A stretch of 64,000 nucleotides of DNA from Bradyrhizobium sp. AZCC 1693 (GTDB lineage Bacteria > Pseudomonadota > Alphaproteobacteria > Rhizobiales > Xanthobacteraceae). Shown piece by piece: positions 1-64,000 of this stretch. Positions within the stretch are counted from its first letter, which is position 1. Each line of letters begins with the position of its first letter. Made by a program: the position numbers and the translations under genes. The stretch is taken from NCBI RefSeq assembly GCF_036924745.1, contig NZ_JAZHSD010000001.1:5146001-5210000 (forward strand), given 5' to 3'. Below the pieces are notes generated by a model that saw only the letters and a list, made by a program, of their open reading frames with translations, searched no databases and was not told the origin of the DNA.

Positions 1-155
1 TGCAAGGGAGACGGCACCCCGTTCCCCACCTTTGCGGCAGAAAATGGCGGCAGAAAAAAATTCTCCCGCCCCAATTCTCCCACGTCTGGGGATCAGGGAG
101 GGAGAGGCTGGGGAGGAGCCGGACCCTTAAGGGGCAGGTCCTGTTCCTGCTGCCA

Positions 156-1586
156 CTATTCCTGCAATTGCCGCTTCAGCGACTCGACCTCTTCGGACAG
201 CGCGATATCCCGCGCCACCAGTGCCTCGATCTTGCGCACGGCATGCAGCACCGTGGTGTGGTCGCGCCCGCCGAACCGGCGGCCGATCTCGGGCAGCGAA
301 CGCAGCGTCAGCGTCTTCGCTAGATACATCGCGACCTGGCGCGGACGAACGACGTTGGCGGTCCGCCGCGACGACAGCAGGTCCGAACGGCTGACATTGT
401 ACTGCCGGGCGACCACCCGCTGGATGTCCTCGATCTTGATCCGCTTCGGTTCCTGCGGACGGATCAGGTCGCGCACCTCGCGCTCGGCCATTTCCAGCGT
501 CACCGGCTGGTTGTTGAGCTTGGAATGGGCGAGCAGGCGGTTGATGGCGCCTTCGAGGTCGCGGCCGTTATGGGTGATGGTGCGCGCCAGATAATCCAGC
601 ACCGCTTCCGGCACGTCGAAGCTTGCATGATGCGCACGCGCAGCCGCCACGCGCGACTTCAGGATTCCGAGCCGCAGCTCTTCGCCGAGCGAACCCATCT
701 CCACGACGAGACCGCCGGCCAGCCGCGAGCGCACGCGATCGTCGAGGCTTTCGAGATCGGACGGCGGCCGGTCGGCGGCGATCACCACCTGGCGGCCGGC
801 ATCGATCAGCGCGTTCAGCGTGTGGCAAAACTCGGCCTGGGTCGATTTGCCCTGCAGGAACTGCAGATCGTCGATCACGAGCACGTCGATGCCGCGTAGC
901 GCCTCCTTGAACGCCAGCGCCGTCTGCGTCTTCAGCGCGGCGACGAAGCCGTACATGAATTTCTCGGCGGTGAGATAGAGCACCTTGCGTTCGCTGCCGG
1001 AATTGCCGGCCCACGTCACCGCCTGCAGCAGATGGGTTTTGCCGAGGCCGACGCCGGCGTGAATGTAGAGCGGGTTGAACATCACGGGATCGCCGCGGCG
1101 TCCTTCGGCGACCTGGCGCGCGGCGGCATGGGCCAGCGTATTAGAGCGGCCGATCACGAAGCTTGCAAAGGTCAGGCGCGGGTCGAGCGGCGAGCCGCCG
1201 AGCGCATCATGGCTGGCGGATACCGGCGCCGTCGCAGTCGCGCGCAGTTCCGGCGCGGGGCGGGCATTGGCCTGCTCGATGCGGCGTTGATCGGCTGGAG
1301 CTGCGGCTTCCTTGGCGGGCGCGGCGCAGCGCATCGCCGTGCGCACGGTGAGGTCGATCCGGTGCACTTCGGGCATCTCGGCCTGCCAGCAGGTCAGGAC
1401 GCGGTCGGCGTAATGCGCCTGGATCCAGCTCTTGAGGAACCGGGTCGGAACCGACAGATGCACGCTCTCGTCCTGCACGCCTTCCAAATCCATGCGCGCA
1501 AACCAGCTCGTATAGACGTCCTCGCCCACGGTCGTCCGCAACCGTCCCTTCACGCGCGACCAGCGATCCTGTTCCGTATTTGTCAT
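156..1586 (-). CDS. dnaA: Chromosomal replication initiator DnaA
   Basis: Initiator ATPase that binds DnaA boxes at the origin and opens it; also a transcription factor. The 476-residue product has the family layout: N-terminal domain with [10 protein letters not shown], a variable linker (about 85-130), an AAA+ core with Walker A GVGLGKT (178-184) and Walker B VLVIDD (235-240), and a C-terminal domain carrying the DnaA signature [15 protein letters not shown]. The frame stays open upstream to 1700, but the ATG at 1586 (MTNTEQDRW) matches the usual alphaproteobacterial N-terminus, while the extra 38 residues look like untranslated leader. Transcribed away from rpsT across a 1.3 kb non-coding tract. 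dnaN, its usual downstream partner, is not visible in the 155 bases left before the window edge. Confidence 0.97.
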
Positions 1587-2850
1587 TGCCTGAGAACTTT
1601 TCTGAATGAGTAATGGTGTTTGCGAAATCGGCTGGCGCGTTGCCTTGCAGGTTTCCCGCCAGACGTGACCTCCGACGCGGAGCTTCAGCCACCAGGACAA
1701 AGATCAGGCGTTCGGCGGAATCGCCGTTGCTCAGATCGAAGGCTGGATGGAGTGAGAGGCTACCGCGAGGTCAGCGCGTACCCGACGGTCTGGCCGGAGT
1801 TCGCGTGGGTGGACGACTGGAAACGTCGTTCAGGGATTCAGAAGCGGTCTCGATGGAAATAAGCGTGCCGAATGTCGCGTTGATTCCGTAAAGCATAGTA
1901 CCTCCCCCTCTCGCCGCGAGAACGCGCGGCGAGCAATCACATCACCAGTGTTTTCAAAGCCAGTCTGCTGCTACCGAACATCCGCTTGTCCGACCGCTGC
2001 GCCGCCGCGTATCTCAGTCTGTCGTCTTCAACACGTTCACGAACTCCGCGTTCCCAATCGCTGCATCGTCGGCAAGCATCTTATTCCCCTTATCCGGAAC
2101 GCGCTGAACGCGAGCACCACGCCAGGAAATTTAGACACAGAACAGCCGCTCTCATATTGCTATGAGTTACCAACTCAGCTTCGCTTGGAAAGCGTCGCTA
2201 ACGCGCACACCGCCGCCGATTTGCACGTCCGCTCTTGGGTCTCATACCGCGCTGGTCAGGAGAGCCTTGGGCGTCGCGAACGAGTTACAAATACACCAAG
2301 CGCGATTTCTGACAATCCGTGATTCGACGAAGTGGCCCGACTCATCGACGGTGTTGCAACACTGCAATTGCGAAACTCCACACCAAGTTTTTGAATCCGC
2401 GCGCAGAATCGCGCGGCGCCGACAAGCGTGACAATTTTCGCTGCACTCGCAAAATTTTTTAAGAAACCGTTACAATCGTGGTTACCGCGACCGTTTTTCA
2501 AAACGCTTGTGCTCGCTATGTGGATAAGTGATTAGCGAAGCGATGCTTTTCGGAATTGTTTTTCAGGGTAACCCTGCCCGGCAGCGATGGGGCGGAAGAA
2601 GCCGGCTTCGGATTGGTCGGCCGTTGCGATCGCGCTTCTCGCAAGTGCGCACAGCAAACGCCGGTGCAATAAATTGCACCACGTAAAATTACGGGCGCTG
2701 GAAATGTGACACGGAAGGCGGTGTTCAGCAACGGGACAATTGAATTGTCACGGTACGTGCTTTCAGCGTGAGCCCGAAATGCAACAGGATGCACGTGCGT
2801 GGTGAAATGGATTTTCCGGTTCGCGCGCTCGCTCCGGCATCGCAGAAAAA
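1587..2850. other. Long non-coding tract between dnaA and rpsT (candidate origin/dnaA control region)
   Basis: About 1.26 kb with no convincing gene; the short open frames here lack family features and good ribosome sites. It is less GC-rich than its surroundings, most clearly around 2430-2510. It holds a perfect DnaA box (2519-2527), clustered GANTC sites and small perfect palindromes: a 7-bp stem at 2663-2680 (ggtgcaa/ttgcacc) and a 7-bp stem at 2735-2749 (gacaatt/aattgtc). It must at least contain the dnaA promoter. An origin role is inference. Confidence 0.6.
2321..2527. promoter_or_regulatory. DnaA box with GANTC cluster and CtrA-like site
   Basis: Seen: TTATCCACA on the minus strand at 2519-2527, a perfect consensus DnaA box. 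GANTC, the CcrM methylation target in alphaproteobacteria, occurs four times in 90 bp (2321, 2339, 2393, 2406). TTAA-N7-TTAC at 2459-2473 differs by one base from the CtrA consensus TTAA-N7-TTAA and lies at the end of an A/T run. In Caulobacter-type cell-cycle control these three site types occur together at the origin and at the dnaA and ctrA promoters. Only the DnaA box is strong by itself. Confidence 0.5.
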
Positions 2851-2877
2851 CAAAAGCCCGGCGAAGCCGGGCTTTTG
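2851..2877 (-). terminator. Rho-independent terminator of rpsT
   Basis: Perfect 12-bp stem (caaaagcccggc / gccgggcttttg) around a GAA loop, 23 bp past the rpsT stop. Read on the minus strand, the stem ends in the T tract needed for intrinsic termination. The symmetry also gives a T tract on the plus strand. Confidence 0.9.
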
Positions 2878-2899
2878 ACGAATATCTATTTCTCTCAGT

Positions 2900-3166
2900 T
2901 CACTTCGCGAGCTTGGCGATCGCGTGCGTCAGGCGCGACACTTTCCGGCTCGCATTGTTCCTGTGAATGATGTTGCGCTGGGCGGCTTGCATCAGCTCCG
3001 GTTCCGCGTGCTTCATCGCCTTGAGCGCCGCCTCGCGATCGCCGCTCTTGATCGCTTCCTCGACGGTGCGGACCGCGCCACGCATCTGGGTGCGGCGCGA
3101 CTTGTTGACGATGGTTCGGCGGGCAATCTTGCGGGTCGCCTTTTTGGCGGAAGTGGTATTGGCCAT
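2900..3166 (-). CDS. rpsT: 30S ribosomal protein S20
   Basis: Small-subunit protein that binds 16S rRNA and assists 30S assembly. The 88-residue product is the normal length and strongly basic, beginning [17 protein letters not shown], with helical repeats rich in Lys, Arg and Ala and the typical NKSRRTQMR segment. The ATG at 3166 is chosen because S20 proteins start with this short sequence; the open frame runs upstream only by lack of stops. Monocistronic, ending at the hairpin at 2851-2877. The rpsT-dnaA pairing is usual in the Nitrobacteraceae. Confidence 0.97.
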
Positions 3167-3554
3167 GTTCTCAACTATCCTTCGGCTGTCATCGCTCGGG
3201 TGGTCGGCCCTTGAGCGCGCCGGCCGTTCAAATTGCGTGATCGACGCTGGTTGTGTTTTCCAGGGTGTTCTGACGTAAGCCGTTCTTGAGGGTGCCATGG
3301 ACGGAAGCCAAAATGCTCCCGCCAAAATGCACCCAAAGGCGGCGCTGCTCAAAGAACAGCGGCGGCGGGATTGCGCCCGCCGCCATTGGGGGTCTTATAG
3401 AGGGCTGGTGCTGCACCGTCAACGCTTTCCGCCCTCCCCGAAAGACCGGGAAGGGGGCCGGAAATGGCGGGTAAGGTGCTGATGAGGTTGAATTTCCGGG
3501 GTGCCCCCGGTATTGGCTGACGGCCTTTGGCGGCGACAGATATCAAGGTGACGC
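3167..3554. other. Divergent intergenic region rpsT / small membrane protein
   Basis: 388 bp with no credible gene. It contains the leaders and promoters of rpsT (minus) and of the membrane protein at 3555 (plus). A GC-rich self-complementary segment at about 3358-3385 could form a hairpin in the rpsT leader. No clear promoter hexamers were identified. Confidence 0.4.
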
Positions 3555-3872
3555 ATGATCCGCGGTTTTTTCCGGCTAATCGGCCTGCTGCTCCTGGCCG
3601 GCGGATTCATCTTCATGGTCTATGACGGCGCCCGTTTTGTCGCCGACCAGACCCTGCGGTTCACCCGGTTTGGCCAGTTCTGGAACGACGTCCATCAGTC
3701 CAGCCAGCTGGCGTTCCGGACCTGGGTCGAGGGTGCCGCGCCCTGGCTCTGGAACGACGTCATCAAGGTCCTGCTGGATCAGCCGGTTTTTGCCGTGCTG
3801 GGCGTCGTCGGCATTCTGCTCATGATCCTGTTCCGGCCCCGCAAGCCATTGATCGGCTATTCGCGGGACTGA
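3555..3872 (+). CDS. Small conserved inner-membrane protein
   Basis: 105-residue protein of unknown function. Two hydrophobic segments, about residues 6-25 (LIGLLLLAGGFIFMVYDGA) and 76-93 (PVFAVLGVVGILLMILF), predict a two-pass inner-membrane protein with a roughly 50-residue loop rich in Trp and Phe, and a short basic tail (RPRKPLIGYSRD). The ATG follows ggtgacgc, only a modest ribosome site. I believe similar small proteins sit beside rpsT/dnaA or msrA in related genomes, but that is from memory. It may share transcription with msrA, which starts 128 bp downstream. Confidence 0.75.
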   Translation: MIRGFFRLIGLLLLAGGFIFMVYDGARFVADQTLRFTRFGQFWNDVHQSSQLAFRTWVEGAAPWLWNDVIKVLLDQPVFAVLGVVGILLMILFRPRKPLIGYSRD

Positions 3873-4000
3873 CCTGGCCCTGCCCGCCCTCGGGTCGCGG
3901 TGTAACAGGGCTGCGGTATCCGGCGTAAAAGACATATATTACAGGGCCAACCGGCCGACGCCGTTGCCGCGTCCGCCGATGTCCCGCCTGGAGGTACTCC

Positions 4001-4657
4001 ATGCTGTTCATGCGCAAGACCACCGTGTTGCCGAGTGCAGCCGAAGCGCTGCCGGGCCGTGCCAACCCGATACCGACCGCCACCACGCATTTCGTCAACG
4101 GCCGCAAGCTGCAGCCGCCCTATCCAGCCGGCCTTGAGCAGGCGGTGTTCGGCCTCGGCTGTTTCTGGGGCGCAGAGCGAAAGTTCTGGGAACTCGGTGA
4201 CGGCATCCATGCGACCGCCGTCGGCTATGCCGGCGGGCATACGCCCAATCCGAGCTATGAAGAGGTTTGTTCAGGACGCACCGGTCATACCGAAGTGGTG
4301 CTGGTCGTGTTCGATCCGAAGAAGATCTCCTACGAGCAACTGCTGAAGACGTTCTGGGAAAATCACAACCCGACGCAGGGCATGCGCCAGGGCAACGATG
4401 TCGGCACCCAGTATCGCTCGGCGATCTACACGTTCGGCGATGCGCAGCGCCACGCCGCCGACGCGTCGAAGGCAACGTATCAGAAGGCGCTGGCAGCGAA
4501 GGGTCTCGGCGCCATCACCACCGAGATCGCGCCATCGGGCGAATTCTATTACGCCGAGGACTATCATCAGCAATATCTCGCCAAGAACCCGGCGGGCTAT
4601 TGCGGATTGGGCGGCACCGGCGTGTCATGCCCGATCGGCGTCGGCGTGAGTGCCTGA
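4001..4657 (+). CDS. msrA: Peptide-methionine (S)-S-oxide reductase MsrA
   Basis: Reduces the S-epimer of methionine sulfoxide in proteins and free methionine, repairing oxidative damage with thioredoxin as electron donor. The 218-residue product has the catalytic motif GCFWG (53-57, nucleophile C54) and family motifs [20 protein letters not shown] and YRSAIY. C-terminal cysteines in [13 protein letters not shown] are placed to act as resolving residues. The first ATG sits behind a ggaggt ribosome site at 3990-3995, so the roughly 45-residue N-terminal extension before the core, seen in larger MsrA proteins, is retained. No signal peptide is evident, so it is probably cytoplasmic. Confidence 0.96.
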
Positions 4658-4674
4658 CTCGTGCTTCTTCTTAA

Positions 4675-4857
4675 CCTCGCCCCGCTTGCGGGGAGAGGTC
4701 GGATTGCCTCGGCGATGCGAAGCATCGTCCGGAGCAATCCGGGTGAGGGGGTACAGGTTTCTCGGCGATCTCACGTGCGGATAGAAGCCCCTCACCCCAA
4801 CCCCTCTAAGAGCGAGCTTCGCTCGTCTCGACCCCGTGAAGAACGGGGAGAGGGAGC
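4675..4857. repeat. Palindromic intergenic repeat (CTCGCCCC family)
   Basis: 183-bp element between msrA and the polysaccharide-export gene. Its ends are related in inverted orientation (cctcgccccgcttgcgggga and a closing gaacggggagaggg), and it has internal hairpins cccgcttgcggg, gatgcgaagcatc and gagcgagcttcgctc. This is the style of the abundant rhizobial palindromic elements. It codes for nothing evident. Confidence 0.8.
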
Positions 4858-4953
4858 TTCGCGTCCCGCCGTTCCACTCTCCCCGCAAAAAAACCCTTTG
4901 TTAACCATACCCGGTGCAAGACTAAAGCTGTCTCGCTTTGAGGGCTGGCTCCG

Positions 4954-5706
4954 GTGCGGGTTGTGCGCGCGTTTCGAATACCGATCACTGCGATCATCAC
5001 CGCGCTCGCTCTGTCGGGCTGCATGCGCACGACCGGGCCGGTCGCCGTCGCGCCGCTGGGCGATCTCGATTCAGTGGCCTATGGCCAGGCTGACAGCCCG
5101 CCGCCGCAGGCGGTCGTGGCCGATTCCGGCGGCGGCGCCATCGGCGCGCTTCGCGCGGCCTTCGCCGCCGCGCCGCGCGCGGCACCAGCCCCCGTCGTCG
5201 TTGCCGCACCCGTCGCCTATGTCGAACCCGCACCCGTGCGGTACGACGCGGCCTATCATCTCGATGCCGGCGACAGGCTACGCGTCGTTGTCTATGGCCA
5301 GGAAGGCCTGACCAACACCTATGCGGTTAGTGCCGGCGGCTCGATCACGATGCCGCTGATCGGTTCGGTGCCGGCGCGCGGCCGCACCACGGCGGGACTG
5401 GCGGCTGAGATATCAGCGAAGTTGCGTCGCGGTTTCATCAGAGAGCCGTCGGTGGCGGTGGAGATCGAAGCGTATCGGCCGTTCTTCATTCTTGGCGAGG
5501 TCGCAGCACCCGGGCAATATCCGTATGTGCCGAACATGACGGTCGAGAGTGCGGTGGCGATCGCCGGTGGTTTCTCGCCGCGCGCCCGCCGCGATAGCGT
5601 CACGGTCACCCACACCGATGCGTCGGGAACGGCGCGCTTCGTCGTTCCGCCCGGCAGCCCGATCGGTCCCGGCGATACCGTGCTCGTCAGCGAGCGCTGG
5701 TTCTAG
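4954..5706 (+). CDS. Polysaccharide biosynthesis/export outer-membrane lipoprotein (Wza/GumB type)
   Basis: Family members form the outer-membrane channel through which exopolysaccharide leaves the cell. The 250-residue product begins with a lipoprotein signal: hydrophobic stretch followed by lipobox LSGC (20-23, lipidated C23). A Pro/Ala-rich linker (about 60-95) precedes a Poly_export domain (about 100-170, from YHLDAGDRLRVVVYGQE) and an SLBB-like domain (FFILGEVAAPGQYPYVPNMT onward). The start is GTG. It is shorter than full Wza (about 380 residues) and stands alone, so it may serve a locus elsewhere. TTAACCAT, a CtrA-type half site, lies at 4901-4908. Confidence 0.88.
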   Translation: MRVVRAFRIPITAIITALALSGCMRTTGPVAVAPLGDLDSVAYGQADSPPPQAVVADSGGGAIGALRAAFAAAPRAAPAPVVVAAPVAYVEPAPVRYDAAYHLDAGDRLRVVVYGQEGLTNTYAVSAGGSITMPLIGSVPARGRTTAGLAAEISAKLRRGFIREPSVAVEIEAYRPFFILGEVAAPGQYPYVPNMTVESAVAIAGGFSPRARRDSVTVTHTDASGTARFVVPPGSPIGPGDTVLVSERWF

Positions 5707-5805
5707 AGCATTATCGGTTCTGATTGAATCAGAACCGAAGCTCTGGATTCTTGTTTTGACGCGTTTTCTTCACGCGAACCGGTACCCACTTCGCTCGAAA
5801 ACGCT
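5707..5805. repeat. Repeat element with strong hairpin downstream of the export gene
   Basis: Starts just after the stop codon. A perfect 11-bp stem with a one-base loop (5715-5737, cggttctgatt/aatcagaaccg) is followed by the segment acgcgttttcttcacgcgaa. The second half recurs, inverted, at 30271-30349. The hairpin may also terminate transcription. The remaining gap to 6152 shows nothing further except a weak hairpin near 5873. Confidence 0.75.
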
Positions 5806-6152
5806 ATAGGGCGCGCCGCCTCTTCATCGAACCGTCATTGAGCCGGCCCTTTCTTGAGCAGTTGTGTCAGGCAAATGCCTCGCATTTGGCCAAGAAAATT
5901 CATCATCCGTTTTCGCGCCGGCGGAGTCGGGCGTTCTGCATCTAACTTGCAGTGGCGGAGATGCGGCTTCGCACGTGTCTGGAAGCCTTGTGGGCGCCCG
6001 TACATCGGCTCGAACCGTCTTGGTTGCGATAAATTAGCGCTATGCGCTGACTATGTTCGAAACCTTGTTCCAAGTTGCACTGCAGCGATGTAGAAGAACG
6101 CCGTCAGATCTAGGCGCGCCGGTTTGTCGGTTAAGTGCCTGCAATCCGGAGT

Positions 6153-7163
6153 ATGACCATGAACTATCATTTGCCGGTCCGCATGGTGCGCGCGGCGACC
6201 GCGGTAGCGTTGCTCGCTTCCATCGCCGTGACGGCCTTGTGTGCCTCCGCGCATCAGGCATCGGCGGATTCCTATCCGAGCCGACGGATCACCTTTGTCG
6301 TGCCCTATCCCGCGGGCGGCGCCACCGACGTCCTTGCCCGTTTGCTCGCCAACAAATTGCAGGAGTCGTGGAAGCAGACCGTCCTCGTGGAGAACAAGTC
6401 GGGCGGCGGCGGCGTGGTCGGCAACGACTACGTGGCCAAGGCGCAGCCCGATGGTCATACCGTGCTGGTCGGCATTACGCAGATCATTCAGGCGCCGAGC
6501 CTCGTTGCGAAGCTGCCCTACGATGTCTTCAAGGATCTCGCGCCGGTCACCCAGATCTCGCTGTCGACGATCGTTCTGGTGGTCCCCGAGCAGCAGCCGA
6601 TCAAGTCCGTCAAGGAACTGGTCGATTATGCCAAGGCGAATCCCGGCAAGCCTTACGGTACCTTCGGCAATGCGACGACTTCGCATCTCTACGGCGAACT
6701 CCTCAAGAAGGTCGCCGATATCGACATGACCCACGTCCCCTATCGCGGCTCGGCTCCGCTGACGAACGACCTGCTCGCTAACACGGTTACCTCGGCGTTC
6801 CAGGACCTGACCACGGCGAGCGGGCAAATCAAGGCGGGCAAGCTCAGGGCGCTGGCGGTTGGCGGTGAAAAGCGCAGGACCGCGTTGCCCGACGTGCCGA
6901 CGATGGCCGAACTCGGTTACCCCGGTTTTGAAATCGAAGGCTGGCTCGGCGTGTTCGTGCCCGCCGCGACGCCCAAGGAGATCGTGAAGAAGCTTTCGGA
7001 CGAACTCGCCCGCATCATCGCCTCGCCCGAGGGCGTCGCCGGGATCGAGACCCTCAGCCTCGTGCCGGTGGGCGGATCGGCGGAAACGTTCGAGAAAGTC
7101 CTGCGCCGCGATTACGAACGCTGGGCCGATGTCGTGAAGGCAACCGGCGTCAAGGGCGAGTGA
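6153..7163 (+). CDS. Bug/TctC-family periplasmic solute-binding protein
   Basis: Substrate receptor of the tripartite tricarboxylate transporter type; such receptors bind carboxylates and many act as orphan receptors. The roughly 336-residue product has a signal peptide ending near SAHQASA, then the family signature YPSRRITFVVPYPAGGATD, followed by ENKSGGGGVVGNDYVAKAQPDG and HVPYRGSAPLTND. Two close ATGs (6153, 6159) follow ccgga; either could be used. A GTG at 6135 in the same frame seems too far upstream. No TctA/TctB membrane genes are near. The ligand cannot be predicted. Confidence 0.92.
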   Translation: MTMNYHLPVRMVRAATAVALLASIAVTALCASAHQASADSYPSRRITFVVPYPAGGATDVLARLLANKLQESWKQTVLVENKSGGGGVVGNDYVAKAQPDGHTVLVGITQIIQAPSLVAKLPYDVFKDLAPVTQISLSTIVLVVPEQQPIKSVKELVDYAKANPGKPYGTFGNATTSHLYGELLKKVADIDMTHVPYRGSAPLTNDLLANTVTSAFQDLTTASGQIKAGKLRALAVGGEKRRTALPDVPTMAELGYPGFEIEGWLGVFVPAATPKEIVKKLSDELARIIASPEGVAGIETLSLVPVGGSAETFEKVLRRDYERWADVVKATGVKGE

Positions 7164-7192
7164 GACGGGGGCAAGCGCTGGTTTCGCGGTGT

Positions 7193-7318
7193 CGTCATTC
7201 CGGGGCGATGCGAGAGCATCGAACTACGATGTGCAATTGCACATCAGAGAATCTCAAGATTCCCCGATGTGCAATTGCACATCTGAGGTCTGGTCCTTCG
7301 GACCATCCCGGAATGACG
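7193..7318. repeat. Palindromic repeat, CGTCATTCCGGG family, copy 1
   Basis: 126-bp element bounded by cgtcattccgggg and cccggaatgacg, with internal stems gatgcgagagcatc, gatgtgcaattgcacatc (twice: 7228-7245 and 7266-7283) and ggtccttcggacc. A same-length copy is at 57555-57680 and a shorter reversed one at 24031-24113. Confidence 0.9.
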
Positions 7319-7333
7319 GCGGAGAAGTTCGCC

Positions 7334-8008
7334 TTATCTCCCTAGATGCTTCGCGAAAAACGCCAGGCTGCGCGGCCAGGCGATATCTGCGCTGGCCTTG
7401 TCGTAGCTTGCACGTTCATCGCAGTGAAAACCGTGCTGTGCGCCGGGATAGATGTGGACCTCGACATCAGGCCGCTTGGCCTTGATGGTTTCGACATCGG
7501 CCAGCGGGATGCCCGCATCCTTTTCGCCGAAATGCAGTTGCGTCGGCACCTGCGGCTTGTCGTCGGCAAAGCGGACGACGGCGCCGCCGTAATAGCCGAC
7601 TGCGGCCGATAGGCCCGACAGCTTGGTCGCCGCCGCATAGGCAATGCTGCCGCCGAGGCAGAAGCCGATGATGCCGACCGGGCCGACATCCTTCACGGCA
7701 TCGATCGTGGCCTCTGTATCGCGCAGCATCGCGGTCCAATCCGGATTGGCGATGAACTTTCGCGCGTTCGCAATCTCGTCAGGCGAATAGCCGCACTGGA
7801 AGTCCGGCTGGGTGCGATCGAAGATCGACGGCGCGATCGCGACGTAGCCTTCGCCGGCCAACCGGTCGCACACCGCGCGGATGTGGTGATTGACGCCAAA
7901 GATCTCCTGGATCACGACGATGGCCGCCTTCGGCTTGCCCGCGGGATCGGCGCGATAGCCGCCCGGTTTGAAGCCGTCCGAAGCCGTCAGTTTGATATCC
8001 TGTCCCAC
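7334..8008 (-). CDS. Dienelactone hydrolase family protein
   Basis: Alpha/beta hydrolase of the dienelactone hydrolase family (carboxymethylenebutenolidase-like), which opens lactones in chlorocatechol breakdown, although many members have other substrates. The 224-residue product is family length. The Cys-His-Asp triad is visible: C117 in GFCLGG, D164 in GEKDAGIP, H192 in QHGFH. The conserved QEIFGVNHHIR segment (34-44) is also present. No signal peptide, so cytoplasmic. It stands alone, with no chlorocatechol pathway genes around it, so the substrate is unknown. Confidence 0.93.
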   Translation of the reverse strand: MGQDIKLTASDGFKPGGYRADPAGKPKAAIVVIQEIFGVNHHIRAVCDRLAGEGYVAIAPSIFDRTQPDFQCGYSPDEIANARKFIANPDWTAMLRDTEATIDAVKDVGPVGIIGFCLGGSIAYAAATKLSGLSAAVGYYGGAVVRFADDKPQVPTQLHFGEKDAGIPLADVETIKAKRPDVEVHIYPGAQHGFHCDERASYDKASADIAWPRSLAFFAKHLGR

Positions 8009-8068
8009 GGGTCATCCCTTCTTGCTTTGGCTTTATGGAGCCGGTTGCGCGAATGTGAGGAGCCGCGG

Positions 8069-8413
8069 CTACTGCCACATCCAGTTGTGGCCCCAATCGC
8101 CCTTCCAGCCGGCCAGCCGACCTTTACGGAATTGCAGAAAGAGCCGGTCCTTCTTGTAAAACAATCCGCTGCCGCCGATGTTGCGGAAGGTGAGGAAAAT
8201 CTCCTCGCCCGGCCGGCCACGGACGTAATTAAGCGGGGTGCCGAGTGCGCGCGCGGCTTCCTCGGCGTTCATGCCGAACGCCAGCGGAATGTTGTTCGAC
8301 AGCGTCTCGGTGAAAGGCGGCGGATAAGGGCCGCCGATCGGCGGCAGTTTTTGCGCGGCAGCGTTCGTGAAGCTGCCTGCGATCAAAGCGAGGGCCACAG
8401 CGGTTGTCTTCAT
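8069..8413 (-). CDS. Small secreted protein of unknown function
   Basis: 114-residue protein with a clear signal peptide (MKTTAVALALIAGSFTNAAA, cleavage near residue 20). The mature part of about 94 residues is rich in Gly, Trp and aromatics (FYKKDRLFLQFRKGRLAGW, GDWGHNWMWQ) and has no cysteine. It contains a segment resembling a periplasmic SmpA/OmlA-like fold (GMNAEEAARALGTPLNYV), which is only a suggestion. The start ATG overlaps the stop of the upstream hydrolase by four bases (ATGA), so the two are almost certainly co-translated. Confidence 0.8.
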   Translation of the reverse strand: MKTTAVALALIAGSFTNAAAQKLPPIGGPYPPPFTETLSNNIPLAFGMNAEEAARALGTPLNYVRGRPGEEIFLTFRNIGGSGLFYKKDRLFLQFRKGRLAGWKGDWGHNWMWQ

Positions 8414-9198
8414 GACGCGGCCTTCTGCGTTGTCTTGGCATCGAGGCCGTCGAGGAACGGCAGCACGGCGTCGATGAAGGCCTGCGGCTGGTCGATGTTG
8501 ACGGCGTGGCCGGCGGCCGGGATCACCGCCTTCTGTGCGCCGGGAATCTTGGCGGCCATGTAGTCGGAGGCGGCGAGGAACGGCGTGTCGTCGGCGCCGA
8601 CCACGATCAGCGACGGCACCTTGATATCGGGCAAGGACTCGATCACGCGGGCATCGCGCTGGGTCAGCATGCCGCGCGCGGCGCGCGCCAGCCCCGACGC
8701 GTCGCGATGGGTGACGCTGGAGCGCTCCCGGCTGGCCGATTTCAGAACCTCCAGTCCCTCGCGCTCGAAGCGGTCGCCGGTGTCATGCGCGCGCTTGTTC
8801 CAGGCCTCGCGGGCCTCGTCCTTCTTGAAGCCCGGGCCGGTGTCGATGATCAGTAGCGCGCGGACGCGGTTCGGATGGGCGCGGTAGAACGCCAGCGACA
8901 TGTAGCCGCCCAGCGACAGCCCGCCGACGATCGCTTTCTCGGCGCCGACCGCGTCGAGCAGCGCGGTCATGTCCGCCACCGTCAGCGCTTCGCTATAGGC
9001 CGCGGTATCCTCGGGGTAACCGGACTCGCCATGGCCGCGCATGTCCCACAACACGAGCTTGTGATGTTTCGACAAGGCCGCGATCTGGCCCCGCCACATC
9101 CCACTCGTTGACGAGTAGCCGTGAGTCAGCAACAGCGGTGGGCCGGAGCCGTGAACCTCGTAATAGATCTTGACGCCGTCACGATCGATTGTCGGCAT
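8410..9198 (-). CDS. Alpha/beta-fold hydrolase
   Basis: 262-residue esterase/lactonase-like hydrolase. The fold motifs are intact: oxyanion loop LLLTHGYSSTSGMW, nucleophile elbow GLSLGG (S95), acid at D203/D204 (VVGADDTPF) and catalytic His H231 (PAAGHAVN). It resembles 3-oxoadipate enol-lactonase-like hydrolases, but the substrate is not certain. The ATG at 9198 (MPTIDRDGVKIYYE) is chosen; the frame is open about 340 bp further but that part has no family resemblance. First gene of a two-gene unit with the small secreted protein (4-base overlap). Confidence 0.92.
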   Translation of the reverse strand: MPTIDRDGVKIYYEVHGSGPPLLLTHGYSSTSGMWRGQIAALSKHHKLVLWDMRGHGESGYPEDTAAYSEALTVADMTALLDAVGAEKAIVGGLSLGGYMSLAFYRAHPNRVRALLIIDTGPGFKKDEAREAWNKRAHDTGDRFEREGLEVLKSASRERSSVTHRDASGLARAARGMLTQRDARVIESLPDIKVPSLIVVGADDTPFLAASDYMAAKIPGAQKAVIPAAGHAVNIDQPQAFIDAVLPFLDGLDAKTTQKAAS

Positions 9199-9536
9199 TG
9201 TCGCCTTCCCAAAGCAAGTCATGCGAAATTTCCGGCCCACGGCCGTCATCGCGTGCCGCATCCTAGCGCGATCCGTTCGTGAATAGGAAATGCGGAAACG
9301 GAAGATGCGCCCGCCACGGCGCGCGTGTTCGACAAGCCCGTGACAACGCCTTGCCGCAGCGCACAAGCGGAATGTCGGGAATTCTGTTCCCTTCGAACGA
9401 TTCCAAATTGCATTGCCTCCGGGAAAGTTCGGTATCATTCTCGCGCCCGACTGGCATCGACCCGGTGGGTGCCGGCCAATACCCAAAAGTGAGAATGCCG
9501 CCGTAAGCGGCTTCCAACACCGGAAGGGGAGCGACA
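9199..9536. other. Divergent intergenic region
   Basis: 338 bp between the hydrolase (minus) and the iron-sulfur subunit gene (plus). No gene is supported. A possible promoter for the plus-strand operon is TTGCAT (9408-9413) with TATCAT (9433-9438), but the 19-base spacing makes this weak. The plus gene has a good ribosome site (ggaaggggag). Confidence 0.35.
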
Positions 9537-10028
9537 ATGCCTAATCTCAACATCAACGGACGGAATATGTCCGTCGAGGCGTCCAACGATACGCCGCTGC
9601 TGTGGGTCATCCGCGAGCAATTGCAGATGACCGGGACGAAATTCGGTTGCGGCGCAGGTCTCTGCGGCGCCTGCACGGTTCACGTCAATGGCGAAGCCGT
9701 TCGCTCTTGCCAGACCATGGTCAGCGACGCCGTCGGCAAGAAGATCACCACCATCGAAGGTCTTTCCGCTAAGGGCGATCATCCGCTCCAGAAGGCCTGG
9801 ATCCTCGAGCAGGTGCCGCAATGCGGCTACTGCCAGTCCGGCCAGATCATGCAGGCGGCATCGCTTCTCTCCAGGAACCCTAATCCGACCAAGGACGAAG
9901 TGGTCGCGCATATGGACGGCAATCTGTGCCGTTGCATGACCTATTCGCGCATTCAGAAGGCGATCATGCGCGCCGCATCCGAAATGCGTACCGCCTCCAG
10001 CGCCGGCACCGAGCGGAGGGCAACATGA
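9537..10028 (+). CDS. (2Fe-2S)-binding subunit of a molybdenum hydroxylase (IorA type)
   Basis: Electron-transfer subunit of a xanthine-oxidase-family enzyme, similar to the alpha subunit of isoquinoline 1-oxidoreductase or aldehyde dehydrogenase. In 163 residues it carries two [2Fe-2S] sites: plant-type cysteines C38, C43, C46 and C58 ([13 protein letters not shown]), and the helical domain with C96, C99, C131 and C133 ([16 protein letters not shown]). All eight ligands are present. The stop overlaps the start of the molybdopterin subunit (ATGA, 10025-10028), so the two are coupled. No FAD subunit is present, as is usual in the two-subunit IorAB class, where electrons probably pass to a cytochrome. 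Confidence 0.95.
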
Positions 10029-12307
10029 ATACGCATGTGAAAATCACCGACAGCGCGCCCACCGATCTCAGCCGCCGCTCGTTCCTGGTCGGCTCGGCCG
10101 CCACGGGCCTCGTGCTCGGCTATGCTGCCGTTCCAGGTATCGATCAGGCTTTGGCCGCGCCTTCCGCTTTCGAACCCAGCGTGTGGTACTCGATCGGTCC
10201 CGACGGTCTCGTCACGGTCACCTGCGGCAAGGCCGACATGGGCCAGCACATCGCCTCGACCATGGCGCAGATCGTTTCCGAGGAGCTCGGTTCGAGCTGG
10301 AAGGACATGCGGGTCCAGCTCGCCTCCAACGATCCCAAGTTCAACGATCCCGTGCTCGGCGCGCAGATTACCGGCGGCAGCTGGAGCACGATGATGAACT
10401 TCGACGCGATGAGCCGCGCGGGCGCCGCCGGACGTATCGCATTGACGGAAGCAGCTAGCGCCTCGATGGGCGTGCCGGCCGGCGAGCTGGTGGTGCGCGG
10501 CTCCGTCGTGTCGCATCCGAAGTCGAAGAAGTCGATGACGTTTGCGGAAATCGTCAAGAGCGGCAAGATCACCAAGACCTTCACGCCGGATGAACTCAAG
10601 GCGATCAAGCTGAAGACGCCCGATCAGTACACGATGGTCGGCGTCTCGGTTCCGCAGCTCGATATCCCCCCGAAGATCAACGGGTCAGCCAAATACGGCA
10701 TCGACGTCATGCTGCCGGGCATGGTCTACGGCAAGGTCGTCACGCCGCCGGTGCGCTATGGCGCCACGGTAAAGGCGGTCGACGATGCTGCTGCCAAGAA
10801 AGTGCCGGGCTTCATCAAGGCCATCACGCTCGACGACAAGACGGGAAGCACGACCGGCTGGGTGGTGGCTGTCGCCAACACTTATGCCAACGCCCGCAAG
10901 GCGGCCGACGCGCTGAAGATCACCTATGACAACGGCCCGAACGCCAAGCTGTCGAGCCAGTCGTTGATTGACGAGGCGAAGCGGCTGCAGGCGCTCGACG
11001 ATTCCGGGCAGTTCTTCGTCAAGGACGGCGACACGGCGGCGGCCTTCGGGACGGCGGCGAAGGTGATGGAGGCGGAATACACCACCAGCATCAACATCCA
11101 TGCGCCGCTCGAGCCGATGAACGCCACGGCCGAGTTCAAGGGCGACATCCTGCACATCTATTCCGGCAACCAGTTCGCGACGCGCTCCGGCGCGATCGCG
11201 GCAGGCGCGGCCGGGATCGATCCCAAGTTCGTCGTCATGCACCAGATGTGGCTGGGCGGTGGCTTCGGCCGGCGTCTCGACGCCGACATGATGGTGCCTG
11301 CGGTGCAGGCGGCGAAGGCTGTCGGCAAGCCGGTCAAGGTCATCTACTCGCGCGAAAACGACATGACCATGGACTATTCGCGGCCGCTGACGTTCCAGAA
11401 GGTCAAGGCCGGTCTGGACGCCGACGGCAAGCTGATCGCGCTCAATCACGACGTGGTCAGCGCATGGCCGACCGCGCGTTGGGGTATCCCGGACATGCTG
11501 CCGCCCTCGGTCGACAAGAAAGGACCACTGGACTCGTTCACCGTGAACGGCGCGGACTTCTTCTATTCCGTGCCCAATCACAATGTCCGCGCGATCAAGA
11601 ACGAGATGGCGCACAACGCCACCCCGTCCGGGCAGTTGCGCTCGGTGGCGCCGGGCTGGACCTTCTGGGCGGTCGAAAGCATGATCGACGAACTTGCGCA
11701 TGCGGCCGGCCAGGATCCGGCGCAGTACCGCATCGCGTTGCTGGACGGCAAAGGCAAGAACGACGGCGGTGCGCAACGGCTGCGCAACACGCTGCTGGCG
11801 GCGATGGGCATGGCCGGCTACGGCACCACCAAGTTGCCGAAAGGCGAGGGCATGGGCGTCGCCTGCGTCTCATCGCAGGAACGGGCGACCGCAAGCTGGA
11901 CCGCATGCGTGGCCCACGTCGCGGTGTCGGACTCCGGCGAGGTCAAGGTCAAGAAATTGACCGTGGCCACCGACGTCGGCATGCAGGTGCATCCCGACAA
12001 CATCCGCGCCCAGGTCGAGGGCGCGGCATTGTGGGGTCTTTCGCTCGCCATGTATGAGAAGGCGACGCTAAAGGATGGCGGTATCGAACAGACCAACTTC
12101 GATACCTACACGCCGCTGCGGATGAGCCAGACGCCGGAAGTCGCCGTCAACGTCATCGCCAACGGCGACAAGCCGACCGGCGTCGGCGAGCCGGCGGTGA
12201 CGGTGATCGCGCCTGCGCTCGGCAACGCCATCTTCAACGCCTGCGGTGCGCGCATCCGCTCGTTGCCGATCACGGCCGAAGCGGTGAAGGCGAATATGAA
12301 GACGTAA
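10025..12307 (+). CDS. Molybdopterin-binding large subunit of a molybdenum hydroxylase (IorB type)
   Basis: Catalytic subunit partnered with the preceding iron-sulfur protein. The 760-residue product starts with a twin-arginine signal (SRRSFLVG, 16-23), implying folded export to the periplasm. It then shows family motifs such as [35 protein letters not shown] and [18 protein letters not shown] near the end, where GVGE carries the active-site glutamate of the family. Domain order matches IorB-like proteins with a duplicated N-terminal aldehyde-oxidase hammerhead. The substrate may be an N-heterocycle or aldehyde; the sequence does not decide. No XdhC-type maturation factor lies next to it. Confidence 0.94.
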
Positions 12308-12337
12308 ATCGCCGAAGCATCGATTAAGCATGACCCA

Positions 12338-12366
12338 CCGGAGGCAATGCCTCCGGCGGATTTTTT
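12338..12366 (+). terminator. Terminator of the IorAB-type operon
   Basis: Stem ccggaggca/tgcctccgg (9 bp) with a one-base loop, then GC and six T at 12361-12366, 30 bp past the large-subunit stop. Confidence 0.85.
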
Positions 12367-12378
12367 AAGGCCAGATCT

Positions 12379-12475
12379 CGTCATGCCCCGCGAAGGCGGG
12401 GCATCCAGTACGCCGCGGCCTTCGAGGGTGATAATAACTGTCACGGCGTACTGGATCATCCGCTTTCGCGGACGG
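12379..12475. repeat. Palindromic repeat, CGTCATGCCCCGCG family
   Basis: Element with hairpins gccccgcgaaggcggggc and tccgctttcgcgga and long inverted arms atccagtacgccg (12403-12415) and cggcgtactggat (12444-12456). Typical Bradyrhizobium intergenic repeat; no coding content. Confidence 0.8.
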
Positions 12476-12707
12476 TACTCTCCCACTACCGGCCATCAAA
12501 GGAACGCATCAAGAACGATTCCGCTCTGGGCCACTTAGAGACTCCCGCCGACAAGCGACGGGTCCTTGATGACCGTCGGCTTCGTGGTAGTGGTCGCAGA
12601 CGCGCTGGGCGGTCGAAAATTGGGGCTTACGGAAATGATACTGCTGATCGTCGTAGTAGGAGACGTGCGCATGGACCCGTAACGGCATCCATATCGTTAC
12701 CCCGTGC

Positions 12708-12734
12708 GCCCCCGCCAAGTTCGGGGGCTTTTTT
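12708..12734 (+). terminator. Orphan intrinsic terminator
   Basis: Seven-bp GC stem (gcccccg/cgggggc) with a seven-base loop and a run of six T at 12729-12734. Nothing annotated ends just before it. A 15-codon open frame with ATG at 12635 and stop at 12680-12682 lies directly upstream, so a small RNA or leader transcript is possible. Confidence 0.65.
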
Positions 12735-12786
12735 ATTGGGCGACACGTCAATGACGGGCGAGGCGCTGCCTCGTTGAAAGGTTCTC

Positions 12787-13995
12787 ATGTTCTCCGCCGC
12801 CTCCGCACCGCCAAAGTTGTTCACGCTCGTGCTGCTCAGCGGCCTGTCCGTCGTCTCGCTGAACATGTTCCTCCCGTCGTTGTCGAATATCGCCGCCGAG
12901 TTCCAAACCAGCTATCGGCTGCTCGCGAGCGTATCGATTGCCGGCTATGCCGCAATGACGACAGTGCTGCAACTGCTGATCGGGCCCTTGTCGGACAGGG
13001 TTGGCCGGCGGCCGGTCGTCCTGGTGAGTCTTGTGATCTTTGTGGTTGCGTCGCTCGGCTGCTTGCTAGCGTTGGATGTCTGGGCGTTTTTGCTCTTTCG
13101 CACGATGCAGGCCGCGATCGTCTCTGGGTTCGCGCTTTCGCGCGTGATCATTCGGGATACTGAGCCTGCGCAGAAAGCGGCAAGCCTCATGGGCTATCTG
13201 TCCATCGCGTGGGCAATCGCACCAATGCTGGGCCCGATGCTAGGCGGAGCATTCGATCAACTATTTGGCTGGCGCGCGAACTTCTGGGCTTTCCTCGGCT
13301 TTGGCGCGGCAGTGTTGGTCTTGTGCTGGCTCGATCTTGGCGAGACAAACAAGAATCCGTCCGAGACTTTCACGAAACAGTTTAAGGCTTTTCCCAGCTT
13401 GTTCCGATCCCGGCGATTCTGGGGCTACTCGCTTTGCATGGCGTTTTCAATGGGTGCTCTTTACGCCTTTCTCGCGGCCGCGCCTCTCGTGGCGACAACG
13501 GTGTTTCAGATGTCGCCAGCGACACTGGGATTCTATATGGGGAGCACAGCCGCGGGCTTCATTCTCGGCAGCTTTGTCTCGGGGCGCTTTGCTGCGCTCT
13601 ATCCACTCACAACGATGATGGTTGCTGGTAGGGTTGTCGCTTGCGCCGGATTGGCGGCGGGCCTGAGTTTGCTTCTCGCCGGAGTCGTGCACGAAGTCTC
13701 TTTGTTTGGCTCGTGTGTGTTTCTCGGCTTCGGCAACGGGGTATCGATGCCAAGCAGTAATGCCGGCGCGATGTCAGTCCGGCCCGAACTGATCGGAAGC
13801 GCCGCAGGCCTATCAGGCGCACTCACTGGCGCAGGCGGGGCTCTGATGTCCGGGATTACGGGGACTATTCTGAACGAGGCAAACGCAGCATTCGTCTTGC
13901 TCGGGATGATGCTTCTCTCGTCGACGATGGCGTTGCTGGCCGCACTGTTCGTGCTTTGGCTCGACCGTCGTGAGGCCGCGGCGAACCCTGCCTAG
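12787..13995 (+). CDS. Bcr/CflA-type multidrug efflux MFS transporter
   Basis: Inner-membrane drug:proton antiporter of the DHA1 group (12 segments). The 402-residue product has about 12 hydrophobic helices, the cytoplasmic A-like motif GPLSDRVGRRPVV after helix 2, and the family pattern LPSLSNIAAEF near helix 1. The ATG at 12787 follows gaaaggttct, a fair ribosome site. Codon choice is less GC-biased than in flanking genes (many TTG, TTT, ATT and AAG codons), as in the methyltransferase downstream, suggesting joint acquisition. No divergent regulator is next to it. It may export a small toxic compound. Confidence 0.9.
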   Translation: MFSAASAPPKLFTLVLLSGLSVVSLNMFLPSLSNIAAEFQTSYRLLASVSIAGYAAMTTVLQLLIGPLSDRVGRRPVVLVSLVIFVVASLGCLLALDVWAFLLFRTMQAAIVSGFALSRVIIRDTEPAQKAASLMGYLSIAWAIAPMLGPMLGGAFDQLFGWRANFWAFLGFGAAVLVLCWLDLGETNKNPSETFTKQFKAFPSLFRSRRFWGYSLCMAFSMGALYAFLAAAPLVATTVFQMSPATLGFYMGSTAAGFILGSFVSGRFAALYPLTTMMVAGRVVACAGLAAGLSLLLAGVVHEVSLFGSCVFLGFGNGVSMPSSNAGAMSVRPELIGSAAGLSGALTGAGGALMSGITGTILNEANAAFVLLGMMLLSSTMALLAALFVLWLDRREAAANPA

Positions 13996-14394
13996 TTTGA
14001 GGTCCGGGCTTCCGAAGAATGGCCCGTTGCCTCCCCGCGCCTCGACGGTCGTTCTCATCATAAGCGGAGCCACGTCAGAGGGAGATGCTCTGTCAGCACT
14101 TTATGGCGCTATGGGTCACGACCGACGAGTCAGACACCCCGTCGAGCCCGGTCGGTCCTCCCCACATAGCCGCCAGTCTCTTGACCGATGGCAGCTTACC
14201 CCTCAGCATCGAGCACGATCAAGCTGGGCGGTGTCGGAAGGGTCGGGCCAATAGCGCACAAGCCAACTCTGATGATCCGAGGTAGTGTGTTTTTCTGAGC
14301 ACGGTACAGCCCAGGTGCTCGGCGTCATTGGTTCAATTTTCCGCAGAGCATCGCGTCGAACTTGACGAGCGACCGTCGAACTGCAAGTTTCTGA
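13996..14394. other. Intergenic tract before the TPP riboswitch
   Basis: 399 bp without a convincing gene; short open frames on both strands lack motifs or ribosome sites. It must hold the promoter for the riboswitch transcript. The sequence is lower in GC than typical spacers of this window and looks like degenerate DNA. Confidence 0.4.
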
Positions 14395-14468
14395 GCTTCC
14401 GGGGTGCCCGCTGTGCGGGCTGAGATCATACCCGCTGAACCTGTCTGGGTAATGCCAGCGAAGGGAGC
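14395..14468 (+). promoter_or_regulatory. TPP (thiamin pyrophosphate) riboswitch, THI box
   Basis: All core elements are readable. P1 pairs gcttcc (14395-14400) with gggagc (14463-14468); ggggtgcc begins P2; P3 is gcccgc-tgt-gcgggc; then come the invariant ctgaga, accc, gaacctg, and tctgggtaatgccagcg with P4/P5 (ctgg/ccag) and the closing aaggga. One base is missing relative to the common gaacctgatctgg. The 3' strand of P1 is the Shine-Dalgarno sequence (gggag) of the gene starting at 14474, six bases away. Ligand-stabilised P1 would therefore hide the ribosome site, giving translational repression by TPP. What is unusual is the gene it controls, not the element. Confidence 0.95.
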
Positions 14469-14473
14469 AAGCC

Positions 14474-15148
14474 ATGGCCGTTATCGGCGACGAGAAGTTG
14501 CAATCGTTTCTTGACGGCCTCCACGCCAAGAGCCGCGAGCAAACTGCGCTGATCCAGGCATTCGAAGCTCGACGCAACGATGCCGAACTTCCTCCGGGAG
14601 CGGACGAGATCAAAGCATTCCGGAGCGACAAGCTGGTGGCCCTCGATCGCAACAAGGCAGAATTTTGTTACCAGTTGTGCCGCGCCAAGAAGGCTTCCAA
14701 GGTTATCGAGGTCGGAACGTCTTACGGAGTGTCGACGATCTATATGGCTGCCGCAGTGCGCGAAAACGCGCGCTCGTACGGTGTTGACGGCATCGTTATC
14801 GGGACCGAGTACGAGCCGAAAAAGGCGGAAGCGGCGCGGGCGAATTTTGCAACGGCGGGCGTAAGCCAATTCATCGAGCTTCGTGAGGGCGATCTTCGTG
14901 AGACGCTGAAGCGGATTGATGGGCCAGTTGACTTCGTCCTTATGGACGTTTGGATCGCTATGGCGCGATCGGCGATTGAGTTGATTGCGCCGCATCTTTC
15001 CGGGGGCGCGATTGTGGTGTGCGATAACACCCTCGATCATCGAGCGTTCTATGCCGACTACTTTGCGTTTCTCAACGATCCGGCGAACCGCTTCACCACA
15101 ATGACTTTGCCTTTCCAAGGGGGCTTGGAGCTATCGGTTCGGCGCTGA
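14474..15148 (+). CDS. Class I SAM-dependent O-methyltransferase-like protein under TPP riboswitch control
   Basis: 224-residue cytoplasmic methyltransferase of the O-methyltransferase (YrrM/CCoAOMT-like) type. Motif I is VIEVGTSYGVSTIYMA (about 77-92), followed by an acidic motif II GTEYEPKKAEAARANF, LREGDLRETL, and VDFVLMDVWIAMA (motif IV/metal region). CDNTLDH near 180 resembles the metal-binding DN of the catechol-type enzymes. The ATG follows gggag inside the riboswitch P1. It is not a known thiamin biosynthesis or transport gene, and no thi gene is adjacent. By inference its substrate or product is linked to thiamin or a thiamin precursor or analogue. Base composition is like the MFS gene upstream, which could be functionally linked. 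Confidence 0.9.
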   Translation: MAVIGDEKLQSFLDGLHAKSREQTALIQAFEARRNDAELPPGADEIKAFRSDKLVALDRNKAEFCYQLCRAKKASKVIEVGTSYGVSTIYMAAAVRENARSYGVDGIVIGTEYEPKKAEAARANFATAGVSQFIELREGDLRETLKRIDGPVDFVLMDVWIAMARSAIELIAPHLSGGAIVVCDNTLDHRAFYADYFAFLNDPANRFTTMTLPFQGGLELSVRR

Positions 15149-15436
15149 AAGCGACGCCCGAGAGGACCGTCAATCTTTACGGTGTGAGCGCGACCCGCAA
15201 ATCAAAGTCACACAAGTGTTGCGCTCCCGCACGACGGCCGCTTGGGGTCAAAAGCGACGGCTCCAGACCATGACAATGCCTCGACGGGATGTGCATGGTT
15301 GCGGCCTTTCACCAATGAGATCGCTAAAATTTTAGCGTTCACGGTAGTCTACATTCACGATCCCTCTTAAGCCCCGGAGAACCCCTTCTCCGCTAGCTTC
15401 AGTTGCAAGTCGTCATTGCTAGGGGTCTGGGGTTTC

Positions 15437-16534
15437 ATGACATCGGTAGCCAACAAGACTTCGACCAAGCGCCGGCTGTTGCTGGCTTCGGATCGGAGCG
15501 ATCAAAGCAGCGAACTCGCCAGCATTCTGCGGTCCGTCGGTCAGGTCGACACCATCGCGACATCTGACATTCCCGACGCGCCGGAGCGCGACCTGGCGGG
15601 CATCGTGGTCGACATCAACCTGCGCTCCGCCGAGAGCGTGCAGCTGGTGCGCAACAAGCTGCGCGCCGAGGCCTATCGCGAAATGCCGCGGCTGTTCGTG
15701 CTGGCGGATGCGCTGCATCACGGATCGATGCAGGCCTGGGCGCTCGGCGCCACCGACACCATCGCGCGGCCGTTCGACGCGCAAGGCATCCTGCAGCGGA
15801 TTCGCGCCGCGTTTCCGGACAGCGACGGATATGACGAGACCGATCGCGGCAAGGTCCTGAACAGGGGCGTCGAGGCGGCGCATGCCGTGATGGTCAAGAT
15901 CTTCGAAAAGCTTCCGGCCGGCGTTCCCCTGAAATTCAGCGACATCGTCGAGGCCGAGAACAAGATTCTCAAGGCGATCAAGCATTCGTCCCTGCGCGAA
16001 TGGCTGACGACAGTCGGCTGCCATCACGCCGGCAGCTACCGCCATTGCCTTTTTGTCACCGGCTTTGCGGTCGCCTACGCGCAGCATCTCGGCATGCGCG
16101 ACGACGACCAGCGCCGTCTCGCCCGTGCAGCCCTGCTGCACGACGTCGGCAAGGCGTTCATTCCGGTGGCGATCCTGGACAAGCCGGGCCCGCTGACGCT
16201 GGACGAGATGGAAGAGATGCGCCAGCATCCGCGCCGCGGTTATGACGCGCTGGCTGCCCAAGGCGGTTTCCCGCCCGAAATGCTCGACGTGGTGCTGCAC
16301 CACCACGAATTCCTCGACGGCACCGGCTACCCGAACGGCCTGAACGGCAAGCAGATCAGCGACATCGTGCGGCTGACCACGATCGTGGATATCTATGCGG
16401 CCCTGGTCGAGAAGCGCGCCTACCGGCTGCAGTTCACCCACGCCAAGGCGTTCGGCATGATGGAAGAAATGGGCGACAAGATCGACCAGCATCTGCTGCA
16501 CGCCTTCCGCCCGGTGGCGTTCGGATACTATTGA
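15437..16534 (+). CDS. HD-GYP domain cyclic-di-GMP phosphodiesterase with receiver-like N-terminus
   Basis: Predicted to hydrolyse cyclic di-GMP. The 365-residue product has an N-terminal receiver-like region (about 12-125; LLLASDRSDQ, VVDINLR, FVLADALHHG) that lacks an obvious complete phosphorylation pocket. The HD-GYP domain carries the metal motif HDVGK (H235, D236), conserved HP (RQHPRRGYDAL), and HHHEFLDGTGYPNGL with GYP at 297-299. The key residues of active members are kept. The ATG at 15437 is preferred to a TTG seven codons upstream. Alone in its unit; a palindromic repeat follows. Confidence 0.93.
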   Translation: MTSVANKTSTKRRLLLASDRSDQSSELASILRSVGQVDTIATSDIPDAPERDLAGIVVDINLRSAESVQLVRNKLRAEAYREMPRLFVLADALHHGSMQAWALGATDTIARPFDAQGILQRIRAAFPDSDGYDETDRGKVLNRGVEAAHAVMVKIFEKLPAGVPLKFSDIVEAENKILKAIKHSSLREWLTTVGCHHAGSYRHCLFVTGFAVAYAQHLGMRDDDQRRLARAALLHDVGKAFIPVAILDKPGPLTLDEMEEMRQHPRRGYDALAAQGGFPPEMLDVVLHHHEFLDGTGYPNGLNGKQISDIVRLTTIVDIYAALVEKRAYRLQFTHAKAFGMMEEMGDKIDQHLLHAFRPVAFGYY

Positions 16535-16625
16535 GTCTCGGCGAAGCGAAGATGACGCAGGCTTATCTTGTCAATGGCCCGAAGAAGCTGCCGATCCCAT
16601 TCGAGGTGAACTGAACAAGATTGCG

Positions 16626-16716
16626 TAGGGTAGGCAAAGGAGCGTTAGCGACGTGCCCACCCTCTCTTGCGCTGCCGTTGATAAAGGGTGAGCACGCTTT
16701 CGCTTTGCCCACCCTA
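16626..16716. repeat. Palindromic repeat, TAGGGTGGGCAAAG family, copy 1
   Basis: Inverted ends tagggtaggcaaag and ctttgcccacccta, with an internal gtgcccaccc/gggtgagcac pair. Other copies: 18544-18631 and 58230-58312. Confidence 0.88.
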
Positions 16717-16743
16717 TGTATTGCCAATCCAGTCCGCGGTGAA

Positions 16744-18435
16744 TTAGCGCGCCTCGGCAAACGGCGGCGCCGCATACACCACCTTGCCGCCGACCATCGT
16801 CAGCACCGATTTGATCTTGCCGATCTCCTTCACGGGCGCGGTCATGTAGTCTGACGAGAGCACCGCGAGGTCGGCGAACTTGCCGGCTTCCAGCGTGCCG
16901 CGCTTGTCGTCGTCATTTGCCATGAAGGCGGTGTTGCGGGTGTACATCTCCAGCGCCTGGCGGCGGCTGGGCGCTTCCTCGTCGCCGCGGGTCCTGGTGC
17001 CGCCGATGGTGGTGCCGTCGAGATACCATTGCAGCGACACGAAGGGATTGTACGACGACACGCGATGGGCGTCGGTGCCGCCGCCGACCACGAGCCCGAG
17101 CTTCATCGCGGTGGCGATCCGCGGCACCGCCTTGGCCTGTTCGACGCCGACCTCCTTCTGCAGCCGCTCGCCGCCGAAATAGAGCCCATCCTGCACGCCC
17201 CAGACCAGGCCGAGCGCCTTCATCCGCTTCAAGCTGGCCTCGGAGGCCGTGTAGAGATGCAGCACAGTCCAGCGCAGGTCGCGCACCGGAAAATCCTTGT
17301 TGATGTCCTCGACCACGTCGAGCAGGTCGTGGACGGTGCGGTCCGGGTTCCAGTGCAGCTGGATGGTGTAGCGCTTTGACGCCGCCCAGCGCAGCAGTTC
17401 GGCAAGCTTCGCCTTGCCGTCGGGCGTGATGTCGCCGTCGGTCCAGTCGGCCCAGATCAGGATTTCGCCGGGGCCGTTGAAGTGCAGCATCGCGTCGCCA
17501 AATCCGGGCGGCGAGAGTTGCGTCAGGTTTTGCAGGTCGGCGAGCTCGCTGCCGGGCTTTGGCGCGCAGAGATGATAGGCGACGCGGACGGTCAGCTGCT
17601 TGTCCTGCCACAGCCGGAACACCGCCTGGTAGTTCGCCGGATACATGCTGACGCCGCCGCCGTCGACGATGCCGGTGATGCCGAGGCTGTTCATCTCGCG
17701 GAAGAATCTTTTGGATCCGTCGATCTGCTGCTCCATGGTCGGCTTGGGCAGCTTGTCAAAAATCTTGCCGAGCGCAGCGCCGCCGGCTTCGATGACGCCG
17801 GTCGGCTTGTTGTCGCTATCGCGCGCGAGCTTGCCGCCGGGCGTCACATCGTTGTCGTCGCGGATGTTCAGCGCTTCCATCGCCTTCGGCGACAGCAGCA
17901 GCCAGTCATAGAGATGCTGGATGTAGACGGGATTGTCGGGCGCCGCTGCGGCGACCTCCGCCGGTGTCGGCCGGCGCTTCTCGGCGAACTGCTCCTCGGT
18001 CCAGCCGCCGGCGACGACGATCCAGGATCCGGGCTTCTGCGCCTTTGCTGCCTGGCCGATCTTCTCCAGCGCGTCTTTCAGCGTGGGCACGCCGATCCAG
18101 TTCACCTCGGTGCCGAAGGTCAGCGCGGCGCGGATGCCGTGGATGTGTCCGTCGGTGAGCCCGGGAATCACGGTGCGGCCGCCGAGATCGATCAGTTTCG
18201 CGGTCTTGCCGGCGAGCTTCCTCATCGCTGTGGAGGTGCCGGTGGCGAGGATCTTGCCGTCGGTAATCGCCACCGCCTGCTGCGTGGAGAAATCCTTGTC
18301 GACGGTGAGGATCTTGCCGTTGAACAGGATCATGTCGGCGCTTTGGGCCGACGCGATGCCGACCGGTGACGTCACGATGAAAGCCGCCGCAAGATAGCAA
18401 GAAAGCCTCGCAGAATTCGACCTCAGCTCCGGCAT
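16744..18435 (-). CDS. Exported amidohydrolase of the YtcJ type
   Basis: Metal-dependent hydrolase of the amidohydrolase_3 group, about 563 residues. A signal peptide at the N-terminus (LSCYLAAAFIVTSPVGIASA, cleavage near 30) suggests a periplasmic location, which is less common for this superfamily. The N-terminal beta-sandwich (MILFNGKILTVDKDF) leads to metal ligands H97 and H99 in DGHIHG, with GGGTDAHR (Asp ligand) near the C-terminus and the closing GTLEAGKFADLAVLS. Start ATG at 18435 has a ribosome site gggag; the upstream open frame runs through a repeat. Physiological substrate unknown (family members act on N-acyl or formamide-like compounds). Confidence 0.9.
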   Translation of the reverse strand: MPELRSNSARLSCYLAAAFIVTSPVGIASAQSADMILFNGKILTVDKDFSTQQAVAITDGKILATGTSTAMRKLAGKTAKLIDLGGRTVIPGLTDGHIHGIRAALTFGTEVNWIGVPTLKDALEKIGQAAKAQKPGSWIVVAGGWTEEQFAEKRRPTPAEVAAAAPDNPVYIQHLYDWLLLSPKAMEALNIRDDNDVTPGGKLARDSDNKPTGVIEAGGAALGKIFDKLPKPTMEQQIDGSKRFFREMNSLGITGIVDGGGVSMYPANYQAVFRLWQDKQLTVRVAYHLCAPKPGSELADLQNLTQLSPPGFGDAMLHFNGPGEILIWADWTDGDITPDGKAKLAELLRWAASKRYTIQLHWNPDRTVHDLLDVVEDINKDFPVRDLRWTVLHLYTASEASLKRMKALGLVWGVQDGLYFGGERLQKEVGVEQAKAVPRIATAMKLGLVVGGGTDAHRVSSYNPFVSLQWYLDGTTIGGTRTRGDEEAPSRRQALEMYTRNTAFMANDDDKRGTLEAGKFADLAVLSSDYMTAPVKEIGKIKSVLTMVGGKVVYAAPPFAEAR

Positions 18436-18543
18436 GACGCGCTCCCCCTGTGGTTCTCTATGTTGTTCTTCTACTCTTCCGTCGTTGCGCTCCCTTGCGC
18501 AAACGCTTCGCGTTTGTCGCAGGCAATGACGAAGCCGAAATCG

Positions 18544-18631
18544 TAGGGTGGGCAAAGGCGCTCTTGCGCCGTGCCCACCATGTTCTTGCTGTGGTCGTGA
18601 ATGGTGGGCACGCTTCGCTTTGCCCACCCTA
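18544..18631. repeat. Palindromic repeat, TAGGGTGGGCAAAG family, copy 2
   Basis: Ends tagggtgggcaaag and ctttgcccacccta with internal gcgctcttgcgc hairpin and gtgcccaccat/atggtgggcac arms. Lies between two minus-strand genes. Confidence 0.9.
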
Positions 18632-18642
18632 CATTCGCCGCT

Positions 18643-20223
18643 TCACCCCAGCATCTTCCGCAATTCCGCCTTCGCCACCTTCTCCAGCGTCGAGCGTGGC
18701 ATGTCGTCGACGAAGTGAATTTCGCGCGGTACCTTGAAATCGGCGAGCCCGTTGCGGCAGGCGGCCATCACGGTGTCATGCAGATCGGCCGGTGCGCCCT
18801 TGACGCCGGCCTGCGGAATGATGAACACGACCGGCACTTCATCCAGCATCGCATGCTTCTTCGCCACCACGGCAGCCTCGCGCACCCCAGGCACTACCGC
18901 AATCACCTGCTCGATCTCGGACGCCGCGACATTCTCGCCGCCGACCTTGAGCATGTCCTTGGTGCGGTCGCCGAATTTTATGAAGCCGTTCTCCAGCAGC
19001 GTGACGCGGTCGCCGGTGATGAAATAGCCGTGCTCGTCAAAGCTTTCGCGCGTGGCTTTTTCGTTGTGCAGATATTCTGCAAACAACGACAGGCCGGGGA
19101 TGCCCTTGATCAGGAGATTGCCGGTGCCGCCGACATCAGTCGGCGTGCCGTCGTCTTCGACGATGCGGATCTGATATTCCGGCGCAGCGCGGCCGATCGA
19201 CATCGGCGTGTTGGGCTGGTCGACCTCGCCGACGATGCCGTGGGTGATGGTTTCGGTCATGCCCCACCAGCCGATCGTCTTGACGCCGAAGGCGGCAAAC
19301 GGCGGCGGCTCGGAAACCGCAGTACCCCAGAGCCGGAACCTGTGGGTTTTGGGAATCTCGTGTTCCAGCAATGCCTTCATGCAGAACGGGATCGTCGAGG
19401 TCCAGGTGCAGTTGTGCTCCAGCGCCACGCGCCAGAAGCGGCTCGCCGAAAACCGCGGCTGGATCACGCAAGAAGCACCCACCCACAGCGTCGCCAGCAT
19501 CGAGTAGGCCAGCGCGTTGGTGTGAAACAGCGGCAGATAGGTCTGGTGCACGTCACCGGCGTGCAGGTCCTCATGCGCAGCGTTGATCTTGGCGCCCCAC
19601 AGTGCATTGGCATGCGTCCACAGCACCGCCTTCGGCCGCGACGTGGTGCCGGAGGTGTATTGAACGCTGCACGGCGCGAACGGGTCGGCGGCGCGGCGCG
19701 GTCGGTCGGCGCTGTCGGCGAACAGCTGCTCGAAACTGTCGCCGCGCGGTGCGCCTCGCACAGGCTTAGCTCCGGCATCATGCGAGATGACGGCGATCCA
19801 GCGCAGGCCGCGGCAATTGGCCGAGATCAGCTCGGCATATGCCGGCTGGGTGATGGCGGCGACCGCGCCGCAATGGCCGGCGAAATATTCCATCTCGGCT
19901 GCCGCCGAGCGGGTATTGGTGGTGACGGCAATCGCGCCGAGTTCGACGCAGGCAAACCAGGCCAGCATGGCCTCGATGCAATTGTCGAGATGGATCAGCA
20001 CATATTCGCCCGGCTTGATGCCGCGTTTCGCAAGGCCCGCGGAAAGCGCACCGACGCGGTCGTGGAATTCGCTGTAGGACCAGCTCCGCGCCGCTGCCTC
20101 GAACGGCGCCCAGATCAGGAACGGATGGTTGCGGCGGCTCTCGGCGCGCATCCGCAGCAGCCACGGCACGTCGAGACCTGCGAATGGCCCGACAATGCCC
20201 GGTGCGGCCTGTGAAAGTGGCAT
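18643..20223 (-). CDS. AMP-dependent acyl-CoA synthetase (CaiC-like)
   Basis: Activates a carboxylic acid to its CoA thioester through an acyl-adenylate. The 526-residue product carries the ANL superfamily core: phosphate-binding motif YTSGTTSRPK, GWWGMTETITHG (motif with the conserved TE), YFITGDRVTL (adenine/ribose Asp), KFGDRTKDMLKVGGENV hinge and the C-terminal catalytic Lys region LEKVAKAELR. Overall it resembles crotonobetaine/carnitine-CoA ligase and related short/medium-chain ligases; the true substrate is not predictable. ATG at 20223 follows a strong gggagg site. Nearby VOC protein and Bug receptor are on separate units but may form a uptake/activation theme. Confidence 0.92.
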   Translation of the reverse strand: MPLSQAAPGIVGPFAGLDVPWLLRMRAESRRNHPFLIWAPFEAAARSWSYSEFHDRVGALSAGLAKRGIKPGEYVLIHLDNCIEAMLAWFACVELGAIAVTTNTRSAAAEMEYFAGHCGAVAAITQPAYAELISANCRGLRWIAVISHDAGAKPVRGAPRGDSFEQLFADSADRPRRAADPFAPCSVQYTSGTTSRPKAVLWTHANALWGAKINAAHEDLHAGDVHQTYLPLFHTNALAYSMLATLWVGASCVIQPRFSASRFWRVALEHNCTWTSTIPFCMKALLEHEIPKTHRFRLWGTAVSEPPPFAAFGVKTIGWWGMTETITHGIVGEVDQPNTPMSIGRAAPEYQIRIVEDDGTPTDVGGTGNLLIKGIPGLSLFAEYLHNEKATRESFDEHGYFITGDRVTLLENGFIKFGDRTKDMLKVGGENVAASEIEQVIAVVPGVREAAVVAKKHAMLDEVPVVFIIPQAGVKGAPADLHDTVMAACRNGLADFKVPREIHFVDDMPRSTLEKVAKAELRKMLG

Positions 20224-20318
20224 AGAATTCCTCCCGTGCCGCCGTGCGGCGGCTTTTGATCTTGCTTGGGAGTAGTTCTGCCATCGGACGGCGCGATGGG
20301 CAAATCGGTCATTCTCTG

Positions 20319-20408
20319 CGTCATGCCCGGGCTTGTCCCGGGCATCCACGTCTTTTCGGTATTGCAGCAAGAAAGGCGTGGATGGCCGGGACAAGCCCGG
20401 CCATGACG
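20319..20408. repeat. Palindromic repeat, CGTCATGCCCGGGCTTGTCCCGGG family
   Basis: 90-bp imperfect palindrome. The left arm (cgtcatgcccgggcttgtcc) matches the reverse complement of the right arm, with ggcatccacg / cgtggatggc flanking a central 20-base loop. Confidence 0.9.
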
Positions 20409-20420
20409 AGCGCGGGAGTA

Positions 20421-20840
20421 TTACTTCGTCCCGTCCTCATACGACGAAATCTCGATCAGGCTGCCATCCGGATCCCGGCAATAGACCGATCGCAGCGTGC
20501 CGCGCGCGCCCTGCTTTGCCACCGGGCCTTCCTCGATTCTGACCCCGTTGGCCTTCAGATGCGCGACGACTTCGTCCGGCGTGCTTGACGTCAGGAAGCA
20601 CAGGTCGTCGCTGCCGGCGGTCTCGTGGTCGGCCGTGAACCACTCCACCTTGTCGGCATCGCGCGGCCGCACGTTGATCTTCTGGTTACCAAACACCAGC
20701 GAGGTCCGCGGCGTTTTGCCCGCACCCGGATCGAACACCTTGACCTCCATGCCGAGAATCTTCCGGTACCACTCGGTGGAACGCGCCACGTCCGACACAT
20801 TGATGACGAGATGGTCGAGCGCGTTAACCCTGACGGACAT
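20421..20840 (-). CDS. VOC-family (glyoxalase/bleomycin-resistance-like) protein
   Basis: 139-residue metal-dependent vicinal-oxygen-chelate fold protein. Two beta-alpha-beta-beta-beta halves are visible: LDHLVINVSDVARSTEWYRKILGMEV (first metal His at H10) and the second from DDLCFLTSSTPDEVVAHLKANGV to VYCRDPDGSLIEISSYE (Glu ligand near the end). This form is typical of small dioxygenase- or glyoxalase-like proteins whose substrate is rarely known. No signal peptide. It starts with ATG at 20840 with ggataaggc upstream, a modest site. Confidence 0.92.
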   Translation of the reverse strand: MSVRVNALDHLVINVSDVARSTEWYRKILGMEVKVFDPGAGKTPRTSLVFGNQKINVRPRDADKVEWFTADHETAGSDDLCFLTSSTPDEVVAHLKANGVRIEEGPVAKQGARGTLRSVYCRDPDGSLIEISSYEDGTK

Positions 20841-20991
20841 GCCTTATCCTTTCGTCGCGGTCGGCGCGCTTGCGTCGCACTGGCCGCACCTGACTTTGTT
20901 TGTTACAACGCGGCCCGCGTTCGGTTCAATAGTGCCGCGCCTCAATAGAAACGGACCGGGTTCTGAATCCCGGCCTCCAAGGAGAAGTTTT

Positions 20992-21969
20992 ATGATTTCA
21001 CGTCGCACCGCGATTTGTCTGGCCATGATCGGCCTTTCCACGGCCGCTTCGATCGGCAGCGTTTCGGCGGCGGATTATCCGACCCGGCCGGTGAAATGGG
21101 TCGTCGGATATCCGCCGGGCGGCGCCACCGACATCATCGCGCGGCTGATCGGCCAGCGGCTTTCCGAGCGGCTCGGCCAGCAATTCGTGATCGAGAACAA
21201 GCCCGGCGCCGGCAACAACATCGCGACCGAATCCGTCATCAACGCCGAACCGGACGGCTACACGCTGCTGCTGGTCAATCCGGCGAACTACATCAACGCC
21301 ACGCTCTACGCCAATTTGAAGTTCAACCTCGTGCGCGATATCGCGCCGGTCGCGGCGTTCAATCGCGTGCCGAACGTGATGACGGTCAACAAGGACGTGC
21401 CGGCGAAGACGGTTGCCGAGTTCATCGCCTATGTGAAGGCCAATCCCGGCAAGGTGAACCTGGCGTCGTCGGGCAACGGCACGTCGGTGCATCTGTCGGG
21501 CGAAATGTTCATGGCGATGTCGGGCGCCAAGATGCAGCACATCCCCTATCGCGGCGCTGCGCCCGCAATCACCGATCTGCTCGGCGGCCAGGTCCAGGTA
21601 ATCTTCGACAACATGCCGTCCGTCCTCCCGCACATCCGCGCCGGCTCGCTGCGGGCGCTGGCCGTCACCAGCGCGACGAAGTCGTCGCTGTTGCCTGATG
21701 TGCCGGTGCTCGCCGACACCATCCCGGGCTACGAGGCGAGCGCACTGTTCGGCATGGGCGCCCCGAAGAACACCCCGAAGGAAATCATCGCCAAGCTGAA
21801 CAAGGAGATCAACGAGGTGCTCGCCGAGCCCGCGATCAAGGCCAGGCTGGTCGATCTCGGCGGCGAACCGCTGATCGGCCCGCCGGAAGCGTTCGGTGCG
21901 ATGATCGCGGCCGAAACCGACAAGTGGAAGAAGGTGATCGAGGAGGCCCAGGTCGAGAAGGTGCAGTGA
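20992..21969 (+). CDS. Bug/TctC-family periplasmic solute-binding protein (second)
   Basis: 325-residue receptor. The signal peptide MISRRTAICLAMIGLSTAAS...VSA is followed by ADYPTRPVKWVVGYPPGGATD, ENKPGAGNNIATESVINAEP and HIPYRGAAPAITDLLGG, the standard signatures of the family. Start ATG at 20992 has an excellent ribosome site (aaggagaag). No membrane TctAB genes nearby, the usual situation for Bug proteins. Distinct in sequence from the receptor at 6153, so the two are likely to bind different ligands. Ligand unknown. Confidence 0.93.
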   Translation: MISRRTAICLAMIGLSTAASIGSVSAADYPTRPVKWVVGYPPGGATDIIARLIGQRLSERLGQQFVIENKPGAGNNIATESVINAEPDGYTLLLVNPANYINATLYANLKFNLVRDIAPVAAFNRVPNVMTVNKDVPAKTVAEFIAYVKANPGKVNLASSGNGTSVHLSGEMFMAMSGAKMQHIPYRGAAPAITDLLGGQVQVIFDNMPSVLPHIRAGSLRALAVTSATKSSLLPDVPVLADTIPGYEASALFGMGAPKNTPKEIIAKLNKEINEVLAEPAIKARLVDLGGEPLIGPPEAFGAMIAAETDKWKKVIEEAQVEKVQ

Positions 21970-22051
21970 TCTACCTCACGGAACATTGGCGCGGCCGCGG
22001 TGTTTTATCGCAAAGGCGACGCGGCTTTGCGTCACGTGACGGAGATCGATG

Positions 22052-22306
22052 ATGCGTAATGCAATGTTAGCGGTATTGGCGCTGTCGGCAGCGGCAGTCG
22101 CCACGGTGGCGGGCAGCTCGCCGGCGGCGGCTTACGATTACCCCTATTGCGTCCAGGGCCGGGGCATCGGCATCCCCGGCGACTGCTCGTACAGCACCTA
22201 CGCGCAGTGCATGGCATCGGCCTCTGGGCGCGGCCTCTACTGCAATGTCAATCCGCGCGCCGCGTTCGGGCAACAGCGGCGGATGCGTGTTTACCGGGAC
22301 TATTGA
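22052..22306 (+). CDS. Small exported DUF3551 protein
   Basis: 84-residue protein with signal peptide (MRNAMLAVLALSAAAVATVAGSSPAAA) and a mature domain with four cysteines (YPYCVQGRGIGIPGDCSYSTY, QCMASASGRGLYCN), the DUF3551 pattern common in Bradyrhizobium. The cysteines probably form two disulfides in the periplasm. Two adjacent ATGs exist (22049, 22052); ggag at 22041-22044 is better spaced for the second. Function unknown. A long hairpin lies downstream (22330-22378). Confidence 0.85.
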   Translation: MRNAMLAVLALSAAAVATVAGSSPAAAYDYPYCVQGRGIGIPGDCSYSTYAQCMASASGRGLYCNVNPRAAFGQQRRMRVYRDY

Positions 22307-22329
22307 TCGGGGCTCGCGAACTCTTCCCG

Positions 22330-22378
22330 GGATGGCCGGACTGATGCGCGAAAGCTATTTGCGCTGATCCGGCCATCC
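22330..22378. other. Long hairpin downstream of the DUF3551 gene
   Basis: Perfect 11-bp arms ggatggccgga (22330-22340) and tccggccatcc (22368-22378), with further partial pairing inside (gcgc/gcgc). No T tract follows, so it is not a classical terminator; it may be an mRNA 3' stabiliser or a repeat. Confidence 0.6.
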
Positions 22379-22424
22379 GAACTTCCCTTGTCACAACTCT
22401 CAAATCCGTGATGCAGGCGCAGGC

Positions 22425-22465
22425 TTGACTCCTCTTGGCTTGCGTATATACTAAACCATATGGTT
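22425..22465 (+). promoter_or_regulatory. Promoter and overlapping palindromic operator of the ArsR gene
   Basis: TTGACT (22425-22430), 16-base spacer, TATACT (22447-22452): a near-consensus sigma-70-type promoter. The ATG is at 22460, where transcription should start, so the mRNA is probably leaderless. A perfect 12-bp palindrome aaccatatggtt (22454-22465) covers the start site and start codon, an ideal place for autorepression by the ArsR-type product. Confidence 0.75.
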
Positions 22466-22927
22466 AAGCTTCAAGAAGAAGTCCTGGACCGCACCTTCGC
22501 CGCGCTGTCCGATCCGACCCGGCGCGCGCTGCTGGCGCGGCTCGGCGACCGCGAAAGCCTTTCGGTCAGCGAACTGGCGCAGCCGTTTTCGATGTCGCTG
22601 CCCGCGATCATGAAGCACCTCGATGTGCTGTCGGACGCCGGTCTGATCGCGCGCGAAAAGACCGGCCGCACGGTCGCTTGCCGGTTGACCGCCCAGCCGA
22701 TGGAGCAGGCGATGGACTGGCTCAATCGCTATCAGCGCTTCTGGTCCGACGCTCTCGACCGCCTTGCCGCTTTTGTGGAGGAAGACCCATGGCCGCCCAG
22801 TCAAGCCCTATCAAGTCAAGCGTCCGCGATGCCGAGCCTGCCGAGCGCCCCAGCCTCACGCTCAAGCGCCGGTTCAACGCGACGCCCGAAAAAGTCTACG
22901 CCGCGTGGGCCGACCCGCAAAGGCTAG
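22460..22927 (+). CDS. ArsR-family transcriptional regulator
   Basis: Winged-helix repressor. Residues 1-110 match the ArsR fold: FAALSDPTRRALLARLGDRESLSVSELAQPFSMSLP (recognition region AIMKHLDVLSDAGLIAREKTGRT) and an AMDWLNRYQRFWSDALDRLAAF C-terminal helix. No metal-binding CxC is present, as in the non-metal ArsR type usually paired with an SRPBCC protein. After about residue 110 the frame continues for some 45 residues over the next gene; this tail (rich in Ser, Pro, Arg) looks like an out-of-frame reading. First gene of a group with SRPBCC, DUF899 and DUF1428 proteins. Confidence 0.9.
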   Translation: MVKLQEEVLDRTFAALSDPTRRALLARLGDRESLSVSELAQPFSMSLPAIMKHLDVLSDAGLIAREKTGRTVACRLTAQPMEQAMDWLNRYQRFWSDALDRLAAFVEEDPWPPSQALSSQASAMPSLPSAPASRSSAGSTRRPKKSTPRGPTRKG

Positions 22928-23268
22928 TGCAATGGTTCGGGCCCGGATCGGTCGAGGAAGGCTCGGTCAAGGCCGATATCGATCTGCGCGTCGGCGGCCG
23001 CTACCGCATCAGCTTCAACGCCAAGGGCACCTACAACGAGGTCGGCGGAGTCTATCGCGAGGTCGTGCCGAACCGGCGGCTGGTGTTCAGCTGGGCGTGG
23101 CATTCCACGCCGGAGCGGGAATCGCTGGTGACGATTTCGATGAAGCCGGAAGGCAGCGGCACGCTGCTCACTTTCCTTCACGAACAGTTCGTCGATGCCA
23201 CCGCGCGCGATAATCACGAGCGCGGATGGACGGAGTTGCTGGCCAAGCTCGAAAGCTATTTGGCCTGA
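22789..23268 (+). CDS. SRPBCC (AHSA1-like) domain protein
   Basis: 159-residue START/AHSA1-type helix-grip protein, a fold that binds hydrophobic ligands. Visible: LKRRFNATPEKVYAAWADPQRLVQWFGP at the start of the domain, GGRYRISFNAKGTYNEVGGVYREVVPNRRLVFSWAW, and the C-terminal helix DNHERGWTELLAKLESYL. ATG at 22789 follows ggaggaag. Its first 139 bases overlap the end of the arsR frame. ArsR-SRPBCC pairs are common in rhizobia; the ligand is unknown. Confidence 0.93.
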   Translation: MAAQSSPIKSSVRDAEPAERPSLTLKRRFNATPEKVYAAWADPQRLVQWFGPGSVEEGSVKADIDLRVGGRYRISFNAKGTYNEVGGVYREVVPNRRLVFSWAWHSTPERESLVTISMKPEGSGTLLTFLHEQFVDATARDNHERGWTELLAKLESYLA

Positions 23269-23283
23269 ACACAGGAGCCGCCC

Positions 23284-24012
23284 ATGCACACCGTCGTCTC
23301 CCGCGAGGAATGGATCGCCGCCCGCAAGGCTCACCTTGCGCACGAGAAGGAATACACCAAAGCACGCGAGCGCCTGGCCGAGGAACGCCGCGCGCTGCCA
23401 TGGTTCAAGGTCGACAAGGATTACGTGTTCGACGGGCCTGATGGAAAGGTGTCGCTCGGTGATCTGTTTAGGGGACGCAGCCAACTCGTGGTGCAGCATG
23501 TGATGTTTGCACCGGACTGGAACGAGGCCTGCAAGAGCTGCTCGTTCTGGGCCGATGGCTTCGAGCGCATGATCCCGCATCTGGCCGCCCGCGACACCAC
23601 GATGGTCGCGATCTCGCGCGCGCCGCTGCCAAAGCTCGCCGCGTTCAAGCAGCGAATGGGCTGGACGTTTGACTGGTTGTCGTCCGGCGGCAACGAGTTC
23701 AATTACGATTGCGGCGTTTCGTTCACGCCAGAGCAGATCGAGAGAGGCGGCAACTACAATTTCGGAACCACCCGCTTTGGCAGCGAGGAAGCACCCGGAA
23801 TCAGCGTGTTCTATCGCGATGAGGCAGGGACCATTTTTCACACCTATTCCTGCTTCGCGCGCGGCCTCGACATGATGAACGCCGCCTACCATTATCTCGA
23901 CCTCACTCCGCTCGGGCGTCACGAGGAAGGCCTGCCCTATCCGATGGACTGGGTGCGGCTACGTGACCAATACCAGCCGTCACAGGTTCAGGCATCCTGT
24001 TGTCATGGTTAG
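23284..24012 (+). CDS. DUF899 (thioredoxin-like) protein
   Basis: 242-residue member of the DUF899 family, which has a thioredoxin-like fold and is often linked to ArsR/SRPBCC genes. Characteristic pieces: SREEWIAARKAHLAHEKEYTKARERLAEERR, ALPWFKVDKDYVF and the CxxC-like ACKSCSFWADGF (C83, C86), then NYNFGTTRFGSEEAPGISVF and HTYSCFARGLDMMNAAYHYLDL. A redox role is inferred from the fold and CxxC; substrate unknown. Starts 15 bp after the SRPBCC gene with ribosome site caggag, so it is the third gene of the unit. Confidence 0.92.
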   Translation: MHTVVSREEWIAARKAHLAHEKEYTKARERLAEERRALPWFKVDKDYVFDGPDGKVSLGDLFRGRSQLVVQHVMFAPDWNEACKSCSFWADGFERMIPHLAARDTTMVAISRAPLPKLAAFKQRMGWTFDWLSSGGNEFNYDCGVSFTPEQIERGGNYNFGTTRFGSEEAPGISVFYRDEAGTIFHTYSCFARGLDMMNAAYHYLDLTPLGRHEEGLPYPMDWVRLRDQYQPSQVQASCCHG

Positions 24013-24030
24013 TCGTCACTAACCCTCAGT

Positions 24031-24113
24031 CGTCATTCCGGGATGGTGCGTTAGCACCAGACCCGGAATCTCGAGATTCCGGGTTCGATGCTTCGCATCG
24101 CCCCGGAATGACG
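24031..24113. repeat. Palindromic repeat, CGTCATTCCGGG family, short copy
   Basis: 83-bp version: cgtcattccggg at the left, ggtgcgttagcacc and gatgcttcgcatc stems, ccccggaatgacg at the right. Lacks the two gcaattgc stems of the long copies and has the stem order reversed. Confidence 0.88.
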
Positions 24114-24157
24114 AAGCCCGCTCGCAATGACGCCGGAGAACAAGAGGAAACTCCCCC

Positions 24158-24514
24158 ATGCCTTACGTCGATGGCTTCATCGTCGCCGTGCCGAAGAAGA
24201 AACTCGAGGCCTATGTCCGTCTTTCGAAGAAGTGCGGCAAGGTCTGGCGCGAGTACGGCGCGCTGGATTACCGCGAATGGGTCGCCGACGACGTCAAGGT
24301 CGGCAAGCTCACCTCGTTCCCGCGCAGCGTCAAGCTCAAGCCGGGCGAAACCGTCGTGTTCGCCTGGATCACCTACAAGTCGCGCGCCCAGCGCGACAAG
24401 ATCAACGCCAAGGTGATGGCAGACCCACGGCTCAAAGAGATGACCGACGGCCCGCCGCCGTTCGACGGCAAGCGGCTGATCTATGGCGGGTTCGAGAGCC
24501 TGGTGAAAGTGTAG
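24158..24514 (+). CDS. DUF1428 family protein
   Basis: 118-residue protein of the DUF1428 (YbaA-like) family with a ferredoxin-like dimeric alpha/beta fold. Conserved pieces: MPYVDGFIVAVPKKKLEAYVRLSKK, YGALDYREWVADDV, GETVVFAWITYKSRAQRDKINAKVMADPR and FDGKRLIYGGFESLV. Function unknown. Follows DUF899 after a palindromic repeat; in related genomes it commonly sits with ArsR/SRPBCC/DUF899 genes, so co-expression is plausible though 145 bp apart. Confidence 0.92.
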   Translation: MPYVDGFIVAVPKKKLEAYVRLSKKCGKVWREYGALDYREWVADDVKVGKLTSFPRSVKLKPGETVVFAWITYKSRAQRDKINAKVMADPRLKEMTDGPPPFDGKRLIYGGFESLVKV

Positions 24515-24591
24515 CTCGTAATCGTCGCGGCGCGCGGCGCTGATCGTCGTCGGTCATCAGGCGCCGTCAGCGCCGGCGCCAGGCTTCGCCG

Positions 24592-25713
24592 TCAGTTCGG
24601 GCGTGCCTGCGTCTCGAGTTGTCGGCTATAGCGGGACATGGCAAAGCAGAAGACGAAATAGATCAGCCCCACGAACACGTAGACTTCGATGCTGAACGGC
24701 TGCCATGCGGGGTCGATGATCGATGTCTTGGCCGTCGTCAGCAGGTCGAAGATGCCGATGATCAGCACCAGGCTGGTATCCTTGAAGAAGGCGATGAACG
24801 TGTTCACCAGCGGCGGAATCACGTGGCGGATCGCCTGCGGCAGGATGATCAGGCCGTTCTTCTTCCAGTAGGAAAGCCCGAGCGCGTCGGCGGCGTCGTG
24901 CTGCCCTCTGGGTACGGCCTGCAGCCCGCCGCGGACGACTTCGGCGAGATACGCGCCCGCGTACAGCACGAACGCGATCTGCGCCCGCAGCAATTTGTCG
25001 ATGTTGACGCCATCGGGCATGAACAGCGGAAACATCACGCTGGCCATGAACAGCAGGCTGATCAGGGGAACGCCGCGGATCAGCTCGACATAGAGCACGC
25101 AGAGCGATCGGATCGCGGGAAGTTTTGAGCGGCGGCCCAGCGCCACGACAATGCCGAGCGGAAAGCCGAAGGCGAGCCCGAATGTCGCAAGGATCAGCGT
25201 CACCGGCAGCCCGCCCCAGCGGTCCTGCGACACGTAGGTCAATCCCAAGATGCCGCCCCACATCAGCACGCCGATCAGCACCAGTGCGGCCGCCCACACC
25301 GCCACCAGTTCCTTGCGCCACCAGCTCCGCCGGCTCGACACAACGAACAGCGCAATGAACGCCAGGCACACCAGCGCCGGCCGCCATTGTTCGCTGAACG
25401 GATAGGTGCCGAACAGGATGAAGCGGTATTTTTCGGGGATCACGGCCCAGCAGGCGCCGAGCCCGCGGATCGACCGGCACGCGCCGGTCTGGTCGCCGGG
25501 CACCGACCAGATCGCATTCCAGTAGCCCCATTGCACGAGGCTCACCAGCGCCTTGCCGAGCAGCATGATCAGCAGCAGCGAGATGACCGAGGACGTGACC
25601 GAGGCGAACAGGTTGGCGCGCAGCCAGCGGACGGCGCGTCCGCCGGGGACCTTGCGCGATCGCGCGCTGTTGAACGGCAGCGGATTTTGCGGCGCATCAG
25701 TAATCGACGTCAT
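24592..25713 (-). CDS. aapM: General L-amino acid ABC transporter permease (AapM-like)
   Basis: Inner-membrane permease of the polar/general amino-acid ABC family. The 373-residue product has about eight hydrophobic helices and the BPD_transp_1 core with the EAA-type loop AADALGLSYWKKNGLIILPQAIRHVIPPLVN, which contacts the ATPase. It matches AapM in length and in the extra N-terminal part of this subfamily. It begins 4 bp after the stop of the AapQ-like gene, so the two are an operon. ATG at 25713 (MTSITDAPQN) is chosen over one eleven codons upstream. No aapP ATPase gene follows. Confidence 0.93.
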   Translation of the reverse strand: MTSITDAPQNPLPFNSARSRKVPGGRAVRWLRANLFASVTSSVISLLLIMLLGKALVSLVQWGYWNAIWSVPGDQTGACRSIRGLGACWAVIPEKYRFILFGTYPFSEQWRPALVCLAFIALFVVSSRRSWWRKELVAVWAAALVLIGVLMWGGILGLTYVSQDRWGGLPVTLILATFGLAFGFPLGIVVALGRRSKLPAIRSLCVLYVELIRGVPLISLLFMASVMFPLFMPDGVNIDKLLRAQIAFVLYAGAYLAEVVRGGLQAVPRGQHDAADALGLSYWKKNGLIILPQAIRHVIPPLVNTFIAFFKDTSLVLIIGIFDLLTTAKTSIIDPAWQPFSIEVYVFVGLIYFVFCFAMSRYSRQLETQARPN

Positions 25714-25717
25714 CGGA

Positions 25718-26905
25718 TCAGCGCTCCACCAGCGCGATGCGCGCATTGTACCAGTTCATGAACAGGCTGATGCCAAGGCTGATCGTCAGGAACACCATCA
25801 TGATGAGCGCGATGGCTTCGATCGCCTGACCGGTCTGGTTTAGCGTCGTGTTGGCGATCGACACCACGTCCTGGTAGCCGACCGCGACCGCCAGCGAGGA
25901 ATTCTTGGTGAGGTTGAGGTACTGGCTGGTCATCGGCGGAATGATGACGCGCAGCGCCTGCGGCAGCACGATGCGCTGCAGCACAAAACTCCGGCGCAGG
26001 CCGAGCGCGTTGGCCGCATCCCATTGGCCAATGGGAACGGACTGGATGCCGCTGCGGACGATTTCGGCGATAAAGGCTGAAGTGTAGGTGACGAGCGCGA
26101 TCAGCAGCGCGAAATATTCCGGCGACAGCGTCAGCCCGCCGACGAAATTGAAGCCGCGCAGCTCCGGCAGCGTGATGGTCCAGGACGCGCCCAAGCCAAG
26201 CGACACCAGCGCCGGCACTCCCACGAGCAAGGCCAAAGCGTACGGCCACAGATGCCGCACCTTGCCGTCGGCCATTTGCCGCGCCATCAATTGCCGCCGC
26301 AGCACGTATAGCGCCATCAGCCCGGCGACGACGGCCGCGATCACCCAGAGATTTGCCTCCGCAATCGGGACCGATGGAAGCACCAGGCCCCGGTTGGACA
26401 GAAAAACTCCCTCGATCGGCTTCCATGCGGCCCGCGCCGCCGGCAGGCCCTGCATCAGCACGTACCAGAACAGCAGTTGCAGCAGCAGGGGAATGTCGCG
26501 GAGCAGTTCGACATAGACGGCGGCGAGCCGCGACAGCAGCCAGTTCGAGGACAGCCGCGCGATGCCGATCAGCGTGCCGATCACGGTCGCCAGCACGATG
26601 CCGATCACGGCGACGCGGAACGTATTGACGATGCCGACGATGAAGGCCCGGACGTAAGGGTCCTTCGGGCTGTAGGCGAGCCAGCTGTCCGCGATCGGCA
26701 TCCCGGCCTCGCGGCTGAGAAACGCGAAGCCGGTCGAAATCCGGCGTGCCGACAGATTGTGAAGGGCGTTCGACCACAGCCAGCCGACGATCGCGACGGC
26801 GATCCCGACCACCAGGATTTGCCAGGCAAGGCCGACAAGCTGCTGGCGATTCAGCGAGAAGCGCAGCCGCCTGCGGCGTCGGAGGTCGGGCGTGGATGTC
26901 GTCAC
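25718..26905 (-). CDS. aapQ: General L-amino acid ABC transporter permease (AapQ-like)
   Basis: Partner permease, about 395 residues with the same BPD_transp_1 core and EAA loop DAANALGLRRSFVLQRIVLPQALRVIIPPMTSQYLN. The subfamily feature is a large insert between the first helices (NLSARRISTGFAFLSREAGMPIADSWLAYSPKDPY). No ATG lies at the right place; GTG at 26905 (TTSTPDLRRRRR, preceded by aagga) gives the expected N-terminus, with an alternative ATG at 26944. Divergent from an RpiR regulator across a perfect inverted repeat, which likely controls both. Confidence 0.92.
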   Translation of the reverse strand: MTTSTPDLRRRRRLRFSLNRQQLVGLAWQILVVGIAVAIVGWLWSNALHNLSARRISTGFAFLSREAGMPIADSWLAYSPKDPYVRAFIVGIVNTFRVAVIGIVLATVIGTLIGIARLSSNWLLSRLAAVYVELLRDIPLLLQLLFWYVLMQGLPAARAAWKPIEGVFLSNRGLVLPSVPIAEANLWVIAAVVAGLMALYVLRRQLMARQMADGKVRHLWPYALALLVGVPALVSLGLGASWTITLPELRGFNFVGGLTLSPEYFALLIALVTYTSAFIAEIVRSGIQSVPIGQWDAANALGLRRSFVLQRIVLPQALRVIIPPMTSQYLNLTKNSSLAVAVGYQDVVSIANTTLNQTGQAIEAIALIMMVFLTISLGISLFMNWYNARIALVER

Positions 26906-26964
26906 AGCACAAGGATCCTTCTGGCGACAGCGATCTTCGGCCATGCGCCCCGAAGGACGCATTT

Positions 26965-27001
26965 CAAATGTTGCACTAAAATGAGTTATGTGCAACATTT
27001 G
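26965..27001. promoter_or_regulatory. Perfect 12-bp inverted repeat between aapQ and the RpiR gene
   Basis: caaatgttgcac (26965-26976) and gtgcaacatttg (26990-27001) with a 13-base spacer; arm centres are 25 bp apart. It lies in the divergent promoter and extends over the first possible start codon of the regulator gene. A symmetrical site of this size suits a dimer or tetramer of the adjacent RpiR-type protein. Confidence 0.8.
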
Positions 27002-27005
27002 TTTC

Positions 27006-27881
27006 ATGGCGCAGCTCCAGCCGAAATCCTCGCCGCTCAGCGAATTATGCAGTGCCTTGCCGTCGCTTCCGGCGCGGCTGCAGCAGGTTGGGCGCTTCGT
27101 CGCCGCCAATGATTACGACGCCACCACGCGTTCGATGCGCGATCTGGCCGCCGAGGCCGGCGCCGATCCCGCCGCCTTCACACGCCTGGCAAAGGCGCTG
27201 GGCTATTCCGGGTGGGACAAGTTGCGCGCCGCGCTGACCGAGGCGCGCCGGCCGGCGCAAGCCCAGCCGTTCTCGGCCCGTACCCGGGCCGGCGGCAAGG
27301 GACCGCGCGCCGAAATCTCGTTGGTCGCCGACAAGCTGGAAGCCGAGTCGGCAGGCCTTGCGCGCATTTCCACGAGTTCCGTGGCCGAAGCCGCCAAGGC
27401 CTTGCATGCCGCGCGGCGAATCTGGATCGCCGGCTTTCGAAGCTGCCGCAGCGTGGCTGAGTTGCTCAATTATCAGCTCCGCTTGTTCCGCCCCGACGAG
27501 GTGCAACTGGTCGGCGGCTGCGGACCGGAGGATCTCGACCTCGGCGCCTTCCAGCGCGGCGATGCGGTCGTGGTCATTGGCTTTGCGCCCTATTCAAGGG
27601 CCAGCGTGCTGTCGGCGCGCGCGACGCATGATTCCGGCGCCACGCTGGTCGCCATTGCCGACGCGATCCACGCGCCGATGGCGGAGGGCGCCGATCATCT
27701 GCTGCTCTATGAAGCCGCCGCATCGCCCGGATTCTTCCCGAGCCTGACCGGCGCCATTGCGATTGCGCAGTCGCTGGCCGCGGTCACCTTCGTGCTGGGC
27801 GGCGCCAAGGCAAAGCGCCGCCTTGAGGAGACCGAAGGCCGGCTGGCCGCAATGTCGCAATATGTCGCCGAGGAGGGTTGA
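27006..27881 (+). CDS. MurR/RpiR-family transcriptional regulator
   Basis: About 291 residues: N-terminal helix-turn-helix of the HTH_6 type (ALPSLPARLQQVGRFVAANDYDATTRSMRDLAAEAGADPAAFTRLAKALGYSGWDKLRAAL) and a C-terminal SIS domain (about 120-260; IWIAGFRSCRSVAELLNYQLR, DAVVVIGFAPYSRASVLSARATHDSGATLVAIAD) that binds a small effector, usually a phosphosugar but here perhaps an amino-acid-derived signal. ATG at 27006 is chosen because an alternative at 26988 lies inside the operator palindrome. No ribosome site precedes either. Translationally linked to the aminotransferase. Confidence 0.9.
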   Translation: MAQLQPKSSPLSELCSALPSLPARLQQVGRFVAANDYDATTRSMRDLAAEAGADPAAFTRLAKALGYSGWDKLRAALTEARRPAQAQPFSARTRAGGKGPRAEISLVADKLEAESAGLARISTSSVAEAAKALHAARRIWIAGFRSCRSVAELLNYQLRLFRPDEVQLVGGCGPEDLDLGAFQRGDAVVVIGFAPYSRASVLSARATHDSGATLVAIADAIHAPMAEGADHLLLYEAAASPGFFPSLTGAIAIAQSLAAVTFVLGGAKAKRRLEETEGRLAAMSQYVAEEG

Positions 27882-27886
27882 CCGTC

Positions 27887-29236
27887 ATGGGCGTCAGCAA
27901 GAGTCGGGTGCTGCATCGAAGCCTGCGTGAAACCCCGCCCAAGGCGATCGGCGGCGAGGGCGTCTGGCTGATTGGCGAGAACGGCCAGCGGATTCTCGAT
28001 GCGTCCGGCGGCGCCGCCGTCTCCTGTCTCGGCCACCAGCATCCACGCGTGCTCGAGGCGATGTCGCGGCAGGCGTCGAAGCTCGCTTATGCCCACACCA
28101 GCTTTTTCTCGTCGGAGCCGGCCGAGGCGCTGGCCGACAAGCTCGTGGGCCACGAGCCCGGCGGGCTTGGCTACGCCTATCTCGTCAGCGGCGGTTCGGA
28201 AGCGATCGAGGCCGGCATCAAGCTGGCGCGGCAGTATTTTATCGAGGTCGGCCAGCCGCAACGCCGGCACTTCATCGCGCGGCGCCAGAGCTATCACGGC
28301 AATACGCTGGGTGCGCTGGCTGCCGGCGGCAACGCCTGGCGCCGCGAGCCCTATGCCCCGCTGTTGTCGTCGGCCTTCAGCCATGTGACGCCGGCCTTCG
28401 CCTATCACGAAAAAAGCGACAGCGAATCCGAGACGGATTTTGTGACACGGCTGGCGGCCGAACTGGAAGCGGAGTTCCAGCGTCTTGGCCCCAACACGGT
28501 GGCGGCGTTCATCGCCGAGCCTGTTGTGGGCGCGACCGCCGGCTGCGTACCGGCGCCGGAGGGATATTTCCGCGCCGTCCGCGAGATCTGCGATCGGCAC
28601 GGCGCGCTCGTCCTCCTCGACGAGGTGATGTGCGGCATGGGCCGCACCGGCACGCGCCACGCCTGGGAGCAGGAAGGCATCGCGCCCGACATCCAGGCGA
28701 TCGCCAAGGGACTGGGCGGTGGCTACCAGCCGATCGGCGCCATGCTTGCGAGCACGCGCATCGTCGATGTCATCCGCGACGGTTCGGGCGCATTTCAGCA
28801 CGGCCATACCTATCTGGCGCACCCGCTGGCCTGCGCCGCGGCGCTCGAGGTGCAGCGGGTGATCGATGACGAGCAATTGCTCGACAGGGTCAAGACCCTC
28901 GGCAGTCAACTCGAGCGGCGGCTGACCGAGCGTTTTGGTAATCACCGGCATGTCGGCGACATCAGGGGTCGCGGCCTGTTCCAGGCCATCGAACTCGTCG
29001 CCGATCGCGCCACCCGCACCCCGTTCGATCCGGGGCTGAAATTGAACCAGCGGATCAAGGCGATCGCGTTCGAAGGCGGCCTTGGCTGTTATCCCGCGGG
29101 CGGGACCGTCGATGGCCGCAGCGGCGATCATGTCCTGCTCGCGCCGCCCTATATCGCGACAGTGGACGATATCGACATGATCGTCGACCGCCTGGGTCAG
29201 GCCGTCGACCTGGCCTTGAAGAGTGTGGGTCATTAG
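27887..29236 (+). CDS. Class III pyridoxal-phosphate aminotransferase
   Basis: About 449 residues, family length. PLP-binding features: SGGSEAIEAGIKLARQY, the stacking region RQSYHGNTLGAL, the acidic LLDEVMCGMGRTG, and the Schiff-base lysine in AIAKGLGGGYQP, then QHGHTYLAHPLACAAALEV. Resembles aspartate aminotransferase family / omega-aminotransferases that use amines or basic amino acids. The ATG at 27887 has gaggaggg upstream and is preferred to an overlapping TTG at 27878. Context (amino-acid transporter, RpiR regulator) suggests that it deaminates the imported amino acid. Confidence 0.94.
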   Translation: MGVSKSRVLHRSLRETPPKAIGGEGVWLIGENGQRILDASGGAAVSCLGHQHPRVLEAMSRQASKLAYAHTSFFSSEPAEALADKLVGHEPGGLGYAYLVSGGSEAIEAGIKLARQYFIEVGQPQRRHFIARRQSYHGNTLGALAAGGNAWRREPYAPLLSSAFSHVTPAFAYHEKSDSESETDFVTRLAAELEAEFQRLGPNTVAAFIAEPVVGATAGCVPAPEGYFRAVREICDRHGALVLLDEVMCGMGRTGTRHAWEQEGIAPDIQAIAKGLGGGYQPIGAMLASTRIVDVIRDGSGAFQHGHTYLAHPLACAAALEVQRVIDDEQLLDRVKTLGSQLERRLTERFGNHRHVGDIRGRGLFQAIELVADRATRTPFDPGLKLNQRIKAIAFEGGLGCYPAGGTVDGRSGDHVLLAPPYIATVDDIDMIVDRLGQAVDLALKSVGH

Positions 29237-29249
29237 CAGGAGAAGCAGT

Positions 29250-30263
29250 ATGAACAGGATCGTCATCGCTACAGGCTTGCTTGCCGCGTCGTGCCTGACG
29301 GCGCAGGCCGCCACGCTTGATACGGTCAAGCAGCGCGGCACGCTGGTGTGCGGCGTCAGCGCCGGTTTTGCCGGCTTCTCGACGCCGGACTCGCAAGGCA
29401 ACTACAAGGGGCTCGACGTCGACTATTGCCGCGCTCTGGCGGCCGGCGTGCTCGGCGACGCCACCAAAGTGCGATACGTCGCGCTGACGGCGCAGAATCG
29501 CTTCACCGCCCTGCAATCGGGCGAAATCGACGTGCTCTATCGTAACTCGACCCAGACCTATCTGCGCGGCGTGACGCTCGGGTTGCGGCAGGGTCCGATC
29601 AATTTCTACGACGGCCAGGGTTTTGTCGTGAGGGCCGATGCCGGCGTGAAGGATCTCAAGGGCCTGAACGGCGCCACCGTCTGCGTCGCGCAGGGCACGA
29701 CCCACGAAGTCACGCTCGGCGATTACGGCCGCGCCAACGGGATCGAATGGAAGCCGCTGGTGTTCGACCGCACCGACACCATGTACCAGACCTTCTTCGG
29801 CGGACGCTGCGATGCCATGACCCAGGACGCTTCAGCGCTGGCGGGCGCCGTCACCACGGCGGCTTCCAATCCGGCCGACTACACGGTGCTGCCGCAGACC
29901 ATCAGCAAGGAGCCGCTCGGGCCATTCACCCGCAACGGCGACGATGTCTGGACCGACATCATCGCCTGGCTGCATTACGGCCTGATCGAGGCGGAAGAAC
30001 TCGGCGTCACGGCGGCGAATGCGGACGAGATGGCGAAGTCCAGCAGCGTCCCGGCCATCCAGCGGCTGCTCGGTACGTCAGGCGAACTCGGATCGCGGCT
30101 CGGCCTCGACAACAAGTGGATGCTGATGGCGATCAAGGCGGGTGGCAATTACGGCGAGATTTTTGAGCGCAATGTCGGCAAGGCAAGTCCGCTGAAGCTC
30201 GACCGCGGCCTGAACGCGACCTGGGCCAAGGGCGGCCTGATGTACGCGGTCCCGTTCAAGTGA
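29250..30263 (+). CDS. aapJ: Amino-acid ABC transporter periplasmic substrate-binding protein (AapJ-like)
   Basis: 337 residues: signal peptide MNRIVIATGLLAASCLTAQA, then TLDTVKQRGTLVCGVSAGFAGFSTPDSQGNYKGLDVDYCRALAAGVLGD (SBP_bac_3 start) and the AapJ-type stretch FFGGRCDAMTQDASALAGAV. Cys pairs are as in this subfamily. ATG at 29250 has aggagaag. It lies 13 bp after the aminotransferase, in the operon of the RpiR gene, opposite the two permease genes; together they form the uptake system. A complete transporter still needs an ATPase. Confidence 0.95.
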   Translation: MNRIVIATGLLAASCLTAQAATLDTVKQRGTLVCGVSAGFAGFSTPDSQGNYKGLDVDYCRALAAGVLGDATKVRYVALTAQNRFTALQSGEIDVLYRNSTQTYLRGVTLGLRQGPINFYDGQGFVVRADAGVKDLKGLNGATVCVAQGTTHEVTLGDYGRANGIEWKPLVFDRTDTMYQTFFGGRCDAMTQDASALAGAVTTAASNPADYTVLPQTISKEPLGPFTRNGDDVWTDIIAWLHYGLIEAEELGVTAANADEMAKSSSVPAIQRLLGTSGELGSRLGLDNKWMLMAIKAGGNYGEIFERNVGKASPLKLDRGLNATWAKGGLMYAVPFK

Positions 30264-30270
30264 AATTACA

Positions 30271-30349
30271 TAGCGTTTTCGAGCGAAGTATGCCCCCGGA
30301 CTTGATCCGGGGGTGGACACCGGTTCGCGTAAAGAAAACGCGTCAAACG
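30271..30349. repeat. Repeat element with inserted hairpin
   Basis: tagcgttttcgagcgaagt ... ggttcgcgtaaagaaaacgcg corresponds inverted to 5757-5805, but in the middle there is a perfect palindrome cccccgga-cttga-tccggggg (30294-30314). This looks like a repeat nested in a repeat. Confidence 0.8.
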
Positions 30350-30407
30350 AAAAGCGATTGCGGCGCAGCGGGTTGACACAGACTGCGCCGCGGCCACACT
30401 GACCAAC

Positions 30408-31049
30408 ATGCGCATCACACTAGTCCACGCCCTGAAGCATTCGATTGTGCCGATCGAGGCTTCGTTTGCCCGGCTTTGGCCGGACGCCCGCCTGATGAAC
30501 CTGCTCGACGACAGCCTGTCGGCCGATCTGGCGCGGGACGGCGGGCTCACCGACGCCATGACCGAGCGCTTTCTCCGGCTTGGGCGCTATGCGGCCGGCA
30601 CCGGATCGGACGCGATTCTGTTCACCTGTTCGGCGTTCGGCCCGTGCATCGAAGCGGTCGCCCGCGCGCACGCGCCGATGCCGGTGCTCAAGCCCAACGA
30701 AGCGATGATCGAGCAAGCCGTCGCAAAGGGCCGCAAGATCGGTTTATTGTCGACGTTTCCCCCGACATTGGCGTCGATGCCGCCGGAATTTCCGTCGTCC
30801 ATCGAGCTCGTGCCGAAACTGGCGGAGGGCGCCATGACTGCGCTCGATCGCGGCGACCGTGCGACGCATGATCGTTTGGTCGTCGAAGCTTCAAAAGATC
30901 TACGCGATTGCGATCTGATCGCGCTGGCGCAATACAGCATGGCGCCTGCGGCAGAACGGGTCGCCGAGGCAACCGGGCGCCCGGTGCTGACGACACCCGA
31001 CAGCGCGGTACTGAAATTGAAGGGAATGCTTGCCGCCGGCCGTCCTTAG
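30408..31049 (+). CDS. Aspartate/glutamate racemase superfamily protein
   Basis: 213-residue protein of the Asp/Glu/hydantoin racemase fold. The first catalytic-type cysteine is in LFTCSAFGPC (C74), and KPNEAMIEQAVAKGRKIGLLSTFPPTLASM follows the family pattern. At the second position, where racemases have Cys in a GC(T/A) motif, this protein reads ALAQYSMAPA, with no cysteine. A two-base racemase mechanism is therefore doubtful; decarboxylase- or isomerase-like activity is possible. ATG at 30408 has no strong ribosome site. Alone in its unit. Confidence 0.82.
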   Translation: MRITLVHALKHSIVPIEASFARLWPDARLMNLLDDSLSADLARDGGLTDAMTERFLRLGRYAAGTGSDAILFTCSAFGPCIEAVARAHAPMPVLKPNEAMIEQAVAKGRKIGLLSTFPPTLASMPPEFPSSIELVPKLAEGAMTALDRGDRATHDRLVVEASKDLRDCDLIALAQYSMAPAAERVAEATGRPVLTTPDSAVLKLKGMLAAGRP

Positions 31050-31074
31050 ATTCGAGGGCGTTGAGGGGAGCGCG

Positions 31075-32343
31075 ATGACAGTGCGGTTCAGTCGGCGCGA
31101 TACGTTGTTGCGAACGGCAGCCGTCGCGGCGGCAGGCCTGATCCCCGGCGCAGCCATCCCCGGCCTTGCAGCTCCGCTGCGCACGCCGTCTCGTAGCCAG
31201 GAAATCGACGCTATTTTGCGGGCCCGGGTCGATGCGGCAGACGTGCCAGGCGTTGTCGCCATGGCCGCAACCGAGCAGTCGGTGATCTACCAGGGCGCAT
31301 TTGGCGCGAGAAGCATGGGCACGGCTGCCAGGATGTCGGCCGATACGGTCTTCAGTATCGCGTCGATGACCAAATTGCTGACATCCGTCGCAGCGCTGCA
31401 GCTCGTCGAGCGGGACAAACTCAAGCTGGACGAACCGGCGGCCAGAATTGATCTGACGCTTGGGTCGCCTCAAGTTCTCGATGGTTTCGATGCGCACGGG
31501 ACGCCGCAACTGCGCGCCGCGCGAAAGCCCATCACACTACGCAATCTGTTGACGCACACATCCGGGCTTAGCTATCAGCTTTGGGACACGAATGTCGTTC
31601 GCTACGGCAAGGCGTCTCGCAGCGATCCAGCGCTGCCCCGCACGCCGCTGATATCAGATCCGGACACCAGGTGGGCCTATGGCGGCAGTCTCGACCGGGT
31701 CGGTCGGCTCGTTGAAATCGTCAGCGGGCAAAGTCTCGATCGCTATTTCCGTGATCATATCCTGGGTCCGCTCGGGATGAACGACACCGCTTTCTCGCTC
31801 ACGGAGAAGCAGCGCGCACGCCAGGCAAGTCTGCATCTGCGCAAGGCCAATGGGACGCTTGTGCCGCAGCCTCTGGTGAGACGAGCGGAACCGAAAGTGA
31901 TTTCCGGTGGCGGCGGCATCTATTCCACAGCGCCGGATTATCTGACTTTGCTCAAGGCGCTGTTGAATGGCGGAGCACTTGCCGGGAAGAGCATCCTGCG
32001 ACCGCAGACGGTCGCGCTGATGTCCACCAACCAGATCGGCAACCTCGATGCGGGAATTCTCAAGACAACAAATCCGGCATTGTCCGAGAACGTCGATTTT
32101 TTCCCGGGAGTCCGGCTGCGGTGGGGGCTTGGCGATATGATCAACATCGATCCCGTGCCTGATGGCCGCAAGGCAGGCAGCCTGACATGGGCCGGGCTTT
32201 ACAATACCTACTACTGGATCGACCCGGCCTCGCGTATCGCAGGCGTGATCATGATGCAGATATTGCCGTTCGCCGACCAGCGCGCGCTTAACGTCTATCG
32301 TCTATTCGAGCGCGGTATTTACCGGGCCCATAGGGCGGCCTGA
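31075..32343 (+). CDS. Exported serine hydrolase (class C beta-lactamase family)
   Basis: 422 residues. Twin-arginine-like signal (SRRDTLLRTAAVAAAGLIPG) then a beta-lactamase/transpeptidase-fold domain. The active-site tetrad SMTK is at S97-K100 (FSIASMTKLLTSV). The second motif is degenerate (WAYGGSLDRVGRLVEIVSG where Y-S/A-N is usual), and near the C-terminus comes LTWAGLYNTYYWIDP. Proteins of this kind are mostly esterases, not beta-lactamases. ATG at 31075 follows gaggggag. It starts 26 bp after the preceding gene and may be transcribed with it. Confidence 0.9.
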   Translation: MTVRFSRRDTLLRTAAVAAAGLIPGAAIPGLAAPLRTPSRSQEIDAILRARVDAADVPGVVAMAATEQSVIYQGAFGARSMGTAARMSADTVFSIASMTKLLTSVAALQLVERDKLKLDEPAARIDLTLGSPQVLDGFDAHGTPQLRAARKPITLRNLLTHTSGLSYQLWDTNVVRYGKASRSDPALPRTPLISDPDTRWAYGGSLDRVGRLVEIVSGQSLDRYFRDHILGPLGMNDTAFSLTEKQRARQASLHLRKANGTLVPQPLVRRAEPKVISGGGGIYSTAPDYLTLLKALLNGGALAGKSILRPQTVALMSTNQIGNLDAGILKTTNPALSENVDFFPGVRLRWGLGDMINIDPVPDGRKAGSLTWAGLYNTYYWIDPASRIAGVIMMQILPFADQRALNVYRLFERGIYRAHRAA

Positions 32344-32357
32344 GCTCGGGCGCCGCT

Positions 32358-32669
32358 TCAATCGTCCTTCTTCCTGGCGGGCTTTTTCGCCGCCTTCGCC
32401 GCCGCTGCTTCCTCGGCTGCGTTCCTGATCGCCCGGGCGTAGCTATCGGCGGTGTTTTCCGCTGAATTCTGCAGCCGCTTGGCCGCGGCCGTGCCGAGCA
32501 GCATCGTGCTCTTGGCGATCAGCCGGAACTGATCCCGGGTCTCCTTGTCCCTGGCCTTGGCCGCGCGGGCCATGATCTGGTCGCGCCGTTTCTTGACGGC
32601 GGCCATCAGACTCTTGTTCTGCGCTTTTGCGATTTGCCGGATGAAAATGTCGAGATCGGCTTCAGCCAT
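32358..32669 (-). CDS. Small Ala/Lys-rich helical protein of unknown function
   Basis: 103 residues, very rich in Ala, Lys and Arg, nearly all helix; the C-terminus (AAEEAAAAKAAKKPARKKDD) resembles a basic nucleic-acid-binding tail. No cysteine and no signal. Convergent with the serine hydrolase, 14 bp away. I do not recognise a named family. The normal codon use of the region and a clean ATG argue for a real gene. Confidence 0.72.
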   Translation of the reverse strand: MAEADLDIFIRQIAKAQNKSLMAAVKKRRDQIMARAAKARDKETRDQFRLIAKSTMLLGTAAAKRLQNSAENTADSYARAIRNAAEEAAAAKAAKKPARKKDD

Positions 32670-32880
32670 TATGGGTCACTCTTGGCGCACCATGCGATTC
32701 CGCACGGTGCGGGGATCATTGGCGCGTCTTGTTGGAAGGATGGGCGCCATTGTGTCGCCGCGGCGCGGTCATTTCAAGCGCCGATTCGCGATCGGACGGT
32801 GCGGACCATCCGCGCAACCCGATAACAAACGATTAACGTAGTATTGGTACAAATCCTCAACCATCAGGAAGGCGAGCAGC

Positions 32881-34579
32881 ATGCGTAACCTCACCGTCTA
32901 TCAGCGTTTTGCGATGATCATTGCGGCGCTGACAATGGTGCTGTTTGCCGTCTCCACCTTGCAGATCCTGGTGTTGCGCGATGCGACGCTCGACGAGCGG
33001 CGCACCACGGTCCGCGATCTCGTCGAGGCCGCGACAAAGGTTCTCGCCCACTATGAGGGCGAGGCCAGGGCCGGCAGGATCGAGCCGGACAAGGCGCGCC
33101 AGATGGCCTTTGCCTCGATCAGCGCCATGCGCTGGGGCGAATACTCGGACTATATCGGCGTCTACGGTACCGGCAGCTCGGATGCGGGTGTCACCTATGT
33201 GCATGCCAACCCCAAATACATCAACGTCAACCGCTGGGATTTCAAGGATAAGAGCGGCAAGCTGTTGATCCAGGACATCGTGCGGACGGCGCGCGCCGGC
33301 GGTGGTTTTGTCGAGTATCTGGCGCCCCGGTCGGCCGGTGGCGCCGAACTCCGCAAGGTCTCCTATGTCGGGGCCTTTGGCGCGGGCGACAAGCTTTTGG
33401 CGCTTCAGGCGGGCGCCTATGTCGACGATATCGACGCCGTCGTCTTTCGACGGATGATCTGGGCCGGGACCGCCGGCTTAGCCGGGCTGGCTATCGCGGC
33501 CTTCGCGGCCTTCTGGCTCGGCCGTGGCCTGGTCGGCCCCCTCAACAGAACCTGCGCGGCCATGGACGAACTGGCCAAGGGCAATCTCGCAGTCGACATT
33601 CCGTTCGTCGACGCGGACCAACGAGATCGGCCGGATTGCGCGAAGCCTGCAGGTCTTCAGGGATCATCTGGTCGAAACCACGCGGCTCCGCACCGAGCAG
33701 GAGGCGATGAAGGTCCGTTCCGTCGAGGAGCGACGGACGGATCTCGCCCGTATCGCCGACGATTTCGAGCGCAGCATCGGCGGGGTGATCCGGGGCACCG
33801 CCACCGCGGCCGACGAGCTGCAGGATTCGGCCTCGTCAATGTCCACGATCGCGGTGGGGACGACGGATCAGAGCGCCAGGGTCGCGGCCGCAGCCGAGCA
33901 GACCGCATCGAACGTTCAGACGGTTGCGGCTTCGGCGGAGGAACTGTCGTCCTCGATCCAGGAGATCTCGCGGCAGGTCACCCAGTCTTCGTCAATTGCC
34001 CAGAACGCGGTCGGGCAGGCCGGCCGGACCGAGGCCATGGTCGGGCGCCTGGTCGAGGCCTCGCAAAAAATCGGCGAGGTCATGGCGCTGATCCAAACCA
34101 TCGCTGGTCAGACCAACCTTTTGGCCCTGAACGCGACCATCGAGGCTGCCCGGGCCGGCGAAGCCGGCAGGGGGTTTGCCGTGGTCGCCAACGAGGTCAA
34201 GGCGCTGTCGTCGCAAACCGCCAAGGCTACCGACGAAATCACCAGCCAGATCCAGGAAATTCGCGATGCGACCGGCTCGACGGTCAACGCCATCCGCGAA
34301 ATCGGCACCACGATCGGGCAGATGAACGAAATCACCGGCTCCATTGCGGCCGCTGTCGAAGAGCAGGGCGCTGCGACCAACGAGATTGCCCGCAGCGTGC
34401 AGCAGGCGGCACAAGGCGCCCAGGAGGTGATGCAAAACATCACGGGCGTGCGCGAAGCGTCGAGCAAGGTCAACGCTGCCGCGACCCTCGTCTTGAATGC
34501 AGCAGCCCAGCTCACCTCGCAATCCGAGCAGCTCGAGACCGAAACCGGAAAATTCCTCGGCAACATCCGCGCGGCGTGA
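32881..34579 (+). pseudogene. Methyl-accepting chemotaxis protein, split by a single-base frameshift
   Basis: Reads as one receptor in two frames. Frame 1 (from ATG 32881) encodes an N-terminal helix, a single Cache sensor (about 40-185, RWGEYSDYIGVYGTGSS), a second membrane helix ([20 protein letters not shown]) and the start of HAMP ([16 protein letters not shown]). At about 33605-33625 the frame changes by +1. Frame 2 continues [15 protein letters not shown] and carries the full signalling domain with the hairpin tip region [27 protein letters not shown], ending in [12 protein letters not shown]. Removing one base near 33612 (gacgcgg) joins them. Either a real inactivating mutation or a sequencing error. 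No CheW-binding residues are lost. Confidence 0.88.
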
Positions 34580-34742
34580 CGTCCGCGTAAGCTTCCGGTC
34601 GGAGGCAACCGTCGAGGTGCGCCGGCCGTTGACAAGCGAGCTAACCGTCTTGTTTTGACGTCTATTCAGGACGCCAAATTTTGCTCGCCCATCACAGCCG
34701 ATGAAGATGGGAGCCCCGCTTCGATGAGACGTGGCAGGCGCG

Positions 34743-35018
34743 CTATTCCTGCTCAATGTCTTCGAGCCTGACCCCACGTCCAGCGCTCAAGCTGCTGCGC
34801 GCCTGTTCGATGCGGCGCAGGAAGCGTGGGTCATGTTCGAGACGGTATTCGAACCAGTCGTCTTCCGATTCAAAGCCGATCAGCACGCCCGCGGGTTTGC
34901 CATGGCGGGTTATGACGATTTCCTGGGTCTCTGCCTCACGAAGGAATCGAGAGAGATCGTCCTTAACTTCGGACAAGGGGACTTCCTTCATCCCGGATTT
35001 CCGAATTGTGCGAGCCAT
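34743..35018 (-). CDS. Phd/YefM-family antitoxin
   Basis: 91 residues with the family start MARTIRKSGMKEVPLSEVKDDLSRFLREAETQEIVITRHGKPAGVLI (DNA-binding/dimer domain) and an acidic C-terminal tail (LEHDPRFLRRIEQARSSLSAGRGVRLEDIEQE) that would bind the toxin. The gene lies downstream of, and overlaps by 31 bp, the RelE-type toxin reading. The antitoxin frame is intact even though the toxin start is damaged. Confidence 0.9.
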   Translation of the reverse strand: MARTIRKSGMKEVPLSEVKDDLSRFLREAETQEIVITRHGKPAGVLIGFESEDDWFEYRLEHDPRFLRRIEQARSSLSAGRGVRLEDIEQE

Positions 35019-35282
35019 GACTCAGCCTCCGATTTGGCTACGATCGCCAAAACTTCGACGGTCGTGCCGGAAACATCGTAGAACACGCGGACTTCTCCCA
35101 CCCGCAGCCGATACTGCGGACGGCGCAATCCTCGTAACCGTTTGATGCGACTGCGGCTTACCTTTTCGGGCGCGTGTCGCAGATGCGTATCGAGTGCAGT
35201 CCGCACCGTTGTCCGAACATTCGCCGTCAGCCTCCTGAGGTCTTCGACGGCTTCCGGAGCAAGAATAATGGCGAAAAGGCAT
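34988..35282 (-). pseudogene. RelE/ParE-family toxin with a frameshifted start
   Basis: The toxin frame, read upstream of a GTG at 35206, gives FAIILAPEAVEDLRRLTANV followed by RTTVRTALDTHLRHAPEKVS, then KRLRGLRRPQYRLRVGEVRV, FYDVSGTTVEVLAIVAKSEAESWLAQFGNPG: the whole RelE-like fold. No start codon exists at its head. The ATG at the right place (35282) is out of frame by one base (atgccttttc where atgcttttc would read M-L-F-A-I-I). So the N-terminus is probably broken by a one-base insertion; translation could still begin at an internal GTG and give a 72-residue fragment lacking the first helix. An ATT start cannot be excluded. Confidence 0.72.
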
Positions 35283-35342
35283 TCTGGCTAGATTATAGCC
35301 AGATTGGCCCAGGCGTCAAACGGCAGCCAACCGATCTCCGGC

Positions 35343-36491
35343 TCAATTCAGCCGCGCGCCGATCCCGGTAAGCACGCGAAAATCCGGCTTGGACTGAACG
35401 CCGTTGTGCTGGTTGATGACCGGCACGCCGACGGAGACGAAGCCCGAGAAACGATCGAAGCCCATGCGCAGGCCGGGTGAGATGTAGACCGTGGTGCCGC
35501 CCGAATTGGGATCCGGAATGCCGGCGATGCGCTGCTTGTCGTGCCATTCGCCATTGAGTTCGAGAACGAGGTCGAGCGTATAGGGCGTCTTCTTCATGTC
35601 GCTGTGGTCGTGGTTGGCGTGATAGAGGCAGTGCTCCTGCAACTGGTTGCGGGGCTGCATGCAGTACTCGTGCAGCTCCACCTCTTTCGACGAGCCGGTG
35701 GCGCCGACCAGGCGATATGACACGGCGGTGCCGAACAGGAAGCGGTCGCCGAGGTTGGTGTTCTGCGTGCCGGTGCTGATCAGATAATAGAGGCCGCTGA
35801 CGTCGAACGACCAGCGGCCTGTGCGCTTGGTGAAGGCGGCGCCGAACAGGCCGTCCCACGAGCCCGAACCCGGCTGAAATTCAGCCTCGAACAGCTGGCC
35901 GAAATTGTCGCGCTGGCTGGTGCTGCCGGTCGGCGCCTTGAAGCCAAACAACACGGCGGCCGACGTGCCGGTCTGCGCGTTGTTGTGGAAACGGTATTGC
36001 CCCAGCATGGTCACATCGCCAAAGCCGGCCGAGTTGCCGCGCCGGTTGATGCCGTCGGGGCTCATCAAGCTGTTCATGTCGCTCGAATTCATCATGCCCA
36101 TATGGCCGCCGCTCAACATGTCCTCGCCGGGTTCGCGGATATCCGAGCGGCGGATGCCGGCGGCGCGAACGGCAACGGTGAAGTCGTTGGTGATGCCGTA
36201 GGCCGACGAAATCGAGATAGCGTCGATCGATCGGATCGAATGCGCGTGCGTGCCCTTAGCTGCGGCGGCGAGCAGGTCGGCGTCGCTGAGCTGGCCCAAT
36301 CGGATGAATTCGTAGCGGACGGACGCGGCAATCAGTCCTTCGGAAAGCGTGTCGGCCGAGATGGTGTTGATGGGGCCGCCGCTACCGGTATTGCCGCCGC
36401 CGCCGGGATGATGCGCTTCTGCCGAAGCTGAGAGAAAAAGCATGATGGATGAAAAGACGCCGGCCGCGGGCCGATTAAGATACGCACACAC
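35343..36491 (-). CDS. Outer-membrane beta-barrel-like protein of unknown function
   Basis: 382 residues, start GTG at 36491 with a purine-rich aggggg upstream. Signal peptide ends near SASAEA, followed by a His/Gly-rich stretch HHPGGGGNTGSGG. The rest alternates amphipathic strands with Gly, Asn and Thr turns (SVRYEFIRLGQLSD, FTVAVRAAGIRRSDI, GDVTMLGQYRFHNN, GTSAAVLFGFKAPTGSTS, GRWSFDVSGLYYLIST, RMGFDRFSGFVSVGVPVINQ), typical of transporter-like outer-membrane barrels with a degenerate end. His/Met-rich loops (GGHMGMMNSSDMNSLM, LYHANHDHSDM) hint at metals. Divergent from the PCu(A)C-like gene with shared regulatory repeats; role by inference copper/metal related. Confidence 0.82.
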   Translation of the reverse strand: MCAYLNRPAAGVFSSIMLFLSASAEAHHPGGGGNTGSGGPINTISADTLSEGLIAASVRYEFIRLGQLSDADLLAAAAKGTHAHSIRSIDAISISSAYGITNDFTVAVRAAGIRRSDIREPGEDMLSGGHMGMMNSSDMNSLMSPDGINRRGNSAGFGDVTMLGQYRFHNNAQTGTSAAVLFGFKAPTGSTSQRDNFGQLFEAEFQPGSGSWDGLFGAAFTKRTGRWSFDVSGLYYLISTGTQNTNLGDRFLFGTAVSYRLVGATGSSKEVELHEYCMQPRNQLQEHCLYHANHDHSDMKKTPYTLDLVLELNGEWHDKQRIAGIPDPNSGGTTVYISPGLRMGFDRFSGFVSVGVPVINQHNGVQSKPDFRVLTGIGARLN

Positions 36492-36718
36492 ATACGCCCC
36501 CTACACTCGATGTCCGACGATTAGCCACCGCAATCGGGCGCGAGATTGACTGGATCATGCGAGAAGCGCGGCCTGCTCGCGACGGAAGCGAAGCGAAAAA
36601 GCGAGGGCGTCATCGCGGGCGCGGCGTCTGTGGGGCTGTCGTGTGGTGAGCGAATGGCGAAAGGGGCGCGGCCCGGTTGCCGGTTGTATTTCCGATTTTT
36701 TCCCGTTGCGAGGTGGTG

Positions 36719-36774
36719 GCCGCAATCACGTCCGGCAGTAGCCGCAATCACGGCGAGCACCAGCCGTAATCGCG
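36719..36774 (+). promoter_or_regulatory. Three direct repeats GCCGYAATCRCG phased at 22 bp
   Basis: gccgcaatcacg at 36719-36730, gccgcaatcacg at 36741-36752 and gccgtaatcgcg at 36763-36774: starts exactly 22 bp apart (two helical turns), ending 57 bp before the PCu(A)C-like start codon. A further partial match (ccgcaatc, 36528-36535) lies by the divergent gene. The array is suitable for cooperative binding of an activator on one DNA face. Confidence 0.7.
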
Positions 36775-36831
36775 TCTGATTGTTTCTCTACAGCCTTACC
36801 CGTCCAGCGCGCGTATCGGAGTAGGACAATT

Positions 36832-37350
36832 ATGACAACCATCGTCAGAGATATCTTTGTGTTTGTCACCGCGGCCATTTTTGTCGCAGCAAGTTTGCTC
36901 ATTGCGACCGCGGCCGGCGCGCACGAGTTCAAGGTCGGCGCCCTCGACATCGGCCACCCCTGGTCGCGCCCGACCCCGAAAGACGCCAACGTTGCGGGCG
37001 GCTATCTCACCATCACCAACAAGGGAAAGACCGCGGATCGCCTGATCGGAGGCGCCTCGCCCGCGGCAGGCCAGATCGAGGTGCACGAGGTGGTCGACGT
37101 GGACGGCATGACGAAAACACGTCCGCTCGCCAACGGCATCGAGATCAAGCCCGGCAAGACCATCGAGCTCAAGCCCGGCGCGCTTCGTATCGTGCTGCTC
37201 GGCCTCAAGGAGCCCTTCCAGCTCGGCCAGAAAATCAAGGGCACGCTGGTGTTCGAGAAGGCCGGGCCCGTCGAGATCGTCTACAACGTCGAGGAAAATC
37301 CCGGAGCCGCGGTCAGTGGCGTCGCTGGTGCCGCGCACAAGCACCACTAG
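36832..37350 (+). CDS. PCu(A)C-like copper-chaperone domain protein with missing ligands
   Basis: 172 residues. Signal peptide to about residue 30 (ATAAGA|HEF), then the DUF461/PCuAC fold: HPWSRPTPKDANVAGGYLTITNKG, EVHEVVDVDGMTKTRPL, IEIKPGKTIELKPGALRIVLLGLKEPF. Typical copper sites are H(M)X10MX21HXM. Here H85 and M93 remain, the usual second Met reads T96, and the HxM in the pGgyHxM loop reads R119-I-V121. So classical Cu(I) binding looks lost. The protein ends AAHKHH, possibly a substitute metal site. Periplasmic. Coregulated with the divergent beta-barrel gene through 22-bp repeats, by inference. Confidence 0.88.
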   Translation: MTTIVRDIFVFVTAAIFVAASLLIATAAGAHEFKVGALDIGHPWSRPTPKDANVAGGYLTITNKGKTADRLIGGASPAAGQIEVHEVVDVDGMTKTRPLANGIEIKPGKTIELKPGALRIVLLGLKEPFQLGQKIKGTLVFEKAGPVEIVYNVEENPGAAVSGVAGAAHKHH

Positions 37351-37540
37351 AGCGTTTGCGCGTTGCCCGGAAGGGGCCCCGCCCTTGAGCATCGAATAAA
37401 CTCTTGACAGGCCGCACGGCATCCGCGCGCTGCAGCTTCGCGGTCCGTTCGGCGTCACGCGCCGGACGGACGGCGCCGGACCATCGCGATCGACGGTGGC
37501 TGGTTTCGAACTATTCATTCTCCAGCCAGGATCGTGACCA

Positions 37541-37798
37541 GTGTCCAGCCCAAACCAAATGTCAGCCATCACTGCGGCCAGCCTGCAGCCATCACCGCCA
37601 GGAAGGCGAGTGACCTGGCCGTTCGCGGCCACCATGTTGTGCGCATCGCTCCTCGGGATCGGGCTGGCATATTGCACCCGCACGTTGCTGCCCGCGTGGG
37701 GGCTTGATGGAAGCGGTGTGTCTCTCCTGCCGACGGATGTCGTCTGTTCGAACGGGAATTCTTCGGCCTCGCCGCAGACAGCTCGCGCAGACGAGTGA
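37541..37798 (+). CDS. Possible small membrane protein
   Basis: An 85-codon frame with GTG start; a single hydrophobic helix (FAATMLCASLLGIGLAYC, about 28-45) separates a Ser/Pro-rich N-terminus from a polar tail with two cysteines. No family recognised; agga about ten bases before the start gives only modest support. An alternative start is the ATG at 37562. Could be spurious. Confidence 0.3.
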   Translation: MSSPNQMSAITAASLQPSPPGRRVTWPFAATMLCASLLGIGLAYCTRTLLPAWGLDGSGVSLLPTDVVCSNGNSSASPQTARADE

Positions 37799-37966
37799 AC
37801 CGGCCGAGCTTTCCGGACTCCGAGTGGCCGCACCTTGCCGCGTCCGTCCGATGAGGTCCGCCGTCAACCGTTCGGAAACCACACGATCTCTCTTCCACTC
37901 CCGCTAACTAATCGAAAATCGTTCTGCCGCAAGTTCGTGTCCGGGAAAGAAAGGGGAGATCCGAGC

Positions 37967-38188
37967 ATGAACGGCATGGCCATCATGGAAAACGTTCGCC
38001 GATACCGCACCATCGCGTCATTGTACCGCCAAACCGCGGCCTTCCGGCCGCTTCATAGCTGTTCCCTCCTGGCGCAAGCCAGGGAATGGGAGCATCGCGC
38101 GGTTGCGGAGCTTGAAGCCTATTATGAGGCTTTCTGTTCCGCGGCGTCCGGCAATACCCGGATCCACTCCGCAAGCTGCGCAGCGTGA
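37967..38188 (+). CDS. Small conserved hypothetical protein
   Basis: 73 residues (MNGMAIMENVRRYRTIASLYRQ, then TAAFRPLHSCSLLAQAREWEHR and a helical ELEAYYEAFCSAASG). Ribosome site aaggggag is ideally spaced from the ATG at 37967. The pattern of alternating amphipathic helices and a conserved-looking W-E-H agrees with small rhizobial proteins of unknown function. No signal peptide or transmembrane helix. Its frame is open further upstream but without a good start. Confidence 0.65.
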   Translation: MNGMAIMENVRRYRTIASLYRQTAAFRPLHSCSLLAQAREWEHRAVAELEAYYEAFCSAASGNTRIHSASCAA

Positions 38189-38412
38189 GCTGACGGCAGG
38201 CGCTCCGAAAACGGACGCGCCCCGAGTTAAGAATTGTGGCGGCGTGGGATGAGATCGGCCGGTCGTTTGCGCGCCTTCGCCGTCCTGGGCGGGGTGACTT
38301 GATCGGTCAAGCCGTTTGACCGGAAGGCTTCGGCGCACAAAGGCTGTCTTGGTGCGCGTGCCTATGCATAACCCTGGATTTGTTGATCGGACACGCCAAG
38401 CGTAGCCCTGGT

Positions 38413-39426
38413 TCAGTTTCGCGCCGCCGCGCGAACGTCCGAGGGCGTGGCGCCGAAGAGCCGGCGAAACTCGCGGTTGAATGTCGACATATCGCCGAAG
38501 CCGACGTCGTAGGCGATGGTGCTGATCGCACGATGGGCCTGGTGCGGGTCTACGAGCATGCCATGCACCTGGGTAAGACGTTGACCGAGCACGTATCTCG
38601 ACAACGTCGTGCCCTCGCTCTCGAACAGCCTTTGAATATAGCGCCCGGTCACGCGATGGCGGATCGCAAGCGCCGTGATCGAGACATCTCCATCTCGCAG
38701 GTTTCGAACGATATCGGCCTTGATCGCGCGCAGCCGGGCCGCGCGCAGGCCGCGTCCCATGGCGATCTCGGCCGCATCGCGCGTCGCGCCGATCGCGAGC
38801 GCGCAGAGATCATGGATGTGCGTCGCGACCACGCGCGGCAACTCTGCCGTCTCCAATGCTTCCTCGCCGCTGAGAACGCCGACGTAGCCCGACAGTAGCC
38901 GCAAGACGCCCATGTTCTGCAGGATCGGCCGCATGAAGGCGTCCTCGAGGCCGGGCGCCAACGTCATCATGAGCTTGCGTGGCAACCCTACGCCGATGAG
39001 GCGCGTAGCTTGCGGAAGAATGATCGTGCTCGCATCTGCGTTCGACGTGAGCACGCCGCCACCAGGCTCCACCGTTACCTCCCGGCCGAGCTGTGAGACG
39101 ATGCGGCGACCACACTCCTGGATATACAGGATGATGTCATCGTTGCCGTCGGACAGGAGTTCCGGCGTTCGTAAAGCGGTGCCGCCCTCTGAAACGCTCA
39201 TCCGCAACAGGCAAACACCTCCGCCCGCGCTGGAATGATCCCGGACGCGACCAAGCATTTGAACCGTCATGCCCACACGCAGGAAAGAGTTATCAGGCAA
39301 CGGAGCAAGGACCCGTCGCGTCAGTGACCGGCCGTACACCTCGTGCCACATCGGTAGCCACCGGTCTCGCGGAACATTCTCCGTCGAGAAGTGAAAGCGC
39401 GTAAAGTCGCTTGCCGTAGAGGCCAT
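38413..39426 (-). CDS. AraC-family transcriptional regulator
   Basis: 337 residues: N-terminal AraC-binding-like domain (about 30-210; RFHFSTENVPRDRWLPMWHEVYG) and a C-terminal two-HTH AraC/XylS domain with the signature region AISTIAYDVGFGDMSTFNREFRRLFGATPSDVR. The first HTH is DGDVSITALAIRHRVTGRYIQRLFESEGTTLSRYVLGQRL. Homologous activators of catabolic genes sense small organic acids or aromatics. Divergent from the MHS transporter and FAD-monooxygenase genes (229 bp between starts), so it is likely their regulator. Confidence 0.93.
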   Translation of the reverse strand: MASTASDFTRFHFSTENVPRDRWLPMWHEVYGRSLTRRVLAPLPDNSFLRVGMTVQMLGRVRDHSSAGGGVCLLRMSVSEGGTALRTPELLSDGNDDIILYIQECGRRIVSQLGREVTVEPGGGVLTSNADASTIILPQATRLIGVGLPRKLMMTLAPGLEDAFMRPILQNMGVLRLLSGYVGVLSGEEALETAELPRVVATHIHDLCALAIGATRDAAEIAMGRGLRAARLRAIKADIVRNLRDGDVSITALAIRHRVTGRYIQRLFESEGTTLSRYVLGQRLTQVHGMLVDPHQAHRAISTIAYDVGFGDMSTFNREFRRLFGATPSDVRAAARN

Positions 39427-39654
39427 CGCACTCGCCCCTCTGTTTGCTGATCAGCGCACGCGACACGGCCGCGCGCAAACCGGGGAACGTCGGCGCTGTT
39501 CGTTTGTTCCCAAGTCCTTGTCGTTCCTGCCCAAGCCCGCCGCCGCAGCCCCGCATATGGTGTTCGATGCCGCGACGCCAAGATCGGCATTCATCTCCGC
39601 AACCCCTTCGGCACCAAGCCGCTCTGCTCAGGCGCCGCCGTCCAGGAGGACAAG

Positions 39655-40971
39655 ATGAATCACAACGAGCTCGCTGCAAACCAACGGCTGATCGATGCGT
39701 CTGGAAGATCCTCGCTCAACGATGCCCGGCGCGTTGTGATCGCAGCGGCCATCGGCAATACGCTGGAGTGGTACGATTTCCTGGTCTACGGATTGCTGGC
39801 GCTGACGATTGCCAAGCTGTTTTTTCCTGTCGGCAGCGAACTGACCTCGTTGCTGTTGTCGCTCGCCACGTTCGGAGTTGGGCTGGTGATGCGCCCCATC
39901 GGCGCCCTGGTTCTTGGAATCTATGCCGATCGCGTGGGCCGCAAGGCCGCGCTCACCCTGACAATCTTCATCATGGCGCTGGGCACAGGCTTGATTGCAG
40001 TTGCGCCGACATATGAGGCGATCGGCATCGGGGCGCCACTGCTCATTGTCCTGGCGCGCCTGCTGCAAGGCTTCTCATGCGGCGGCGAAGTGGGCGGCGC
40101 GACAGCGATCCTTGTCGAGAGCGCGCCGGAAGGACGCAGAGGCTTCTATGCAGGCTGGCAGGTCGCTGGCCAGCCGGCGGGCTTCCTGCTCGCCGCAGTT
40201 GTCGCGATGGTGGTCACCCTATCGATGACCCCGGCGCAGATCGAATCCGGCGGCTGGCGTTGGCCATTCGCGCTTGGATTGCTGATCGCGCCGGTCGGTC
40301 TTTACATCCGATCGAAACTGGACGATCCGGCCGTGTTCCTGAAGGCGCGCGGCGAGGTCGGGGCCGCCGCTATCGCAGACGGGCTGCGGCGCGAGGGTCG
40401 GGCTATGCTGATAGCCTCGGGCGTTTCGTTGCTGTACGTCGTCAGCGCCTACGTCCTGTTTGTCTACATGCCGACGTTTGCCGTACGGCAACTTCAGCTT
40501 CCCTTCACCGGCGCGTTGTTTGCAAATGCCGTGGCCAACTGCTTTGTGTTTGTCTTCACGCCTGTCACTGCTGCAATTTCGGATCGCGTCGGTCGCAAGC
40601 CGATGCTCCAGATCGCGACGCTGGGATATCTGTTGCTGACCTATCCCGCCTTCGCGGTGATCGCATTGTGGCCCAGCCTTGCACTCCTTACAGCCGTGCA
40701 ATCAGGCTTCGCGGTGTTGATGGCCATCTACGGCGGCGCCGTCATCTCGGTGCTGGCGGAGCTGTTCCCGACAAGTGTGCGCTCCACCGCTGTCGGATTG
40801 GTCTACAACCTCGTTGCAGTAATTGGCGGATTTGCGCCTGCGGTCGTCACCTGGCTGATGGCAGCGACCGGCGATGCGCGTGCGCCGGCCTTCTACGTGA
40901 TCGCCGCGGCCATCGTCAGCGGCAGCGCCCTCTTCTGGCTGCGGGATCGATACGCGGAGCCGCTGCGATAA
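39655..40971 (+). CDS. Metabolite:H+ symporter (MHS) family MFS transporter
   Basis: 438 residues, 12 membrane helices. Family signs: AAAIGNTLEWYDFLVYGLLA in helix 1, MRPIGALVLGIYADRVGRKAAL (motif A), and GFSCGGEVGGATAILVESAPEGRRGFYAGWQVAGQPAG between helices 4 and 5, as in citrate/shikimate/alpha-ketoglutarate importers. Imports an organic acid or aromatic acid; the precise ligand is open. ATG at 39655 has aggaggacaag upstream. The FAD-monooxygenase follows 46 bp later, so transport and hydroxylation probably act in one pathway. Confidence 0.93.
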   Translation: MNHNELAANQRLIDASGRSSLNDARRVVIAAAIGNTLEWYDFLVYGLLALTIAKLFFPVGSELTSLLLSLATFGVGLVMRPIGALVLGIYADRVGRKAALTLTIFIMALGTGLIAVAPTYEAIGIGAPLLIVLARLLQGFSCGGEVGGATAILVESAPEGRRGFYAGWQVAGQPAGFLLAAVVAMVVTLSMTPAQIESGGWRWPFALGLLIAPVGLYIRSKLDDPAVFLKARGEVGAAAIADGLRREGRAMLIASGVSLLYVVSAYVLFVYMPTFAVRQLQLPFTGALFANAVANCFVFVFTPVTAAISDRVGRKPMLQIATLGYLLLTYPAFAVIALWPSLALLTAVQSGFAVLMAIYGGAVISVLAELFPTSVRSTAVGLVYNLVAVIGGFAPAVVTWLMAATGDARAPAFYVIAAAIVSGSALFWLRDRYAEPLR

Positions 40972-41017
40972 TCCACCCTTCCGCAACAAGACCCGGTATG
41001 CCCCGGAGAGGCCAACC

Positions 41018-42268
41018 ATGAAGGTGTTGATCAATGGCGCGGGTATCGGCGGGCTCACGATGGCGCTGAGCCTGGATGCGGTCGGCATCGAGTGCGGGCT
41101 ATTCGAGCGGTCTCGCAGCATTCGTGAGCTGGGTGTCGGCATCAATATTCTGCCGCATGCGGTCAGGGAGCTCGCGGAGCTCGGCCTCCTTGACGCACTC
41201 GATCGCGTCGGAAATCGTACCCTTGAACTGATCTATGCCAACAGATTCGGTCAGGAGATTTGGCGCGAACCGCGCGGTATTGAGGCCGGCTACAACTACC
41301 CGCAGTTCTCCATTCACCGTGGCAGGCTGCAGAGGATTCTCTACGACGCCGCACGGGTGCGGATCGGCGACGACAGAATCCATGCGGCGCATCAGCTGCA
41401 GGATTTCGCACAGGACAACCGTGGCGTCACAGCGACATTTCTCCGACGTGACGACAGTTCGGCTGAAACAGTAACGGCCCGAGGCGACGCTCTGATTGCT
41501 GCTGACGGCATCAACTCGGCCGTGCGTCGCGCGTGCTATCCGGACGAAGGGCCACCTGTCTGGAACGGGGTGATGATGTGGCGCGGAGCCGTCGAGTACA
41601 CGCCTTTTCTAACGGGCCGTTCGATGATCGTTGCCGGCGGATTGGGGTCCAGGCTCGTGCTCTATCCAATCTCGAGCGAGACGACCATCCGCGGCGCCAA
41701 CCTCCTCAACTGGATTGTCGATGCCAGGGTTGGCGATGGCACCGAGCCGCCGCCCCGACGGGAGGATTGGAACCGGCCTGGCCGGCGCGACGAGGTTTTG
41801 CCGCACGTCGAGCGGATATTCCGCTTCTCGGCAATCGATCCTGCCGAGGTGATACGCTCTACGGAGGAATTCTACGAGTATCCCATGTGCGATCGAGATC
41901 CCATCCCGCACTGGTCGTTCGGCAGGGTGACCCTGTTGGGTGATGCCGCACATCCCATGCATCCGAACGGCTCCAACGGCGCGAGTCAGGCTATCCTCGA
42001 CGCGCGCGCGCTCGCGTCGCTGCTCGCCGAAGCAGACGACGTTGTGACCGCGCTCAAGGCATACGAGACGGCCCGCCTGCCGGCGACTGCCAAGGTCGTG
42101 CAAGCCAACCGGTCCGGTGGGCCAGAGCGAGTGATTGATGTGATTGAAGGGCGTGCTCCGAACGGATTCGTGAACATCGAGGATGTCGCGCCACGCGCGG
42201 AACTGGAGGCAATCGTCAAGGGTTATGCAAGGACGGCAGGCTTCGACCAAACGCATGTCAACCGTTAG
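41018..42268 (+). CDS. FAD-dependent aromatic monooxygenase (PhzS-like flavin oxidoreductase)
   Basis: 416 residues, class A flavoprotein monooxygenase: N-terminal dinucleotide fold VLINGAGIGGLTMALSLDAVGIE (GxGxxG), acidic ribose contact at FERS, DG region GDALIAADGINSAVRR, and the GD motif VTLLGDAAHPMHPNGSNGASQAILDARALA. The NPNG/PNGSNG loop is typical for the phenazine/hydroxybenzoate branch. Hydroxylates an aromatic ring using NAD(P)H and oxygen. Context: AraC regulator and MHS importer point to catabolism of an imported aromatic acid. Followed directly by degraded toxin-antitoxin sequence. Confidence 0.93.
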   Translation: MKVLINGAGIGGLTMALSLDAVGIECGLFERSRSIRELGVGINILPHAVRELAELGLLDALDRVGNRTLELIYANRFGQEIWREPRGIEAGYNYPQFSIHRGRLQRILYDAARVRIGDDRIHAAHQLQDFAQDNRGVTATFLRRDDSSAETVTARGDALIAADGINSAVRRACYPDEGPPVWNGVMMWRGAVEYTPFLTGRSMIVAGGLGSRLVLYPISSETTIRGANLLNWIVDARVGDGTEPPPRREDWNRPGRRDEVLPHVERIFRFSAIDPAEVIRSTEEFYEYPMCDRDPIPHWSFGRVTLLGDAAHPMHPNGSNGASQAILDARALASLLAEADDVVTALKAYETARLPATAKVVQANRSGGPERVIDVIEGRAPNGFVNIEDVAPRAELEAIVKGYARTAGFDQTHVNR

Positions 42269-42284
42269 CTGTCCAAACTTCCCG

Positions 42285-42380
42285 GCGGGCCGACATGAAA
42301 TCGCGCGGTCCACCTCGGAAAGAGGAATTCGCTTCATTCCGGATTTCCGAACTGCGCGAGCCATGCCTCGGCCTCCGCTC
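42285..42380 (-). pseudogene. Relic of a second RelE/Phd toxin-antitoxin pair
   Basis: Minus-strand remnant. The toxin tail EAEAWLAQFGNPE ends at a stop at 42334; in the other frame the antitoxin head MARAVRKSGMKRIPLSEV starts at ATG 42364 and then degenerates. The 31-base overlap of toxin end and antitoxin start is the same as in the pair at 34743-35282, so this is a degraded paralogue. Most of both genes is missing. Confidence 0.75.
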
Positions 42381-42390
42381 GGCGAGGAAA

Positions 42391-42453
42391 TGGCGCACCG
42401 CGACCGATGAAGATGGGCACTGTTCGTTCGCCGTGGCGCTATGAAGCGGCATC
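42391..42453. repeat. 63-bp direct repeat, left copy, flanking HigBA
   Basis: tggcgcaccgcgaccgatga onward; aligned without gaps to 43295-43357 with about 9 differences. Contains the shared core gatgaagatgggcact. A 14-base part of the core (cgatgaagatggga) recurs near 34700 beside the other toxin-antitoxin locus. Confidence 0.78.
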
Positions 42454-42529
42454 CCAATTTGCGGTAAACCGTTCCAACGTGCCCGTTTCCTCTCGGAAGC
42501 ACTGCATCGAAAGTGCCTGACGGAGGCTT

Positions 42530-42841
42530 TCATGCCACTTCCAACGTGGGAATAGCATTGATCTTCTCTCCAAGCTCCTGCTCGGCCTGCCGCAGATCGT
42601 AGCGCTTCTGCAGATTGAGCCACAGGTCCGGACCGTTTCCGCACAGCTTCCCGAGCCGCAACGCCATTGTTGGTGTTACTGGCTGCTTTTCCTCAAGGAT
42701 GTCATAGAGCGTCTGACGCGACACGCCGAGCAGCTTGGCGATCTCCGTCTTGGGCCGATCCAGCGCCGGCAGAATCTCTTCGCGCAGAAGTTCGCCGGGG
42801 TGCATGGGCGGCAAGCCGCGCTTCGGGAGTTTCTTGGTCAT
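42530..42841 (-). CDS. higA: HigA-type antitoxin (XRE helix-turn-helix)
   Basis: 103 residues with a Cro/XRE helix-turn-helix (TEIAKLLGVSRQTLYDILEEKQPVTPTMALRLGKLCGNGPDLWLNLQKRYDLRQAEQELG) preceded by the HigA start MHPGELLREEILPAL. Binds and neutralises HigB and represses the operon. Starts 10 bp after the toxin stop; ATG at 42841 follows gaggaagg. Toxin-first order is the HigBA norm. The target operator is likely the inverted repeat at 43140-43156. Confidence 0.93.
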   Translation of the reverse strand: MTKKLPKRGLPPMHPGELLREEILPALDRPKTEIAKLLGVSRQTLYDILEEKQPVTPTMALRLGKLCGNGPDLWLNLQKRYDLRQAEQELGEKINAIPTLEVA

Positions 42842-42851
42842 CGAACCTTCC

Positions 42852-43130
42852 TCAATGATAATCTTCCAGATCGACGTCGATTGCATCACCTTCCAACCAG
42901 CCGAATGTGATTCGCCAGTTTCCGCTCGCGTTGACCGCATAACGGCCTCTGTCGCGGCCGACGAGTGCGTGAAAACGGAAGCCAGGCAGGTTCATGTCCT
43001 CAGGCCGCGATGCATCGTCGAGCGCGCGCAGAATGTTGGCGATACGCCTCGTATTCTGTACGCTGAGCCGGCGCTCGTCTCCGGTCGCGAAGAAGCGTTC
43101 CAGGGCCTTGTCTCTGAACGACCGGATCAC
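42852..43130 (-). CDS. higB: HigB/RelE-type mRNA interferase toxin
   Basis: 92 residues: IRSFRDKALERFFATGDERRLSVQNTRRIANILRALDDASRPEDMNLPGFRFHALVG, then RDRGRYAVNASGNWRITFGWLEGDAIDVDLEDYH. This has the HigB pattern, with Arg/Lys in the active region (GFRFHALVGRDRGRYAV) and NWRITF. Ribosome-dependent mRNA cleavage is the family function. Start is GTG at 43130; the longer open frame upstream is unlikely because the operator lies there. Operon with higA. Confidence 0.9.
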   Translation of the reverse strand: MIRSFRDKALERFFATGDERRLSVQNTRRIANILRALDDASRPEDMNLPGFRFHALVGRDRGRYAVNASGNWRITFGWLEGDAIDVDLEDYH

Positions 43131-43139
43131 GCCAATAAT

Positions 43140-43156
43140 GTAAGGCAACACCTTAC
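43140..43156 (-). promoter_or_regulatory. Inverted repeat operator candidate of higBA
   Basis: gtaagg-caaca-ccttac: perfect 6-bp arms, 9 bp before the higB GTG, with a third half-site gccttac at 43171-43177. Position and symmetry fit HigA autorepression. Confidence 0.65.
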
Positions 43157-43294
43157 AAATGTCAAGCGCTGCCTTACGACAATCAGCCCCGACATCAGCT
43201 TCGTGAACCTCAATTTGCACATGGAGCGCTATTCTCTCGGGCTCCGCAAGGGTGCAAAATCGGCGGTGTTCGACGGCGATATCGTATTCCAGAG

Positions 43295-43357
43295 TGGCGC
43301 GCCACGGCCGATGAAGATGGGCACTCTTCGTTCGCCATAGCGCTATGATGTGGCATT
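43295..43357. repeat. 63-bp direct repeat, right copy, flanking HigBA
   Basis: tggcgcgccacggccgatga onward; about 86% identical with 42391-42453 in the same orientation. The pair brackets the toxin-antitoxin module. The rest of the gap to 43631 has no gene apart from the hairpin at 43562-43588. Confidence 0.78.
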
Positions 43358-43561
43358 CCGCTCTACGCGGGCACCGCACGCCGTTCGCCCGAGTGGCCGC
43401 GAGCGCTGCCACGCTCGCAGAGACCTCGAAGAACACAGGTTCGCTCCTCTGGCCCGGGCGGTCGGCGGCGCGCCAGGGCAACCTGAACAACGCAAAGTGG
43501 CAACGGAAACGCCGGAGATCGCGGCATCGCGCACTGGCGGACGGGGTCGGTTCCGCCTAGT

Positions 43562-43588
43562 GTGGACCTCGGTGCACCCGAGGTCCAC
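43562..43588. other. Perfect 11-bp hairpin before the hydrolase gene
   Basis: gtggacctcgg-tgcac-ccgaggtccac, 43 bp before the ATG at 43632. No T run follows. It could be an operator or a structured leader for the hydrolase transcript, or a repeat end. Confidence 0.6.
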
Positions 43589-43631
43589 GGCGCCGTCGCG
43601 TGGCGGGATCTTACTGGGCTTCGAATAGAAC

Positions 43632-44891
43632 ATGCGCAGACTCTTGATTGTATTTTCGACGCTATTCTCGATTTTCATGCAAAACGCTCAGGCCCAGCCG
43701 CTAACTGTCGATCCGGAGTCCATAGTCCCGCTGCCGGACAAGTTCGATATGGAGATGCCGGCGCCTGAGGTGCCGCCCGAGATTGCTCGCTTTCAGGGCG
43801 CTTGGATCGGAACCTGGCATGACGACAGACATATTCTCGTAGTCGAGCGCGTCACGCCCAACGGGCATGCGAACGTGGTTTTCGCACAATCAGACTCGGC
43901 GTTTTACGGCATGAATCGAGAATGGTGGCGGGACAAAGCAACGATCGCAGACGGCGCGCTTACCATGACGGGATTTCGCACCTTCCGATACGCCTTCGAT
44001 GGTCCGGACCGGTTGTACATGACCGCGACCCTCAAAAACGGCGGCGTCACCTCCGGAACGTTGGTCCGCACCGATACGATACGCCTTGCGGCGGGTGATC
44101 GACCGATCGAGTGGCCGTGGCCCGGCGAGCGCGTATCGATTCCGCACCTTGCGGTTCGGACTCCCGATGGCGCACGGCCGATCAAGCTCGAAGCGACATT
44201 CTATCCGCCTGTCGGCCCTGGGCCGGCGCCGCTCGCGATCTATACCCACGGATCCGACGTCGGCCGGAATCAACTGAGAACCTGGTCGTTCTCGACCGAG
44301 GCGCATTGGCTTCGCGACAACGGTTTTGCTGTAATGGCGCTGATGCGTCGTGGACGCGGCAGGTCCGAGGGAATCAATGGCGAGGAAGACTTTGGGCGTG
44401 GTCACGACGGCAGCCTCATTGATGTTTCGGCAGGCGTCGCACAAGCGGTCGAAGACCTCGAATCGGCGATTGCCTATGGCCGCAAACTGCCTGGTGTGTG
44501 GCCGGGGCCCGTTCTACTCGCTGGCCAGTCACGCGGCGGGTTTCTCGCCATGCACTATGCCGGCCTCAAGCCCGGCGAAGTGATGGGCGTGGTGAATTTC
44601 TCCGGCGGCTGGTACCCCTACGGACCGGTTACCACGCCGTACTATGCGAATGCTGGCCGCGGCGCGGCTGACAAGGTCGCGCAACTCTGGTTGTATGCAG
44701 ACAACGATCGTCTCTACGACGAAGCCCTGACCCGCGAATACTATCAAGCATTCGTCGCTGCCGGCGGCAGCGCGCGCTTCGAGCTTATCCACGGCGTTCC
44801 GGGCGACGGCCACTTGCTGAGGCTTTTTGCTGATCGGTGGCGACCGATCGCCGACAAATTCCTGGCCTCACTCAATCGACAACCCCACTGA
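43632..44891 (+). CDS. Exported alpha/beta hydrolase with N-terminal accessory domain
   Basis: 419 residues. Signal peptide MRRLLIVFSTLFSIFMQNAQA, then about 120 residues of beta-rich domain (IARFQGAWIGTWHDDRHILVVERVTPNGHANVVFAQ) that I do not recognise. The C-terminal half is an alpha/beta hydrolase (PAPLAIYTHGSDVGRNQL oxyanion loop, LLAGQSRGGFLAMHYAGL with nucleophile in GQSRGG, LYADNDRLY acid, GVPGDGHLLRL His), similar to dienelactone-type/acyl-peptide esterases. Periplasmic. ATG at 43632 without strong ribosome site. Substrate unknown. Confidence 0.88.
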   Translation: MRRLLIVFSTLFSIFMQNAQAQPLTVDPESIVPLPDKFDMEMPAPEVPPEIARFQGAWIGTWHDDRHILVVERVTPNGHANVVFAQSDSAFYGMNREWWRDKATIADGALTMTGFRTFRYAFDGPDRLYMTATLKNGGVTSGTLVRTDTIRLAAGDRPIEWPWPGERVSIPHLAVRTPDGARPIKLEATFYPPVGPGPAPLAIYTHGSDVGRNQLRTWSFSTEAHWLRDNGFAVMALMRRGRGRSEGINGEEDFGRGHDGSLIDVSAGVAQAVEDLESAIAYGRKLPGVWPGPVLLAGQSRGGFLAMHYAGLKPGEVMGVVNFSGGWYPYGPVTTPYYANAGRGAADKVAQLWLYADNDRLYDEALTREYYQAFVAAGGSARFELIHGVPGDGHLLRLFADRWRPIADKFLASLNRQPH

Positions 44892-45755
44892 CCCACTTCG
44901 AAGCGTGATGCACTTACAAAGCGTCCTGCGCAATGACGCTTATTGTCGAAGGTTGTCGGAGCCTTGGGAGGGTCGGCGCGCACGAATGAGAGGTCGGTGG
45001 GCTGCCGATCTCGACGGCAAGATAAAAGCGACGGTGTCGCTCCGTGCCGTCGAGGGTCGTAAGTGTTTGTCTGCACATTGTTTTGGATGGCATGGTAACG
45101 GCACCGTGCAAAACGCCCCAGTGCCGCTTCAACGAAAAAGGTGTTCCGAATCAATATCCCGAGCGCCACCCATCGCAGCGTAGCGGTTTGCCGCGCGTGC
45201 TCGGCATGATGTCCGGGCATGATCGCATGCGAGGCCGCTGCCGGACCAACGATGCACCGTCAAGGCTCGCGCTGTGCGCGACCGGCTCCGCCGGCTGGCG
45301 GCCTTGACTGCGCCCCGCCGGCCCGGCTCTTTGCCGCCATGCGATCATGGCTTGCTGTAGCACGGCAGCGTGACGTGGCGTGGACTTCGGCCGTTCAGTG
45401 GATCGGCCAGGCTTGCCACAGTGCCAAGATCGCAGCGACGCGGTGGCTCGGCAACGCGCAGACGATCACTCGTTGCGGCGGGCTAAGGCAAGTTCGATGC
45501 GGGTAGGGCTCTTCGTCCAAAATCACACCGGACAGCGCGCTATTGCGGGCCCTCGGGGCTTTAACGGATTGTGCGATGATGAAGGAGTGCCGCTGAATTG
45601 CCCGACGTGTCAAGTATTCGCGCAAAGCGTCCATGTCGACGATCGCCCGCTACCTTGCATGGGGTTGTTTTCGATATTTTTGGTTGGGAGCACGCGCGAC
45701 GCGGTGTGAGGGATATCCTGCCTGACGCCGCACACAGGCCTTCGCTGTACCGAAA
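44892..45755. other. 864-bp non-coding tract before tRNA-Arg
   Basis: No convincing gene on either strand. It contains a nested palindrome at 45218-45349 and sequence near 45500-45720 with the look of an interspersed repeat. A frame spelling [12 protein letters not shown] crosses the tRNA and is a classic false gene. The tract may be remnants of insertions next to the tRNA. Confidence 0.5.
45218..45349. repeat. Nested palindromic element
   Basis: Outer perfect 12-bp arms catgatcgcatg (45218-45229) and catgcgatcatg (45338-45349), a second pair gtcaaggc/gccttgac (45259-45266, 45301-45308) and an inner GC-rich hairpin. The whole folds into a long cruciform-like structure. Confidence 0.65.
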
Positions 45756-45832
45756 TGGCGCACCCGACACGATTCGAACGTGTGACCTTTGCCTTCGGAG
45801 GGCAACGCTCTATCCAGCTGAGCTACGGGTGC
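45756..45832 (-). tRNA. tRNA-Arg (anticodon CCG)
   Basis: 77 nt on the minus strand. Seven-base acceptor GCACCCG/CGGGTGC, discriminator G and encoded CCA; D arm with AGCTCAGCTGGATAGAGC; anticodon stem TTGCC/GGCAA around loop CTCCGAA, so anticodon CCG reads CGG (arginine); T arm with GTTCGAATC. All stems pair. Confidence 0.97.
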
Positions 45833-46000
45833 GTCTGCCGCTCCCTTTAGCCGATTGGCCGGGCAGGGGCAACGGCCCTTGCAGGGGCTGGGGAGACGAA
45901 GGTGGCATGGAGCGGGGCCGTGTTTCCCATGCAAAATTCCGATCCGTTCCCTTCAATTGGTGCTAGTCTTGCTGCGTTGAACCATGGATGGGGACGTCCG

Positions 46001-46477
46001 ATGTATAAGAAGGTTCTTCTCGCCTATGACGGTTCGGTCGAGGGGCGGCGCGCGTTGCGGGAGGGCGCAAAGCTCGCACAACTCTGCCGTTCCGAGGTCT
46101 TTCTGCTCGCCGTTGTCGAGGTTTCCTCGATCATGACGCCCGAGGCCGGGCTTACGATCCCGATCGAACTGCAGACCGAGGATTACAAGGCCATCCTGAA
46201 CGAAGGCACCGAGCGGCTGAAGGCGCTGGGATTTTCGCCGATCGCGCGGCTCGAGGTCGGCGATGCCGGGCAGAAAATTGCCGAGGTTGCCGAAGAAATC
46301 GGCGCGCATCTCGTCGTCGTCGGCCACCACCCGCAGGGGCCGCTGGCGCGGTGGTTCGGCTCGATCGGCAGCTATCTGGTCAAGCGGCTGCGCTGCAGCG
46401 TGCTGGTGGCCCAGACCGAGATCAGCGATGCCGAGTTCGAGCGGCTGAAGCCGGCGGAAACGGCGGCCTCGGGATAA
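46001..46477 (+). CDS. Universal stress protein (UspA family)
   Basis: 158 residues, one UspA domain. The start MYKKVLLAYDGSVEGRRALREGAKLA has the conserved Asp. The ATP-binding style motif appears as VVVGHHPQGPLARWFGSIGSYLVKRLRCSVLVAQ, matching G-2X-G-9X-G-S/T except that the first gap has H-H-P-Q. It probably binds a nucleotide. Upstream codons in frame exist but this ATG (gggacgtccg before it) gives the standard N-terminus. Monocistronic, general stress response presumed. Confidence 0.93.
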   Translation: MYKKVLLAYDGSVEGRRALREGAKLAQLCRSEVFLLAVVEVSSIMTPEAGLTIPIELQTEDYKAILNEGTERLKALGFSPIARLEVGDAGQKIAEVAEEIGAHLVVVGHHPQGPLARWFGSIGSYLVKRLRCSVLVAQTEISDAEFERLKPAETAASG

Positions 46478-46503
46478 GAAGGCTTACCTTGGCTGGCCTG
46501 AAC

Positions 46504-46911
46504 TTAAGCCGTGGGAACGATGACCTTGCCGATCGGCCATAGCGCGATTCCGGCAAGCTTCAGGTGTGCCCAGGCAAAGGGAATCCCGATGATGGTCACC
46601 GCCAGCACCACGGCGGTGACGACATGCCCGAGCGCCAGCCACCATCCCGCCAGCACCAGCCAGATGATGTTGCCGATCACCCCGAGCGGCCCGGTGCCGA
46701 TATCCTCCTGGCCCGTATAGGCGTCGCGGGAGATCGCCGTGAAGCCGAACGGGAACAGGGTGTAGGCCGCGATGTTGAACGCCGCCCGCGCCCAGGGAAT
46801 CCCGATGATCGTGATCGCCATGACGACGGCGGCGACCAGCCAGCCGAGCGCCATCCATGCGCCGCCGAGAACGATCCAGATGATATTGAGCAGCAGCGAG
46901 ACCGGTGACAT
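46504..46911 (-). CDS. YccF domain inner-membrane protein
   Basis: 135 residues with two YccF repeats: LLNIIWIVLGGAWMALGWLVAAVVMAITIIGIPWARAAFNIAAYTLFPFG and VIGNIIWLVLAGWWLALGHVVTAVVLAVTIIGIPFAWAHLKLAGIALWPIGK, each with two membrane helices (four in total). Function unknown in spite of wide distribution. The ATG at 46911 (MSPVSLLLN) gives the family start. Divergent from the flavin monooxygenase gene, convergent with the universal stress protein. Confidence 0.93.
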   Translation of the reverse strand: MSPVSLLLNIIWIVLGGAWMALGWLVAAVVMAITIIGIPWARAAFNIAAYTLFPFGFTAISRDAYTGQEDIGTGPLGVIGNIIWLVLAGWWLALGHVVTAVVLAVTIIGIPFAWAHLKLAGIALWPIGKVIVPTA

Positions 46912-47050
46912 GACTGAAATTCTATCTTGCCGTGTGCGCGATTGAAATCGAAAACCGCCCAGCCGCGGGAACCCGATTGCTCCGGGCTCATCTGGCGCTA
47001 AACTCCGGGCCGAACGACCCGGCAACAAGTGTCGACAGGGAGAAACGTCC

Positions 47051-48130
47051 ATGCGTCCGCTCGAATTCGGCTGGTACCTGCCTACGCATGGCGACACCAC
47101 CGCCTACGGCCTGATGGACGCGCAGATTCCGGGCTCGCCCGAACTGTGCGACCGCGTGGTGCAGGCGGCGGAAGCGGCCGGTTTTGAATATCTCCTGATT
47201 CCGGTCGGCTCGGTGTGCTGGGAAGCATGGATCACGGGGGCGTTCATGGCGGCGCGTTCGTCGTCCATCAAGCCGCTGATTGCGGCGCGGCCCGGCTATA
47301 TCAACCCGGTGCTGCTGGCGAAGATGATCTCGACCTTCGACCAGATGTCGGGCGGGCGCATCTGCATCAACCTGATCGCCGGCCAGAACGAGAGCGAGGT
47401 CGAAGGCGAGGGCGTGCGCTACCCCAAGGAAGAGCGTTACGCGCTGATGGAGGAGGAAGTCTCGATCCTGAAGGCGCTGTGGACGACGCGCGGACCGCTA
47501 AACTTCGAAGGAAAGTTTCACAAACTTTCGGGCGCGCATATCCGGCCGCGCCCGCACCAGCAGCCGTTTCCAAAATTCTATCTCGGCGGCGGCTCGCGCC
47601 AGGCCTGGGAATTGTCGGCCAAGCATTCCGACGTGCATCTGTTCTGGGGCGACCTGCCGGAAAAGATCGCCTCGAACATCGCCGAGATCAGGGAGATGGC
47701 GCGTGCGCATGGCCGCGAAAACGACATCGGCTTCGGCATGCGGCTGCAGGTAATCTGCCGCGAGAACGAGGCGGACGCCTGGGAGGCCGCCGATCAACTG
47801 GTGCGCCACGCCACCGAGCGGCAGAAGCAGGAAATCCAGACACTTTACAACAAGTCGGAAGCAAACCTGCGCGTGCAGCAGCTTGCCCGCGAGCATGGCG
47901 ACCTTTTGCTGCCGCATCTATGGACCGGCATCACCAAGGTCCGTCCGGGCGCCGGCATCGCCGTGGTAGGCAATCCCGTCCAGTGCGCCGACACGCTGCA
48001 GCAATTCATCGACGCCGGCTGCCATTCCTTCTGCCTGTCCGGCTATCTGCATGACGAGGAGGCCGAGCGCTTCGGCCGGCTGATCCGGCCGATTCTCGCC
48101 GGGAACAATCGCGGCCGGTGGGCGGCGTAA
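47051..48130 (+). CDS. LLM-class flavin-dependent monooxygenase (SsuD/alkanesulfonate type)
   Basis: 359 residues of the bacterial luciferase-like TIM barrel. FGWYLPTHGDTTAYG start, SVCWEAWITGAFMAARSSSIKPLIAARPGYINPVLLAKMISTFDQMSGGRICINLIAGQNE and PFPKFYLGGGSRQAWELSAKHSDVHLFWGD correspond to SsuD. Uses FMNH2 from a separate reductase to cleave C-S (or related) bonds. No ssuE or ABC sulfonate genes lie beside it. Start ATG at 47051 after cagggagaa. A second LLM protein is at 60034, of a different subgroup. Confidence 0.93.
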   Translation: MRPLEFGWYLPTHGDTTAYGLMDAQIPGSPELCDRVVQAAEAAGFEYLLIPVGSVCWEAWITGAFMAARSSSIKPLIAARPGYINPVLLAKMISTFDQMSGGRICINLIAGQNESEVEGEGVRYPKEERYALMEEEVSILKALWTTRGPLNFEGKFHKLSGAHIRPRPHQQPFPKFYLGGGSRQAWELSAKHSDVHLFWGDLPEKIASNIAEIREMARAHGRENDIGFGMRLQVICRENEADAWEAADQLVRHATERQKQEIQTLYNKSEANLRVQQLAREHGDLLLPHLWTGITKVRPGAGIAVVGNPVQCADTLQQFIDAGCHSFCLSGYLHDEEAERFGRLIRPILAGNNRGRWAA

Positions 48131-48281
48131 CGCAGGGACGGACCCGGCGGAGCATGCTGCAGTGCATCCGCCGTAGTTGTTTAACGCCCGGCGGATTGCT
48201 GCGGTGCGCTGGCGCACGGCGTTGATATCGCTCGCGGTGGTGTGGGCCCGGCGCTAAGGTTGGGCCTCGCGAATTCAACCA

Positions 48282-48356
48282 GAGCATGATCCGGAAAAGT
48301 GGATGCCGGTTTTCCTCGCGACAAACGCGGAACGCGTTTGCACGGAGATCATGCTC
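48282..48356. repeat. Palindromic repeat, GAGCATGATCCGGAAAAG family
   Basis: 75 bp with perfect 10-bp ends gagcatgatc / gatcatgctc and an internal acgcgg..ccgcgttt-like hairpin (aacgcggaacgcgtt). Lies in the 290-bp gap before the patatin gene. Confidence 0.85.
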
Positions 48357-48420
48357 AAACCAAAGAGGTAGAGTGGCGTGACGATTCGAAGAAACGTCAT
48401 GGCGCTCTAGGTACCGCTAA

Positions 48421-50355
48421 ATGAGTGGATCGAGCTCGGTACTGGCGTGGAGCTCCGCCTTGGAGGACTTCGCGCTGTTTCGAACGCTCAGTTCCGAACA
48501 GCGGCTGAAGACACTCAACGCCATGGTCCGCCAGGATCTGGTGCGCGGGCAGATGCTGGTCGCGCAAGGCGGGCCATCGGACTCGCTTTTCCTGGTGCTG
48601 CATGGTGCGCTCGCGGTGCGCAAGACCGGCTATAGCGAGCCGATCGCCGAGCTTCGGGCGGGCGAACTGGTGGGCGAGATCGGCTTCTTCGCCAATGTTC
48701 CGCGCACGGCCGATGTGATCGCCATCCGCGACACCAGCGTGCTGGCATTGACGCGCCCGGCCTACCAGAAGCTGGTCGAGGAAGCTCCCGCCATCGTCGA
48801 GGCGCTGCTGGCTGCGCTGGCGCGGCGGTTCGCCAAGGAGACCGCGCGCATCGCGCCGTTCCCTACCTCGCCGAAGGCGCGAACGGTGGCGCTGATCGAC
48901 GGCGGCGTGGAGCCGTTGCCGGGCGCTTTCGATCGCCGGATGCGCGAGGGGCTCGCCGCGACCCATGCCGAGATTATCGACGCCGCCCGCCTCCAGGCGA
49001 TGTTTCCCGGGCGCGCGCTCGATGCGCACGAAGTCACCGAATGGCTCAACAGGCTCGAACACACCGCGCCGCTGGTGGTCTATCTCGGCGGCCGCGATGC
49101 CTCGCCATGGGCCCGCAAGGCCATCCGTCAGGCCGACATGGTGGTGTTCGCGTGCCGCGGGGAGGCGCCCGCAGCCGCATTGACTGACATCGAGGCCTTC
49201 GCCTGCGAGGTTCATGCCGTATCGGCCAGACGCCTCGTCCGCGTTCATGACCGGCGAAGCGGCGAGGTCAGTGGCACCGCGGCCTGGCTGGCCCGGCTGC
49301 CGGCCTTCATGAACCACCATGTCGCCCTCGAAGACCAGATCGATATCGACAGCCTTGTCCGCTTTCTGTGCGGCCGGGCGATCGGTTTCGTCGCCGCTGG
49401 CGGCGGCAGTTTTGGGACCGCGCATGTCGGAATCTACAAGGCGTTTCGCGAACGCGGCGTGATGTTCGATATTTTTGTCGGCACCAGCGTCGGCTCCGCC
49501 ATGGTGGCCGGCTTTGCCAAAAATCTCGAAGCCGAGCATCTCGAGCGCGGCACGCACGAAATCTTCGTCAGGAGCAGAAGCTTTCGGCGGCCGACCTGGC
49601 CGCGCTATGCGCTGCTGGATCACAAGGCGTTCGATCGCGCGCTTGCCCATCAGTACGGCCCCGACTGCCGGATCGAGGATTGCTGGCGGCCGTTTGCCGC
49701 CGTCGCCACTAACCTTTCGACCCACAATCTCGAACTGATCCGCACGGGGCCGCTCTGGCAGGCGGTACGCGCGTCGAGCGCGATCCCCGGCCTGTTGCCG
49801 CCGTTCTACACGCGGGAGGGCGCGATGCTGGTCGACGGGTGTCTGATCGACAATGTCCCGCTGGCGTCGATGCACCAGCTCAAGAGCGGCCCCAATCTCG
49901 TCGTGCACTTCGGCGAGCCGGCGGCGGAAATGTTCGACGTCGACTATGCGGCGCTCCCCGGACGGCTCGAACTGATCGCCGCCATGCTGACGCCGTTCCG
50001 CAAAAAACTGCTTCCGGCGGCGCCGAGCGCGGTGAACGTGCTGTGGCGAAGTCTCGTGGCGCATCAGCGCTACGATACATTGCCGGTCGGGCCGTTCGAT
50101 ACGGTGATGCGGCCGCCGTTTCCGATCGGGATCGACGTGACGGATTTCGATCGCCACACGGAGATATTTGAAGCTTCCTACCGCTGGGCCAAAGAAGCCA
50201 TCGCGGCGCTGGAGGCGGGAGACAGTTCGGCGATTGCCGCCATACTCGACACCGGTGCGCTGGAACGGCGTCAGGCGACGGCCGTCGCAGCTTCCAATCG
50301 CGCGCCCAGCAATCGCCTCGCCTCGGCCGCCGGCTTCGGCGCGCTGAACAGATAG
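48421..50355 (+). CDS. Patatin-like phospholipase with N-terminal cyclic-nucleotide-binding domain
   Basis: 644 residues, layout of the bacterial neuropathy-target-esterase group. Residues about 15-130 form a cNMP-binding domain with phosphate cassette ELVGEIGFFANVPRTADV (Glu86, Arg95). An intermediate alpha/beta region (150-300) follows, and then the patatin domain: glycine-rich AAGGGSFGTAHVG (325-337), nucleophile GTSVGS (S356) and dyad Asp D472 in VDGCLIDN. Probably a membrane-associated lysophospholipase, with activity linked to cyclic nucleotide binding by analogy. ATG at 48421 with weak ribosome site. Ends 85 bp inside the convergent GGDEF-EAL gene. Confidence 0.93.
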   Translation: MSGSSSVLAWSSALEDFALFRTLSSEQRLKTLNAMVRQDLVRGQMLVAQGGPSDSLFLVLHGALAVRKTGYSEPIAELRAGELVGEIGFFANVPRTADVIAIRDTSVLALTRPAYQKLVEEAPAIVEALLAALARRFAKETARIAPFPTSPKARTVALIDGGVEPLPGAFDRRMREGLAATHAEIIDAARLQAMFPGRALDAHEVTEWLNRLEHTAPLVVYLGGRDASPWARKAIRQADMVVFACRGEAPAAALTDIEAFACEVHAVSARRLVRVHDRRSGEVSGTAAWLARLPAFMNHHVALEDQIDIDSLVRFLCGRAIGFVAAGGGSFGTAHVGIYKAFRERGVMFDIFVGTSVGSAMVAGFAKNLEAEHLERGTHEIFVRSRSFRRPTWPRYALLDHKAFDRALAHQYGPDCRIEDCWRPFAAVATNLSTHNLELIRTGPLWQAVRASSAIPGLLPPFYTREGAMLVDGCLIDNVPLASMHQLKSGPNLVVHFGEPAAEMFDVDYAALPGRLELIAAMLTPFRKKLLPAAPSAVNVLWRSLVAHQRYDTLPVGPFDTVMRPPFPIGIDVTDFDRHTEIFEASYRWAKEAIAALEAGDSSAIAAILDTGALERRQATAVAASNRAPSNRLASAAGFGALNR

Positions 50356-53300
50356 CCCTGCATCTGGGTGCAGCCAAGCTGGCGCAGCATCTCGCGCTGC
50401 TGCTCGGTCTCGACGCCTTCGGCTGTCGTGGTCATGTTGCGGGCTGCGGCGATGTTCACCACCGCCTGCACGATCGCGGCCGAGCCGTCGACCTCGATGT
50501 CGCTGACGAAGCAGCGGTCGATCTTGATCTTGTCGAACGGGAACCGCTTCAGGTAGCTCAACGAGGAGAAACCGGTGCCGAAATCGTCGAGCGCGATGCG
50601 CACGCCGATGCCACGAAGCTGATGCAGGATTTCAAGCGCGCTTTCGTCGTCATGGATCAGCACCGCCTCGGTGATTTCGATCTCGAGCCGGTCGGGCGGC
50701 AGGCCGGAGGCGGCAAGCGCGCCCGTGATCCGCAGCGCCAGCGTCGGCGACTTCAACTGGACCGGAGAAACGTTGACGGCGAGCCTGACCCGCGGCGGCC
50801 AGCCGGCCGCCTCGGTGCAGGCGGTCTGCATGACCCAGTCGCCGAGTTCGTTGATCAGGCCGGTGTCCTCGGCGACCGGAATGAATTCCGCCGGCGAGAT
50901 CATGCCGCGTTCGGGATGACGCCAGCGCAACAGCGCCTCGCAGCCCGTCACCTCGCCGCTCGCGAGATCGAGCAACGGCTGATAGTGGATTTCGAAGGCG
51001 CCGTCGGCCAGCGCCTGCCGCAGATCCTGCTCCATGGTGAGCCGCGCCTTGGCGCGGGCATCCATGGCAGGCTCGAAGAAGCGATGGACGCGGCGTCCCT
51101 CGGCCTTGGCGGCGTACATCGCGAGGTCGGCGTGCTTGATCAACTGGTCGAGTTCGGTGCCGTCCTCCGGCGCGAGCGCGATGCCGATGCTGGCGTCGGT
51201 CGAAAGATGATGTCCGAGGCATTGATAAGGCTGGCGTATCGCCTCGTAAATGCGGGTCACGAATTCCTCGACGTCGGCGCGGCCGCTGATTGAAGTCTGA
51301 ATCACCGCAAATTCGTCGCCGCCGAGGCGGGCGATGAGATCGCCCGGCTTGATGCAATCCTTGAGGCTGGTTGCGACCGCTTTCAAAAGTTCATCGCCGA
51401 CATGGTGTCCGAGCGAGTCGTTGATGCCCTTGAATTCGTCGATGTCGATATAGAGCAGCGCGAATTGCTGGCCGCGTACGGCCTTGCGAAGCTCGCGCTC
51501 GATCTGCTCGCGGAACAGCACCCGGTTCGGAAGGTCGGTCAGCGCGTCGTAATGCGCCAGATGCGCGATCTTCTCGTTGGCAAGCCGGCGCTCGGTAACG
51601 TCGTCGACGACGTTGATGATGTAGCGCGCCTGACCCGCCGCATTGCGGATGCCGAGCCGCCTGGAGGTGAGGTAGCGCGGGCCCATCCCCTGGGTTTCCC
51701 AGATGTGCTCGTCCTTGAACAGGCCGTCGGGAGATTGCAGCGTTTTCTCCTCGTCGGCCGCGATGATGTCGGCGGCCGCTTCTGGAAAGATGTCGGAGGT
51801 TGTCTTGCCGATGATCAGGTCGCGCGAAATGCCGAACTGGGCTTCCGCCACGCGGTTGACCAGCAGATAGCGCCCGTCGTGCACGTCCTTCACGGTGATC
51901 TGAGAGGGGATGTGATCGATGATCTGGCTCAGGAAGGCGTAGTTGCGGTCGCGCTCCTGTTCGAGATTGCGCCGCTCGGTGATGTCTTCCATGGTGGCGA
52001 CCCAGCCGCCATCCGCCAGCGGCTTTCTCACGGTCAAGAGCGTGCGCCCGTCGGCACATTGGATGATGCTGTGGCTCGCCTTCTCGCGACCGATGTTCCG
52101 CACCACCGAGTTACAGAACTCGTCGACGTCGCCATCGAACGAGCCGCAGTCCTTGCGATGCTGCATCAGGTCGCGCAAATGACAGCCCGGCTTCACCACG
52201 TCGGCCGACAGATTGTGCATGTCGATGTAGCGCTGGTTGAAGGTGACGAGGCGTGCCGAGGCGTCGAACGTCGCCAGGCCCTGGATCATGTTGTTCAGGG
52301 CCGTATCGAGTCGACCCCGCTCAGCTTCCAGCCGCCGCTGCGCGTCGCGGCTCTGCCGGGTGATCTGCCGGATGATCAGGAACAGGATCAGGGCAATCAC
52401 CGCCGCCGCCAGCGTTGCCGCGATAACCAGGAACCTGGTTTGTTCGTGCCAATCGGCCAGCGCGGCGGTAACTGTGTTGGTCGCGACCACGATACCGGAG
52501 TAGTGACCGAGCGGGGCTGCAGATCCCAGCCTTTCCGTCTGGTCGATCGGGCTTTGTACGCGCAGCGTCTGCCGGGTGCCCCGCTCCCGGACCCGCTGCA
52601 GCAGCGGCGCTTTCGCGAAATTCTGGCCGATCAGTTCGTCGACCCGCGGATAGCGGGCCAGCAGGGTGCCATCGGCATGAAACATCGAGATGGCGGCGCC
52701 GGTTCCGAGGGCGACGGAGGCGAAGAATTTTTCGTAGTTGACCGGGTTGATGCGCCGCGTCATCACGCCGAGAAAGACGCCGTCTTCGCCTCGCAATCGA
52801 TGGGCGATGACGGAATTCAGATCGCCGGTAAGATAGCTGCGAACCGACTCGGTCTGAACGGATGGTGATCGCGAATCGAATTTGAAGCTCTTGAAGTAGG
52901 CCCGCTCGGCAATGTTGAGCCTCGGCGCCGGCAGCGGCCGCGACCAGTTGATCATGTCGCCATTGGAATCGAAGATGGAGATGTCGCCGAGATAGGACAG
53001 GACGCCCGCCTTGGATCTCAGGATCTCGCGTGCTTCGGAGCTCGCGGCATGTTTCCGAAATTCCTTCTCCGAGGCGATGCCGGAGATTTGCAGCCGGGAG
53101 ATCACGTCGTCGGCGAGCGTGTCGGAATCCTCGAACTGCTGGTCGAAGTGACGGGCGAGCAGGAGCACGGTGTTCTCCAGCTCGCGTTCGCTGTTGAAGA
53201 GCGCGCGCTCGCGGAATTCACTGGTCATCGTGATGGTGCCGACGAAAATCGCCGCGACCAGCAGACTGCCGCAAAGGGTCAGCCACAACACCGGACCCCG

Positions 53301-53378
53301 GATGGTCGCGGCAAGGTGCCACCCGGTGGCTGCGGTTCGGGCCTTCATGCCGTGCAGGTGGTGAAACAGACCGGGCAT
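50271..53378 (-). CDS. Cache-PAS-PAS-GGDEF-EAL cyclic-di-GMP signalling protein
   Basis: 1035 residues, inner membrane. One helix (30-50), a periplasmic Cache-type sensor (about 55-300), a second helix (about 315-335), two PAS domains (about 350-470 and 475-600), GGDEF domain with intact GGDEF (686-690) and EAL domain with intact EAL (814-816; GCEALLRW) plus DDFGTGFSSLSYLKRFP and AEGVET. The inhibitory I-site reads KPGD (Lys for the usual Arg). Both synthase and hydrolase motifs are kept, so the balance depends on regulation. ATG at 53378 (MPGLFHHLHG) has the site aagggag; TTAA-N7-GTAA (53441-53455) lies upstream. Confidence 0.94.
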   Translation of the reverse strand: MPGLFHHLHGMKARTAATGWHLAATIRGPVLWLTLCGSLLVAAIFVGTITMTSEFRERALFNSERELENTVLLLARHFDQQFEDSDTLADDVISRLQISGIASEKEFRKHAASSEAREILRSKAGVLSYLGDISIFDSNGDMINWSRPLPAPRLNIAERAYFKSFKFDSRSPSVQTESVRSYLTGDLNSVIAHRLRGEDGVFLGVMTRRINPVNYEKFFASVALGTGAAISMFHADGTLLARYPRVDELIGQNFAKAPLLQRVRERGTRQTLRVQSPIDQTERLGSAAPLGHYSGIVVATNTVTAALADWHEQTRFLVIAATLAAAVIALILFLIIRQITRQSRDAQRRLEAERGRLDTALNNMIQGLATFDASARLVTFNQRYIDMHNLSADVVKPGCHLRDLMQHRKDCGSFDGDVDEFCNSVVRNIGREKASHSIIQCADGRTLLTVRKPLADGGWVATMEDITERRNLEQERDRNYAFLSQIIDHIPSQITVKDVHDGRYLLVNRVAEAQFGISRDLIIGKTTSDIFPEAAADIIAADEEKTLQSPDGLFKDEHIWETQGMGPRYLTSRRLGIRNAAGQARYIINVVDDVTERRLANEKIAHLAHYDALTDLPNRVLFREQIERELRKAVRGQQFALLYIDIDEFKGINDSLGHHVGDELLKAVATSLKDCIKPGDLIARLGGDEFAVIQTSISGRADVEEFVTRIYEAIRQPYQCLGHHLSTDASIGIALAPEDGTELDQLIKHADLAMYAAKAEGRRVHRFFEPAMDARAKARLTMEQDLRQALADGAFEIHYQPLLDLASGEVTGCEALLRWRHPERGMISPAEFIPVAEDTGLINELGDWVMQTACTEAAGWPPRVRLAVNVSPVQLKSPTLALRITGALAASGLPPDRLEIEITEAVLIHDDESALEILHQLRGIGVRIALDDFGTGFSSLSYLKRFPFDKIKIDRCFVSDIEVDGSAAIVQAVVNIAAARNMTTTAEGVETEQQREMLRQLGCTQMQGYLFSAPKPAAEARRLLGARLEAATAVA

Positions 53379-53440
53379 TCTCCCTTCTCCCGGGAACATG
53401 CATACGATGGGCGGATGCCATAAGCCGTTAGGAAATCCGG

Positions 53441-53455
53441 TTACCTAAGGCTTAA
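53441..53455 (-). promoter_or_regulatory. CtrA-like site upstream of the GGDEF-EAL gene
   Basis: ttacctaaggcttaa, read on the minus strand as TTAA-N7-GTAA, one mismatch from the CtrA consensus TTAA-N7-TTAA. It lies 63 bp before the start codon at 53378. One-mismatch sites are expected a few times by chance in 64 kb of this composition. Confidence 0.35.
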
Positions 53456-53558
53456 TCGGATGTCCTTTCGGGGGCGCGATCGCGGGCAGAAGCGGTATTC
53501 CACCGCATCTGCCGGTCGGTGGAGATGAAGCGCCTGTTCGCGGCAAGCTTCCGATCCT

Positions 53559-55334
53559 TCAGCGGCGATAGCCGCCGGCGCGCGAATAGGTGGGGCGGTT
53601 TTCCTGTGCCGGCCGGCTCGCGAGGCCGGCGCGCGCCTCGCTGGCGCGCGGGGTTGCCAGCTTGAGGTCTTCCAGGAAAGTCGGCCTCGAGAAGTAAAAG
53701 CCCTGGGCGTAGCGGATCTTGGTCGCGGCCTGCAGATAGGCCAGTTCCTCGAAGCTTTCGAGCCCTTCGGCGATCACGGTCATGCCGAGCGCTTCGCTTA
53801 AGGATTCGATCGCCCGCAAGATGCCCTGGCTGCGCGGACGCTTATGGATGTCGGTGATGAAGGAGCGGTCGATCTTGATTTCGTCGGCGGTAATGTCGGC
53901 CAGCGCCGACAGCGACGAATAGCCGATGCCGAAATCGTCGATCGAGATCTTGACGCCGAGGTTGCGGAAGATCGGCAGGATCTCGTCCTGAAAATGCGTC
54001 TTGGTGACGAAGGCGTCTTCCGTCACCTCGATCATGAAGCGCGTTGGAAATCCGGTGGCCTCGAGCGCCTCTGCGAACGGCCGCATGAATTCGGGATTGC
54101 CGGCCTGCTTGGCTGCGACGTTCATGCTGATCGTGGTGTTGGGACCGAAGGTCTCGTTGATCAGGTCGATCGACTTGACGATCTCCGCCAGCACCAGGTG
54201 GGTCAGTTCGTCGATCAGGCCCAGTTCGGTGGCAAGGTTGATGAAGGTGCTGGGGGCCTGAATCACGCCCTCGTCGTCGCGCAGGCGCACCAGCGCCTCG
54301 ACGCCCATGACCTCCTGGGTGCGGATATCGACCTTGGGCTGGAAGGCGCAGCAAAAGCGCTTTTCCAGGATCGAGAGCCGCAGCGATTGCTCGATCTTCA
54401 TCCGCGCCAGCGCTTCGCGCTCCATGCTGGCATCGAAGAACGCCGCGGCGCCCTTGCTGCCGTTCTTGACGCGGTACATCGCGATGTCGGCGTTCTGGCG
54501 CAGCACCTCATAGCTCCGCCCGTGCTCGGGATAGAGGCTGACGCCGATCGAGGTCGAGGCGAAGATCTCGGACTGGTCGATGAAGAACGGCGCCTTCAGC
54601 CGCTGCAGGATGAAGTGGATGTACTCTTCGACCTCGGCGTCGCTCTGGATCGGGTTGAGCAGCAGCACGAACTCGTCGCCGCTGATCCGCGACAGGATGT
54701 CGGAATCGCGCAGGTCCAGACCCAGCCGCTTGGCCATCTCGACCAGCAGCGCGTCGCCGACCGCGTGTCCGTAGTAGTCGTTGATGTGCTTGAAATTGTC
54801 GACGTCGAGAAACGCCAGCGCGAAACGGCCCTGTCCGTTGTCGTACTTGAGGAGACTGTTGACGCGATGCTCGATGACGCGCCGCGTCGGCAGGCCTGTC
54901 AGTTCGTCGTAATAGGCGGAGCGGAACAGGTGATCCTCGAACGCCTTCTGTTCGCTGATGTCGGTGGAGCTCGAGATCAGCAAATTGCGCCCGGCGACCC
55001 GGACCGGCCGATGCGAGGTGAGAACCACCTGCTTGGCCGAACCGCCGGCGATGGCTTCTTCCAGCACGGCCGGGCGGCCGGCGCGCAGCAATTCGAGACA
55101 GGTTTCGCGGCGATCGCTCACTTGCGAGGCTGACGGCGCCGCGGCGGCCGCCTCCAGCAGGGCAGCCGCGGCATCGTTGATCAGCACGAACTCGCCGTGC
55201 TCGTCCTGAACCGTCACGCCGGCCGGAAGCAACCTGAAGACATCCCGCAGGATGTTCAATTCGGATTCAAATATGCTTTCATCGCTGGCCTGCGTCGCGG
55301 CCGTCTGAAAGTCGTGCTTATTGGAACTATGCAT
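53559..55334 (-). CDS. PAS-GGDEF-EAL cyclic-di-GMP protein (soluble)
   Basis: 591 residues, no membrane helix. N-terminal PAS-like region (about 25-130, LLPAGVTVQDEHGEFVLINDAAAALL), GGDEF domain with variant SGDEF (218-222) and a readable I-site RDSD (209-212), EAL domain with EAL at 346-348 and the metal/catalytic stretch IDDFGIGYSSLSALADITADEIKIDRSFITD and IAEGLES. Expected mainly phosphodiesterase, with the GGDEF part GTP-sensing or weakly active. Divides from the larger homologue by 180 bp; probably separate units. The last 40 residues are basic and disordered. Confidence 0.93.
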   Translation of the reverse strand: MHSSNKHDFQTAATQASDESIFESELNILRDVFRLLPAGVTVQDEHGEFVLINDAAAALLEAAAAAPSASQVSDRRETCLELLRAGRPAVLEEAIAGGSAKQVVLTSHRPVRVAGRNLLISSSTDISEQKAFEDHLFRSAYYDELTGLPTRRVIEHRVNSLLKYDNGQGRFALAFLDVDNFKHINDYYGHAVGDALLVEMAKRLGLDLRDSDILSRISGDEFVLLLNPIQSDAEVEEYIHFILQRLKAPFFIDQSEIFASTSIGVSLYPEHGRSYEVLRQNADIAMYRVKNGSKGAAAFFDASMEREALARMKIEQSLRLSILEKRFCCAFQPKVDIRTQEVMGVEALVRLRDDEGVIQAPSTFINLATELGLIDELTHLVLAEIVKSIDLINETFGPNTTISMNVAAKQAGNPEFMRPFAEALEATGFPTRFMIEVTEDAFVTKTHFQDEILPIFRNLGVKISIDDFGIGYSSLSALADITADEIKIDRSFITDIHKRPRSQGILRAIESLSEALGMTVIAEGLESFEELAYLQAATKIRYAQGFYFSRPTFLEDLKLATPRASEARAGLASRPAQENRPTYSRAGGYRR

Positions 55335-55553
55335 GCCACGGAGCTTGGCAAAGTCCCTTGTAGTATTGGTTAAGCGGAACTGCGAAAAACCGGGACAACC
55401 GTAGAAGTCGGTGATTTCCAGCGGCGCCGGGCGTGATCGTCATTAACAGAATGTCAACGCCGAAGCAGAGGGCCGCTTGCGGGGTGAATGTCGCCTCACG
55501 CGCTTTTGCCGGTGCGACGGAGATTTTGCGTCGGGACTTCGCGGGGAAGTGCT

Positions 55554-56528
55554 CTAATTCGCGGGAAGCCGGCATTGCATCGTGCAATGCACGCCGGTCT
55601 TGAGGTAGCGGATCTCCGTCTTGCCGTCGAACGCGCGAAGCGCCGATTGCAACAGCTTGGTGCCGAAGCCCGCCGGGCCGACGTTGTCGACCACGGGACC
55701 TTCCGTTTCATCCCAGGTGATGTTGAGGCGATTCTCCGACACCGACCACGACACCTGCAACAGTCCGCGGGCCGAAGAAAACGCGCCGTACTTGCCCGCA
55801 TTGGTGGCCAGCTCATGAAAGATCAGCGCCAGGCTGACCGCCAGCTTGGCCGGCAGGAACAGTGGATCGCCGTTCAGATTGAACCGGACATGGCCGTACG
55901 GTCCGAGTTCGGAGTGCAGCATATCCTTGATGTCGCAGCCGCGGCCGTCCAGCCGCGCGATCAAATCGTCGGTCGCCGACAGCGCGCGGAGGCGGCTATC
56001 GATGCTGCCCCAGATCTGCGGCTGGTTCTGCAGCACCTGATGCAGCACGGCGTGGATGGTCGACGTCTTGTTCTTGAGCCGGTGCTGCAATTCCTCGACC
56101 AGGAGCTTGCGGTATTCCTCTTCCTTGATCAGGCGTTTCGCATCTTCGCGCTGTTGCGCCATGATCGTCCGGTAATGCTCGACGCCCCAGATGGCGAAGC
56201 CGCAAACCGCCCAGAACATCAGCAGCAGCGCAAACCGCGCGGAATCGGCAATGGCACCACTGAAATTGACGGTAGCGCCGAGCGCGCCTCCCGCGATTGC
56301 CGTCGCGATCCCGATCCGGGCGCCGCCGACGGCAGCGGCCAGAAACACGGCCGGGAAATACGGCGTGAAGAATACGTCAGTGCGGATCTGGGCAATCCCC
56401 CACCGGGCAATTGTCGACAGGACGAGACAGCCGCCTGCGAAGGCCGTGCTGAAAAGCAGCGAAGGCTGGGAAATTCCCTGCCAGCCGCGCCGGAACTCGT
56501 CGATCAATTTCTTCATCGGAATTGTCAC
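55554..56528 (-). CDS. HWE-family sensor histidine kinase
   Basis: 324 residues. N-terminal membrane part with about four hydrophobic segments (ISQPSLLFSTAFAGGCLVLSTIA, PYFPAVFLAAAVGGARIGIATAIAGG, FALLLMFWAVCGFAIWG), similar to the DUF4118 sensor. The HWE kinase core has H149 in EELQHRLKNKTSTIHAV, N243 in FHELATNAGKYGAFS and the WxE motif at W272-E274. Kinases of this family often act in the alphaproteobacterial general stress response or light sensing. No response regulator gene is adjacent. Start ATG at 56528. Confidence 0.92.
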   Translation of the reverse strand: MTIPMKKLIDEFRRGWQGISQPSLLFSTAFAGGCLVLSTIARWGIAQIRTDVFFTPYFPAVFLAAAVGGARIGIATAIAGGALGATVNFSGAIADSARFALLLMFWAVCGFAIWGVEHYRTIMAQQREDAKRLIKEEEYRKLLVEELQHRLKNKTSTIHAVLHQVLQNQPQIWGSIDSRLRALSATDDLIARLDGRGCDIKDMLHSELGPYGHVRFNLNGDPLFLPAKLAVSLALIFHELATNAGKYGAFSSARGLLQVSWSVSENRLNITWDETEGPVVDNVGPAGFGTKLLQSALRAFDGKTEIRYLKTGVHCTMQCRLPAN

Positions 56529-56705
56529 TTCACGTGATCAGCGAATCCAAAATATGGCCGAACCTGAAGGAATCCCGGGATTTCACCGTGAACGTTGGCA
56601 GGTCAGCCGGGATCGGCGGGCAGAGTACGATGGAACAAGCCCGCTTGCGTTGTTCCCGGCGGCCGGGAATATTGGATCCAACTGAGATCAACAGGAGGTA
56701 ACGCG

Positions 56706-57545
56706 ATGGGACGGCTGGACGGCAAGGTCGCGGTTATTACCGGCGCGACAAGCGGTATCGGACTGCATACCGCGGAGATCTTCGTCGCCGAAGGCGCGAA
56801 GATCGTGATTGCCGGGCGGCGCGCGCCGGAAGGCGAGGCGCTGGCCAAAAAGCTCGGCGCCAACTGCATTTTCCGCCAGACCGACGTCACGGTGGAAGAG
56901 CAGATGAAGGCGCTGATCGCCCTTTCGGTGGAGAAGTTCGGCCGCATCGATTGCCTGTTCAACAATGCCGGCGGTCCGGCGCAGACCGGCGGCATCGAAG
57001 GCCTCGAGGTCGAGCGCTTCGACGCGGCGCTGGCGACGCTGGTTCGCAGTGTCATGCTCGGCATGAAACATGCTGCGCCCTATATGCGCAAACAGGGCTC
57101 CGGCAGCATCATCAACAATGGCAGCATCGCCGGCCGCCTGGCCGGCTTTTCGTCGTCGATGGTCTATAGTGCGGCGAAGGCCGCCGTCATCCATCTCACC
57201 AAATGCGTCGCGATGGAGCTCGGCGAAGCCAACATCCGCGTGAACTCGATCTCCCCCGGCGCGATCGCGACGGGCATTATCGGCAAGGCGCTGGGCCTGC
57301 CGGTGGAGGCTGCCGAAAAGACCTCCTCAGTCATGCGCGAGATCTACAAATCGGTCCAGCCCATACCGCGCGCCGGCCTGTCTGAGGATATCGCGCATGC
57401 CGCGGTGTTTCTGGCGAGCGACGAATCCTCCTTCATCAACGGCCACGACCTGGTGGTCGATGGCGCCATGACCGGCGGCCGCAACTGGAGCCAGCAGCAG
57501 CAGAGCTATGTCGCGCTGAAGAAGGCGTTCGATCAGGGCGCGTAG
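56706..57545 (+). CDS. Short-chain dehydrogenase/reductase
   Basis: 279 residues, classical SDR. Cofactor motif TGATSGIG (12-19), NNAG (86-89), catalytic S140, Y154 and K158 (YSAAK), and the C-terminal PRAGLSEDIAHAAVFLASDESSFINGHDLVVDGAM. Acidic/Arg pattern after beta-2 (AGRRAPEG) suggests NADP(H) or NAD(H), not decidable by eye. Oxidises or reduces a hydroxyl/keto compound of unknown identity. ATG at 56706 with a very strong caggaggt ribosome site. Confidence 0.94.
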   Translation: MGRLDGKVAVITGATSGIGLHTAEIFVAEGAKIVIAGRRAPEGEALAKKLGANCIFRQTDVTVEEQMKALIALSVEKFGRIDCLFNNAGGPAQTGGIEGLEVERFDAALATLVRSVMLGMKHAAPYMRKQGSGSIINNGSIAGRLAGFSSSMVYSAAKAAVIHLTKCVAMELGEANIRVNSISPGAIATGIIGKALGLPVEAAEKTSSVMREIYKSVQPIPRAGLSEDIAHAAVFLASDESSFINGHDLVVDGAMTGGRNWSQQQQSYVALKKAFDQGA

Positions 57546-57554
57546 TAGGCGGTT

Positions 57555-57680
57555 CGTCATTCCGGGGCGATGCGGAGCATCGAACTACGGTGCGCAATTG
57601 CGCACCTGAGAATCTCGAGATTCCCCGATGCGCAATTGCGCATCTGAGGTCTGGTGCTAGCGCACCATCCCGGAATGACG
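57555..57680. repeat. Palindromic repeat, CGTCATTCCGGG family, copy 3
   Basis: 126 bp, same length and order as 7193-7318. Stems gatgcggagcatc, ggtgcgcaattgcgcacc (57589-57606), gatgcgcaattgcgcatc (57627-57644) and ggtgctagcgcacc. Several stem pairs differ from copy 1 on both strands. Confidence 0.92.
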
Positions 57681-57712
57681 GATGTAAGAAGCAGCCCTTG
57701 GGAGAGACGCAA

Positions 57713-58213
57713 ATGTCTGCAACATTCCGCCTGTCACCGATATCAGAAGGCCGTCCGTTCTACCTCGCCGTCATCGCCGGCCTCGCCTGCGCCTTCGTCA
57801 TCGGCAAGGCGCTGCCATCGACCGTGGATGCGATCTCGGCAGTCATCGAGCCGCTATGCATGAGCAGCGATCCGGCCGGCTCGACACAGGACGTCGTCGA
57901 GCCGATCTCATCGCACGCGTTGCCGAACGTGCCGGGCAAGCGCGTGACGATCGTGCGCGTGTTCTATGGCCCCGGCGGGTTCACGCCTGCGCACCGGCAC
58001 GCCGGTTCGGTCACCGCCTATGTCACCAAGGGCGAGATCCGCTCGCAATTGGCGGGCGGTCCGGTCGAGACATTTGGGGTCGGTCAGTCGTTCTTCGAGC
58101 CTCCGGGCGCCGTGCATCTGGTCTCGGCCAATGCCAGCATGACCGAGCCCGCCGAATTGATCGCGGTGTTCGTCGCCGACGAGGGCGCGCAACTCACGAC
58201 GCTGGTGAAGTGA
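57713..58213 (+). CDS. Cupin-domain protein with N-terminal membrane anchor
   Basis: 166 residues. A hydrophobic helix (FYLAVIAGLACAFVIGKALP, about 16-35) anchors a cupin domain: VRVFYGPGGFTPAHRHAGSVTAYVTKGEIRSQLAGGPVETFGVGQSFFEPPGAVHLVSANAS, with histidines of the HRH motif plus H in GAVHLVS forming a probable metal site. Function unknown; similar proteins are small periplasmic or membrane-tethered cupins. ATG at 57713 has ggagaga upstream. It lies just behind a palindromic repeat. Confidence 0.88.
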   Translation: MSATFRLSPISEGRPFYLAVIAGLACAFVIGKALPSTVDAISAVIEPLCMSSDPAGSTQDVVEPISSHALPNVPGKRVTIVRVFYGPGGFTPAHRHAGSVTAYVTKGEIRSQLAGGPVETFGVGQSFFEPPGAVHLVSANASMTEPAELIAVFVADEGAQLTTLVK

Positions 58214-58229
58214 ATGTTGCGCTAAATCG

Positions 58230-58312
58230 TAGGGTGGGCAAAGCGAAGCGTGCCCACCATCTCTCGATACCACGTATGTGAATGGTGGGCACGCTGCGCT
58301 TTGCCCACCCTA
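58230..58312. repeat. Palindromic repeat, TAGGGTGGGCAAAG family, copy 3
   Basis: Ends tagggtgggcaaag and ctttgcccacccta with arms gaagcgtgcccaccat/atggtgggcacgctgc. Lies between two convergent genes. Confidence 0.9.
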
Positions 58313-58323
58313 CACACCAGGTC

Positions 58324-59676
58324 TCACACCGCCTTCAACACCACGCGCAAGCCATCCCGCGGTTTCGGGATCGGCCACATCTGCCAGTCCGCTTTGTAGC
58401 CGGGCTCCAGCGACACTTCGAGGTTCTGCAGGAAATGCCGCGCAAAACACTTCGCCTGCATGTAGGCGAAGTGCAGGCCAAGGCACATATGCGCGCCGCC
58501 GCCATACGGCACCCAGGCGAAGCGGTGGCGGTTGCGCAGCGCGTCGTCCGAGAAGCGCATCGGGTCGAACTTATCCGGCTCAGACCAGATCTCCGGCATA
58601 TGGTGCGTGAACAGCGGGTTGACGCCGACCAGCGTGCCGGCGGGAAGGTCATACCCCCTGAACGAAAAGTCGCGCACCGCGCGGCGCGGCATCGACGGCA
58701 CCGGCGGCTTCAGTCGCAGCGCTTCCTTGAACGCCATTTCCGATAGCGGCATCTTTTCGAGATTGTCGATGCTGGAGGGATCGTTGGCCTCGATGCCGAG
58801 GCCTTTGACTTCCTCGCGCAACTGCTGCTGCCATTCGGGGTGGGCGGCAAGCTCGCCGACAAAGGAGGTCAGCGACGATGTCAGCGTGTCATGCGCCGCC
58901 ATCATCAGAAAACTCATGTGGTCGATGATGTCCTGGGTTGACAGCAGCGCGCCGTCCTCGTGCGTCGCCTGGCACAGTTGCGAGAACAGGTCATTGCCGC
59001 CGCCCCGCGCGCGGCGGATCGGAATCTGCTCGGCGAAGTAGGCAACAATCCGCTTGCGGCCCGCAACGCCGCGGCCCATCTGCGTGAACGGCAGCGGCCG
59101 CCGGATCGGCGCCACGGCTGCGGCCACCATGTCGATGAATGCGCGGGTGATCTCGTCGACCTCAGGCCCGATCTCGGCGCCGAGGAACGACGTCGCCGCC
59201 AGATCGAGCGTGAGCTGCTTCATCGCCGGATACACCAGCATCTCGCCCGGCCGCGCCTTCCACTGCTTGACCCGCGCGGCAATGCCGCGGTCGAGATCGA
59301 CGAGGTAGGACTTCATCGGCCCCGACTTGAACGCGACCGACAGCGCGCGGCGGTGCAGGCGGTGCTCTTCAAAATCCAGCAGCATCAGCCCGCGCGGAAA
59401 CAACAGGCCCAGGATCGGTCCCCAGCCATGGGTGGAGGAGAACAGGCGCGCCTGGTCGAACAGCACGAGCTCGTTGGCCTCGGGCCCGAGCATCGTCACG
59501 CTGGTCTCGCCGAACAGATGGGTGCGGTAGATCAGACCGTATTTGGCGGCTGACTTCTCAATCTGTCCTTTGGGGTCTGCCAGCACCGCCAGCGTGTTGC
59601 CGATGAACGGCCAGCCCTCGTTACCGGGAATGTGCCGTAACGCCTTGGGGTTCGGCGGCACCGGGATATTCGACAT
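58324..59676 (-). CDS. Cytochrome P450
   Basis: 450 residues. Heme ligand C398 in WVPYGGGAHMCLG, ExxR at E318-R321 (KEALR), PERF-like DPMRF, and the oxygen-activating I-helix MMAAHDTLTS (A261-H262-D263-T264). The usual A-G-x-D/E-T reads A-A-H-D-T, as in the CYP51/CYP120-like sterol and retinoid branch. No membrane anchor. No ferredoxin or reductase gene adjoins, so electrons come from elsewhere. ATG at 59676 (MSNIPVPPNPKALRHIPG). Substrate unknown, hydrophobic by analogy. Confidence 0.93.
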   Translation of the reverse strand: MSNIPVPPNPKALRHIPGNEGWPFIGNTLAVLADPKGQIEKSAAKYGLIYRTHLFGETSVTMLGPEANELVLFDQARLFSSTHGWGPILGLLFPRGLMLLDFEEHRLHRRALSVAFKSGPMKSYLVDLDRGIAARVKQWKARPGEMLVYPAMKQLTLDLAATSFLGAEIGPEVDEITRAFIDMVAAAVAPIRRPLPFTQMGRGVAGRKRIVAYFAEQIPIRRARGGGNDLFSQLCQATHEDGALLSTQDIIDHMSFLMMAAHDTLTSSLTSFVGELAAHPEWQQQLREEVKGLGIEANDPSSIDNLEKMPLSEMAFKEALRLKPPVPSMPRRAVRDFSFRGYDLPAGTLVGVNPLFTHHMPEIWSEPDKFDPMRFSDDALRNRHRFAWVPYGGGAHMCLGLHFAYMQAKCFARHFLQNLEVSLEPGYKADWQMWPIPKPRDGLRVVLKAV

Positions 59677-59915
59677 GGCAATTGCTCCGGTTGAGCTTCT
59701 AAAATCGCAAATATGATCCAACGTGTTGGTGGCTTTGTCGCGGCCTTAAATATTGGCGCGCGCCGGTGACGCACCTAGTTAAATACCCGTTTGTTTCGTC
59801 GCCACAAGTGCGATGGCTCACAATGCCGCAATCCATTCGCAGCGCAGGAAATCATGCAGGAGTATTACAGGAAGTAGGGCGCTTTGGCGCAATAATCGGG
59901 CAAGCCCGCAAGCCC

Positions 59916-60001
59916 CGTCATTGCGAGGGGCGTAAGCGACGAAGCAATCCATGCCTCCGCGTGCCGCGCGATGGATTGCTTCGCTGACGCTCGCAATGAC
60001 G
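59916..60001. repeat. Palindromic repeat, CGTCATTGCGAG family
   Basis: Ends cgtcattgcgag and ctcgcaatgacg with inner arms cgaagcaatccat/atggattgcttcg. Common rhizobial intergenic element in the P450 upstream gap. Confidence 0.9.
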
Positions 60002-60033
60002 GTGACAGGCCTCGTCGCCCTAACGCTTACCCA

Positions 60034-61275
60034 TCACGCCTTGCGCTTGGCCGCCTCCTTCTGCAGGTCCGGCGCGTTGATGGTCGGGATCGCGACGCGG
60101 CCGGGCCCGGTGTGCTGCAAGGCGGCGGCGGCCTTTTCGTTCTCCATGATTTTCGCCATCACGGCCTGGCCCGCGCGCTCGAACACCGCGCGGTTCTCGA
60201 CCAGGAATTTCTGCGAATCGCGCAATCCCTTGACGTAGCCGTTGATTTCGGGGATCACGTAGCGTGCGACCATGTCCCAGCTGCGGCGGGTATTTTCCGG
60301 GTTGGCCCAGTCGTGCACGAAGCCGATGATGGTGCCGACGCCGCCCGAGACGTGCATCAGGTTCTTGATGGTTTTGACGAGATCATCCGGCGTGCCGATG
60401 GTGGACGCGGCGTTTTCGCCGCCCGCGGTTTTCTCGATCGCATCCTCGGGCGAGGTGAACGGCTCCAGCCCCGGCCGCTGCAGCGTGCGGACGTTATATT
60501 CGTTGTGCCAGCGCATCAGGCCCGGGCCGGCCTCGCGCTGCGCCTGTTCGCGGTTCTCGGCGATGTGCCAGGAAAGCAGCACGCGCCAGTCGGAGCGGCT
60601 CACCGTGGTGCCGGCCTTCTTCGCGGCGTCTTCGGCGAAGCCCCATTGCGTCGGCAGCGCCATCAGGCCCTGCGTCGACATCGAGCCGAGCGAGATGATG
60701 CCGATGCCGTATTTGCCGGCAAGCGTCATGCCCGATGGCGAGATCTGCGAGGCCACCACAAACGGCATGTCTTCCTGCAGCGGCAATAGCTGCAGCGCGG
60801 CGTCGTTCATGGTGAACCAGTCGCTCTTGGCGGTGACGCGCTCACCCTTGAACAGACGGCGGATGATCGCGATCGCTTCATCCTGACGGTCGCGCTGCGT
60901 CATCGGGTCGATGCCGAGCGTGTGCGCGTCGGAGGCAAGCGCCCCCGGTCCGGAGCCGAAGATGGCGCGTCCGCCGGTCATCCAGTCGAGCTGCACCATG
61001 CGCTGGGCTACGTTGTAGGGGTGGTGATAGGGCAGCGAGATCACGCCGGTGCCGAGCTTGATGCGCTTGGTGCGCTCGCCCGCGGCCGCCAAAAACATTT
61101 CCGGCGAGGCGATCATTTCCCAGCCCGAGGAATGGTGCTCGCCGCACCAGAATTCGTCGAAACCGAGCGCGTCGATCTGCTCGACGAAATCGAGGTCGCG
61201 GCGGAATTGCAGCAGCGGATTCTCGCCGATCGGATGATGCGGGGCGAGAAAGGCTCCGAACTTCAGGCGTGCCAT
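60034..61275 (-). CDS. LLM-class flavin-dependent oxidoreductase (limonene monooxygenase-like)
   Basis: 413 residues of the luciferase-like family, second LLM protein of the window. MARLKFGAFLAPHHPIGENPLLQFRRDLDFVEQIDALGFDEFWCGEHHSSGWEMIASPEMFLAAAGERTKRIKLGTGVISLPYHHPYNVAQRMVQLDWMTGGR matches the limonene 1,2-monooxygenase / alkanal type, and LGTGVIS with GSGPGALASDAHTLGID is typical. A reduced flavin donor is required from elsewhere. Start ATG at 61275 with ggagaga before it. Substrate unknown. Confidence 0.93.
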   Translation of the reverse strand: MARLKFGAFLAPHHPIGENPLLQFRRDLDFVEQIDALGFDEFWCGEHHSSGWEMIASPEMFLAAAGERTKRIKLGTGVISLPYHHPYNVAQRMVQLDWMTGGRAIFGSGPGALASDAHTLGIDPMTQRDRQDEAIAIIRRLFKGERVTAKSDWFTMNDAALQLLPLQEDMPFVVASQISPSGMTLAGKYGIGIISLGSMSTQGLMALPTQWGFAEDAAKKAGTTVSRSDWRVLLSWHIAENREQAQREAGPGLMRWHNEYNVRTLQRPGLEPFTSPEDAIEKTAGGENAASTIGTPDDLVKTIKNLMHVSGGVGTIIGFVHDWANPENTRRSWDMVARYVIPEINGYVKGLRDSQKFLVENRAVFERAGQAVMAKIMENEKAAAALQHTGPGRVAIPTINAPDLQKEAAKRKA

Positions 61276-61554
61276 GGGGTTTTCTCTCCGGATTCTTGTT
61301 CTTTTGCTCAGGTCCCAAGCTACGGGGTGAGCCGGAGCAAGGCAATCCTTGCACCCCGCGGCCAGCGCATGGTTGTCGCGCAGAGTCCACCGACTTGCCG
61401 TCGCCCGGAATTCCGCACTGGGGCGGAATGGATGCCGCAGGCCGACTTCCGGCCAAGGCCGGGCAGGAAAGATCGCTTACCTCCGGAGTAATCGCCGACA
61501 TGACCAAATCCTGAAACCATCCGATGCAGGAGATCCCGAACGAGGTCCGTTCCC

Positions 61555-62961
61555 ATGCATCAGATCGTCTCAGCCCCCGTCGAGACCTCGCGCCGCTGGT
61601 GGGTGCTCGCGACCGTCGTCGCGGCGCAATTCATGTTCGGGGTCGATGCCTTCATCGTCAACGTCGCGATCCCGACGATCGCGGCAGAACTGCACGCGAG
61701 CGCGGCGCAGATCGAGGCTGTGATCGCGATCTACCTGATCGCCTATGCCACGCTGGTGGTCACCGGCGGGCGGCTCGGCGATATCTACGGCGCGCGAAAC
61801 GTGTTCATATCAGGCGTCGCGGGCTTCACCGTCACATCGCTGTGGTGCGCCCTGGCGCAATCCGGCCCTGAACTGATCGCCGCGCGGCTGGCGCAGGGCG
61901 CGACCGCGGCGCTGATGGTGCCGCAGGTGCTTGCCACCATTCACCTGTTGTTCGCAGATAGCTCGCGCGCCCGCGCCTTCGGCATTTACGGCATCGTGCT
62001 CGGGCTTGCCGGCGCGGCCGGCTTCGTGCTCGGCGGCATCCTGGTCACGCTTGATCTGGCGGGGCTCGGCTGGCGCGCGGTGTTTTTCGTCAACGTGCCG
62101 TTCGGCGCGCTCATCATGGTGGCGGCCTTCAGGATCATGCCGGCGTTTCAGCGCCGCCCCGGGACACGGCTGGATATTCCCGGCGCCATCGTGCTGTTTC
62201 TCGGCCTGCTATGTCTGATCGGCCCGCTGCTGTTTGGCCACGACGTGCACTGGTCGCCCATGGTCTGGCTGGTGATGGCGGCGGGCGCGGTCATCATCGC
62301 CGCCTTCCTGCGGCTGGAGCGCGCGGTCGCCCGCCGCGGCGGCATGCCGCTGATCGATCTCGCGCTGCTGACGGACAAGGCGTTCATGCGCGGGCTTGCC
62401 GCCGTGTTCTTTTTCTTCTTCGCCAATCTGTCGTTCTACCTGGTCATGACGATCTACATGCAGAAGGGGCTGCATATTCCGCCGCTGCAGGCTGGCCTCG
62501 TCTTCCTGCCCCTGGCGCTGAGCTTCGTAATCGCTTCGCGCCGTAGTGGAGCGCGTACGAAATATCGCGGCACGCTGGTGCTGATCGAGGGCTGCGCGGT
62601 GCAGATTGTCGGCCTTGCTGCATTGGTGATGGCGATCGAATGGATCGATACGCCGTCCGCAATGGCCCTTGCCCTGGTGCTGACGATCTTCGGCTACGGC
62701 CAGGGGCTCGTCATGGCGCCATTGTCGAGCGCGGTGCTCTCGACCGTGAAGCCTGTGAGCGCCGGTGCAGCTTCCGGCATCTACGGCACGACGGCGCAGA
62801 TTGCGAATGCCGCAGGCGTCGCGGCGATCGGCGCGGTATTCTTCGCGATCGAATCGAATCAGTCGAGCCGGCTGGCGCTACTCGTCGCCTGCGCGCTGTT
62901 TGCGCCGTCGATTATCGCCTGCGCCGCATTCCTGACATGGATGCGTCAGGTCACAGGATGA
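61555..62961 (+). CDS. DHA2-type (EmrB/QacA-like) drug efflux MFS transporter
   Basis: 468 residues, about 14 membrane helices. Motifs: QFMFGVDAFIVNVAIPTIAAELHASAAQIEAVIAIYLIAYATLVVTGGRLGDIYGARNVF (helix 1, D motif, motif A) and the proton-relay region GIVLGLAGAAGFVLGGILVTLDLAGLGWRAVFFVNVPFG (motif C-like). Exports hydrophobic drugs or metabolites against protons. No EmrA-type partner beside it. ATG at 61555 with gaggtcc, modest site. Alternative starts downstream would lose helix 1. Confidence 0.92.
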   Translation: MHQIVSAPVETSRRWWVLATVVAAQFMFGVDAFIVNVAIPTIAAELHASAAQIEAVIAIYLIAYATLVVTGGRLGDIYGARNVFISGVAGFTVTSLWCALAQSGPELIAARLAQGATAALMVPQVLATIHLLFADSSRARAFGIYGIVLGLAGAAGFVLGGILVTLDLAGLGWRAVFFVNVPFGALIMVAAFRIMPAFQRRPGTRLDIPGAIVLFLGLLCLIGPLLFGHDVHWSPMVWLVMAAGAVIIAAFLRLERAVARRGGMPLIDLALLTDKAFMRGLAAVFFFFFANLSFYLVMTIYMQKGLHIPPLQAGLVFLPLALSFVIASRRSGARTKYRGTLVLIEGCAVQIVGLAALVMAIEWIDTPSAMALALVLTIFGYGQGLVMAPLSSAVLSTVKPVSAGAASGIYGTTAQIANAAGVAAIGAVFFAIESNQSSRLALLVACALFAPSIIACAAFLTWMRQVTG

Positions 62962-63099
62962 CAAATTAACGTCATCTGCCAAAATTTGATTGTGGGGAAT
63001 GACAGTGCACGGCCTTTTTATTTCGCAGTGCGGCAACTATCTGTTTCAAGTAACGTCATTAAGAACAATCACCCAGACACAATCGCCCCAGGAGCCATC

Positions 63100-64000
63100 T
63101 TGTCGCTCGCGAAGAACGTCGAATTCTTGCGCCATTTCCCGAAGCTGAACGGGTTCAATGGCTTGGGAATCTATGGCCGAACCGCTTCACCAGCGGGCAG
63201 TCCGCTCGTTGAAATCTCAGGATTTGGCACCAATCCCGGCGCGCTAAAAATGTTTGCCTATGTGCCGGAGCAATCGCCGCGCGCGGCCGCGCTGGTCGTC
63301 GTCCTGCACGGCTGCGGCCAGACTGCGGCTGCTTACGACTTCGGCACCGGCTGGTCGACGCTCGCCAAGCGCTATGGCTTTGCATTACTGATGCCCGAAC
63401 AGCAGGCCGCGAACAACGCCAACACCTGTTTCAACTGGTTCAATCCGGGCGACATCGCGCGCGGCCGCGGCGAGGCCGCGTCGATCCGGCAGATGGTCGC
63501 GCGGATGGTTGCCGATCACAAAATCGATCCGCGCCGCATCTACGTGACCGGGCTTTCCGCCGGCGGCGCGATGACGTCGGTGATGCTGGCGGTCTATCCG
63601 GAAGTATTCGCAGGCGGCGCCATCATCGCCGGTCTGCCCTATGGCATTGCCAGCAATGTCCGGGAAGCGCTGGGCGGCATGATGCAGTCGACATCGCGCC
63701 CCGCCGGCAAGTTGGGCGATCTCGTCCGCAAGGCCTCCAAGCACAAGGGCCCCTGGCCGAAAGTGTCGGTGTGGCACGGCAGCGCCGACCGCACGGTGAA
63801 CCCGGGCAACGCCAACGAGATCGTCAAGCAATGGCTCGACGTTCACGGTCTGCCGGGCGAGCCGATGTCGATGGGGGATGTCGATGGTCATCCGCGCGAG
63901 GTCTGGTGGAACGCCGACGGCGAGACCGTCGTCGAGTCCTACACCATCACCGACATGGCCCATGGCACGCCGCTGGGCTTGGCCGGCAATGACGAGCGCT
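63100..64000 (+). CDS. PHB-depolymerase-family esterase (partial, runs off the window)
   Basis: Begins at TTG 63100, since the frame lacks an early ATG; caggag (63089-63094) is correctly spaced. 300 codons are visible and no stop is met. Esterase of the poly(3-hydroxybutyrate) depolymerase/feruloyl-esterase type: ALKMFAYVPEQ, oxyanion VVVLHGCGQTA, nucleophile S153 in GLSAGGAM, Asp D230 in WHGSADRTV, His H288 in DMAHGTP. No signal peptide is evident, so it might act on intracellular polymer or oligomers, or be a carbohydrate esterase. C-terminus beyond the edge is unknown. Confidence 0.9.
   Translation, partial: MSLAKNVEFLRHFPKLNGFNGLGIYGRTASPAGSPLVEISGFGTNPGALKMFAYVPEQSPRAAALVVVLHGCGQTAAAYDFGTGWSTLAKRYGFALLMPEQQAANNANTCFNWFNPGDIARGRGEAASIRQMVARMVADHKIDPRRIYVTGLSAGGAMTSVMLAVYPEVFAGGAIIAGLPYGIASNVREALGGMMQSTSRPAGKLGDLVRKASKHKGPWPKVSVWHGSADRTVNPGNANEIVKQWLDVHGLPGEPMSMGDVDGHPREVWWNADGETVVESYTITDMAHGTPLGLAGNDER

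Follow-up and report, generated by a model that had tools for sequence, protein, structure and literature searches.

A predicted TPP riboswitch on a COMT-fold methyltransferase gene, paired with an exporter gene in a low-GC insert of Bradyrhizobium

Genes and RNA leaders at the locus

The window analyzed here is a 64,000-nucleotide stretch of the Bradyrhizobium sp. AZCC 1693 genome. Within it, an insert carries an exporter gene and a methyltransferase gene, each preceded by an RNA leader: a TPP riboswitch for the methyltransferase, and a short valine-rich reading frame with an intrinsic terminator for the exporter (Table 1).

Table 1. Features of the insert and their positions in the window
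Feature	Position	Strand	Basis or detail
Cassette (exporter gene plus riboswitch-methyltransferase gene)	12396..15294	.	Flank comparison, low GC
Leader peptide ORF upstream of exporter gene	12635..12682	+	MILLIVVVGDVRMDP, 15 residues
Intrinsic terminator following the leader ORF, ahead of the exporter gene	12708..12734	+	
Bcr/CflA-type MFS exporter gene, 402 aa	12787..13995	+	PF07690; TIGR00710
TPP riboswitch aptamer	14390..14484	+	Rfam bounds; helices within 14395-14472
Shine-Dalgarno GGGAG, built from aptamer letters	14463..14467	+	Invariant in five carriers
COMT-fold methyltransferase gene, 224 aa	14474..15148	+	PF13578, PF01596, structure model, fold matches

The methyltransferase leader matches RF00059 at 69.7 bits (gathering score 54.3; E 1.2e-11 in the window) over model positions 1-105. 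Four other genomes carry the same arrangement (with the window, the five carriers) and score 58.1 to 61.7 bits, above the cut-off in every case. The original prediction, of a complete TPP aptamer that an RF00059 search would recover, is borne out by a match above the gathering score spanning all 105 positions, although this aptamer lacks the optional P3a and one J4-5 base. An excerpt of PMC3764141 names ten highly conserved letters of TPP aptamers (U39, G40, A41, G42, A43, U59, G60, C77, G78 and A80), and all ten can be read in the five carriers from our alignment A4. Two base pairs, one in P3 and one in P1, are changed on both sides among the carriers, with 92.9% of cells paired, a modest signal in four distinct rows, as 28 of 500 shuffles reach the same count; P1 is the least conserved helix (68.8% of its cells paired). 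Folding energy in four carriers is no better than that of shuffled sequence (z 0.5 to 1.3) and is uninformative, so the evidence for the aptamer comes from the covariance model and from conservation, by which it is predicted to bind and sense TPP.

The ribosome site lies within the aptamer core. Six nucleotides separate GGGAG from the ATG, the spacing originally noted, and the window aptamer ends in AAGGGAGCAAGCC-ATG. Such a placement is a known design, direct translation attenuation (PMC2258182, in excerpt). The original prediction had assigned the site to the 3' strand of P1 (gggagc). The minimum-energy fold of the window copy does pair GCUUCC with GGGAGC, but the Rfam alignment puts GGGAG in the end of P4 and the junction, and takes CAAGC, directly after it, as the 3' strand of P1; that the Shine-Dalgarno sequence is aptamer-borne holds under both. 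Among open-licence titles and abstracts, we found none that describes a TPP riboswitch placed immediately on a methyltransferase gene of this kind. The motif TTGACG lies 5' of the aptamer in all five carriers (window 14362-14390) and, counted by eye, about 17 nt from a hexamer starting with AA in four of the five; a promoter scan of the cassette gave no promoter-like site.

The methyltransferase matches PF13578 (Methyltransf_24) at 62 bits against a cut-off of 26.3, and its structure model (pLDDT 93.3) has a COMT-like fold. The predicted motif EVGTSYGVS is present, beginning at residue 79. The original description of a metal-dependent O-methyltransferase look holds for the fold and for D158, D184 and N185, which we take to be the Asp, Asp and Asn of the COMT metal site and which are invariant in 13 of 13 alignment rows. 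It does not hold for the COMT catalytic lysine, presumably a position after the first metal Asp, which corresponds by alignment to Ile161; none of the 14 relatives has a lysine there, and we therefore do not file the enzyme as a catechol O-methyltransferase. The COMT-like methyltransferases 8c9v and Rv0187/6jcl are ~25%–28% identical to the window protein, which differs from them in this missing lysine. Nothing in the protein itself hints at a thiamin-related substrate, and the substrate and purpose suggested for it below are putative. In line with the original note that no thi gene is near, the 14 window proteins searched against Pfam include none.

The exporter resembles Bcr/CflA efflux MFS proteins by its TIGR00710 match (202.5 bits, just above the cut-off of 200.9), and is set apart from them by the valine-rich leader peptide and terminator 5' of it and by its riboswitch-methyltransferase neighbor. 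A short ORF with a run of branched-chain codons, followed by a terminator, stands upstream of all six aligned exporter genes, and the GGGGGC-T run of the terminator is invariant in the six rows of alignment A2; the terminator scan overall gave no excess (3 found versus a shuffle mean of 3.5). The peptide reads MTIATVVVGRWRMDR in the G476/G309 type and MTFVVVPVGKWRWGR in another genus, and each of the three distinct peptides has three consecutive valines. In the same genome, ilvI (acetolactate synthase) is preceded by a leader, MRNIITKLLIVVVARRTAGGG, and a GC-rich hairpin with a T run. The two leaders share a short ORF with an Ile/Val run and then a terminator; they differ in the remainder of the peptide and in that one precedes an exporter gene rather than a biosynthetic one. 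As judged from its sequence, the exporter leader has the layout of a valine/isoleucine attenuator. Single folds computed with a competing antiterminator in mind are ordinary for the window (z 0.34 over a long stretch, -1.19 over a short one) and strong for G309 (z -3.04). Rfam gives sub-threshold Atu_C8 matches at the exporter leader (28-31 bits versus a cut-off of 50), and the sub-threshold Atu_C8 matches in relatives also coincide with it.

The insert and the distribution of its genes

The 2.9-kb insert is missing from two relatives: in G248 the flanks at 12395 and 15295 are only 37 nt apart, and in G250 those at 12365 and 15434 only 149 nt. Its GC content is 59.2% against a mean of 63.0%, a value reached by only seven of 611 sliding 2.9-kb windows; six of the seven overlap the insert, and the other is at about 1500. 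That the efflux gene at 12787 shares the atypical composition of the methyltransferase gene had been predicted, and both genes indeed lie in the low-GC insert. The stretch at about 1500-4400 is a second low-GC region (59.1%). We found no convincing terminal repeats that would mark transposon ends. At the left edge of the insert (12388-12471) there is an imperfect 28-nt inverted repeat that resembles a dispersed palindromic repeat, and short stretches of 18480-18632 match several other places at the G248 locus with 86%–100% identity, probably as another dispersed repeat.

Two species, G476 and G419, have 2750 bp in common at 98.2% identity, both genes included; the remainder of their 19-kb stretches shows two short matches only, the flanks being otherwise unrelated. 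The exporter gene adjoins the methyltransferase gene in four of the five carriers, with the methyltransferase first in G476, G419 and G309 and the exporter first in the window. The fifth, G105, has no such exporter in its 17-kb stretch or genome-wide at E<=1e-80. Conversely, G285 holds the exporter half alone, 98.9% identical to that of G309 over 1503 bp, and the genus search found no close methyltransferase copy there. Since each of these genomes holds one half, the pair is separable. The exporter was found at E<=1e-90 in four of 257 genus genomes, not counting G419, where the gene is split. Two rare genes adjoining in four of five carriers are, on comparison of the loci, linked, and common descent of the cassette would explain much of this linkage; the gene pair is apparently mobile. 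The original prediction included neither the apparent mobility of the cassette nor the second RNA leader, that of the exporter gene.

Close copies of the methyltransferase are rare. They occur in eight of 265 genus genomes, the window's own included (E<=1e-45), in two of 397 genomes of an order sample at the same threshold, both within the genus, and in two of 289 of a class sample (E<=1e-50, with alignment); a family sample at the looser threshold of 1e-10 gave 53 of 248, mostly distant. A contig scan added three matches: Bradyrhizobium sp. CSA112, a Chloroflexi bin and an Acidobacteria bin. The check for riboswitches covered 14 members, namely the 13 rows of alignment A1 (46%–78% identical to the window protein) and locus L107. 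In five (the window, G476, G419, G309 and G105) the riboswitch is flush on the start codon, so that the originally proposed search for genomes joining riboswitch and methyltransferase succeeds in five of the eight genus genomes with a close copy, the window's own included. It is absent from the other nine, comprising the genus members G412, G392 and G350 and all six members outside the genus, and no TPP riboswitch was found at seven loci of more distant members. Because nine of 14 relatives are without it, the enzyme family as such is not tied to thiamin. A Tsukamurella plasmid encodes a relative of 46% identity (L105, 3944-4648), next to a P-type ATPase gene and with an MFS gene nearby; a TPP riboswitch was not found there.

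The carrier proteins diverge down to 65% identity. In the protein tree all five fall on one side of a single branch with weak support (72/63), while the G105 protein is 77% identical to the riboswitch-less copy of G056 and 65%–68% identical to the other carriers, which would speak against a single origin. Between the window and G309, dN is 0.13 and dS 1.49, and between G476 and G309 they are 0.11 and 0.75; dS was not computable for two pairs with G105. As gauged from these substitutions, the methyltransferase of the carriers is evidently under purifying selection. Since five carriers keep the aptamer across proteins differing this much, with dN far below dS, the fusion is not recent. The original note had held that a recent fusion, with homologues lacking the riboswitch, would undo it: the lack is real in nine of the 14, but a recent one-off event is rejected by the five carriers and the divergence of their proteins.

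Other TPP riboswitches and the source of the aptamer

A search of the whole 7.6-Mb genome with RF00059 found only one further TPP riboswitch. It sits flush on the thiO-like gene (TIGR02352, 236.2 bits, under the cut-off of 250.8) of a thiO-thiG-thiE operon, with thiG (PF05690) and then a thiE-like gene, just under its cut-offs, 3' of it. The two riboswitches are alike in the aptamer core, the ribosome site within the aptamer and the start codon directly after it; that of the methyltransferase differs in standing on a non-thi gene and in being without P3a and one base of J4-5. A copy of this thiO riboswitch is not supported as the source, since the latter has a longer P3 region, the J4-5 base and a different P5. 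In a sample of 257 genus genomes, a TPP match is present in 253; eight genomes have two matches, these being the five carriers together with G212, G390 and G424. The last three have no close copy of the methyltransferase, and the listed TPP match of G212 and that of G424 are on thiO.

Among plasmid records the closest aptamer is an Azospirillum thiO riboswitch, the only one examined of a set of plasmid matches that were weak to moderate. The thiO aptamer of Azospirillum TSH58 is missing the same J4-5 base as the carriers, and this common gap suggests a related source for the two. A plasmid source is rejected on those weak to moderate aptamer matches and on a best protein match of 46%, as is a phage or viral one, the aptamer being unmatched in phages and its core pattern unmatched in viral contigs.

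Possible roles of the cassette

The aptamer, the buried ribosome site, the leader peptide with its terminator, the insertion, the repeated pairing of the genes and purifying selection are well supported by the comparisons above; for ligand binding, direction of control, joint induction, substrate and purpose we infer the following. TPP riboswitches usually mark thiamin genes, which points to a role for the enzyme around thiamin. Our tentative reading, to which we would give a little less than an even chance, is a mobile two-gene cassette, with the methyltransferase under a TPP-OFF riboswitch and the exporter under an attenuator, directed against a molecule that interferes with thiamin, TPP or a TPP enzyme. 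TPP would fold the aptamer, hide GGGAG and stop translation of the methyltransferase; as TPP falls, the ribosome site would be freed and the enzyme made. At the exporter, valine shortage would stall the leader ribosome, letting transcription pass the terminator. Acetohydroxyacid synthase, an enzyme of valine synthesis, is TPP-dependent, so that both genes would come on when TPP function is lost, and a drug acting on this synthase would likewise cause valine starvation and so release the exporter attenuator. The cassette would then modify and expel the interfering small molecule. Such modification and export are consistent with the two controls, with mobility and with the patchy distribution. 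The original interpretation survives as to a TPP riboswitch on a non-thi methyltransferase with an efflux gene in the same foreign piece, while the link it drew to a thiamin precursor or antagonist remains conjectural.

A sharper version, in which the cassette is a resistance or weapon system against thiamin antagonists or TPP-enzyme inhibitors with double RNA sensing (TPP riboswitch and valine attenuator), we consider somewhat unlikely. If this dual-sensor reading is true, the cassette detects loss of vitamin function and not the drug itself, and it would point the way to a natural thiamin antagonist, so far unknown, in the soil or root zone.

It is also possible, if on the whole doubtful, that the switch was captured from a thiO-type operon and places an unrelated enzyme (for tRNA, phenolic or secondary-metabolite methylation) under nutrient-status control, its substrate having nothing to do with thiamin. 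The resemblance of the aptamer to the Azospirillum one among plasmid records would agree with this, as would a fold common to TrmR and phenol methyltransferases. In keeping with capture, the riboswitch-less relatives, all six outside the genus included, stand in other contexts, in two related genomes presumably near a YchF-like gene. Against capture stand the persistence of the aptamer while the proteins diverged by 35% and its recurrent association with an exporter, whose leader could signal that a TPP enzyme has failed.

For the exporter leader, sensing of a ribosome-blocking antibiotic in place of valine would be compatible with any of these readings, and we regard it as unlikely. The nearest exporter families do include chloramphenicol and multidrug exporters, and in Sinorhizobium the response of an efflux operon to antibiotics involves a leader peptide (PMC7298713), but the valine triplet in all three distinct peptides and the similar leader before ilvI favor valine.

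Less probable still is that the enzyme makes a thiamin antagonist of the bacimethrin kind, or serves thiamin salvage, with the exporter releasing the product. The bacimethrin operon includes a methyltransferase gene, and the Paenibacillus bacimethrin/thiaminase I operon is believed to be controlled by a TPP riboswitch (PMC5627462, in excerpt). There, according to the same excerpt, the methyltransferase sits among thi genes, thymidylate synthase and thiaminase I, whereas no thymidylate synthase, beside the methyltransferase or elsewhere, and no thiaminase or thi gene was found among the 14 window proteins scanned, and a set of two genes is small for a pathway. Finally, a changed ligand, with the aptamer no longer sensing TPP, is very improbable: although the J4-5 base is absent from all five methyltransferase aptamers and kept in 30 of 30 genus thiO-type aptamers among the matches listed, it is not among the highly conserved letters in the excerpt of PMC3764141, and its absence from the thiO aptamer of Azospirillum TSH58 means that the gap by itself is no mark of a new ligand.
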